Source: 'Osedax' symbiont bacterium Rs2_46_30_T18 (GTDB lineage Bacteria > Pseudomonadota > Gammaproteobacteria > Pseudomonadales > Balneatricaceae). Taken from it: DNA of 36,609 nucleotides. The DNA lies in NCBI GenBank assembly GCA_002163025.1, contig MABF01000327.1, forward strand, positions 1 to 36,609. The letters run 5' to 3'. Below are positions 1 to 36,609 of the stretch, one piece after another. A model generated the notes under the pieces. That model did no database searches and had not been told where the DNA came from. It was given only the letters and a program-made list of their open reading frames with translations. The position numbers were made by a program, and so were the translations under genes. Numbering within the stretch: position 1 is the first letter of the stretch; every line of letters starts with the position of its first letter.

Positions 1-657
1 GGTTGTGGATTGAACGTCACAGTGCCTTTTAAGCAGCAGGCATGGGATATTTCAAATCAACTCTCCGATGCGGCCAGGCTAGCGGGAGCAGTTAACACCT
101 TGTGGATAAAAGACGGTCAAATACAAGGCGATAACACGGATGGCATCGGTTTGGTCAGGGATCTGATCAGTAATAATGGATATCAGTTGGCCGATAAGAA
201 AATACTAATTTTAGGTGCAGGAGGCGCTGTGCGGGGAGTGTTGCAACCTATTATCGCTGAACGGCCTTCCAGTATTACGATAGCGAATCGTACTTTGTCT
301 AAAGCATTAGAATTAGCCACTATTTTTTCCGATATATATACGCTGAACTGTTGCGAATACCAGCAGTTAGAAGGTCATTATGATCTAATCATCAATGGTA
401 CTTCTGCCTCTCTAAACAATGAGTTACCGCCAATACCTGATGGGTTAGTAAGCACTGGAAGCTACTTGTACGACATGATGTATGGCTCGCAAGTAACTGT
501 TTTTAATCAGTGGGGCAAAGATTTAGGTGCTAAAAAATGTATAGACGGTCTTGGAATGCTGGTTGAACAGGCAGCGGAATCTTTTAGATTATGGCGTGGG
601 GTCAAGCCGGATACTGCGCAGGTTATTACCCGCTTGAGAGATGAGTTACAAAAATAA
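1..657 (+). CDS. aroE: Shikimate dehydrogenase, 5'-truncated by window edge
   Basis: This is the NADP-dependent reductase that converts 3-dehydroshikimate to shikimate in the cytoplasmic chorismate pathway. The frame is open from base 1 and reads GCGLNVTVPFK, the family's substrate-binding region, so the real start lies upstream. About 55 N-terminal residues are missing compared with the usual length of about 270. Visible motifs are the DNTDGIG segment, the nucleotide-binding loop GAGGAVRG and NRTLSKA, whose NRT pattern is typical of NADP-specific AroE. The C-terminal GLGMLVEQAAESF segment is also typical. An internal TTG at base 10 is not the start. The next gene on this strand begins about 240 bases downstream, so aroE probably ends its own transcription unit. 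Confidence 0.96.
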   Translation, partial: GCGLNVTVPFKQQAWDISNQLSDAARLAGAVNTLWIKDGQIQGDNTDGIGLVRDLISNNGYQLADKKILILGAGGAVRGVLQPIIAERPSSITIANRTLSKALELATIFSDIYTLNCCEYQQLEGHYDLIINGTSASLNNELPPIPDGLVSTGSYLYDMMYGSQVTVFNQWGKDLGAKKCIDGLGMLVEQAAESFRLWRGVKPDTAQVITRLRDELQK

Positions 658-900
658 TTTAATAATCTGACATATCGTTAAATTGAGTGTCTATATTGTA
701 TTGATGCACTCAACTGTTTTGTGACCGGGCATCGGGTGGTGTCCGCAGTATGCAGGGCTTTTTAAAATACTAGTGTATCTATCTGTTTTTATACTATGTT
801 TATGGGTAAAATTTACCTAAGATATGAAATATTTCTACGCAGTTGAAGTTGCCTGGTGTCAATTTGATGCCGAGCAGTTTTTCACTTAGGGGTATATGTC

Positions 901-3276
901 ATGAAAAATTTGTTACCTTTAACGATCGATCAGTTATATAAAAGCTGTGAACTCGAATTACTTCCTTTCAAAAATACTTCTACCCTCGAAAAATTCAGTG
1001 GTTTCTTTGGTCAAAGCCGCGCGCTGGAAGCGATGACTTTTGGTGTCGGCATGCGTCGGCCCGGCTATAATTTCTTTGTTATGGGTAACCCGCACACTGG
1101 GCGTTTTTCCTTTGCAATGGACATGTTGAAGAGTGTAGCTAAGAAAGAACGTAAGCCTAGCGATTGGGTGTACATAAATAATTTTGAGGAGGGGCGGTCA
1201 CCGATTGCGATTCATTTAACGGCTGGTAAAGCTGTCAAATTAAAGAGGGATAACCTGGCCCTGCTTGAAGCGATTGCTACACAGCTCCCCGCGGCGTATG
1301 AGAGTCCAAATTTTCAGAGGAAAAAGAGCAAGATAGAGAAGGACTTTAACTCGCTCTATGATCAGGCTATTGACAATGTAGAACAGCAGGCAAGGGAGCA
1401 CAGTATAGCTTTATACAGAGACGGTGGGACTATTGGCTTTACGCCTATCAGTGAAGGCCAGGCCATGGACGAGGCGCAATTTTCTCAGCTTGACGAAGAG
1501 CTGCGTCAGAGTTTCAGTCTGAATATATCTAAGCTGGAAGATATTTTAGGAGAAAGTTTGACATCTCTGCCTGTATGGAGACGAGAAGCAGCAGAAAAAT
1601 TAAAACGGCTAGAGACAGATACCGCAATTCAGGCAGTAGAACCACTGTTAGATAAAATCAAGCAAACATACAATGATCGTCCGAAACTGATTGATTACTA
1701 TAAGGATATGCTTAAGCATGTGGCCAATAATGCCGATGATTTTTTACATGATGAAAAGTCGTCGGAACTGTTAACTGATACATCGCGACGTGCGATGCTG
1801 CAAGAGTGGTACGGCATCAATTTGCTGGTTGATAACAGTAAGACTAAGGGTGCTCCGGTTATCTACGAGGCGCATCCAACCTATGAAAATTTGTTTGGCA
1901 GAGTAGAGTACGTAACCGAGCTGGCTGCACTGGCTACTTCATACCAAAGAATAAGAGCGGGTGCTCTACACAAAGCCAACGGCGGCTACTTGCTTTTAGA
2001 TGCAGAGAAACTGTTGGAAATGCCGCACGTTTACTCAGCGCTAAAAAGAGCGTTGAAAGCACATGAGCTGCGTATTGAGCATCCCCTAGCTGATACCGCT
2101 GCTGCAAGCTCAATCTCGCAAAGTCCGGTGCCCGTTGAGTTAAAAGTAAAAGTTGCCTTAGTGGGCTCACGAAACACATATTATGTGTTACAAGGATTTG
2201 ATCCCGATTTTGAAAAAACCTTTAGAGTGGTCGTGGATTTTGATGAGTCGGTGCCGCGCACCGATAAATCAGTTCGCAACTATGCTCGTCTGATTAAGAC
2301 TTTGGCAGATCAGGAGGGGCTGGCTGCGTTTACCCGATCTGCTATCGCTCGTTTGGTTGAACATAGCTCTCGCAGTGCAGATGACACTGCGATGTTGTCA
2401 TCACATATTGGAAACATTGTCGACTTGCTGTGTGAGGCGGATTTTAAACGGGCTCAGGGTGATGATGAGCTAGTGACAGATAGGCATGTGAATTTGGCCT
2501 TAGAAGCACAGGAGGCGCGAACAGGACGTTTAAGCGAGAAGATTTACGAAAGCATTTTGAACAATGTAGTACTGATAGACTCAGCGGGCAAGCAGATAGG
2601 TAAATGTAATGGTTTAACAGTTTTGCAAGTTGGCGATGTGTCTTTTGGTACCCCTGCTCGGATAACAGCAACTGTGTTTCCTGGAGAGCAAGGTATCCTG
2701 GATATAGAACGTGAGGCCGATTTAGGCCAGTCGATTCACTCCAAGGGTGTATTGATACTTTCTGGTTACTTAGGCTATAAATATGCCAAAGGTTTTCCGA
2801 TTAAAATTTCGGCAAACATTGCGATGGAGCAGTCCTATGGTGCTATTGATGGGGACAGTGCATCACTGGCAGAAGTTTGTGCGCTGATATCTTCTTTAAC
2901 CAAAATTGCCATATCGCAAACTTTTGCTATCACTGGGTCTATAAACCAATATGGTGAAGTTCAGGCGATAGGGGGGGTGAATGAAAAAATTGAAGGCTTT
3001 TTTGAAATTTGTAAGCGCCGGGGATTTGCCGGTGGCCCTCAAGCTGTAATAGTGCCTAAGGCTAACATTAGAAATATGATGTTGAAAAAAGAAGTATTAG
3101 ATGCGGTAAAAGCAGAACAGTTTTTTATCTATGTAGTGGAGTCCGTGGACCAGTGTTTAGCATTATTGATGGGACGTGACGTCGGTAGCTTGGATGGAGA
3201 TGATAATTTCACAACAGGCAGTGTTAATGCTATCGCAGTTGACTGTTTTGAAAAGATGTCAAAAGTGAAAAGCTAA
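901..3276 (+). CDS. Lon-type ATP-dependent protease (LonB-like, AAA_32/S16)
   Basis: This 791-residue protein has an AAA-like N-terminal half and a C-terminal Lon (S16) proteolytic domain, as in the LonB-like proteins of Pseudomonas and E. coli YcbZ. The Ser-Lys dyad is clear: Ser653 in DGDSAS and Lys696 in GGVNEKIEG, 43 residues apart, the same spacing as in E. coli Lon (S679/K722). The Walker A-like loop is GNPHTGRFS at residues 62-70, with Arg68 where Lys is usual. A Walker B-like segment, GGYLLLDAE, ends with Asp367 and Glu369. There is no long Lon N-domain. The ATG at 901 follows an AGGGG ribosome site. It is a probable cytoplasmic quality-control protease; its substrates cannot be told from sequence. 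It seems monocistronic. Confidence 0.9.
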   Translation: MKNLLPLTIDQLYKSCELELLPFKNTSTLEKFSGFFGQSRALEAMTFGVGMRRPGYNFFVMGNPHTGRFSFAMDMLKSVAKKERKPSDWVYINNFEEGRSPIAIHLTAGKAVKLKRDNLALLEAIATQLPAAYESPNFQRKKSKIEKDFNSLYDQAIDNVEQQAREHSIALYRDGGTIGFTPISEGQAMDEAQFSQLDEELRQSFSLNISKLEDILGESLTSLPVWRREAAEKLKRLETDTAIQAVEPLLDKIKQTYNDRPKLIDYYKDMLKHVANNADDFLHDEKSSELLTDTSRRAMLQEWYGINLLVDNSKTKGAPVIYEAHPTYENLFGRVEYVTELAALATSYQRIRAGALHKANGGYLLLDAEKLLEMPHVYSALKRALKAHELRIEHPLADTAAASSISQSPVPVELKVKVALVGSRNTYYVLQGFDPDFEKTFRVVVDFDESVPRTDKSVRNYARLIKTLADQEGLAAFTRSAIARLVEHSSRSADDTAMLSSHIGNIVDLLCEADFKRAQGDDELVTDRHVNLALEAQEARTGRLSEKIYESILNNVVLIDSAGKQIGKCNGLTVLQVGDVSFGTPARITATVFPGEQGILDIEREADLGQSIHSKGVLILSGYLGYKYAKGFPIKISANIAMEQSYGAIDGDSASLAEVCALISSLTKIAISQTFAITGSINQYGEVQAIGGVNEKIEGFFEICKRRGFAGGPQAVIVPKANIRNMMLKKEVLDAVKAEQFFIYVVESVDQCLALLMGRDVGSLDGDDNFTTGSVNAIAVDCFEKMSKVKS

Positions 3277-3309
3277 GTATATTACCAAGTTACCTTGGTC
3301 TGCTAAGAG

Positions 3310-3347
3310 TTACCCACAAGAGTTTCACGTGAAACTACTGTGGGTAA
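3310..3347. promoter_or_regulatory. parS-like palindrome with DnaA-box-like arms
   Basis: This is a 38-bp interrupted palindrome centred between 3328 and 3329, with 17 of 19 pairs matched. The core at 3321-3336 is AGTTTCACGTGAAACT. It differs from the widely conserved parS sequence TGTTTCACGTGAAACA only at its two outermost bases. The arms, TTACCCACA (3310-3318) and its complement (3339-3347), are each one base from the DnaA box TTATCCACA. The site starts 34 bases after the protease stop codon. As RNA it would fold into a strong hairpin, but no T-run follows, so a plain terminator explains it less well. Binding by ParB or DnaA is inferred. Confidence 0.65.
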
Positions 3348-3674
3348 TTATGTACTATCTGAGCTGGAAACTTAGATATATACAAGCTCTGGAGATTGAA
3401 GTGTAGGTCATCTTCGTGGTTTGTATTGCTGTAAAGTATTGTTCCCAATAACTTACAACGATCAATAGGCTAATAGCAACAAGCATCTAGAACCAGCCAA
3501 TAAATTATGTCTGATCAAGGTTTAAGTTTAGACGCCATATGTAATATCAATTAATGCACGCAACTAGTTGATTTTATGCAATTATATTACTTTTAATTGC
3601 TGAGTATAGTCGGCAGAATTTCATAGGAAAATATAACAGTAATTGCTATAATCTAGCTTTTTGGGTGTGATAAT
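3348..3674. other. Intergenic region before the 3675 gene
   Basis: This A/T-rich stretch has no convincing reading frame. It holds an imperfect 50-bp inverted repeat at 3541-3590, and a TATAAT hexamer at 3647-3652 that would place a transcription start about 15 bases before the GTG at 3675. No good -35 box is visible at the usual spacing. I see nothing else in it. Confidence 0.4.
3541..3590. repeat. Imperfect 50-bp inverted repeat
   Basis: The outer seven bases GTAATAT (3541-3547) pair with ATATTAC (3584-3590), and the middle is a perfect palindrome CAACTAGTTG (3561-3570). Both share the centre 3565.5. Pairing in between is patchy, with 17 of 25 pairs overall. It lies 85-135 bases before the 3675 gene and could be an operator or chance A/T-rich symmetry. 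Confidence 0.35.
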
Positions 3675-4205
3675 GTGTTGGGACGTATAGCGGCGGCTTG
3701 GGGCCTTGTTGGGGTTTGCCTGTTTTTGGCAAGCGCCATTTTCAAGTTGGCAATCATCAGCTGGCAATTAGTGGCCATAGAACTCGAGTTATATCATTGG
3801 CTGGTAATGTTGCTCTGGGTTTTATTTATGGGTTACTACGAGGGTTATCAAGGGTTTCAAAAAGGCTTTTCACCGAGAGTGGCCGCAAGGATTTACTTTT
3901 TGGTTGAAAATGTCACTTACAAAAGATTGCTTTTAGCCCCACTGTTTTGTATGGGCTTCTTCGATGCTGAGCGCCGACGTATTATATTTATTATCTGTTT
4001 AAGCATAGGCATTATCTTGCTTGTTCAAGTAGTTGAACATATGCCAATGCCCTGGCGCGGAATCATGGATGTGGGTGTAGTAGTAGGATTGAGCTGGGGC
4101 CTGATCTCTATGTTAGTATTTACCTTAAAAGCATTCTTTAGCCCTGACTTCAATTACTCAGCAGAAGTACCAAACCGACAACTGCGGGCAGTAGCAGGTA
4201 AATAA
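3675..4205 (+). CDS. Conserved hypothetical integral membrane protein
   Basis: This 176-residue inner-membrane protein has about four hydrophobic segments, near residues 8-30, 35-55, 105-125 and 135-158. Between the second and third lies a polar loop containing YEGYQGFQKGFSPRVAARIY and then LLAPLFCMGFFDAERRR. I recall similar motifs in uncharacterised membrane proteins of gammaproteobacteria, but I know no function. The start is a GTG; an overlapping ATG two bases upstream is out of frame. A possible -10 box lies about 25 bases upstream. The gene converges on ilvA, with a hairpin between them, so it is probably a single-gene unit. Confidence 0.75.
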   Translation: MLGRIAAAWGLVGVCLFLASAIFKLAIISWQLVAIELELYHWLVMLLWVLFMGYYEGYQGFQKGFSPRVAARIYFLVENVTYKRLLLAPLFCMGFFDAERRRIIFIICLSIGIILLVQVVEHMPMPWRGIMDVGVVVGLSWGLISMLVFTLKAFFSPDFNYSAEVPNRQLRAVAGK

Positions 4206-4239
4206 TCCAATATTATTGTTGTTATTGGTATAAATGACA

Positions 4240-4256
4240 CCTGGAGGGCCTCCAGG
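4240..4256. terminator. Hairpin between convergent genes
   Basis: A perfect 7-bp GC-rich stem, CCTGGAG / CTCCAGG with loop GGC, lies between the 3675 gene and the 3' end of ilvA. It could serve both directions. Neither side has a clear T-tract, so strong intrinsic termination is uncertain. Confidence 0.45.
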
Positions 4257-4291
4257 CGACATATTGGTAATAGCCTGTTCCTGCTATTGGT

Positions 4292-5809
4292 TTACCCTAA
4301 AAACAGCTTAAAAGCTTTGTTGTGTGTCTCTTCAGTATAGTAATAACCAACTTCGTCTAAGAAATTGATTATACTGGTTTTTTCATTTTCCTCGGCCTGC
4401 ATTGCAACTAAAACCCTGCCAAAATCTGATCCGTGATTACGATAGTGGAACATCGATATGTTCCAGCGCCCGCCTACGGTATCAAGAAATTTTAACAGAG
4501 CTCCCGGCTTTTCCGGAAATTCAAAACGGAACACAAGCTCATTTTGCAGTGGCTTTTGTGAGTGGCCGCCGACCATATAGCGTATATGAATTTTTGCAAT
4601 CTCATTATCGGACAGATCTTCAACCGGGATGTCCGCCGAGATTAAATCAGAGATAAGCTGTTGCTTTTCATTGCCGTGGGGATCAGTGCTGACACCCACT
4701 AATATATTGGCTACTTCAGTGTCAGAGTATCGATAATTGAACTCGGTAATATTGCGCTCGCCTAGGGTCTTACAGAAGTGTCGAAAGCTGCCGGGTTTTT
4801 CTGAGATCTGGGCGGCAATTAGTGCTTCGCGCTTTTCTCCTAAATCTGTGCGTTCAGCTATGTGACGCAAGCGGCTGAAATTCATGTTTGCACCAGAATT
4901 AATGGCAATGTAGGTTTCGCCAAGGCCATTGTTTTGCTGGACATATTTTTTTAGTCCAGCCACCGCCAACGCCCCTGATGGTTCGCAGATTGAGCGGGTG
5001 TCTTCGAATATGTCTTTAAGGGCAGCACAAATCTCATCGGTGTTAACGGTAATTACCTGGTCAACATATTGTTGTGCAATTGCAAAAGGGTGTTTACCTA
5101 TTTGGGCCACAGCAACACCGTCGGCGAAGATGCCGACATGAGGTAATATCACCCTTTCCCCAGCATCTAAAGCGGCCTTCAGACAAGCTGATTCGCTGGA
5201 TTCAACACCGATGATTTTGGTTTCTGGGCTTAAATATTTTATGTACACCGCAATTCCTGCAATCAGGCCACCACCACCTACAGGTACAAAAATAGCGTCC
5301 AGAGGGCCGCTGTGCTGCTTCAAAATCTCCATGGCAATAGTGCCCTGGCCCGCAATCACATCGGGATCATCGAAAGGCGGGCAGTAAGTATATCCATGCT
5401 CTGCAGCTAGATCTTCGGCGTGCTTCTTGGCCGCATCAAAACTTGAGCCGAACAGAACAACTTCACCGCCTAGTGCTACAACATTATCCACTTTAATACT
5501 TGGAGTAATGGTCGGCATGATAATGATTGCCTTAACACCCATAATTTTAGCTGACATAGCCAAACCTTGAGCGTGGTTGCCAGCAGATGCGGTAATTACC
5601 CCTCGGGCACGCTCCGCGTCACTTAGCTGGGCCATTTTATTATAGGCGCCACGCACTTTGAATGAATAGACGGGCTGAAGGTCTTCACGCTTAAAAAACA
5701 CAGTATTGCCGATACGTTTAGAGAGAACTTTAGCTTGTTCCAGCGGAGTCTCTATTGCAGCATCGTATACTCTGGCTTTGAGGATCTTTTTTATGTACGG
5801 ATTAGGCAT
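4292..5809 (-). CDS. ilvA: Threonine ammonia-lyase, biosynthetic
   Basis: This is the PLP enzyme that deaminates threonine to 2-oxobutanoate, the first committed step to isoleucine. The N-terminal catalytic domain has the PLP lysine in SFKVRGAYNK (residue 51 from the chosen start), an SAGNHAQG phosphate-region motif and the glycine loop GGGGLIAG. The C-terminal third holds two ACT-like regulatory segments (EKPGSFRHF and EKPGALLKF), which mark the allosterically regulated long form. I chose the ATG at 5809 because MPNPYIKKILKARVYD aligns with the start of Pseudomonas IlvA as I recall it. An in-frame ATG at 5845 would add 12 residues. The 505-residue length fits the family. The gene is divergent from rpiA across about 240 bases. 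Confidence 0.95.
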   Translation of the reverse strand: MPNPYIKKILKARVYDAAIETPLEQAKVLSKRIGNTVFFKREDLQPVYSFKVRGAYNKMAQLSDAERARGVITASAGNHAQGLAMSAKIMGVKAIIIMPTITPSIKVDNVVALGGEVVLFGSSFDAAKKHAEDLAAEHGYTYCPPFDDPDVIAGQGTIAMEILKQHSGPLDAIFVPVGGGGLIAGIAVYIKYLSPETKIIGVESSESACLKAALDAGERVILPHVGIFADGVAVAQIGKHPFAIAQQYVDQVITVNTDEICAALKDIFEDTRSICEPSGALAVAGLKKYVQQNNGLGETYIAINSGANMNFSRLRHIAERTDLGEKREALIAAQISEKPGSFRHFCKTLGERNITEFNYRYSDTEVANILVGVSTDPHGNEKQQLISDLISADIPVEDLSDNEIAKIHIRYMVGGHSQKPLQNELVFRFEFPEKPGALLKFLDTVGGRWNISMFHYRNHGSDFGRVLVAMQAEENEKTSIINFLDEVGYYYTEETHNKAFKLFLG

Positions 5810-5909
5810 TGTAATAGTTCTATCGTCAGTTGTTAGAGAGTGCATAAACCATGGGGAGTCCCAGAATTAGGTCAATGCTACAAGCTGGGGTAAGCCCCGT
5901 CTATAGGTG

Positions 5910-6019
5910 TTGACAAAAACTCTGTTGATGGGTAAATAATTACCATTTCCGGTGTTTCTCACGCAGGAAAATTATAGCGTTAATGATCCCTGTCAGACGT
6001 GGCTGTAAGTCGGTATAAT
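5910..6019 (+). promoter_or_regulatory. Candidate rpiA promoters
   Basis: Two possible promoters point toward rpiA. One has TTGACA at 5910-5915 with a poor -10 (TAAATA) after 17 bases. The other has a perfect TATAAT at 6014-6019 with only a weak -35, and would give a leader of about 25 bases. The second is nearer and more likely. Both calls rest on hexamer matches alone. Confidence 0.3.
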
Positions 6020-6050
6020 TGCCGCAAAAATCAGCTGAAAGATACCTATT

Positions 6051-6725
6051 ATGACCCAAGATGAATTGAAGTTGGCAGTGGCAAAAGCTGCGATTGAATA
6101 CATAACCCCTAAGTTAGATAAAGAGAGCATAGTGGGTGTTGGCACAGGCTCAACAGCAAATTTCTTTATCGCAGAGCTGGCTGGAATTAAGCATTTATTT
6201 GCGGGTGCTGTCGCCAGCTCCGATGAGTCTGCTAAAAGACTACAGGACCTGGGGATAGAAGTGCTGGAGCTTAACGATATCAATGAAATGGTCGTTTATG
6301 TCGATGGTGCAGATGAGTTCGACCCGCAATTGAATTTGATCAAAGGTGGAGGAGCAGCGCTGACCAGAGAAAAAATTGTTGCAGCAGTGGCTAAGGAGTT
6401 TATCTGCATAGTCGACGACACTAAGCAGGTAGAGGTACTAGGTGACTATCCGCTGCCGGTTGAAGTGATTCCAATGGCAAGATCTTACGTGTCACGCGAA
6501 CTGGCCAAACTAAATGCTCAGCCCGTGTATAGGCAAGGAGTAGTAACAGATAATGGCAATGTTATATTAGACGTTGAAGACTTAGACATCAGCGATGCTA
6601 AAGCTCTGGAAGTTAAGATCAACAACATTGTCGGCGTGGTTACTAATGGTCTATTCGCTCAGCGCAACGCCGATTTGTTATTGATGGGTTGTGCAGATGG
6701 GGTGCAGACTCTGACCGCTAAATAG
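6051..6725 (+). CDS. rpiA: Ribose-5-phosphate isomerase A
   Basis: This cytoplasmic enzyme interconverts ribose 5-phosphate and ribulose 5-phosphate in the non-oxidative pentose phosphate pathway. At 224 residues it is close to E. coli RpiA (219). Family motifs are present in order: the phosphate-binding [11 protein letters not shown], the catalytic DGADEFD, and [14 protein letters not shown] with the conserved Lys and Glu. The ATG at 6051 gives an N-terminus ([17 protein letters not shown]) like other RpiA proteins. It is divergent from ilvA, the arrangement I know from Pseudomonas, and ends five bases from the convergent MerR-type gene. Confidence 0.97.
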
Positions 6726-6730
6726 CGGTA

Positions 6731-7129
6731 CTAGCTCCATAAATTGCTGATAATAGGGCAGTCATCAATATTACCTTCTCCTGAACAGCTTGCAGAAAGC
6801 TGTTTAAGTGAAATTTTTAGCTGCTCTAATTCAATCAGTTTCTGTTCCACTAAATGTACTTTGCTGTCCACTCGCTGTTTAACCTGGGCAGCCTTAGCAC
6901 TGGGGTCCTGCTGCAGATTGAGCAGCTCCAGGATCTCCTCCAGGGCAAAGCCGATACTCTGGCAGCGCTGAATAAACTGGACACGCTCAATAACATCTTT
7001 TGAATACAGGCGATACCCAGACTCAAGTTGTTGTCTGGGGCTTATTAGCCCGCGCTGTTGATAGTAACGCAGAGCTTGTACGCTGATCCCGGTCATCTTT
7101 GCGATGACCCCAATCTTGAATAAATCCAT
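6731..7129 (-). CDS. MerR-family regulator, metal/thiol-sensor type
   Basis: This 132-residue protein has an N-terminal winged-helix MerR domain (KIGVIAKMTGISVQALRYYQQRG, then GYRLY), a long dimerisation helix near residues 75-108 and a C-terminal CSGEGNIDDCPII motif. That Cys-x8-Cys spacing matches the metal loop of mercury MerR. Metal-sensing relatives also use an upstream residue (Cys82 in MerR, Cys79 in ZntR, Ser77 in CueR); by my hand alignment this protein has Ala there. It may therefore sense a different ligand or use two cysteines only. No metal transporter is adjacent. A 40-residue membrane peptide is encoded 28 bases upstream on the same strand. The exact ligand is unknown. Confidence 0.85.
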   Translation of the reverse strand: MDLFKIGVIAKMTGISVQALRYYQQRGLISPRQQLESGYRLYSKDVIERVQFIQRCQSIGFALEEILELLNLQQDPSAKAAQVKQRVDSKVHLVEQKLIELEQLKISLKQLSASCSGEGNIDDCPIISNLWS

Positions 7130-7157
7130 CTGCGCTAGAAATCAGGCAACAGTAGTG

Positions 7158-7280
7158 CTAGAGGACATATTTTACGATGCCAATAGTGACAGGCATAGTG
7201 ACAAAAGCTAGTGCAATAACCACAATGATTACCCAGCCAAGGCCAGAGCGATCTTTGAAGTTTTGATCGTGATCAGACAT
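7158..7280 (-). CDS. Small single-pass membrane protein (40 aa)
   Basis: This is a short reading frame of 40 codons ending in TAG. The peptide starts MSDHDQNFKDRSGLGW, followed by a hydrophobic stretch of about 20 residues rich in V, I, A and T, and ends KYVL. An AGGGG ribosome site lies at the right distance before the ATG. The charged N-terminus, one membrane helix and good ribosome site suggest a real small protein. I do not recognise the family. It sits between the YeeZ-like gene and the MerR-type gene on the same strand and may be co-transcribed with the latter. Confidence 0.55.
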   Translation of the reverse strand: MSDHDQNFKDRSGLGWVIIVVIALAFVTMPVTIGIVKYVL

Positions 7281-7401
7281 ACATAACCCCTAATTTAAAA
7301 ATAATATGCCGCAATTTTAGCAGTAACAGCCAGCTTTTTGTAGCTGCACATAAAAAATAGCTGCCGGTGACACAAAAATCAGCCCAAGTGAACTAATCCT
7401 G

Positions 7402-8235
7402 TCACAGGGATTCTATAATCTGCCGGTAACCTGTGCGGAAATCAGGGTATATAAATTGGTAGCCAGACTTTAGTAGCAAGCTATTATCGCAGCGCTTGCT
7501 AGTAGTACTGCGAAGGCTTTTTAGTTTTTCAACTGCTGTGCCAGTTTCATCGGCAAGCCAGTCCATTACGTCGCTGATAGGGCTTGGTGAACAGTCTGAA
7601 GCTAAATATACAGGCGCTATACTGTTGCCTTGTGCAACTAAGTTAATCAAATGTTTTAGTACGCCGGCACAATCATCTCGGTGAATACGGTTGCTGTACT
7701 GCAGCGGGTCAGCGAGCAATGCTTTGCCCGCCAGTACTTGATTGAATAAATGCAGCCGCTGCGGGCCATATATACCGCTAAACCTAACGACGGTTGCAGG
7801 GCAGGGGCTGGCCAGTACCTGGTGCTCTGCTGCACGCATTATCTGCGCTTTCTCAGAGTCTGCGATAGCTGGAGATTGCTCATCAACCCACTGATGTTCA
7901 GCCTGCGCATACACCGAAGTACTTGAGGTAAAAAACACATGTGATGGCATCTTTGGTAGGGCGGCCAGCAAGTTCTGGTAGCCATCCAAATAGGTCTGGG
8001 TATAGACACCAGAAACACCGCGGCGCGGTGCGGCACAATAGACTAAAATATCAATAGCGGGTAAGTTTATTAACGTGCAGGGGTCGGACAAGTCTGCCTC
8101 GATAGGCTGCAGTTGCGAGGGCAGTTGGGAAGTTCTACGGCGCAGCCCATAGACCAGATGCTCCCTGGACAGTAGCTCTCCTAAAGCGCCGCCGACATCA
8201 CCGCAGCCGGCAATCAAAATACGATATTTTTCCAT
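7402..8235 (-). CDS. NAD(P)-binding SDR/epimerase family protein, YeeZ-like
   Basis: This 277-residue Rossmann-fold protein begins with a dinucleotide loop, ILIAGCGDVGGALGELL, near residues 6-22. It carries an atypical SDR catalytic region (FFTSSTSVYA) and the FSGIYGP motif found in extended SDRs. It resembles E. coli YeeZ (274 residues), whose reaction is not well established. The substrate is unknown, but a nucleotide-sugar or related metabolite is plausible. The ATG at 8235 is followed directly by the Rossmann strand, which supports this start. The gene is divergent from recG and upstream of the small membrane protein. Confidence 0.85.
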   Translation of the reverse strand: MEKYRILIAGCGDVGGALGELLSREHLVYGLRRRTSQLPSQLQPIEADLSDPCTLINLPAIDILVYCAAPRRGVSGVYTQTYLDGYQNLLAALPKMPSHVFFTSSTSVYAQAEHQWVDEQSPAIADSEKAQIMRAAEHQVLASPCPATVVRFSGIYGPQRLHLFNQVLAGKALLADPLQYSNRIHRDDCAGVLKHLINLVAQGNSIAPVYLASDCSPSPISDVMDWLADETGTAVEKLKSLRSTTSKRCDNSLLLKSGYQFIYPDFRTGYRQIIESL

Positions 8236-8391
8236 AGTTTGGGTATATTTAACCTTTAAACTGAATTAAATTACTTTAAAGCACAGTGCTATATAGGTAA
8301 TAATTACTCTTTGGGCTTGAACTTCGCGAATCTGCTACATGACAAATAATGTTGTACAGCGACTGTTGTATTTTACAGAGGGAGATTATAT

Positions 8392-8526
8392 ATGACATTG
8401 ACGCAGTTGCGCTATCGAGTAACGCTGGAATGGCAGACAGCTTTGCGTGTAACAGAGCCTCTGACCATCTGCTTGTTGTGCTCGCTTAATATACTGCGGA
8501 GAATCAATGATAATGTCTTGCGGTGA
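8392..8526 (+). pseudogene. Probable eroded 5' remnant of oxyR (or leader peptide)
   Basis: A 44-codon frame with a good ribosome site (AGGGAG, then ATG) begins MTLTQLRYRVTL. That is nearly the OxyR N-terminus as I know it (MTLTELRYIVTL). The following codons still align loosely (LRVTE against GRAAE), with one codon missing. Then similarity stops and the frame ends inside recG, overlapping its start by 20 bases. In Pseudomonas, oxyR lies directly upstream of recG, which supports a deletion remnant. The rest of the LysR DNA-binding and sensor regions is absent. Alternatively, it is now a translated leader coupled to recG. Confidence 0.6.
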
Positions 8527-10609
8527 TCACAAAGTCCCCTCGGTAAGTGTCCTCAAAGGAGTGGGCGCAGCTATGGTCAATAAGCTACAGCGCCTGGGAA
8601 TCTACAATTTACAGGACTTGCTGTTTCACTTGCCGATGCGCTATCAGGATCGCACTAGTGTCAAGGAAATTGGTTCTTTGCAGATTGGTGATGAGGCAGT
8701 CATCGAAGCAGAAGTTGTTAACAGCGAAATCAAGTTTTCCAAAAAGCGCACTATGTTGTGTCGTTTACACGACGGTAGTGGCAGTATCACATTACGATTT
8801 TTTCATTTCTCCGCCGCCCAGAAAAATAACTTAAAGGTGGGGAAATTACTGCGCTGTTTCGGCGAGGTAAGACCGGGCCCACATGGGCTGGAGATGGTGC
8901 ACCCGGAGTATAAAAGTATCGATGCCGCGGTAAACACTGCAATAGAGGAGTGTCTAACTCCGGTATACCCAATGACAGAGGGTTTGCAGCAAAACCGAGT
9001 TCGCTCCCTAATGGCTCAGGCGCTATTGTGGCTTGACTCCGGTGAGTTGGCAGAGCTGTTACCAAAAGAGCTGAGGGTACAGTGGTCACTGCCGCAGCTG
9101 CATAAATCACTGCAGTATCTGCATGCACCTCCACCCGAGGCGGACAGAGAGTTATTGGCTCTGGGGATGCATCCTGCACAGCGCAGGCTGGCCTTTGAGG
9201 AACTATTGGCACATCATTTAACGCTACTTAATTTAAGGCAGAAAATCCAGTGCGATGGCGGCCATGCGCTGAGCTCTCCTGGGGGTTCATGTGCCGCATT
9301 ACTGGAGCAACTTCCTTTCAGCCTGACCAATGCGCAAACAAGGGTGGGAGTGGAGGTTGCCTCTGATTTAAGTAAGGGGCTACCGATGCTCCGATTGATT
9401 CAGGGAGATGTCGGCTCTGGTAAAACCATAGTGGCAGCTTTTGCAGCAGTGCAAACTGTAGAGAATAATTTTCAGGCGGCCATCATGGCGCCAACTGAGA
9501 TTCTGGCGGAACAACATTATCTAAACTTTAAAAACTGGCTGGAGCCGCTACAGATAAAAGTAGGCATGATAACCGGCAAAATAAAAGGGAAAAAAAGAGT
9601 GTCTCAGCTAGAGGCACTCGCCAATGGCGAGACGCAGGTGATAGTGGGTACTCACGCACTTTTTCAGGAGGAAGTGCGTTTTTACAACTTGGGGCTGGCT
9701 GTAATTGATGAGCAGCATAGGTTTGGCGTGCACCAGCGATTGAGTTTGCGCGAAAAAGGACGTGACGGAGTGCGCTCGCCGCATCAGCTGATCATGACTG
9801 CTACTCCCATTCCGAGAACACTGACAATGAGTGCCTATGCCGATTTGGACTGCTCGATCATTGATGAGTTACCGCCCGGTAGGAAAGCGGTGCACACGGT
9901 GGTGATTAGCGATGAGCGCCGTGATGAAGTGATTGAGAGGGTCAGGTCTGCCTGTAGGGAAAAACGTCAGGTTTACTGGGTATGCACTTTGATAGAAGAG
10001 TCAGAGTTGCTGCAGTGTCAGGCAGCAGAAGTGACCGCCGAGCAGCTACGGCTACAGCTACCTGAGTTTAATATAGGACTAATTCACGGGCGCATGAAAT
10101 CGATTGAAAAACAGACTATCATGCAGCAGTTTAAAGGTGACCCAGAGAATACTGCGAAGATTGATTTGTTAGTGGCCACTACCGTTATAGAAGTAGGTGT
10201 AGATGTACCAAATGCCAGTGTCATGATCATTGAAAACCCGGAGCGATTAGGGCTGGCGCAATTGCATCAATTGCGCGGCAGAGTAGGGCGAGGCTCAGTT
10301 GAGAGTTTTTGTCTGTTGCTGTATCGTGCGCCGTTATCGAAAGTGGGCAAGAAGCGACTAAAGATAATGCGCGATACCAATGACGGCTTCTTAATTGCCG
10401 AAAAAGACTTGGAAATCCGCGGCCCCGGTGAAGTATTGGGCACACGCCAGACTGGCGAGATGCAATTTCGGATCGCAGACCTACAACGTGACGCAGACTT
10501 GTTAGAGCAAGTTCAGCAATTGGCAATGCAAGTGAATACTAACCAACAATTGGTTGAAGCTATCACCCGGCGTTGGTTGGGCCAAGGTGAAGAGTACGGG
10601 CACGTCTAA
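8507..10609 (+). CDS. recG: ATP-dependent DNA helicase RecG
   Basis: This 700-residue helicase remodels stalled forks, R-loops and Holliday junctions; E. coli RecG has 693 residues. The N-terminal wedge/OB domain includes FHLPMRYQDRT. The motor has Walker A GDVGSGKT (about 300-307), motif II DEQH (401-404), MTATPIPRT as motif III, and TVIEVGVDVPNA followed by QLRGRVGRG in the second RecA lobe. Two in-frame ATGs, at 8507 and 8513, are possible starts. Both lie inside the preceding oxyR-like frame, so translation may be coupled. No obvious ribosome site precedes either ATG, which also fits coupling. Confidence 0.98.
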   Translation: MIMSCGDHKVPSVSVLKGVGAAMVNKLQRLGIYNLQDLLFHLPMRYQDRTSVKEIGSLQIGDEAVIEAEVVNSEIKFSKKRTMLCRLHDGSGSITLRFFHFSAAQKNNLKVGKLLRCFGEVRPGPHGLEMVHPEYKSIDAAVNTAIEECLTPVYPMTEGLQQNRVRSLMAQALLWLDSGELAELLPKELRVQWSLPQLHKSLQYLHAPPPEADRELLALGMHPAQRRLAFEELLAHHLTLLNLRQKIQCDGGHALSSPGGSCAALLEQLPFSLTNAQTRVGVEVASDLSKGLPMLRLIQGDVGSGKTIVAAFAAVQTVENNFQAAIMAPTEILAEQHYLNFKNWLEPLQIKVGMITGKIKGKKRVSQLEALANGETQVIVGTHALFQEEVRFYNLGLAVIDEQHRFGVHQRLSLREKGRDGVRSPHQLIMTATPIPRTLTMSAYADLDCSIIDELPPGRKAVHTVVISDERRDEVIERVRSACREKRQVYWVCTLIEESELLQCQAAEVTAEQLRLQLPEFNIGLIHGRMKSIEKQTIMQQFKGDPENTAKIDLLVATTVIEVGVDVPNASVMIIENPERLGLAQLHQLRGRVGRGSVESFCLLLYRAPLSKVGKKRLKIMRDTNDGFLIAEKDLEIRGPGEVLGTRQTGEMQFRIADLQRDADLLEQVQQLAMQVNTNQQLVEAITRRWLGQGEEYGHV

Positions 10610-10700
10610 ATATATACTAACCGGCGCATATTGCAGCAACTTGAAAGCCCTTGTTGTCACCTGCCCGGTATTTATAACAGCATAGCCAGAGTAGAATATT

Positions 10701-11219
10701 TTGCAGATAACAGAGACAGATAAAGACATTATACGCCAACAAATTGGTCGTGAGCCTCAGGGCATAGTAGCGATCGCCGCCAGGGCGGAAAACACGGTGC
10801 CAGTTGTACTGCAAATGCGCAGCATAGTAGATGGCAAGCCATTTCCGACATTGTACTGGCTGTGCAGCAAGGATTTATCCAAGGCCATTGGCAGCATAGA
10901 AACTCAGGGCTGGGTCAAAGAGGTAGAGCAAAAAATTGCCACAGATGAACAGCTGAAATCCCAGTATCTCGCCAACCAACAGCAGTATGTCGACAAGCGG
11001 CTACAGCAAATGACAGTGGAAGATAGAGCGATTATTGAGCAGCGTGGTTTTAGTGAAATGTTTCAGCGCTATGGTATTGGCGGTATATCGCAGTGGGATA
11101 AAGTACGCTGTCTACATATGCAATATGCGCATCACTTAGTCGATGGCAATATTATCGGGGAGTTGCTAGATCAGCAATTTGAGCTGCATAAACTTTTAGT
11201 CAAAACCGATTTTCGTTAA
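10701..11219 (+). CDS. DUF501 family protein
   Basis: This 172-residue soluble protein belongs to the DUF501 group. The N-terminal half has GREPQGIVAIAARA and the conserved FPTLYWL segment. The C-terminal half has GIGGISQWDKVRCLHMQYAHHL, a family signature. There is no signal peptide or membrane segment. No biochemical function is established that I know of; in Actinobacteria DUF501 genes often sit beside exopolyphosphatase genes, which is not the case here. The start is a TTG at 10701 with a weak ribosome site. It follows recG by about 90 bases on the same strand and could be read from it. Confidence 0.8.
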   Translation: MQITETDKDIIRQQIGREPQGIVAIAARAENTVPVVLQMRSIVDGKPFPTLYWLCSKDLSKAIGSIETQGWVKEVEQKIATDEQLKSQYLANQQQYVDKRLQQMTVEDRAIIEQRGFSEMFQRYGIGGISQWDKVRCLHMQYAHHLVDGNIIGELLDQQFELHKLLVKTDFR

Positions 11220-11340
11220 TGATCACTACTGTATTAGTTGGTAAGTACTAACGATCAATTTTGTTGTCGGTATCACTGCCCCATAGCGCAGCAAGTACAA
11301 CAGTAACGATCACTAGTAGTTGCTAACTGTTCAACAGAAA

Positions 11341-11378
11341 CTCAGTGCGCGGACGCCAAAACACTGTCTGGCACTGAG
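11341..11378. repeat. Inverted repeat downstream of the ferredoxin gene
   Basis: CTCAGTGC (11341-11348) is repeated inverted as GCACTGAG (11371-11378), with a 22-base loop. It lies 15 bases beyond the ferredoxin stop codon, so it could stabilise or terminate that transcript. The long loop and lack of a T-run make termination uncertain. Confidence 0.35.
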
Positions 11379-11392
11379 GGATAAATCCAAAA

Positions 11393-11641
<249 letters not shown>

Positions 11642-11770
11642 CTACCTCATTGCTCACATGAGTGGCGCAATTCACTTTTAGCAGCACTGTCGGGTGATGC
11701 TATACAGGGTTCTAATATTTTAATACTAATTTGCTTAAAGTAGGCATTTATATGCCCTTGAATAAGAAAA

Positions 11771-12265
<495 letters not shown>

Positions 12266-12406
12266 TTAATTACACTGGGCGCTAAAAAACAATTCAAGCC
12301 ATTCGGCGCTTATATAGGTTAGCGGGGCAGCAAATGCTCTGCCCCTAGCTCGGCCTAGATAGCGAATATCTTTAGCACAACATTAATAGAATATTATCCG
12401 ATATGC

Positions 12407-12444
12407 AAAGCATATTAAACATGCTTTTTAGATCAAAATGATCT
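12407..12444. repeat. Two adjacent small palindromes
   Basis: AAAGCAT (12407-12413) pairs with ATGCTTT (12421-12427) around a 7-base loop and is followed by two more T residues. Three bases further is AGATCAAAATGATCT (12430-12444), a 6-3-6 palindrome. They may be operators or a weak terminator; the sequence alone does not decide. Confidence 0.3.
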
Positions 12445-12610
12445 ATGCAAATACCGTCATAAATGAGTTAGCAGATTATATACATAATTGGTTTAGTTTT
12501 CGCAGAAATGCGCTGTTTGATTACTGATCTTTACTAAATACTCTATTAAGAGTCGCAATATCAACGCCGTAGCCAGTCAGTTTTGATTAACCGAGTATCT
12601 AAATCGTTAT

Positions 12611-12629
12611 TGTAATGATATTCGTTATC
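12611..12629 (+). promoter_or_regulatory. Fur box upstream of the imelysin cluster
   Basis: TGTAATGATATTCGTTATC matches the classical Fur consensus GATAATGATAATCATTATC at 15 of 19 positions. Its flank also forms AATGATA / TTATCATT symmetry. It lies about 60 bases before the first imelysin ATG, where it could cover the promoter. This implies repression when iron is sufficient. Confidence 0.75.
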
Positions 12630-12690
12630 ATTTATGATTGCGCCTTGTTTTACAATAACGTCTTTAACTAAAAAAACACGGAGTTAATTC

Positions 12691-13959
12691 ATGAAATCTT
12701 TTTCGGCACTTGCTTTGTCTGTTGCTATCGCAATGACATCTGCAGCACAAGCAGCAACACCTGCTGCGGCGGTTATCAAGCATTATGGCGATATCGCACA
12801 GGCAACTTTTGAAGATTCTTTAAAAACGGCCAGAGATCTAGAAGTAAACATTGCCGCATTTTTAGATAATCCTACAGAAGCCACTATGCAATCGGCTAAA
12901 AATTCTTGGATTGCTGCACGTGTTCCCTACCAGCAAACAGAAGCTTACCGTTTTGGTAATGCAATTGTTGACGAATGGGAGGGGAGAGTTAATGCCTGGC
13001 CGCTTGATGAAGGGTTGATTGACTATGTAGACTCAAGCTATGGTGCCGAGTCAGATGAAAATCCTTTTTACGCCGCTAACGTTATCGCTAACAAGTCGCT
13101 TTCTATCGCAGGCGTCAAAATTGATGCATCTAAGATTACACCTCAGCTGCTTGGTGAGAAGTTACAAGAGATCGATGAAGTTGAATCAAACGTAGCGACC
13201 GGCTATCACGCGATCGAATTTTTGCTTTGGGGCCAGGATTTGAATGGCACTGACCAAGGCGCGGGCAACCGAGCGGCTACCGATTACAGCTTAACAGATT
13301 GCACAAATGGCAACTGTGATCGTCGTCGTGATTACCTGAACGCGGCTACAGCGTTACTGGTTACCGATTTGCAAGAGATGGCAACTAACTGGCAGCCGAA
13401 CGGCGCTGCTCGTGTAGAACTTGCCGCTAAAGGCGAGAGGGGAGGATTGGCAACTATTCTTACCGGCATGGGCAGCTTGTCCTATGGAGAACTAGCAGGT
13501 GAGCGCATTAAGCTTGGGCTTATCGTTCACGATCCGGAAGAAGAGCATGATTGCTTCTCAGACAATACACACTTTTCGCATTTCTATGATGCAATGAGCA
13601 TAAAGAATGTATACACAGGTGAATACCGCCGTGTTGATGGTACTTTGCTAAAAGGACCTAGCCTTTCTGCATTGGTGGCCGCTGCCGATTCTGCTGTAGA
13701 TAGCAAGTTGAACTCACAGCTAAACGCCACTCAAGACTATATGCAGGTTATGGTTGACCAAGCACAAAAAGGCAACACTTTTGACGTGCTGATTGGCTCT
13801 GGAAACACTGCAGGCAACGCTATCGTTCAAGATGTAGTGGATGCTTTAACTGATCAGACCAAGACTATTGAAGCGGCAATCAATGTACTTAAGCTAAGTG
13901 ACATTGAGCTTGAAGGTTCTGACAGTTTAGATGATCCGGCTAGCATCACCGCTGGATAA
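12691..13959 (+). CDS. Imelysin-family periplasmic/outer-membrane protein (IrpA/IcmP-like)
   Basis: This 422-residue exported protein has a signal peptide (MKSFSALALSVAIAMTSAAQA) and an imelysin (M75) fold. The hallmark GxHxxE is GYHAIEFLLWG, with His173 and Glu176. A second conserved area, GERGGLATILTGMGSLSYGELAGERI, lies in the middle. Relatives include Pseudomonas IcmP (PA4370) and cyanobacterial IrpA, which are iron-regulated; whether they are proteases or metal-binding proteins is debated. A Fur box precedes it and a strong terminator follows, so it may be expressed more than the three downstream cluster genes. The ATG follows a GGAG ribosome site. Confidence 0.92.
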   Translation: MKSFSALALSVAIAMTSAAQAATPAAAVIKHYGDIAQATFEDSLKTARDLEVNIAAFLDNPTEATMQSAKNSWIAARVPYQQTEAYRFGNAIVDEWEGRVNAWPLDEGLIDYVDSSYGAESDENPFYAANVIANKSLSIAGVKIDASKITPQLLGEKLQEIDEVESNVATGYHAIEFLLWGQDLNGTDQGAGNRAATDYSLTDCTNGNCDRRRDYLNAATALLVTDLQEMATNWQPNGAARVELAAKGERGGLATILTGMGSLSYGELAGERIKLGLIVHDPEEEHDCFSDNTHFSHFYDAMSIKNVYTGEYRRVDGTLLKGPSLSALVAAADSAVDSKLNSQLNATQDYMQVMVDQAQKGNTFDVLIGSGNTAGNAIVQDVVDALTDQTKTIEAAINVLKLSDIELEGSDSLDDPASITAG

Positions 13960-13987
13960 TAGTTGGCCTGAGTGACTGTTTGAAGTT

Positions 13988-14020
13988 AAAAGCCTGTCGA
14001 GTTTCTCGGCGGGCTTTTTT
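13988..14020 (+). terminator. Intrinsic terminator after the first imelysin gene
   Basis: A 14-bp stem, AAAAGCCTGTCGAG against CTCGGCGGGCTTTT with two G-U pairs, has loop TTT and a run of six T residues at 14015-14020. It lies about 28 bases after the imelysin stop. It would cut or reduce read-through into the di-heme gene. Confidence 0.9.
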
Positions 14021-14165
14021 GCTTTGAGGGCAGTTGTGAGTGGCGGGGCCATGTCTGCCACTCAATAGTGCTCGGTGGAGCTTGTCAATAAGTCTTCAAT
14101 AGCACTCTTTAATCCACTGATATCGCTAATTAGTTAATAATATCATCCGTTTAATAGGTTAAAAC

Positions 14166-15632
14166 TTGCATCATTATCTTTTTTCTCTAATATTCTTCGC
14201 TGCCCTTTTAGGTGCTGTTAATACTGTGGCTGCAGTACCAGAGGCAGCCACGGATTTTTCCCGCGCACAGCTTTATGAGCATTTACCAGGAGGAGCAGGC
14301 AGCAGTGGCAAACGCGGTAAGAACGCTTTTCTACAGCCCGCCGCCAATTTGTCATTCGCGAATAAGCTGGATTTTAAAATTGGCGAAAGTATCTTTGCCA
14401 AATTTTGGGTATTTTCACCCTCCTCTACCCAGGCAAGTGATGGTCTGGGCCCTCTGCACAATGCGCGCTCTTGTATGGGCTGTCATATTCGCGGTGGACG
14501 GGGCCATGTGCCCGAGGGGAACTGGCCGATAGATAACGCTATTTCGATGTTGATGCGCCTGAGTATTGAGCCGCAAAATGAGCAACAGCGAGCGCTGCTG
14601 GCCAGTGGCGAAGTACCTTTCATTGCCGAGCCGACCTACGGTGCGCAGTTACAGGACTTTGCCTTGCAGGGGATGCCGGCCGAGGGGCGAATCAGTATCA
14701 GTTATACAGAGCAGCCGCTAACCTTGGCCGATGGTACTTTGGTGTCACTGCGTATGCCAAGCTACAGTCTGGCAGATTTGAACTATGGGCCACTGCATCC
14801 AGACACTAAATTCTCGGTAAGAATTGCTAACCCTATGCTTGGTTTGGGTTTGTTAGAGGCGATCAGTGAACGGGATATTATGTCTCTGGCAGAGGCGCAA
14901 GAGCGCAGTGCAGAAGGTATTTCCGGTCGGCCCAACAGAGTATGGGAGCACAGTAGTCAGTCGATAGTGTTAGGCCGATTTGGCTGGAAAGCGGGAAGCC
15001 CTAGTCTCAACCAGCAAAATAGCGCCGCCTTCGCCACGGATATGGGTTTATCAACACCGTTGTTTAAGGATGCCTATCAGGGCGACTGTACAGTGGCGCA
15101 ACAGCAGTGCCTGCAAGCTGCGGATGGCCGCTCGGCGCATTTAGGAGGCCTGGAAGTGGCGCAGCAGATGTCGCAGATGCTGGATTTGTTTGTCCGCAAT
15201 ATCGCGGTACCTAAGCGCCGAAATGTTGCAGATTCTCAAGTATTAGCCGGGAAAAAAGTATTTTACGACAGTGGTTGCGCCGGTTGTCATCAGCCGAGCT
15301 TTATCACTGAGCAAGATGCCGCTGACGAGCAGGCAGGCCAGTTGATATGGCCTTACACAGATCTATTGCTTCACGATATGGGCGAGGGCTTAGCTGATCA
15401 TCGCCCGGAGTTTCTAGCCAACGGCTCGGAGTGGCGCACCGCCCCTCTCTGGGGTATAGGAGCTACCGCGGCGGTCTCCTCAAAAACTGAATTTTTACAC
15501 GATGGCCGGGCGCGCAACTTGTTGGAGGCAATTCTCTGGCACGGGGGGGAAGCAGCTCAGAGCCGAGACAAAATCATTAACATCGATGGCAGCCAAAGGG
15601 CTGCGCTTTTGGCCTTCTTGGAGTCTTTATAA
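14166..15632 (+). CDS. Di-heme c-type cytochrome, 'thiol oxidoreductase' family
   Basis: This 488-residue exported protein has a hydrophobic signal segment near residues 4-23 and two c-type heme sites: CMGCH at 103-107 and CAGCH at 371-375. It belongs to the group annotated as di-heme 'thiol oxidoreductase' (Pseudomonas PA4371-like, as I recall), distantly like di-heme peroxidases. The true substrate is not established. Its place between two imelysin genes suggests a periplasmic redox step in iron handling, perhaps ferrous/ferric conversion; that is inference. The start is a TTG at 14166 that gives a good signal peptide. Its stop overlaps the next ATG (TAATG), implying translational coupling. 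Confidence 0.88.
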   Translation: MHHYLFSLIFFAALLGAVNTVAAVPEAATDFSRAQLYEHLPGGAGSSGKRGKNAFLQPAANLSFANKLDFKIGESIFAKFWVFSPSSTQASDGLGPLHNARSCMGCHIRGGRGHVPEGNWPIDNAISMLMRLSIEPQNEQQRALLASGEVPFIAEPTYGAQLQDFALQGMPAEGRISISYTEQPLTLADGTLVSLRMPSYSLADLNYGPLHPDTKFSVRIANPMLGLGLLEAISERDIMSLAEAQERSAEGISGRPNRVWEHSSQSIVLGRFGWKAGSPSLNQQNSAAFATDMGLSTPLFKDAYQGDCTVAQQQCLQAADGRSAHLGGLEVAQQMSQMLDLFVRNIAVPKRRNVADSQVLAGKKVFYDSGCAGCHQPSFITEQDAADEQAGQLIWPYTDLLLHDMGEGLADHRPEFLANGSEWRTAPLWGIGATAAVSSKTEFLHDGRARNLLEAILWHGGEAAQSRDKIINIDGSQRAALLAFLESL

Positions 15633-16735
15633 TGAACACTGCGTTATCGATCAAAACAGCGGCCAGTGCTGCCGCGCTCAGTCTGTTGTTGCCAGCTAAT
15701 CTCTATGCTCAGGGGCCTAGTTTAGAGCGTTGGCAAGCGTTTAATCAGTCTGCGATTGCAGAGCACATTACACCTAAGTACCGCCAGCTGGCCAGTCAGT
15801 CGTCGCTACTGGTTCGGAGCATTAACAAATTCTGTGCTCAGCGCTCGGATGTGTCTTTGGGAAATGCAAAAGCACAGTTTAAACAGACGCAGCAGGCGTG
15901 GCAGCAAATACAGCACATTCAGTTCGGACCGGTGACCATGTTGATGCGCAACTTCAGTTTGCAGTATTGGCCAGATAAAAAAAACCTCGGCGGGAGACAG
16001 CTAAATACATTGCTTAAAAAGGCTATGGTCTCGTCTACACAACCGAGTTACGACAATGATTTCTTTGCTAAAGCTTCCGTCGCTGTTAAAGGCTATCCGG
16101 CGCTAGAACGGATGTTATTTGACCAAAAATTGCTAGTGCAATTGCACAGTAATGCAAGTTACTGCCCTCTGATGCAAGCTATTGCCAGTCACATTGGCGA
16201 GAATACTGCCGCTATTGTTAGCGAGTGGCAGCTGGAGTTAGCAAACTACCGGGAGTACGGGGAAGACAGTAGTTACCAATCCTCCATGGAAGCTGCCACT
16301 GAAATTTTAAAAGCTTTAGTAGAGCCCGTCGAAGGGATCAGCGATGCAAAAATAGCAGTGCCACTAGGTCGGCAGCTGCAGAAAATGCGCTGGCGTAAAA
16401 GCGAGTCCTGGCGCAGTGCTCAATCGATTGAGAATCTGCGCAGCAATGTTACCTCACTACAGCATTTATACTCGGGGATAGGAGCTGACAGTGCCAAGGC
16501 GCTGTTAATTGAAAGCGGAGCAGCCGAGCTGGCGGAGACAATCGATCAGCAGTTTTCGGCGTTAGCGCTGCAGTTACGGGCCGTTACTGAGCCGAACGAT
16601 ATGCAATATCAACAACAGCAGTTTGATCAATTGGCGCAAGTTCAGCAGCAACTCAAACGTCTGGGTGATAGTTTACTGGCAGCTATGAAGCCGCTGCAGA
16701 TTAACTTAGGCTTTAACCGCAGGGACGGAGATTGA
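15632..16735 (+). CDS. Second imelysin-like exported protein, HxxE motif altered
   Basis: This 367-residue protein has a signal peptide (MNTALSIKTAASAAALSLLL, cut near YAQ) and an imelysin-like helical fold. At the position of the GxHxxE motif it reads GYPALERML, so the histidine is replaced by proline while glutamate is kept. The first imelysin in the cluster has the intact motif. The change probably alters or removes metal binding there. It starts one base into the stop of the di-heme gene and is followed after about 58 bases by the DUF1513 gene, giving one transcription unit. It may form a periplasmic partnership with the cytochrome. Confidence 0.85.
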   Translation: MNTALSIKTAASAAALSLLLPANLYAQGPSLERWQAFNQSAIAEHITPKYRQLASQSSLLVRSINKFCAQRSDVSLGNAKAQFKQTQQAWQQIQHIQFGPVTMLMRNFSLQYWPDKKNLGGRQLNTLLKKAMVSSTQPSYDNDFFAKASVAVKGYPALERMLFDQKLLVQLHSNASYCPLMQAIASHIGENTAAIVSEWQLELANYREYGEDSSYQSSMEAATEILKALVEPVEGISDAKIAVPLGRQLQKMRWRKSESWRSAQSIENLRSNVTSLQHLYSGIGADSAKALLIESGAAELAETIDQQFSALALQLRAVTEPNDMQYQQQQFDQLAQVQQQLKRLGDSLLAAMKPLQINLGFNRRDGD

Positions 16736-16793
16736 GTGGTGTGCTACTCAAGTGTCCCGCACAGTTAAACTGGCCAATTTGGAGTGATAACCG

Positions 16794-17885
16794 TTGCGAC
16801 GCAGACAATTTAATAGTTATTTAGGCACTTTGTTGCTCAGTGCACTGTTGCCAAAATTAGGCCATGCCAGTGTCGATCAATACTACGCATCGGCCAGTGT
16901 CGATGGCAGTGGTCAACACTGGCTGGTGGTATTTAATCAGTTAGCGGTGGAGAAGCTGCGCTATCCTCTGCCAGGGCGAGCGCATCAGGTGATCAAACAT
17001 CCGACCCAGGACTGGCTGTTAGTGGTTGCTCGGCGTCCCGGGGAGTATTTGTTGCTGATTGATATTCAAAGCGGGGAAAAGATTGTGCAGCTGTCGCCCC
17101 GGGCCGGGCAGCACTTTTGTGGACACCTGCAAATCAGTGCTGACGGACGCTATTTATATACCACAGAAAATCTCAGTGCCAGCAGTGCAGGTTTGATTGC
17201 GGTGCGTGAATTAGCGGGTGGCTACGCTACAGTGGCGCAATTTTCCAGTGGCGGGATAGGTCCGCATCAGCTCAAATTGAGTAGCGCCGGTCAGCAGCTA
17301 ATCGTGGCCAACGGCGGTATTCATACTCGCGATAGAGTGAAGCTAAACCTGCAGCAGATGCGACCTAGTTTGGCCTACATTGATTTAACCAGTGGACAGA
17401 TCGAACAGCAGTTAGTGCTGGATCAGCAGTACTCGCAATTGAGTATCCGCCATATAGATGTCAGCGGGGATGACTCTGTCTTAATTGCCATGCAGTATCA
17501 GGGAGAGCGTACCGCAAGGGTGCCGCTGGTGGCGACCCATAGTCAAACAGACTCGCTGAGGTTCCTGGAAATTCCCGATATGGAATACTATCAACTCAAG
17601 CATTACTGTGGCAGCGCCTGCTTTGATCGCACCGGTAAGACAGTGGCTGTCTCTGCGCCCAAAGGCGATAAAATACTGTTTTGGGATTTCCATGAGAGGC
17701 GATACTTAGGCAGTGTAAAAGTGCGTGATGGTTGCGGGTTGGCACCGGGGCATGAAGCTAACAGCTTTGTTGTCAGCAGTGGGCGGGGGCGGGTCTATCA
17801 AATAAACCCGCACAGCCAGAAAAAATCGCAATTTCTAAGCAGTAAAACTGTGCAGTGGGACAATCATTTAGCCCGCCTGAACTAA
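16794..17885 (+). CDS. DUF1513 family protein with Tat signal
   Basis: This 363-residue protein begins MRRRQFNSYLGTLLLSALL, a twin-arginine signal (RRxF, then a hydrophobic run), so it is probably exported folded. The rest resembles a beta-propeller: repeated blade-like segments such as HFCGHLQISADGRYLYTTEN, GIGPHQLKLSSAGQQLIVANGG, RHIDVSGDDSVLIAM and HEANSFVVSSGRG. DUF1513 proteins regularly accompany imelysins and the di-heme protein in Pseudomonas. The start is a TTG with GGAG nine bases upstream. Function is unknown; a propeller scaffold or metal-cofactor role in iron handling is inference. It converges on znuA. Confidence 0.85.
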   Translation: MRRRQFNSYLGTLLLSALLPKLGHASVDQYYASASVDGSGQHWLVVFNQLAVEKLRYPLPGRAHQVIKHPTQDWLLVVARRPGEYLLLIDIQSGEKIVQLSPRAGQHFCGHLQISADGRYLYTTENLSASSAGLIAVRELAGGYATVAQFSSGGIGPHQLKLSSAGQQLIVANGGIHTRDRVKLNLQQMRPSLAYIDLTSGQIEQQLVLDQQYSQLSIRHIDVSGDDSVLIAMQYQGERTARVPLVATHSQTDSLRFLEIPDMEYYQLKHYCGSACFDRTGKTVAVSAPKGDKILFWDFHERRYLGSVKVRDGCGLAPGHEANSFVVSSGRGRVYQINPHSQKKSQFLSSKTVQWDNHLARLN

Positions 17886-17939
17886 CATTGCAGCAGCGTG
17901 ATGTTGTGTTGCTTTAATCAGGCTAGACAGCGCTGCGCA

Positions 17940-18959
17940 CTAGCTCCCCAGGCAGTCGCTGAACTGGCGGCCGAAGTCACTGAGAAAATTTGCATAGCGG
18001 TTTCTCTGTGCATTAGCATCTATACCTAGCGGGTCTAGTTGCGCTATTTTTATGTTTAAATTACGCACAATGCTATCAATAGCTACCCCGGCGAATTGCG
18101 GTTCAGAAAAAATGCAGCTGGGCTGGCTTTGGTTGATAAGCTGACGTATTTCAGCCAAGTGTTTTGCCCCCGGGCGCTTACTGGGATTTACCGTCAACGC
18201 ACCGATTTGATTGAGTTTATAATGCTCGACAAATCTGGAGTATGCATCGTGAAATACCAGGAAGCCCACCCCTTTGAGTGATCCAAACTGCTGTTTTAAC
18301 AGCCGATCTGAAGCGTCTACTGACTGCGCAAAATCCTCATAATTAGCGGCCAGGCGCTGTTTGTGATCTGGGTACTGGATCGTTACCACATCTCTGATAG
18401 TCGCGGCGATTTTCAGCGCCTGCTCCGGGCTGAGCCAGATATGCGGATCCCTGCCCTGATATTGGTGCTGATGCAGTTGCTCATTATGTGGCTGATGTTC
18501 TTCTTCACTGTGCCCATCGTCACTATGGTGCTCCTGTTCTGAATGAGCTGCCCCGGCAATCGCCAATAACTGCTCAGCGCTTGGCTGCATAGTTGCGGGT
18601 TGTTCGATGAGTGCAGAAAGGGCGTGGCTTTTGTCGGTATAGGCAGTAAAGGGCTTGCTCAAAAACAGTTCCAGTTCGGGCCCGACCCAAAATATACTTT
18701 TGGCATTGTGGATGCGCTTTACCTCAGAGGGACGCAGCGAGTACTGATGCGGGGAAGCGCCTGGCGGCAGTAGGCTGACAGACTCTATAATACCTTGAGT
18801 GATATCAGCGGCAATTAGCTGAAGCGGTTTAATGCTGGTTAAGATGAAACCGGATTCTCTGTTGGCTGTGTCAGAGGCGAGTAGCGCCTGGCTGAAAGTT
18901 AAGGAGGTGGTTAAGGCTAAGCTAAAAAAAAGTTTGTGTAGCTTGTCGCTGAATATCAT
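17940..18959 (-). CDS. znuA: Zinc ABC transporter substrate-binding protein
   Basis: This periplasmic cluster A-I binding protein delivers Zn(II) to ZnuBC. A signal peptide follows the start (MIFSDKLHKLFFSLALTT). Metal-ligand regions are visible: GASPHQYSLRPSEV, DPHIWLSP and FHDAYSRF, with LDPLGID near the C-terminus. Between the first two lies a His/Glu-rich loop (HSEQEHHSDDGHSEEEHQPH) typical of zinc-specific members. I start it at the ATG at 18959 (339 residues). An upstream in-frame TTG at 18995 would overlap the Zur-like box and is unlikely. It is divergent from zur-znuCB. Confidence 0.95.
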   Translation of the reverse strand: MIFSDKLHKLFFSLALTTSLTFSQALLASDTANRESGFILTSIKPLQLIAADITQGIIESVSLLPPGASPHQYSLRPSEVKRIHNAKSIFWVGPELELFLSKPFTAYTDKSHALSALIEQPATMQPSAEQLLAIAGAAHSEQEHHSDDGHSEEEHQPHNEQLHQHQYQGRDPHIWLSPEQALKIAATIRDVVTIQYPDHKQRLAANYEDFAQSVDASDRLLKQQFGSLKGVGFLVFHDAYSRFVEHYKLNQIGALTVNPSKRPGAKHLAEIRQLINQSQPSCIFSEPQFAGVAIDSIVRNLNIKIAQLDPLGIDANAQRNRYANFLSDFGRQFSDCLGS

Positions 18960-18980
18960 TAGTACTGCCTGAAATATAAA

Positions 18981-18993
18981 GTTATAATGTAAC
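18981..18993. promoter_or_regulatory. Zur-like box between znuA and zur
   Basis: GTTATAATGTAAC matches the core of the enterobacterial Zur consensus (GTTATAATATAAC) at 12 of 13 positions and is nearly palindromic. It lies 22 bases before the znuA ATG and 47 before the zur TTG. One site could therefore control both directions when zinc is plentiful. Confidence 0.75.
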
Positions 18994-19039
18994 AATTATC
19001 GCACTTCTCATATTTATCGGCAATATCTGCGAGGATATT

Positions 19040-19552
19040 TTGACATTTACTTTTCAAACTAAACACGATCACAGCAGTTGCATTAGCAAAGCATTAGCGG
19101 ATGCGGCACTGATCTGCAAAGCGCGCGGTCAGCGCTTTACTAAAATTCGTCAGCTAGTGCTAGAGCTAGTATGGCAATCCCACCGGCCGTTGGGCGCCTA
19201 TGAGCTGTTGCCTGCGATTAAATCAGCAGGCTTTAACTCGGCACCTCCGACTGTCTATCGTGCCCTGGAATTTTTACAAGAACAGGGATTAGTGCATCGC
19301 ATCTCATCGTTAAATGCCTATATTGGCTGCTCTCATCCAGGGCACCAGTGCAGCAGCTGTTTCCTGATCTGCGATCAGTGTCAGCTGGCGGTGGAGTTAG
19401 AATCCGCAAAGCTGGCCACCGCGATTGCCGAAATAACCCAGGATATGGGCTTTGTGGTGCAGCGTGAACATTTAGAAATCGTCGGCCAGTGCCCTAATTG
19501 CCAGTCGGTAAAAGGCAGTGTTAGTGCCGATAGCGGCGGGGAGAGCGCGTGA
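19040..19552 (+). CDS. zur: Zinc uptake regulator, Fur family
   Basis: This 170-residue Fur-family protein is most like Zur. The winged helix includes RGQRFTKIRQLVLELVW and APPTVYRALEFLQEQGLVHRI. The FLICDQC segment matches FLICDRC in E. coli Zur, and CPNC near the C-terminus completes the structural zinc site of four cysteines. It is expected to repress the znu genes when loaded with zinc. Gene context is decisive: znuC overlaps its stop and znuA is divergent. The start is a TTG with GAGG upstream. A dispensable-looking Ser/Gly-rich tail follows the last cysteine pair. Confidence 0.93.
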   Translation: MTFTFQTKHDHSSCISKALADAALICKARGQRFTKIRQLVLELVWQSHRPLGAYELLPAIKSAGFNSAPPTVYRALEFLQEQGLVHRISSLNAYIGCSHPGHQCSSCFLICDQCQLAVELESAKLATAIAEITQDMGFVVQREHLEIVGQCPNCQSVKGSVSADSGGESA

Positions 19553-20340
19553 ACACAGATATAGTCAGACTGGAGCAAGTGAATATCAGCTTTAGTGGCA
19601 AAGAGGTCGTTAAAAATGTCAGCTTCAATTTGCATACGAATTGCATTACCACTTTGATAGGGCCCAACGGAGCCGGGAAAACTACCTTAGTAAAAACAGT
19701 TTTGGGGCTGATAAAGCCCGATAGCGGCAGTGTCTGGTTAAAAGATGAACTGGTGATAGGTTATGTGCCGCAAAAGCTCCACATTGACAGTACCTTTCCT
19801 TTAACGGTGCAGCGCTTTTTACAGATATCCAGGGACTTGCCGAGTACTGCGATTGCCGACGCGGTGGCCAGTGTCAATATAAGTGATTTGCTGAAGAGCT
19901 CTATTCACGGCCTGTCGGGAGGGGAAATGCAACGGGTGCTACTCGCTAGGGCGCTGTTGAGAAACCCACATCTGCTGGTGTTGGATGAGCCGGTGCAAGG
20001 GGTGGATATCAACGGTCAGATTGAGCTCTATCAGTTGATTTCAGACATTCGCAAGCAGCGTGGCTGCTCGGTATTAATGATCTCTCACGATTTACACTTA
20101 GTGATGTCGGCCACCGACCACGTGATTTGTATGAACCAGCACATCTGCTGTTCAGGGCACCCGGAAAAAATTACCAGCGACCCCTCCTATATTGATTTGT
20201 TTGGCGCAGCCAGTGCAAAAACTATGGCGCTGTACGCCCATCACCACAATCACGATCACAACTTACACGGCGATGTGCTGCCAGCTACTCTCAGTGAAGC
20301 AGAAGATAGCCAGCAACACGGCCAGGAGTGCAACCACTAA
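19549..20340 (+). CDS. znuC: Zinc ABC transporter ATP-binding protein
   Basis: This is the ATPase of the high-affinity zinc importer at the cytoplasmic face of the membrane. It shows Walker A GPNGAGKTT, Q-loop VPQK, signature LSGGEMQRV, Walker B LLVLDEP and the switch histidine in ISHDLH. The C-terminal tail is His-rich (HHHNHDHNLHGD), as in other ZnuC proteins, and may sense or buffer zinc. At 263 residues it is of usual size. It starts with GTG overlapping the zur stop by four bases (GTGA), so the two are translationally coupled. znuB follows after one base. Confidence 0.97.
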   Translation: MNTDIVRLEQVNISFSGKEVVKNVSFNLHTNCITTLIGPNGAGKTTLVKTVLGLIKPDSGSVWLKDELVIGYVPQKLHIDSTFPLTVQRFLQISRDLPSTAIADAVASVNISDLLKSSIHGLSGGEMQRVLLARALLRNPHLLVLDEPVQGVDINGQIELYQLISDIRKQRGCSVLMISHDLHLVMSATDHVICMNQHICCSGHPEKITSDPSYIDLFGAASAKTMALYAHHHNHDHNLHGDVLPATLSEAEDSQQHGQECNH

Positions 20341-20341
20341 C

Positions 20342-21136
20342 ATGTTCTACGATTTTTTAATCTATGCCTTATTAGGTGGTGTGGGAGTCGCTGTAGTTGC
20401 AGGGCCTCTGGGCTCTTTTGTAGTTTGGAGGCGGATGTCCTATTTCGGAGACTCGCTGGCGCACTCGGCCCTACTGGGTGTGGCAATAGGCATTTTCTTT
20501 GAGATTAACTTAAATATCGCCATCATTTTTTGCGCTCTGCTGCTGGCGCTATTACTGGTTGCGATGCAAAAGCAACATTTTATCGCCACTGACACCTTGT
20601 TGGGGATTATGGCACACAGCTCCCTGTCTCTGGGGTTAGTGACCATCTCATTTATTGATGATGCCAGAATAGATCTGATGGCGTTTTTATTCGGTGATCT
20701 GCTGGCTATTTTGCCAGAGGATTTACTGTGGATTTTGTTTGGCGGTTTGTTAGTGCTTTCGGTACTGTATTATTATTGGCCGCAAATGATCGCGATGACA
20801 ATCAATGAAGAACTCGCCGCAGTGGAAGGGGTACCTGTGGCAAAGATGCGGTTATTGCTGATGTTGATGATTGCCCTAGTGATTGCCGTGGCAATGAAAA
20901 TTGTCGGTGTATTGTTGATCACATCATTGCTGATTATCCCCGCAGCCAGTGCCAGGCCACTGAGTCGCTCGCCGGAAAAAATGGCGTTGCTGGCGTCCCT
21001 GTTGGGCTGCGCCGCCGTGGTGATAGGTTTGTTGGCCTCGTTCGAGTTTGATACGCCAGCCGGTCCGTCGGTAGTGGTCGCCGCGATGGCCATTTTTATG
21101 AGTATCTATTTGTGGCCACGCAAGGCGTCGCGATAG
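20342..21136 (+). CDS. znuB: Zinc ABC transporter permease
   Basis: This integral membrane subunit of the zinc importer has about seven to eight hydrophobic segments over 264 residues. The conserved GPLGSFVVWRRMSYFGDSLAHSALLG near the N-terminus includes the family's coupling region. The later segment KIVGVLLITSLLIIPAASAR is also characteristic. The open frame extends back into znuC, but the ATG at 20342, one base after the znuC stop, gives the expected N-terminus (MFYDFLIYALLGG). The MATE transporter gene begins at its stop codon. Confidence 0.96.
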   Translation: MFYDFLIYALLGGVGVAVVAGPLGSFVVWRRMSYFGDSLAHSALLGVAIGIFFEINLNIAIIFCALLLALLLVAMQKQHFIATDTLLGIMAHSSLSLGLVTISFIDDARIDLMAFLFGDLLAILPEDLLWILFGGLLVLSVLYYYWPQMIAMTINEELAAVEGVPVAKMRLLLMLMIALVIAVAMKIVGVLLITSLLIIPAASARPLSRSPEKMALLASLLGCAAVVIGLLASFEFDTPAGPSVVVAAMAIFMSIYLWPRKASR

Positions 21137-22482
21137 TGCTCGTTACGACGCAGCGACGTGACTACAAACTGATTTGGCTGCTGTCCTGGCCGGTAATGTT
21201 ATCCAATATATCGCAACCGCTGTTGGGCTTAGTGGATATCGCGGTGATTGGGCACTTACCGGATAGCCGTTTTCTGGCAGCTGTCGCTATAGGCACTACT
21301 ATTTTTGCATTTGTCTATTGGTCGTTTGGCTTTTTGCGCATGGGTACAACAGGCATGATAGCGCAGATTGTAGGTGCGCAAGATGGTTCGGCAAACCGTA
21401 CTGTTTTAGCACAATCTTTGTTGCTGGCGCTGGTAATAGCACTGCTGCTGATCGTCTTGCAACAGCCAATCATCGAGGCGGCGCTGTATTTGCTGGCACC
21501 AGATCAGCAGGTCATGCCACAGGCGCAAGTGTACGCTAACATTCGTATTTTTGGCGCCCCTGCAGTGCTTTGTAATTATGTGCTGCTGGGCTGGTTTGTC
21601 GGTAATCAGAACACCAAAGTCCTACTGATTTTGTTAGTTGGTACCAACTTACTTAACATAGTGTTAGATGTTGTGGCGGTCAATGTCTTGGGGATGCGCG
21701 CCGAAGGGTTAGCTTATGCCACTGTTATTTCAGAATATTTCGGATTATTTCTGGCTCTTTGGTACTGCCGTATAATGTTGAGAAAAGTATCCGGCGATAT
21801 TGTCTATAGCGCCCTAAAACAACTTAAACAGTACTACCCGATTATTAAAGTGAACCGCTATTTGTTTGTCCGCACTATTTTACTGCTGCTGGCGATGTCT
21901 TTTTTTACCGCTCAAGGGGCTAAGCTAGGTGCTGATACACTGGCGGCAAATGCAGTGTTGATGACTTTTGTAATGTTGATTTCTCATGTTCTGGATGGCT
22001 TCGCACACGCTCTGGAAGCTTTAACCGGGAAAGCTATAGGCGGTGGGGATATGGGTAAATTTTATCAGTTAGTGAGTGCCGCTGCTGTTTATTCTCTTGC
22101 GGTGGCAGTATTATTTAGCCTGGTTTTCTACTTGCTGGGTGATATTTTCATCCAGTTGCTGACCTCGATTGAGGCCGTGCAAGAAATTGCCAGTGATTAT
22201 CTACCCTGGTTAGTGGCGCTGCCATTGATTGCTGTCACTAGTTATTTGCTAGACGGCGTGTTTATAGGTGCCACTCAAGTGCGGGTGATGCAAAATGCGA
22301 TGTTGGTATCGGTGGGGTTAGTATATTTTCCGGTGTGGTATTTTACTCAGCATTGGTTAAATCACGGACTTTGGATCGCCTTATTGTCACTGTATGCGGG
22401 AAGGGGGATAACCAGTTGTATTGGTTTTTATAGGCTGTCGAAAAATCGACGTTGGTTGCCCGGCACTGATCAAGAAAATTGA
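21136..22482 (+). CDS. dinF: MATE-family efflux transporter, DinF subfamily
   Basis: This polytopic membrane protein of about 449 residues has some 12 helices. The start region WLLSWPVMLSNISQPLLGLVDIAVIGHL matches the DinF branch of the MATE family, which exports drugs or organic compounds using H+ or Na+. The GTG at 21136 overlaps the last base of the znuB stop. Another GTG at 21112 would add eight residues and overlap znuB more; I prefer the former, without proof. Being fused to the zinc-import operon suggests zinc-dependent transcription, but no zinc role is known for DinF. A hairpin follows before convergent tag. Confidence 0.88.
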   Translation: MLVTTQRRDYKLIWLLSWPVMLSNISQPLLGLVDIAVIGHLPDSRFLAAVAIGTTIFAFVYWSFGFLRMGTTGMIAQIVGAQDGSANRTVLAQSLLLALVIALLLIVLQQPIIEAALYLLAPDQQVMPQAQVYANIRIFGAPAVLCNYVLLGWFVGNQNTKVLLILLVGTNLLNIVLDVVAVNVLGMRAEGLAYATVISEYFGLFLALWYCRIMLRKVSGDIVYSALKQLKQYYPIIKVNRYLFVRTILLLLAMSFFTAQGAKLGADTLAANAVLMTFVMLISHVLDGFAHALEALTGKAIGGGDMGKFYQLVSAAAVYSLAVAVLFSLVFYLLGDIFIQLLTSIEAVQEIASDYLPWLVALPLIAVTSYLLDGVFIGATQVRVMQNAMLVSVGLVYFPVWYFTQHWLNHGLWIALLSLYAGRGITSCIGFYRLSKNRRWLPGTDQEN

Positions 22483-22562
22483 TCCCTTAATTGTGTGCTC
22501 TGAGCGCAGCTGTCTCACCGTCGATTAGCTTAGCTATTAATTTGCAGGCGCTAAGAGGGAGG

Positions 22563-22594
22563 GCACTGAAATCGCCTAGAGTGATTTGCAGTGC
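22563..22594. terminator. Hairpin between convergent dinF and tag
   Basis: GCACTGAAATC pairs with GATTTGCAGTGC (one bulged base) around a 9-base loop. It lies between the two 3' ends and could act in both directions. There is no strong T-run, so it may instead be an RNA-stabilising stem. Confidence 0.4.
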
Positions 22595-22604
22595 TTAACT
22601 ATCG

Positions 22605-23201
22605 CTAGAGTCTAAAAATAGCACCGGCAGCCTGGCAGCTATCGTGGCAGTGACAGCTGAGTTCGTGGTCGTTGACTAAACCCATCGCCTGCATGTAGGC
22701 GTACATGATAGTGGGGCCTACAAAGCTCATGCCGCGTTTTTTCAAGTCTTTAGACAGGGCCTTGGATATCTCTGTCTCGACCGGTGCGTCACGGTAGTCA
22801 GTTAGTTGCCCCTGAATCGGTCGGTTATCGACAAAGGCCCACAAGTATTTGGCGAAAGAGCCGAACTCACCTTGGATAGCGATAAATACTTTGGCGTTTT
22901 TAATCGACGAATTTATTTTTAGTTTATTGCGGATAATTGCCGGGTCCTGCAACATTTTGTCGATATAGGCTTGGTCGAAATTCGCTACCGAATGTACATC
23001 AAAATCTTGGTAGTAGTGTCTGTAGCCCTCGCGCTTTTCCAGTACTGTGCGCCAACTAAGCCCCGCCTGAGCGGCTTCTAAGACCAAAAACTCAAACAGT
23101 TTAGTCTCATTACTGGTCGGAACTCCCCACTGTTGGTCGTGGTAACTCGCCTCTAAATCGCTCTGAACTGCCCAATTACAGCGCTGTGGGGAACTATCCA
23201 T
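22605..23201 (-). CDS. tag: DNA-3-methyladenine glycosylase I
   Basis: This base-excision enzyme removes 3-methyladenine from alkylated DNA. The 198-residue sequence has the RCNWA start, YHDQQWG, and FEFLVLEAAQAGLSW with the catalytic-region Glu. The structural zinc ligands are visible: Cys in RCNW, His in YHD, and the C-terminal SCHCHDSC. FVGPTIMYAYMQAMGLVNDH is the family's C-terminal signature. Its ATG overlaps the yheV stop by one base (TAATG), so it is translated with yheV and prlC as the last gene of the operon. Confidence 0.97.
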   Translation of the reverse strand: MDSSPQRCNWAVQSDLEASYHDQQWGVPTSNETKLFEFLVLEAAQAGLSWRTVLEKREGYRHYYQDFDVHSVANFDQAYIDKMLQDPAIIRNKLKINSSIKNAKVFIAIQGEFGSFAKYLWAFVDNRPIQGQLTDYRDAPVETEISKALSKDLKKRGMSFVGPTIMYAYMQAMGLVNDHELSCHCHDSCQAAGAIFRL

Positions 23202-23491
23202 TAATTATCCTCATCATCGGTGTTTGTTGTCGGGTTTGGGTCGAACTTTACCGGCTGTGCAGTCACCGGGGCGATTTTGGCGCCGCTAGTATTAGTTGTC
23301 GAGGGTTGGTTGACCCTGGTCTGCAGCTCTGAAACCGGCTCGGGACTGCCGTCTAAATTCTGTCCGTCTCGGTAATCGCAGCGCACACACTCACGGTATT
23401 CGCGAATCTCATTGCGGTATACCCGGATAGTATCCATTTGCCCGCAGCGCGGGCAGACAGCCCCCGCTACAAAGCGTTTGATGACACTCAT
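23201..23491 (-). CDS. yheV: YheV family putative zinc-ribbon protein (DUF2387)
   Basis: This 96-residue protein has an N-terminal zinc ribbon: CPRCGQMD and, about 20 residues later, CVRCDYRDG. A low-complexity tail rich in Pro, Thr and Asn follows and looks disordered. It matches the YheV/DUF2387 family, whose function is unknown; its habitual neighbour is prlC. Its ATG overlaps the prlC stop by four bases (ATGA) and its stop overlaps tag by one, so all three are translationally coupled. Confidence 0.9.
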   Translation of the reverse strand: MSVIKRFVAGAVCPRCGQMDTIRVYRNEIREYRECVRCDYRDGQNLDGSPEPVSELQTRVNQPSTTNTSGAKIAPVTAQPVKFDPNPTTNTDDEDN

Positions 23492-25518
23492 AAGACAATG
23501 CCGCTGTGCCGCAACAGCGCCTCAGTATCGGGTTCTCGACCGCGGAAATCGACAAATAATTTTAGCGGATCCTCACTACCACCCTTTTGCAGAATACTGT
23601 TGAGAAATAATTGTCCGGTTTCTTTGTGGAATATTCCCTTGTCCTCGAACAGTGAGAAAGCATCTGCAGAGAGTACTTCCGCCCATTTGTAACTGTAGTA
23701 GCCAGCGGCATAACCCCCGGCGAAGATATGACTGAAGCTGTTTTGAAAGCTGTTAAATGTCGGGGGGATGATGGCGGCAACTTGCTGGCGAATTTCATCC
23801 AGTAATGGCTGTACTCGGCTCTCTCCCGGTTGATACTCCAAATGTAAGCGGTAGTCGAACAGTGAAAACTCTAGTTGTCTGACCATGGCCATCGCCGATT
23901 GAAAATTGCGCGCTTCCAACAGTTTATCAAGTAACTTCGCAGGCAGCGGTTCGCCAGTACTGAAGTGACTGGAGATGATTGCCAGTGCCTGGGGCTGCCA
24001 GCACCAATTCTCCAGGAACTGGCTCGGAAGTTCCACTGCATCCCATGGCACACCGTTAATACCACTGATGTCTGCATATTGCATTTCGGTCATCATATGA
24101 TGTAAACCGTGGCCAAACTCATGGAACAAAGTGGTTAACTCATTGTGAGTCAACAGCGCCGGGTCATTGCCAACCGGGGCGTTGAAGTTACAGACTAAGT
24201 AGGCCGTGGGCAGTTGTAATTTTCCCTGGCTATCGATTCTACGGGTGCGGCAGACATCCATCCAGGCACCACCGCGCTTATTAGCACGGGCAAAAGGGTC
24301 TAAATAGAAACGGGCGATTACTGTATTGTCGCGGCTGATCTGGAACAATTTCACGTCGCTGTGCCACGAGTCAAATTCGTCAATTTCAGTAATCTGGAAA
24401 TTAAACAATCTAGAAGTAATACTGAACAGCCCCTGGAGCACTTTGTGCATCGGGAAGTAGGGCCGTAACTGCTCCTGAGAGATAGAGAACTGCTGCTGTT
24501 TTAGCTTTTCCCCATAATAGCCTACATCCCAGGCTTGCAGATGCTCTAAAGCGTTGCTTTGGCTGGCGAACTGTCGCAGCGTGGCGAACTCCGCGCGGGC
24601 GCTGTCGACACTGTGTTGTGCTAAATCATTGAGAAAACCTAAGACATCGTCCGGCCTTTCGGCCATCTTGGTGGCCAGTGAATAATGAGCGTAGCTGTCA
24701 AATCCCAAAATCGTTGCCAGCTCCTTGCGCAGCGCCAATAACTCTTCAATGATCGGGCTGTTGTCCCACTGCTGTTGCTCGGGATTGTCGCTGGCAGATG
24801 ACGCTCTGGTGGCAAAGGCGGTGTACATCTCCTGACGCAGTTCCCTGTTATCACAGTAGGTCATTACAGGTAGGTAGGAGGGAAACTCCAAGGTCAGCAA
24901 ATAGCCGGGAAGCTCTTTTGCCTGTGCCGCTTGTTTGGCTGCCGCCAGGGCCAGTTCCGGCATCCCCGCTAAAAGTTGTACATCGGTAATGTTTTTCTGC
25001 CAGGCCTGAGTCGCATCTAAAACGTTTTCAGAAAATTTAGTGCCGAGTTCAGAAGTGCGTAATTTAATCTCTGCAAAGCGCTGTTGTTGCTCTGCTGCTA
25101 AGGCCACTCCAGACAATTTAAAATCTCGCAGGGCATTATCCAGCACTTTGTTCTGCGCGCTGTTCAGTTCATCCCGCGCAAGTTGCTCGTAGGCCGTGTA
25201 TAAGTCATGATTTTGCCCCAGGCGGGTGTAGTAGGCCGATAGCTTAGGTTGCGCTTGATTGTAGGCAACACGCAACTCGTCGCTATTACAGACAGCATTT
25301 AAATGCGACACCGGGGACCAAAAATTAGCCAAGGTATCGTTCAACTGCTCAAGAGGCGCAACTAAATTCTGCCAAGTGTAAAGTGTATTTTCTGCCAACA
25401 ATTGGTCAATCTGCTGATTGTTGTGCTTGAGTATCTCATCTAGCTCTGGATTGATGGCTGAAGTGTCAATGCTGCTAAAGTCAGGCAGACCGGCAGTGGC
25501 TGTATCGCTGTAAGGCAT
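23488..25518 (-). CDS. prlC: Oligopeptidase A, M3 metallopeptidase
   Basis: This cytoplasmic zinc peptidase degrades small peptides and signal-peptide fragments. The zinc motif HEFGHGLHHM is in the expected C-terminal third, with the third ligand in the ELPSQFLENW region. At 676 residues it compares with 680 in E. coli OpdA/PrlC. I chose the ATG at 25518 (MPYSDTATAGLPDF) because GGAG lies eight bases upstream and the length fits. The longer frame from 25563 would add 15 residues that mimic a signal peptide. It is the first gene of the prlC-yheV-tag operon. Confidence 0.96.
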   Translation of the reverse strand: MPYSDTATAGLPDFSSIDTSAINPELDEILKHNNQQIDQLLAENTLYTWQNLVAPLEQLNDTLANFWSPVSHLNAVCNSDELRVAYNQAQPKLSAYYTRLGQNHDLYTAYEQLARDELNSAQNKVLDNALRDFKLSGVALAAEQQQRFAEIKLRTSELGTKFSENVLDATQAWQKNITDVQLLAGMPELALAAAKQAAQAKELPGYLLTLEFPSYLPVMTYCDNRELRQEMYTAFATRASSASDNPEQQQWDNSPIIEELLALRKELATILGFDSYAHYSLATKMAERPDDVLGFLNDLAQHSVDSARAEFATLRQFASQSNALEHLQAWDVGYYGEKLKQQQFSISQEQLRPYFPMHKVLQGLFSITSRLFNFQITEIDEFDSWHSDVKLFQISRDNTVIARFYLDPFARANKRGGAWMDVCRTRRIDSQGKLQLPTAYLVCNFNAPVGNDPALLTHNELTTLFHEFGHGLHHMMTEMQYADISGINGVPWDAVELPSQFLENWCWQPQALAIISSHFSTGEPLPAKLLDKLLEARNFQSAMAMVRQLEFSLFDYRLHLEYQPGESRVQPLLDEIRQQVAAIIPPTFNSFQNSFSHIFAGGYAAGYYSYKWAEVLSADAFSLFEDKGIFHKETGQLFLNSILQKGGSEDPLKLFVDFRGREPDTEALLRHSGIVL

Positions 25519-25841
25519 TAATAATGCTCCGCATAAAATCTGTGAAAGTACCACTAGGTACATGATTGCAGTATAGAGAATGCTGATCTGTGAGCGTCGT
25601 CAGACGGGTGCAGATAGTCTGTTAAGTTAGCTTTATAATAGTGGCAAATAATTGAATTTCAACTGCAAAACTGACTGTAATAGTCTCAAGCCAGGAGCTT
25701 TTAGCTGAGAAATTCAACAGCGTAAAGGGTATTATTACGCATTCTGAGAATAGAACTACAATACAGGGATTGGTCAGCGCAGTTAATGGCTGAACTGATA
25801 TCTGTGGATTCACTGAACAGTGTTTTTGCAATAAGAGCGAG
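25519..25841. other. Divergent intergenic region, prlC / yrdA
   Basis: This 323-base region separates two divergent starts and must hold both promoters. A TATAAT at 25634-25639 is one candidate -10 for the plus direction, though without a good -35. No repeat or reading frame stands out. Confidence 0.35.
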
Positions 25842-26390
25842 ATGAATATGAACATAAGACCTTATCAGGGTATAACCCCTACAATGGGAGAGAGGGTGTT
25901 TGTTGACCCTTCAGCTGTAGTGCTAGGCGATGTTACCTTAGCTGAAGACGTATCGGTGTGGCCTACAGCAGTAATACGCGGTGATGTGCAAAGTATCAGG
26001 GTCGGCGCCCGCACCAGTGTTCAAGATGGCGCTATCTTGCACGTCACTCACAGGGGAGCAGGTAATCCAGATGGCTTGGCGCTGAATATAGGATCAGAGG
26101 TGACTATTGGCCACTTAGCCATGTTGCACGGTTGCACAGTGGCCGATCAAGTGTTGATTGGCATGGGCTCCATGGTAATGGATGGGGCTGTGGTTGAATC
26201 GCAAGTAGTGTTGGGAGCGGGTTCTCTGGTACCTCCAGGTAAAGTATTGCGCAGTGGCTTTTTGTATGTGGGGCGTCCGGCCGTGCAAGTGCGGTCGCTG
26301 ACGCAGAAAGAACTAGATTTTTTTAGTTATACTGCCAGCAATTATGTGAGCTGGAAAAACCAGCATATGCAAGAGGACTGGGCAGAGTAA
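25842..26390 (+). CDS. Gamma-carbonic anhydrase family protein (YrdA-like)
   Basis: This 182-residue left-handed beta-helix protein is built from hexapeptide repeats. Metal-binding histidines occur in the expected places: ILHVTH, then IGHLAMLHGC. RGDVQSIRVGARTSVQDGA is the family's active-site segment. The length matches E. coli YrdA (184). Many family members bind zinc or iron, but carbonic anhydrase activity is not shown for all, so the reaction is uncertain. The start MNMNIRPYQG has ATGs at 25842 and 25848. It is divergent from prlC, the pairing seen around PA0066-PA0067 as I recall. Confidence 0.92.
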   Translation: MNMNIRPYQGITPTMGERVFVDPSAVVLGDVTLAEDVSVWPTAVIRGDVQSIRVGARTSVQDGAILHVTHRGAGNPDGLALNIGSEVTIGHLAMLHGCTVADQVLIGMGSMVMDGAVVESQVVLGAGSLVPPGKVLRSGFLYVGRPAVQVRSLTQKELDFFSYTASNYVSWKNQHMQEDWAE

Positions 26391-26624
26391 GCTGTTGTTG
26401 TAATCTGTAGATGTGCGTACAATGAGGCTTGATAATAATATAACAATACTTGAGATATTAGCGTTAAATAATTCGATAAACTGCAGTTATTTCAGTTCCT
26501 TAGGTGGTTGTAAGAGTCGTGTAAGCAGCTCATTTCACAACAGACGCTAAGATTGAATAGGTCTTAGCTCAGGGTGAGTAAGCTGCAGCAATCGGCTAAT
26601 ATTTCCGATGACGAAGAGAGCATC

Positions 26625-27287
26625 ATGAACATTCCACGTAAAATTATCATAGCCGATGACCATCCGCTGTTTAGACAGGCGCTATTGCAAACTCTAACCT
26701 TAAAGCTGCCCAATGTCAGTTGGCTAGAGGCGGAAACTGTCGAGCAACTACATACGCTATTGGATGAAAATAAAGATGCTGATCTGATTCTGCTGGATCT
26801 TAACATTCCCGGTGCGCACGGCTTCAATACACTGATAAAAACCCGTGGCCAGTACCCGCAGTTACCGGTGGTAGTGGTCTCTGCCTATGAAGATGATGAG
26901 ACGGTGATCAAAGCGATGGAATTTGGAGCGGCGGGCTTTGTGCCTAAATCAACGCCTGTTGAACTGATATTTAAGGCGATCCAGCAAGTGTTACAGGGGG
27001 GAACCTGGATCCCTGAACACATTAACTTGGATAGAGTCAGTGACAGGTCTGATATTGGCGTGCGGATTAGCTCGCTTACCCCGCAGCAACATAAAATATT
27101 ATTAATGTTTGCCGACGGGCTGTTAAATAAACAGATCGCTCACCAACTCAGTCTATCGGAGGCAACTGTTAAAGCGCATGCCACTGCGATCTTTCGTAAA
27201 TTGAAAGTACTGAACAGAACTCAAGCGGTAATCGCAATCAGTCAGTTGGAAGTAGGGTCATCGACTTTTGTCGCCAGTAGCGAATAA
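26625..27287 (+). CDS. LuxR-type response regulator, CrbR/ErdR-like
   Basis: This 220-residue regulator has a receiver domain (IIIADDHPLFRQAL; phospho-acceptor Asp58 in LILLDLNIPG) and a C-terminal LuxR helix-turn-helix (LTPQQHKILLMFADGLLNKQIAHQL). It resembles CrbR of Vibrio and ErdR of Pseudomonas, which activate acetyl-CoA synthetase genes for acetate use. The adjacent SLC5-type kinase and symporter support that. I take the ATG at 26625; a GTG at 26574 would add 17 residues before the receiver. Its last 46 bases overlap the kinase gene tail to tail. Confidence 0.88.
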   Translation: MNIPRKIIIADDHPLFRQALLQTLTLKLPNVSWLEAETVEQLHTLLDENKDADLILLDLNIPGAHGFNTLIKTRGQYPQLPVVVVSAYEDDETVIKAMEFGAAGFVPKSTPVELIFKAIQQVLQGGTWIPEHINLDRVSDRSDIGVRISSLTPQQHKILLMFADGLLNKQIAHQLSLSEATVKAHATAIFRKLKVLNRTQAVIAISQLEVGSSTFVASSE

Positions 27288-30200
27288 TCTTGTTGTAATT
27301 TTTCGCTCAAGAGAGCGCTGATTAATGCTCTTAAGATAGCGGGTTTCATTGGTTTTTTCATAAAACTAAAGCCCGCATTAGTCACTGCTGCGGGTAGATT
27401 CGGATCGGTTGTAGCGGTGATAAGCACTCCGGGAATTCCATAGGAAGAAGCGGCGTTTATCTCTGTCATCAGCTCGAGCCCGGTTTTATCCTCTGACAGT
27501 TGATAGTCCATCAACATAATGTCTATATCATCATTGTACTGGGCATAGTATTGAAGTGCTGAAGTGCTGTTATCACAGGCCAGTACCTGACACTGCCAGG
27601 CCTGTAACAGCGCTACCATGGCCGCCAGTACGTTGGGGTCGTTTTCAATGCACAACACAGTGACCCCCTGCAGGCTAATCACTCTGTTGCTGATTGCTTC
27701 AACAGTACTTTCTTGTGGCTCGGTGACCGGTACTTGAATGGAAAAATTACAGCCGCGGCCAGTGCCGGAGCGCAAACTGAGAGGATGGTTGAGTAATTGG
27801 CTAAAACCTTTAGCGATATTGAGCCCCAGCCCCAGGCCTTTAGAGCTACTTGGCTGATGAGTCGCTAACTGGGTAAACTGTTCAAAAACTAGCGACTGTT
27901 TATCCGCAGCTATGCCTGGGCCATTATCTAGCACTTCTATTGATACGCTATTTTCTAGTCTGCGACATCCAAGAAGCACTCGTCCGGGACTCGCATAGCG
28001 AAAGGCGTTGGCAATCAGATTGTGTAATATACGGCGCAGCAGGTTGGGGTCGGAATACAGCCATATTGAACTGGCCACAACGCGCATCTGCACGTCTTTA
28101 TACTCTTCGTGAGCATTGAACTCACTCATCAGAGAATCAAACAAATCCGCAATCGGGAAAGCTTTATTGTTGGCTCTGATATTACCACTTTCTATTCTGG
28201 CTATGTCCCCGAGCTCACTGAGTAAATTGCTGGCAACTTTTAATGAGTTTTCAATATTGGCAACATAACTTAAATGCTCTTTATTCAGGCCTTTCTGGAA
28301 AGACAGTGCCGTCGTAAACAGCCGCGCCGCCTCCAGCGGCTGCATTAGGTCGTGGCTACAGGCATTTAAGTACTGGCTTTTTTTAACATGTGCCTGGACG
28401 GCCTTGTGTCGCTCACTCTCCAGCTCTACATTGGAGCGCTCCAAACTCTGAGTGCGCTCTGAAACTCGCGTTTCCAAACCTTGGTTGGCTTCGCGCAATA
28501 CTTGTTCCGCTTGCCTGAAGGCGCTGATGTCGGAAAATAGCATCACATAGCCGCCATCGGGTAATGGGTTGCCCTGGATGCGTATGACTTGGCCGGTGTT
28601 GTTTTTTCGCTCAGAGCTATGCGAATTACCGCGCTGCAAATGTTGCAATTTACGGCGGATTATCTCCTCGTTGTCACCGGGACCGCAGCGTCCCTGTTCG
28701 ACATTATAGCGAATCAGCTTTTCGATCGGACAGCCGACGTATAACAGCGCTTGCGGGTAGTCAAAAAGCTCTATATACCTGCTGTTCCAGACCACTAAGT
28801 TCAGCTCGCTGTCTACTACAGAAATGCCCTCGGTACTGTTTTCGATGGCACTTTGCAGCAGCTTATGGCTAAACTGGGTACCATGAGTGGAGGCATCTTC
28901 GATCAGCATGACTATCTGATCTAAAGCGATATCTTTACCTTCAAGGGCCGATGAGATCACCAGTCTGGATGAAGCCGAGCCCATGACGCTGGTGAGCAGA
29001 TGTTCTGTGTGCTCGATGAGTTTGTAGTTGTAAAATCTACTGCCTAAATAGCGGGCGTCGTGAGAGGCGAGGAATTGTTTGAAACTCAACTCTGCCTTTT
29101 CTTCGCCGACAAATCTGGAAGCTAATAATTGAAGTTCACTGGCGTCAATGGTTCTGTTAATGGGCGGGCGCAAGCTATCCGGGCTCTGCCAGTCGAGGAA
29201 GTGGGAGGCCTGCACCCGCTCTTGCACACTCTGGCGACTAAACTGTGAAACCCACCACATAATAAATACGTTAACCACTAAGCTTAACAGTGAGACGGTG
29301 ATATGCGAGGGCAGAAAACTATCGCCAATAGGCTGTGGATACAAGCCAAATTGAGGCAGTAAGTTAAGAAAGAACCACAAGCTAAAACCCGCGCAGATAC
29401 CGCAGATGACACCGGTCAGGCTACTGGATCGCCAGTAAAACGCAGCCACTAATGCCGGGGTAAGTTGGGCTACAGCACCGAAGGCAATCTCTCCCAGGGA
29501 GGAGAGTTTATCGGGAGGAGCGACTAGAAAGACCCCGAACCCAAGCAGTATTACTAAGAATGCCAGTAGTTTTCTGACTGTCAGTAATCGGGCCTTAAAA
29601 CGGGAAAAGTCGCTGTTATTACCACGGTATTTACTAAATAGCAGAGGAAAAAATATTTCGTTGCTGAGCATAGTGCTCAAGGCGATAGCGGCAATAATTA
29701 CCATAGAGCTGGCGGCGGAAATCGCCCCCAGAAACGCCAGTAAGGTTAGCCAGAATTGATTTTCGTTGGCCGGTAGAAACAGTACGTATGCGTCGGCTGC
29801 CACTGAGTCGCCCAGTATCAACTGACCAGCAAGTCCCAGGGGAATCGCGAATAGCGCAAATATCAACAGATAGCCGGGAAAGATAAAGCGGGAAAGTTCT
29901 GAGTCACCGGCGTTGCGCAACTCGACCACCATCACTTGAAACTGTCGCGGCAAAGCCAAAAAGGCAGCCATGCCTATAATCAAACTGCCCAGCATAGTGG
30001 CTAGGTTTGGAAATTGTAGTTGCGCTGAGATCAGTGTATTGGCTTTAGACGCCTGCCATAAATCAGCCGGTGAATCATAGATAAAAAACACTACAAATAA
30101 CCCCAGCACTAGGAAGGCGATAAGCTTGACCAGTGACTCAAATGCGATCGCCAGCATGACCCCGGGGTGTCGCTCTGTGACATCCACCGACCTGATGCCA

Positions 30201-30712
30201 AACAGTAAGGTGAATCCTGCCAGTATGATGGTCACTGCTAAGCCGGTTTGCCAGGAGTTTAATTCTGGGGCAAGGGTCAGTTGTTGATAGGAGTAAACAA
30301 TAGCTTTTAGCTGTAGAGCGATGTAGGGCATAGTGCCAATCAGTGCTACTAAAGTGACAATCACAGCCAACTTTTGCGATTTTCCGTAACGGGCAGCCAG
30401 TAAATCGGCGATTGATGTAACGTTAAGTTTTAAACTGGTTTTAATGATTCGTTGTACAAAAGGCCAGGCGAAGACAAAAAGTAAGATAGGGCCGATAAAG
30501 ATAGGTAAGTGCGAAAAAATGCTAGTAGCCGCTTGAGCGGTGGTGCCTAAAAAGCTCCAGGAGGTACAGTAAACTCCCAGTGTCAGGGCGTAGATTATCG
30601 GCTGGCTGGTCTGCGGGATTTTGTGTCGATATTTATCACCGACGAAGGCAATCAAAAACAGCAGACCGATATAGCCGATGCTAATTGTTATCAATTGCCA
30701 GTTTTGAAACAT
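27242..30712 (-). CDS. SLC5-domain hybrid sensor histidine kinase, CrbS/MxtR-like
   Basis: This 1156-residue inner-membrane sensor has an N-terminal sodium/solute-symporter (SLC5) region of about 13 helices (residues 1-490), a likely STAC linker, a PAS domain near 620-740 and a coiled coil. The kinase core has His787 in CSHDLMQPLEAARLF, an ATPase domain (NLIANAFRYA, VLDNGPGI, GLGLGLNIAKGF), and a C-terminal receiver with Asp1069 in LMDYQLSED. This architecture is that of CrbS/MxtR, which with CrbR/ErdR controls acetate metabolism. It is downstream of a small protein and the symporter, on their strand. Its stop lies inside the regulator gene. Confidence 0.93.
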   Translation of the reverse strand: MFQNWQLITISIGYIGLLFLIAFVGDKYRHKIPQTSQPIIYALTLGVYCTSWSFLGTTAQAATSIFSHLPIFIGPILLFVFAWPFVQRIIKTSLKLNVTSIADLLAARYGKSQKLAVIVTLVALIGTMPYIALQLKAIVYSYQQLTLAPELNSWQTGLAVTIILAGFTLLFGIRSVDVTERHPGVMLAIAFESLVKLIAFLVLGLFVVFFIYDSPADLWQASKANTLISAQLQFPNLATMLGSLIIGMAAFLALPRQFQVMVVELRNAGDSELSRFIFPGYLLIFALFAIPLGLAGQLILGDSVAADAYVLFLPANENQFWLTLLAFLGAISAASSMVIIAAIALSTMLSNEIFFPLLFSKYRGNNSDFSRFKARLLTVRKLLAFLVILLGFGVFLVAPPDKLSSLGEIAFGAVAQLTPALVAAFYWRSSSLTGVICGICAGFSLWFFLNLLPQFGLYPQPIGDSFLPSHITVSLLSLVVNVFIMWWVSQFSRQSVQERVQASHFLDWQSPDSLRPPINRTIDASELQLLASRFVGEEKAELSFKQFLASHDARYLGSRFYNYKLIEHTEHLLTSVMGSASSRLVISSALEGKDIALDQIVMLIEDASTHGTQFSHKLLQSAIENSTEGISVVDSELNLVVWNSRYIELFDYPQALLYVGCPIEKLIRYNVEQGRCGPGDNEEIIRRKLQHLQRGNSHSSERKNNTGQVIRIQGNPLPDGGYVMLFSDISAFRQAEQVLREANQGLETRVSERTQSLERSNVELESERHKAVQAHVKKSQYLNACSHDLMQPLEAARLFTTALSFQKGLNKEHLSYVANIENSLKVASNLLSELGDIARIESGNIRANNKAFPIADLFDSLMSEFNAHEEYKDVQMRVVASSIWLYSDPNLLRRILHNLIANAFRYASPGRVLLGCRRLENSVSIEVLDNGPGIAADKQSLVFEQFTQLATHQPSSSKGLGLGLNIAKGFSQLLNHPLSLRSGTGRGCNFSIQVPVTEPQESTVEAISNRVISLQGVTVLCIENDPNVLAAMVALLQAWQCQVLACDNSTSALQYYAQYNDDIDIMLMDYQLSEDKTGLELMTEINAASSYGIPGVLITATTDPNLPAAVTNAGFSFMKKPMKPAILRALISALLSEKLQQDYSLLATKVDDPTSN

Positions 30713-30761
30713 AGATCAATTCTCGGGAAATAGCGTTGCTAAAGTAATTACTGACTGATTG

Positions 30762-31199
30762 TTACTGGGTAGTGCTAGTAAACTCACTGATATAAGAACC
30801 GCCTTTAATATTGGCAATAATACGCAGTTTCTGATCCGAGCCGGGCTTCTCGATAAGCGCACCCAAATTGGTTTTTGCCCGCCAGTAGTAAGGGTTATCT
30901 GTCATACCCAGAGAGAAACTGGTGGCGTTATTGTCCTGGTCGACTAAAAATAAGGTGGCGGTATCCAGAGGGTAGGTGCTGTTAATTAACGTCTCGCCGC
31001 GCTGATGAGAAATGCTCAGTAAAAACTCGTCTGATTCTAAAATGCAGTTTTTAGCTTTAATATCACACTGATTTTGTACGCTCATGGTGAATATTCTCTT
31101 TTCAGCAGCTTGCTGTTCCTCGTACATATCGGTAATGGCAAAGCCTATTATTGCTAAAAACGGCGCGATAAAAATGGCAATTTTGGTGTGTTTGTTCAC
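30762..31199 (-). CDS. Hypothetical membrane-anchored periplasmic protein
   Basis: This 145-residue protein has one N-terminal hydrophobic segment (residues 7-23, IAIFIAPFLAIIGFAIT) and a polar domain that is probably periplasmic. The domain contains two cysteines, in NQCDIKAKNCIL, that could form a disulfide. The rest is beta-rich, with LLSISHQRGETLINSTYPL and YYWRAKTNLG. I do not recognise the family. It lies between the symporter and sensor kinase genes on their strand, 49 bases before the kinase, so a role in symporter or kinase function is a fair guess only. Confidence 0.7.
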   Translation of the reverse strand: MNKHTKIAIFIAPFLAIIGFAITDMYEEQQAAEKRIFTMSVQNQCDIKAKNCILESDEFLLSISHQRGETLINSTYPLDTATLFLVDQDNNATSFSLGMTDNPYYWRAKTNLGALIEKPGSDQKLRIIANIKGGSYISEFTSTTQ

Positions 31200-31382
31200 A
31201 GGCTACGATCCGTAGTTTATTGTTTTAATTTTCTGACTAATGAATATACATGCTTGTCGTACAGTAGCTATAGAAAATGGTAGAAATATCCAGCTATCGC
31301 ACAAAGCTGCTGGCTTTTTTGTAAAAGTTTGCTGTTTGAAAATTAGTAATACTGTTGCTTTAGAAGGTGATAGTAGTGAAAG

Positions 31383-31404
31383 GATAGGCCCCGAGGGGCC
31401 TATC
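31383..31404 (-). terminator. Hairpin after the symporter gene
   Basis: GATAGGCCC pairs perfectly with GGGCCTATC around a 4-base loop, about 18 bases after the symporter stop. On the minus strand the stem is followed by CTTTCACTACTA, only moderately T-rich. It may weaken read-through into the small protein and kinase genes rather than block it. Confidence 0.6.
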
Positions 31405-31421
31405 ATGTGGATCAATTATTT

Positions 31422-33161
31422 TTAGTGATCATGTGCTGCCGAGACACCACCTGCTGGGGTACGGAAGTTATCCACCATCTGCTGTATTTCTACAGGAGCT
31501 GGTCCAGTTACTTTAGTGACTGCGAAAGCGACTGCAAAGTTAACCACTGCACCTATAACACCAAAGGCGTTAGGTGAAATTCCGAAGAACCAGTTTGGAT
31601 CCATACCGCCGAGGAAAGAAGTACCGGGAATAAACATAATGCCTTTGTGCATAAACACATACAACATCGTGATGCCGATACCAGAGCACATGCCCCAGAC
31701 TGCTGCTACACCGCTTACTTTACGCGAGAAGATACCCATCATTAGTGCCGGGAAGATAGAAGCTGCGGCCAATCCGAAGGCCAGGGCGACCGTCCCCGCG
31801 GCAAACCCAGGCGGATTAAGCCCCAGATAACCAGAGACTAAGATGGCAATGGTCATCACTACTCGTCCAGCCAGTAACTCATTTTTCTCTGAAAGATCAG
31901 GCATAAATACCCCTTTCATTAAATCGTGTGACACTGAGGAGGAGATGGCTAAAAGCAGACCAGCAGCAGTTGACAGTGCAGCAGCCAAACCACCGGCAGC
32001 GACTAACGCGATTACCCAGTTAGGTAAATTTGCGATCGCCGGGTTGGCAAGTACCATAATATCACGGTCAACTTTGACCATTTCATTGCTAGCCTTGTCA
32101 GCTGTGTATTGGATTTTGCCATCACCGTTTTTGTCTTCGAACTTCAACAGACCGGTTTTTTCCCAATCTTTGAACCACTGTGGGCGTTCAGCATAGACCA
32201 AGTTCTCGCCAGCTGCAGGCTCGATTGTGCTCATCAAGTTCAAGCGCGCCATAGCGCCAACTGCCGGGGCAACTGTGTATAACAAAGCGATAAATACTAG
32301 CGCGTAACCCGCTGAAGAACGTGCTGCTTTAACTGATGGTACAGTGAAGAAGCGCATGATGACATGTGGTAGGCCGGCAGTACCGATCATTAGCGATAAA
32401 GTGTACGCGATCATGTTGGCGTTATTGCCCAACTGGCCAGTCGTGTATTCTTTAAAGCCTAATTCAGTCACAACCAGGTCTAACTTATCCAGCAAGTACA
32501 TGCCACTGCCATCAGACAGAGTACTACCCAGACCAAGTTGTGGGATTGGGTTACCCGTCAACTGCATGGAAATGAATACCGCGGGAATAGTGTAGGCGAA
32601 GATCAGAACACAGTACTGAGCAATCTGGGTATAAGTAATACCTTTCATGCCACCTAGTACAGCGTAGACCCATACAACACCCATGCCTATGCCAAGGCCA
32701 AGGCCGTAATCTACTTCTAAAAAGCGTGAGAAAGCTACGCCAACACCTTTCATTTGACCGATAATATAAGTCAGAGAGGCGATAATCAGACAGGCAACTG
32801 CAACGATTCGAGCGCCTTTAGAGTAGTATCTGTCACCGATAAATTCAGGTACTGTAAATTTGCCGTGCTTACGCATATAAGGCGCTAAACACATCGCCAG
32901 TATTACGTAACCGCCGGTCCAGCCCATCAGGAATACAGAACCACCGTAACCTAAGAAAGCAATTAAACCCGCCATCGAGATGAAAGAGGCGGCACTCATC
33001 CAGTCGGCTGCGATAGCCATACCGTTTTGCAGAGGGCCAATACCGCCACCGGCGACGTAGAATTCTTTTGTTGATCCCGCGCGCGCCCACCAGGCAATGG
33101 CGAAATACATTGCAAAAGAGCCGAAAACGGCAATGTAAGTATAAAGTTTTAACTCATCCAT
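31422..33161 (-). CDS. Sodium:solute symporter, VC_2705 family (ActP-like)
   Basis: This 579-residue SLC5 transporter has about 13 membrane helices. The N-terminal part reads WWARAGSTKEFYVAGGGIGPLQNGMAIAADWMSAASFI, the signature of ActP-like symporters. A hydrophilic loop near residues 315-365 contains DKNGDGKIQYTADK, an EF-hand-like sequence. The combination with a DUF4212 partner defines the VC_2705 subfamily; acetate or another short carboxylate is the likely substrate, by analogy and by the neighbouring acetate-type sensor. The ATG follows a GAGGAG ribosome site. The DUF4212 gene ends three bases upstream. Confidence 0.93.
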   Translation of the reverse strand: MDELKLYTYIAVFGSFAMYFAIAWWARAGSTKEFYVAGGGIGPLQNGMAIAADWMSAASFISMAGLIAFLGYGGSVFLMGWTGGYVILAMCLAPYMRKHGKFTVPEFIGDRYYSKGARIVAVACLIIASLTYIIGQMKGVGVAFSRFLEVDYGLGLGIGMGVVWVYAVLGGMKGITYTQIAQYCVLIFAYTIPAVFISMQLTGNPIPQLGLGSTLSDGSGMYLLDKLDLVVTELGFKEYTTGQLGNNANMIAYTLSLMIGTAGLPHVIMRFFTVPSVKAARSSAGYALVFIALLYTVAPAVGAMARLNLMSTIEPAAGENLVYAERPQWFKDWEKTGLLKFEDKNGDGKIQYTADKASNEMVKVDRDIMVLANPAIANLPNWVIALVAAGGLAAALSTAAGLLLAISSSVSHDLMKGVFMPDLSEKNELLAGRVVMTIAILVSGYLGLNPPGFAAGTVALAFGLAAASIFPALMMGIFSRKVSGVAAVWGMCSGIGITMLYVFMHKGIMFIPGTSFLGGMDPNWFFGISPNAFGVIGAVVNFAVAFAVTKVTGPAPVEIQQMVDNFRTPAGGVSAAHDH

Positions 33162-33164
33162 AAA

Positions 33165-33416
33165 TTACTCCTCTACACCGTATTTTTTATCTAATTGATT
33201 CATTTTATATGAATACCAGAACACTAGAGCGACAAAAGTGACGATAGATCCCTGTTGTGCGAACCAGAAGCCAAGTTTGTAACCGCCTAATTTAATTGCA
33301 TTTAGTGGCTCAACTAACACTAAGCCAAAGCCATATGAAACGACGAACCAAATGATCAGGCAGGTCATGATTATGCGCAGGTTGTCCTGCCAATACGATG
33401 AATTGTCTTTCACCAT
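33165..33416 (-). CDS. DUF4212 small symporter subunit
   Basis: This 83-residue membrane protein has two hydrophobic segments (IIMTCLIIWFVVSYGFGLVL and IVTFVALVFWYSY) joined by a loop with GGYKLGFWFAQQGS. It matches DUF4212, found next to VC_2705-type symporters and thought to be a small accessory subunit. I start it at the ATG at 33416 (MVKDNSSYWQ), which has a near-perfect GAAGGAG ribosome site. The longer frame from 33509 adds 31 residues without family resemblance. It is the first gene of the symporter operon. Confidence 0.9.
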   Translation of the reverse strand: MVKDNSSYWQDNLRIIMTCLIIWFVVSYGFGLVLVEPLNAIKLGGYKLGFWFAQQGSIVTFVALVFWYSYKMNQLDKKYGVEE

Positions 33417-34005
33417 AATCTCCTTCAAGCACATTATCTGGTGATAATGTGCCATGCTGTTGTTTTTATATTTATGGATGGCTTCTCTGAAGATTGCTGT
33501 GAAAATCACACTGCTCTAAAGATAACACCGATAACTGAAAGTGAACCTGTAGTGCTAACGCCGACAGATTTACCCTCTATACAGGCTAGCAATCTTTATG
33601 CTTACGAGAAATTAAACTTTAGTCTTATAGCTTGTCGTTAATTAGGGTTACTCGGCCTACACCGAGCTAAAACAGGAGCACAGAGACTGCTGTTGGATGA
33701 AAAAATACGCCGGGGATACGGAAGTTTTGCTCGGCAATGTGGTAATTATCAAAATTTTTGAAGGGTGCAATAGCATCCTGTTTCGTATTTCAATTGCAGC
33801 TTTAATGCAAGTTAAAATCAGCTATTGACTGTTGATTTAAGCGCTCTGCAACGGCGGTTGTAAAAGGCAATAGTGAACAAGATAAAGCTGTAGGGGTTAG
33901 CAGTAGAGGGTTAGTTGGAGGTGGTAGCACTGCAAAAAAATCCGACAGTGAATGTCTCAGCTAAAGACCTTCGATAGCTGAGACTGATTGCAAGTGCTGG
34001 CCTTG
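33417..34005. other. Long intergenic region between symporter operon and rsmD
   Basis: This 589-base region must hold the symporter-operon promoter. It contains a short palindrome, TGTGAAAATCACA (33498-33510), a small hairpin (CTCGG 33651 / CCGAG 33666) and a 10-bp perfect hairpin near its right end. A 43-codon frame at 33697-33828 starts MKKYAGDTEVLL but has no strong support. I see no known gene in it. Confidence 0.45.
33954..33984 (-). terminator. Hairpin after rsmD
   Basis: GTCTCAGCTA pairs perfectly with TAGCTGAGAC, 10 bp, around an 11-base loop, 22 bases beyond the rsmD stop. On the minus strand a run of seven T residues lies some 15 bases further, inside a second weaker stem. This suits the end of the M16-like/rsmD transcript. 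Confidence 0.55.
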
Positions 34006-34599
34006 TTAAGTTTTATACAATCGATAATGTACCTGGCCGCTGATTTTTTCCCGGTGCATTGTCCATGGGCACTGCAGTGCAGCACCGGGCTCGGATTCTA
34101 TATAGATCAGAGCATTGTCGTGTAACATCTGTTGATCCAGCAGTAATTGGCAGATGCCTTGCAGATGATTTTTATTAAAGGGTGGATCGAGGAAGACAAT
34201 GTGGTATTTGTTGGCTTTATCTGCGGTGGCTGTTGGCTGTTTTAGCCAGCTTATAGCGTCCTGCTGCACAACATTGGCGCTGGTTGTATTTAGCAGGGCA
34301 ATGTTATCTCGCAATGACTGGCAGGAAGCTTGGGCCAGGTCGACAAAAGTACAGCTTTTAGCGCCTCTGGATAGCGCTTCAAAACCCAGCGCACCGCTGC
34401 CTGCGAATAAATCCAGGCACTCGGCACCGGGGACCGCAGCCTGTATCCAGTTAAACAAAGTCTCACGCACTCTATCAGGGGTGGGGCGCAGGCCTTCGAT
34501 ATCCGGGAAAGGCAGTTTTCGGCTGCGCCACTGACCGCCAATAATTCGCACTTGGGCAACTGTTGCTGGCTTTTTTGGCTGTTTGGCTCTTGGCGACAT
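34006..34599 (-). CDS. rsmD: 16S rRNA (guanine(966)-N2)-methyltransferase
   Basis: This enzyme methylates G966 of 16S rRNA in the 30S subunit, using S-adenosylmethionine. Motifs are RIIGGQWRSRKLPFP, RPTPDRVRETLFNWI, the SAM loop DLFAGSGALGFEALSRGA and the catalytic DPPF in VFLDPPFNKNHL. Starting at the ATG at 34599 (MSPRAKQPKK) gives 197 residues, as in E. coli (198). The frame extends upstream to 34698, but that part overlaps the M16-like gene. It begins 10 bases after the M16-like stop, so the two are co-transcribed. The neighbouring ftsY is the usual partner. Confidence 0.96.
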   Translation of the reverse strand: MSPRAKQPKKPATVAQVRIIGGQWRSRKLPFPDIEGLRPTPDRVRETLFNWIQAAVPGAECLDLFAGSGALGFEALSRGAKSCTFVDLAQASCQSLRDNIALLNTTSANVVQQDAISWLKQPTATADKANKYHIVFLDPPFNKNHLQGICQLLLDQQMLHDNALIYIESEPGAALQCPWTMHREKISGQVHYRLYKT

Positions 34600-34609
34600 A
34601 GTGATTAAG

Positions 34610-35824
34610 TTATCTCTGTTGCAGGCGAATACTGATAGTGTTATCGCCAAAAAGTTTACGGATTTGCGCGCTGATTTGCTCGGCGTCAATTGTATCAAGA
34701 TGTGCCGAATATTCAGAGCGCGACAGAGTATTTAATCGATAAAAGTGTTTCTTACTATAAAGTTTAATCAGACGCTCTGGGTCTTCCAGTAGTGATTGGT
34801 ACTGTTGTAATAGCTGATCTTTTACCTGGATGAGGTGATCTTCGATCTGTGCCGGACTAAGAACGGCAATTTCACTGCTGATTTGCTGCAGCAGTGGTGC
34901 TGCTATTTTTGTCGCTGAGCTAATAATCAATAGCTGGTAGCCACCATCGTAGATAGGCTGGTGAATAAGTCGAAAGTTGAGTCCCCTATAGTCTGGGCGC
35001 TCTTGCAAATACCGACTGAGCACAAAATTGCTTAATAGCTGAACCTGGTTTTGGCCATTGCCGAGTTTTTCCAACTGCACGGCGCTCAAAAAACTGTTTT
35101 GTCCGGTGCGCGCATTCAATATTCGCTGTTTAGCTTGCCAGCTGACAGGTTTTGGGAACTCGGGACCTGGCAGTGGAAACAGCGCCGCCAATTGCCGGTC
35201 AATTATAGCCCCAAGTTGCGACTGATCAGACTCTGCGGTGAACAGCAACGCTGTGGGGCGTCTGGTTAACAGCTGTCGCAAATTCCCTTGCGCATAGTAG
35301 TGGCTAGCCATGGATTGATTGAATGAATTGAGCAGCAATTGCTGCGGCTGTTTAGATTGTAAATAGTACTGTGCTGCAATTAACTTCTCTGTCGCTGCTG
35401 TGTCATAGCGATAACTATTGTCGACTAATTGTTGCAGAGTGTCAGCAATCGAGATGTCTTGTTCGGGCGGCCAGTGCAGCTCTATCTCTAAGCGGTCAAA
35501 GGTCCAGAGCACCGCATTGACGTATTGGCTATCGGCGACGCTTTTGCGCAGCGCCTGATAGATGAGTTGTCGCTGTTTCTGCTCGCTGCCAGTTAATGCC
35601 GGGCTACTGCTAAAAGAGAGCAGTAGCCGCTGTTGTTCGAGCCCGTCTATTTGTAACTGTTGCAAGCCGGACTTTGCTTGCGCGATTAATTGTGGTTGCG
35701 CCAGAGGCTGTGGTGATTTTTCACTGAGGAAGATAATAGCGATGGCGACCACAAATCCCAAATACTTTAAATAGGAGCGATTGAATATGGGCCGGTACTC
35801 TTTAAGCGGCTGCTGCTCAGACAT
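34610..35824 (-). CDS. M16-like membrane-anchored protein, no HxxEH motif
   Basis: This 404-residue protein has one N-terminal membrane helix (YLKYLGFVVAIAIIFL) and a large domain outside it. By position between ftsY and rsmD it corresponds to the M16-type peptidase-like genes found there in Pseudomonas (PA0371/PA0372, as I recall). Segments such as MASHYYAQGNLRQLL and GGYQLLIISSATKIAAPLLQQI fit an M16 beta/alpha fold. The zinc-binding HxxEH of active M16 peptidases is absent, so it is probably not a working protease. The family call rests mostly on synteny. The ATG at 35824 is preferred to a TTG six bases earlier. Confidence 0.6.
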   Translation of the reverse strand: MSEQQPLKEYRPIFNRSYLKYLGFVVAIAIIFLSEKSPQPLAQPQLIAQAKSGLQQLQIDGLEQQRLLLSFSSSPALTGSEQKQRQLIYQALRKSVADSQYVNAVLWTFDRLEIELHWPPEQDISIADTLQQLVDNSYRYDTAATEKLIAAQYYLQSKQPQQLLLNSFNQSMASHYYAQGNLRQLLTRRPTALLFTAESDQSQLGAIIDRQLAALFPLPGPEFPKPVSWQAKQRILNARTGQNSFLSAVQLEKLGNGQNQVQLLSNFVLSRYLQERPDYRGLNFRLIHQPIYDGGYQLLIISSATKIAAPLLQQISSEIAVLSPAQIEDHLIQVKDQLLQQYQSLLEDPERLIKLYSKKHFYRLNTLSRSEYSAHLDTIDAEQISAQIRKLFGDNTISIRLQQR

Positions 35825-36087
35825 ATACAAATGATTCCATTGATTAAAATTTTAGAGTATCTGATGATACGGTAAAAAACGCTGTCAGAACAGAAATCTA
35901 ACAGCGAGGAAATAGAGCGATGAGTATTGCCAATCACTATGTTAAGATAGCCGGCTTTGGCTTATTTGTAGGTCTTTCGCCTACCGCCAGTTTATAAAAC
36001 AACTGAGTTAAAGCGTGCCGAGTGTCGGTTGTCGAAGACACTGCTCAGCGCGACTGCTTTTGCTCACCCTTTTACAGAGGTAAAAAA

Positions 36088-36609
<522 letters not shown>

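Follow-up and report, generated by a model that had tools for sequence, protein, structure and literature searches.

A genus-wide 46-base tail-to-tail coding overlap between a CrbR-like response regulator gene and a facing CrbS-like hybrid kinase gene

The genes of a two-component pair usually lie in one operon. For the convergent arfA-mscL pair of Gammaproteobacteria, an antisense effect has been measured in E. coli, as reported in PMC10070815. Convergent genes without a terminator form one of the excludon layouts described in PMC7154746, and in the account given in PMC2174442 mutated stop codons are held responsible for part of the overlaps, selection contributing as well. In the titles and abstracts of the papers that our literature searches found, one of which deals with an antisense RNA directed by a response regulator, there was neither a convergent overlap of a kinase and a regulator gene nor a two-component gene pair forming an excludon.

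The window analysed here, a stretch of 36,609 nucleotides from 'Osedax' symbiont bacterium Rs2_46_30_T18 (contig MABF01000327.1), contains a response regulator gene of the CrbR/ErdR type (26625..27287, plus strand; 220 aa, receiver and LuxR-type HTH by Pfam) that faces the gene of a CrbS/MxtR-like hybrid histidine kinase (27242..30712, minus strand; 1156 aa, with a transporter-like N-terminus, PAS, HisKA, HATPase and receiver). The regulator ORF ends at 27287 with TAA and that of the kinase at 27242 with TGA, and they have 46 bases in common (27242..27287, coding on both strands), exactly as the initial annotation had described. At its other end, the regulator was listed with an in-frame GTG start at 26574, but the start is better set at the ATG at 26625, since the seven copies of the genus align from there. 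The overlap comprises the 14 C-terminal residues of the regulator, and residues 1143–1156 of the kinase plus one base of codon 1142. The Pfam receiver of the kinase occupies residues 1019–1131 of 1156, so that the overlap starts about 11 residues beyond it, and the GerE match of the regulator (Pfam) also stops upstream. As both Pfam domains end before the overlap, this encodes protein tails and not the receiver; the earlier statement that the common DNA encodes the C-terminus of the regulator and the end of the kinase receiver thus stands for the regulator only. Across the overlap, codon positions 1, 2 and 3 of the regulator face positions 2, 1 and 3 of the kinase, placing wobble opposite wobble. 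The arrangement is a convergent coding overlap in the strict sense, i.e. two real genes on opposite strands with common 3' coding bases.

Both proteins could be tentatively attributed to a family, with scores below the curated cut-offs. The best NCBIfam match of the regulator was ErdR (E 6.6e-74; 248.2 bits, below the curated cut-off of 390), and that of the kinase was the NahK/ErcS group (357.5 bits, below the curated cut-off of 400). Pfam identified PAS_7, HisKA, HATPase_c and Response_reg domains in the kinase. At its N-terminus no Pfam match was found, the SSF family not being reached there, but this region matched the solved chain 10ed_A, annotated as 'histidine kinase' (E 4.1e-54; 8.5e-61 in the profile search) and presumably an SLC5 kinase. 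The expected motifs are kept, namely Asp58 in the regulator and, in the kinase, SHDL (His787), NLIANA, DNGPG and the MDY of the receiver (Asp1069); we take Asp58, His787 and Asp1069 to be the acting residues of the regulator, the kinase and the kinase receiver, respectively. Judging from these resemblances, the two genes encode a CrbS/CrbR-like pair with a probable acetate-related role. That they are partners, as first proposed, agrees with the family matches and with their conserved adjacency.

The surrounding genes are compatible with such a role. Upstream of the kinase lie, all on the minus strand, a gene for a 145-aa protein (30762..31199; no Pfam family above cut-off), a sodium:solute symporter gene (31422..33161; Pfam SSF) and a small gene (33165..33509; Pfam DUF4212), the last two of which we presume to be ActP-like and YjcH-like, respectively. 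The 145-aa gene is found between kinase and actP in 5/7 genomes of the genus, adjoins the kinase in Thalassotalea, Parashewanella and three Colwellia loci, and possibly encodes an accessory protein; a label as FixH was dropped as it had no Pfam support. Thalassotalea ND16A shows the same gene order (regulator, kinase, 145-aa gene, actP). Just 3' of the actP stop, a GC-rich hairpin was noticed by eye at about 31383–31404 (minus strand). It failed the T-run rule of our scan but may be a terminator, a hint that kinase and actP are possibly transcribed apart. The published CrbR-dependent promoter motif is known as ACTU (PMC5715377). With a matrix built from five published sites, the best match in the whole 36.6-kb window (17.4 bits) fell upstream of the yjcH-actP unit (33611..33627, minus strand), making this a candidate CrbR site. 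In the genus, the cassette adjoins the kinase in four further genomes, each of which carries a match (17.4–17.9) at the corresponding place, so that the motif precedes actP in 5/5 such genomes (doubled in one). In G005 and G004, actP, yjcH and the 145-aa gene were not detected beside the kinase and no ACTU match above 12.8 was present in the 18-kb loci, although the overlap is intact in both; in 800 kb of G005, one ACTU match of at least 17 was found.

The sample available for the genus consisted of seven genomes, several of them fragmented drafts. The window-type pair (henceforth copy A) overlaps in all seven, by 46 bases in six and by 43 in one, with both frames conserved up to the overlap and free of earlier stops in the seven assemblies, while the six other copy A kinases are 74–92% identical to that of the window. 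The conservation check proposed in the initial annotation therefore gave a clear result: presence in 7/7 genomes excludes a recent stop-codon loss unique to one strain and, if the overlap had a single origin, makes it older than the split of these species. All seven genomes also carry a second facing kinase-regulator pair of the same kind (copy B), with junctions that are gaps of 27–255 bases in six genomes and a 12-base overlap in one, and with no ActP-like gene detected beside it in the loci examined.

To place this arrangement among relatives, we searched for the same pair in the family and in a set of named relatives. A regulator match was obtained in 106 genomes of the family, G011 and G096 being left out. 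Within other genera of the family, a facing kinase end lay at most 350 bases from the regulator in 73/97 loci, with gaps of 2–349 bases; only facing kinases were sought at these junctions, so that 'facing' holds there by construction. The remaining 24/97 loci, in which no such kinase end was found at that distance, include short loci and unlinked genes. In at least one family genome, G053, the two genes lie far apart on the single contig. For the 78 named relatives (two members of the genus excluded), a kinase was present within the fetched flank in 22, and 21 of these were in facing orientation: 15 at distances of -4 to 285 bases, two of them Nitrincola records from the window's own family, and six facing 2.1–2.9 kb apart, with one further pair codirectional. 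In the other 56/78 loci, among which are two of Colwellia and some truncated ones, the fetched flank contained no kinase. The nine Colwelliaceae and Parashewanella loci with measured junctions all have the pair facing, with gaps of 1–285 bases. In Endozoicomonas ascidiicola, the facing pair overlaps by 4 bases, a short overlap that seems to be of separate origin. A facing arrangement of crbR and crbS is thus widespread but not universal, and the long overlap is confined, among the relatives examined, to copy A of the genus. As none of the 73 measured family junctions overlaps, the idea that the overlap is the ancestral state of the family found no support.

A tree built from 72 regulators placed copies A and B with those of Colwelliaceae, Parashewanella and Shewanella marisflavi (support 99), apart from the family type (100); this was a quick tree that took 22/96 family and 36/78 named regulators and drew a long-branch warning from the program. 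This position led us to reject the window copy as the family's own CrbS/R, and it is likely, on this phylogenetic evidence, that copy A was acquired horizontally.

The two stops of copy A are embedded in codons of the opposite gene. The TGA of the kinase (27242..27244, minus strand) pairs with the T that closes regulator codon 206 and the CA that opens Gln207, and the codon of kinase Tyr1143 (27284..27286, minus strand) gives in antisense the TA of the regulator stop TAA (27285–27287). This tyrosine is conserved in 24/24 aligned kinases of the same type and is missing from five kinases of other types (L182, L191, L194, L213, L232). It is followed by 2–6 residues in the nine Colwelliaceae and Parashewanella kinases, 3–8 in copy B and 12–13 in copy A; the kinase of Shewanella marisflavi has 16 and no overlap, so that a long tail need not stem from overlap. 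On the regulator side, Gln207 is present in 7/7 copies A and in 11/12 of the nearest relatives, the position being occupied by Glu or Asp in 7/7 copies B and by Arg in 92/96 family-type regulators. The T before Gln207 is kept in 7/7 copies A even though residue 206 varies (Ser, Gly, Asn, Ala), and without it the kinase frame would extend by 6 to 33 codons. Nevertheless, the same T is found in 6/11 of the nearest relatives with Gln and no overlap (6/65 of all Gln-bearing named regulators), which makes its constancy only modest evidence for a guarded kinase stop and suggests that a stop in antisense already existed at this point when the overlap arose. Invariant third bases were seen in only 2/27 variable regulator codons (with one genome not gap-corrected), 206 and 217; that both belong to the overlap or its border counts against neutral retention. 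With the stops interlocked in the partner's conserved codons, retention of the overlap can be explained without invoking regulation.

At the nucleotide level, the overlap does not stand out. Among the seven copies A, fourfold sites differ by 0.685 in the overlap versus 0.608 in the rest of the regulator, and third positions by 0.569 versus 0.536. Third positions thus vary as freely as elsewhere, and the idea that the overlap harbours a conserved RNA or DNA element was rejected; the test is blind to the pairing of fully complementary RNAs, as perfect complementarity needs no extra constraint. Searches for terminator-like sites returned none in 26300–27700 of the window, nor, for the window copy, any in the 400 bases that follow each of the two stops. 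Over the same distance (up to 400 bases downstream), candidates were found in the copies A on the plus strand in 4/7 and on the minus strand in 3/7 (expected 1.4 and 1.1), but their positions differ or the sites are weak; a conserved terminator at a common strong site of the copy A junction was thereby dismissed. Terminator-like hairpins are more frequent at the family junctions, with 45/73 on the plus strand (expected 11.6), 30/73 on the minus strand (expected 3.0) and 26/73 on both. Near relatives of copy A have them in 4/13 (plus) and 0/13 (minus; expected 1.3 and 0.6), and copy B junctions in 1/7 on either strand; the shuffles behind these expected counts preserve single-base composition only. 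Given the lack of a terminator-like site at the window junction, the overlapping transcripts that the initial annotation had proposed are plausible: the two facing transcripts may meet there, as in an excludon, but Rho or polymerase collision could end them.

Taken together, the data lead us to consider it likely that this is a facing pair of the CrbS/CrbR type, in which the overlap arose by loss of an ancestral spacer and has been kept by the interlocked stops. The ancestor of the genus would have lost the spacer between the facing genes, the original kinase stop included. The kinase frame would then have run antisense into the last codons of the regulator as far as the first stop, opposite Gln207, leaving the regulator to end in a stop written opposite the conserved Tyr codon of the kinase. 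Persistence, which we infer to be neutral, would be due mainly to the rarity with which single substitutions undo stops set in conserved codons of the partner. The two mRNAs are probably complementary at their 3' ends, any mutual control exerted in this way being at most secondary. No direct trace of the deletion event was found. A variant in which the spacer loss removed a bidirectional terminator was abandoned, given that the nearest spacer-bearing relatives show few hairpins and only the distant family type supports it.

The main competing explanation is a functional excludon, in which the two convergent mRNAs extend into one another and each limits its counterpart, either through colliding polymerases or through duplex formation followed by RNase III cleavage, resulting in reciprocal control of sensor and regulator; the coding overlap would then be the most extreme case of a layout under selection in the wider group. 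The junction hairpins that abound in the other genera of the family (45/73 and 30/73) would separate the transcripts and speak against this, as do the terminator candidates in copies A of the genus itself (4/7 and 3/7) and the fact that the pair is not always linked, with 56/78 named loci lacking a kinase in the fetched flank and the genes apart in G053. It does draw support from the window junction, where no terminator-like site was found in 26300–27700 or within 400 bases past either stop, from the paucity of junction hairpins in the near relatives of copy A (4/13 and 0/13), from the facing orientation of 21/22 kinases present in the flanks of named relatives, and from the precedents of arfA-mscL (PMC10070815) and of the terminator-less convergent layout as outlined in PMC7154746. 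Moreover, the recurrence of the facing layout in several families would not be readily predicted by drift alone and counts against a neutral view. On balance, we regard a functional excludon as unlikely. A more specific proposal, that the facing layout has been selected to tie the dose of the sensor to its regulator and that the overlap of the genus tightens this tie, with a two-component system doubling as an excludon, appears to us quite improbable. With the sequence comparisons at hand, a regulatory reading of the overlap, through the transcriptional interference or RNA pairing suggested in the initial annotation, is not favoured over spacer loss followed by neutral retention.

The overlap might also be a mere by-product of a long kinase tail with a function of its own, e.g. 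in docking between kinase and regulator. The stretches YSLL and PTS of the tail are identical in the seven copies A, but much of what is conserved follows from what the opposite strand has to encode, namely codons of the regulator and the stop that ends them, and the middle of the tail varies freely; the tail of Shewanella marisflavi, long, different and without overlap, would fit a function, yet the kinases of copy B and of Colwelliaceae end shorter and are unrelated after the Tyr. We therefore see little probability in a functional tail. The least credible explanation is an artefact of assembly or gene calling, in which the terminal part of one frame would be spurious: the genome set does include several fragmented drafts, but the same overlap recurs in seven assemblies whose other copy A kinases are only 74–92% identical to that of the window, with frames conserved and no earlier stop, which leaves such an error with a negligible likelihood. 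Long overlaps of this kind are rare. In 800 kb of the sister genome G005, 109 convergent pairs were counted, of which four overlapped, by 29, 7, 7 and 4 bases, and none (0/109) by 30 or more; the count comes from this one genome and a home-made hexamer gene finder with a coding density of 0.76, so that short genes will have been missed. One such long overlap somewhere in a genome is still unsurprising, but the rarity counts against the favoured reading in that special retention may have played a part.

Because its genes face each other in several families and overlap in one genus, this sensor-regulator pair offers a natural case in which to ask whether convergent transcription between functional partners is regulatory or simply tolerated. 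Among its relatives, the same pair presents gaps of 1 to 349 bases, junctions with and without hairpins, unlinked genes and a true overlap.

Compared with known systems, the locus is closest in content to the CrbS/CrbR (MxtR/ErdR) acetate system of Vibrio and Pseudomonas, which, as described in PMC5436829 and PMC5715377, it resembles in domain layout, in an ErdR-like regulator scoring below the curated cut-off and in a candidate ACTU-like site upstream of the actP unit. It differs in arrangement from the Pseudomonas loci examined, where no kinase was present in the fetched flank except for one codirectional gene (L245), whereas here the genes face and overlap. As in arfA-mscL, according to PMC10070815, the genes are facing, their ends overlap in some species and are merely close in others, and the 3' ends, here as predicted from the genes, are complementary; unlike here, arfA and mscL do not form a sensor-regulator pair, and for them an antisense effect has been measured in E. 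coli. With the excludon layouts presented in PMC7154746 it has in common the convergent genes, a junction (that of the window) where no terminator-like site was found, and predicted overlapping 3' ends. For MW1733 and menE-menC-ytkD-MW1731, a noncontiguous operon in the same source, polymerase interference and RNase III processing were measured, in contrast to the coding ends alone considered here. This locus could work like arfA-mscL or the excludon cases, by analogy. The convergent overlaps surveyed in 58 prokaryotes (PMC2174442) resemble it in being antisense coding overlaps, apparently of the 123:213 phase, with a stop-codon change as origin, while the present one, in contrast to those as presented there, joins functional partners and has been followed through a genus. 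The overlap is best read as ordinary but genus-wide, an instance of an already known kind, the convergent coding overlap, here between CrbS/CrbR-like partners.
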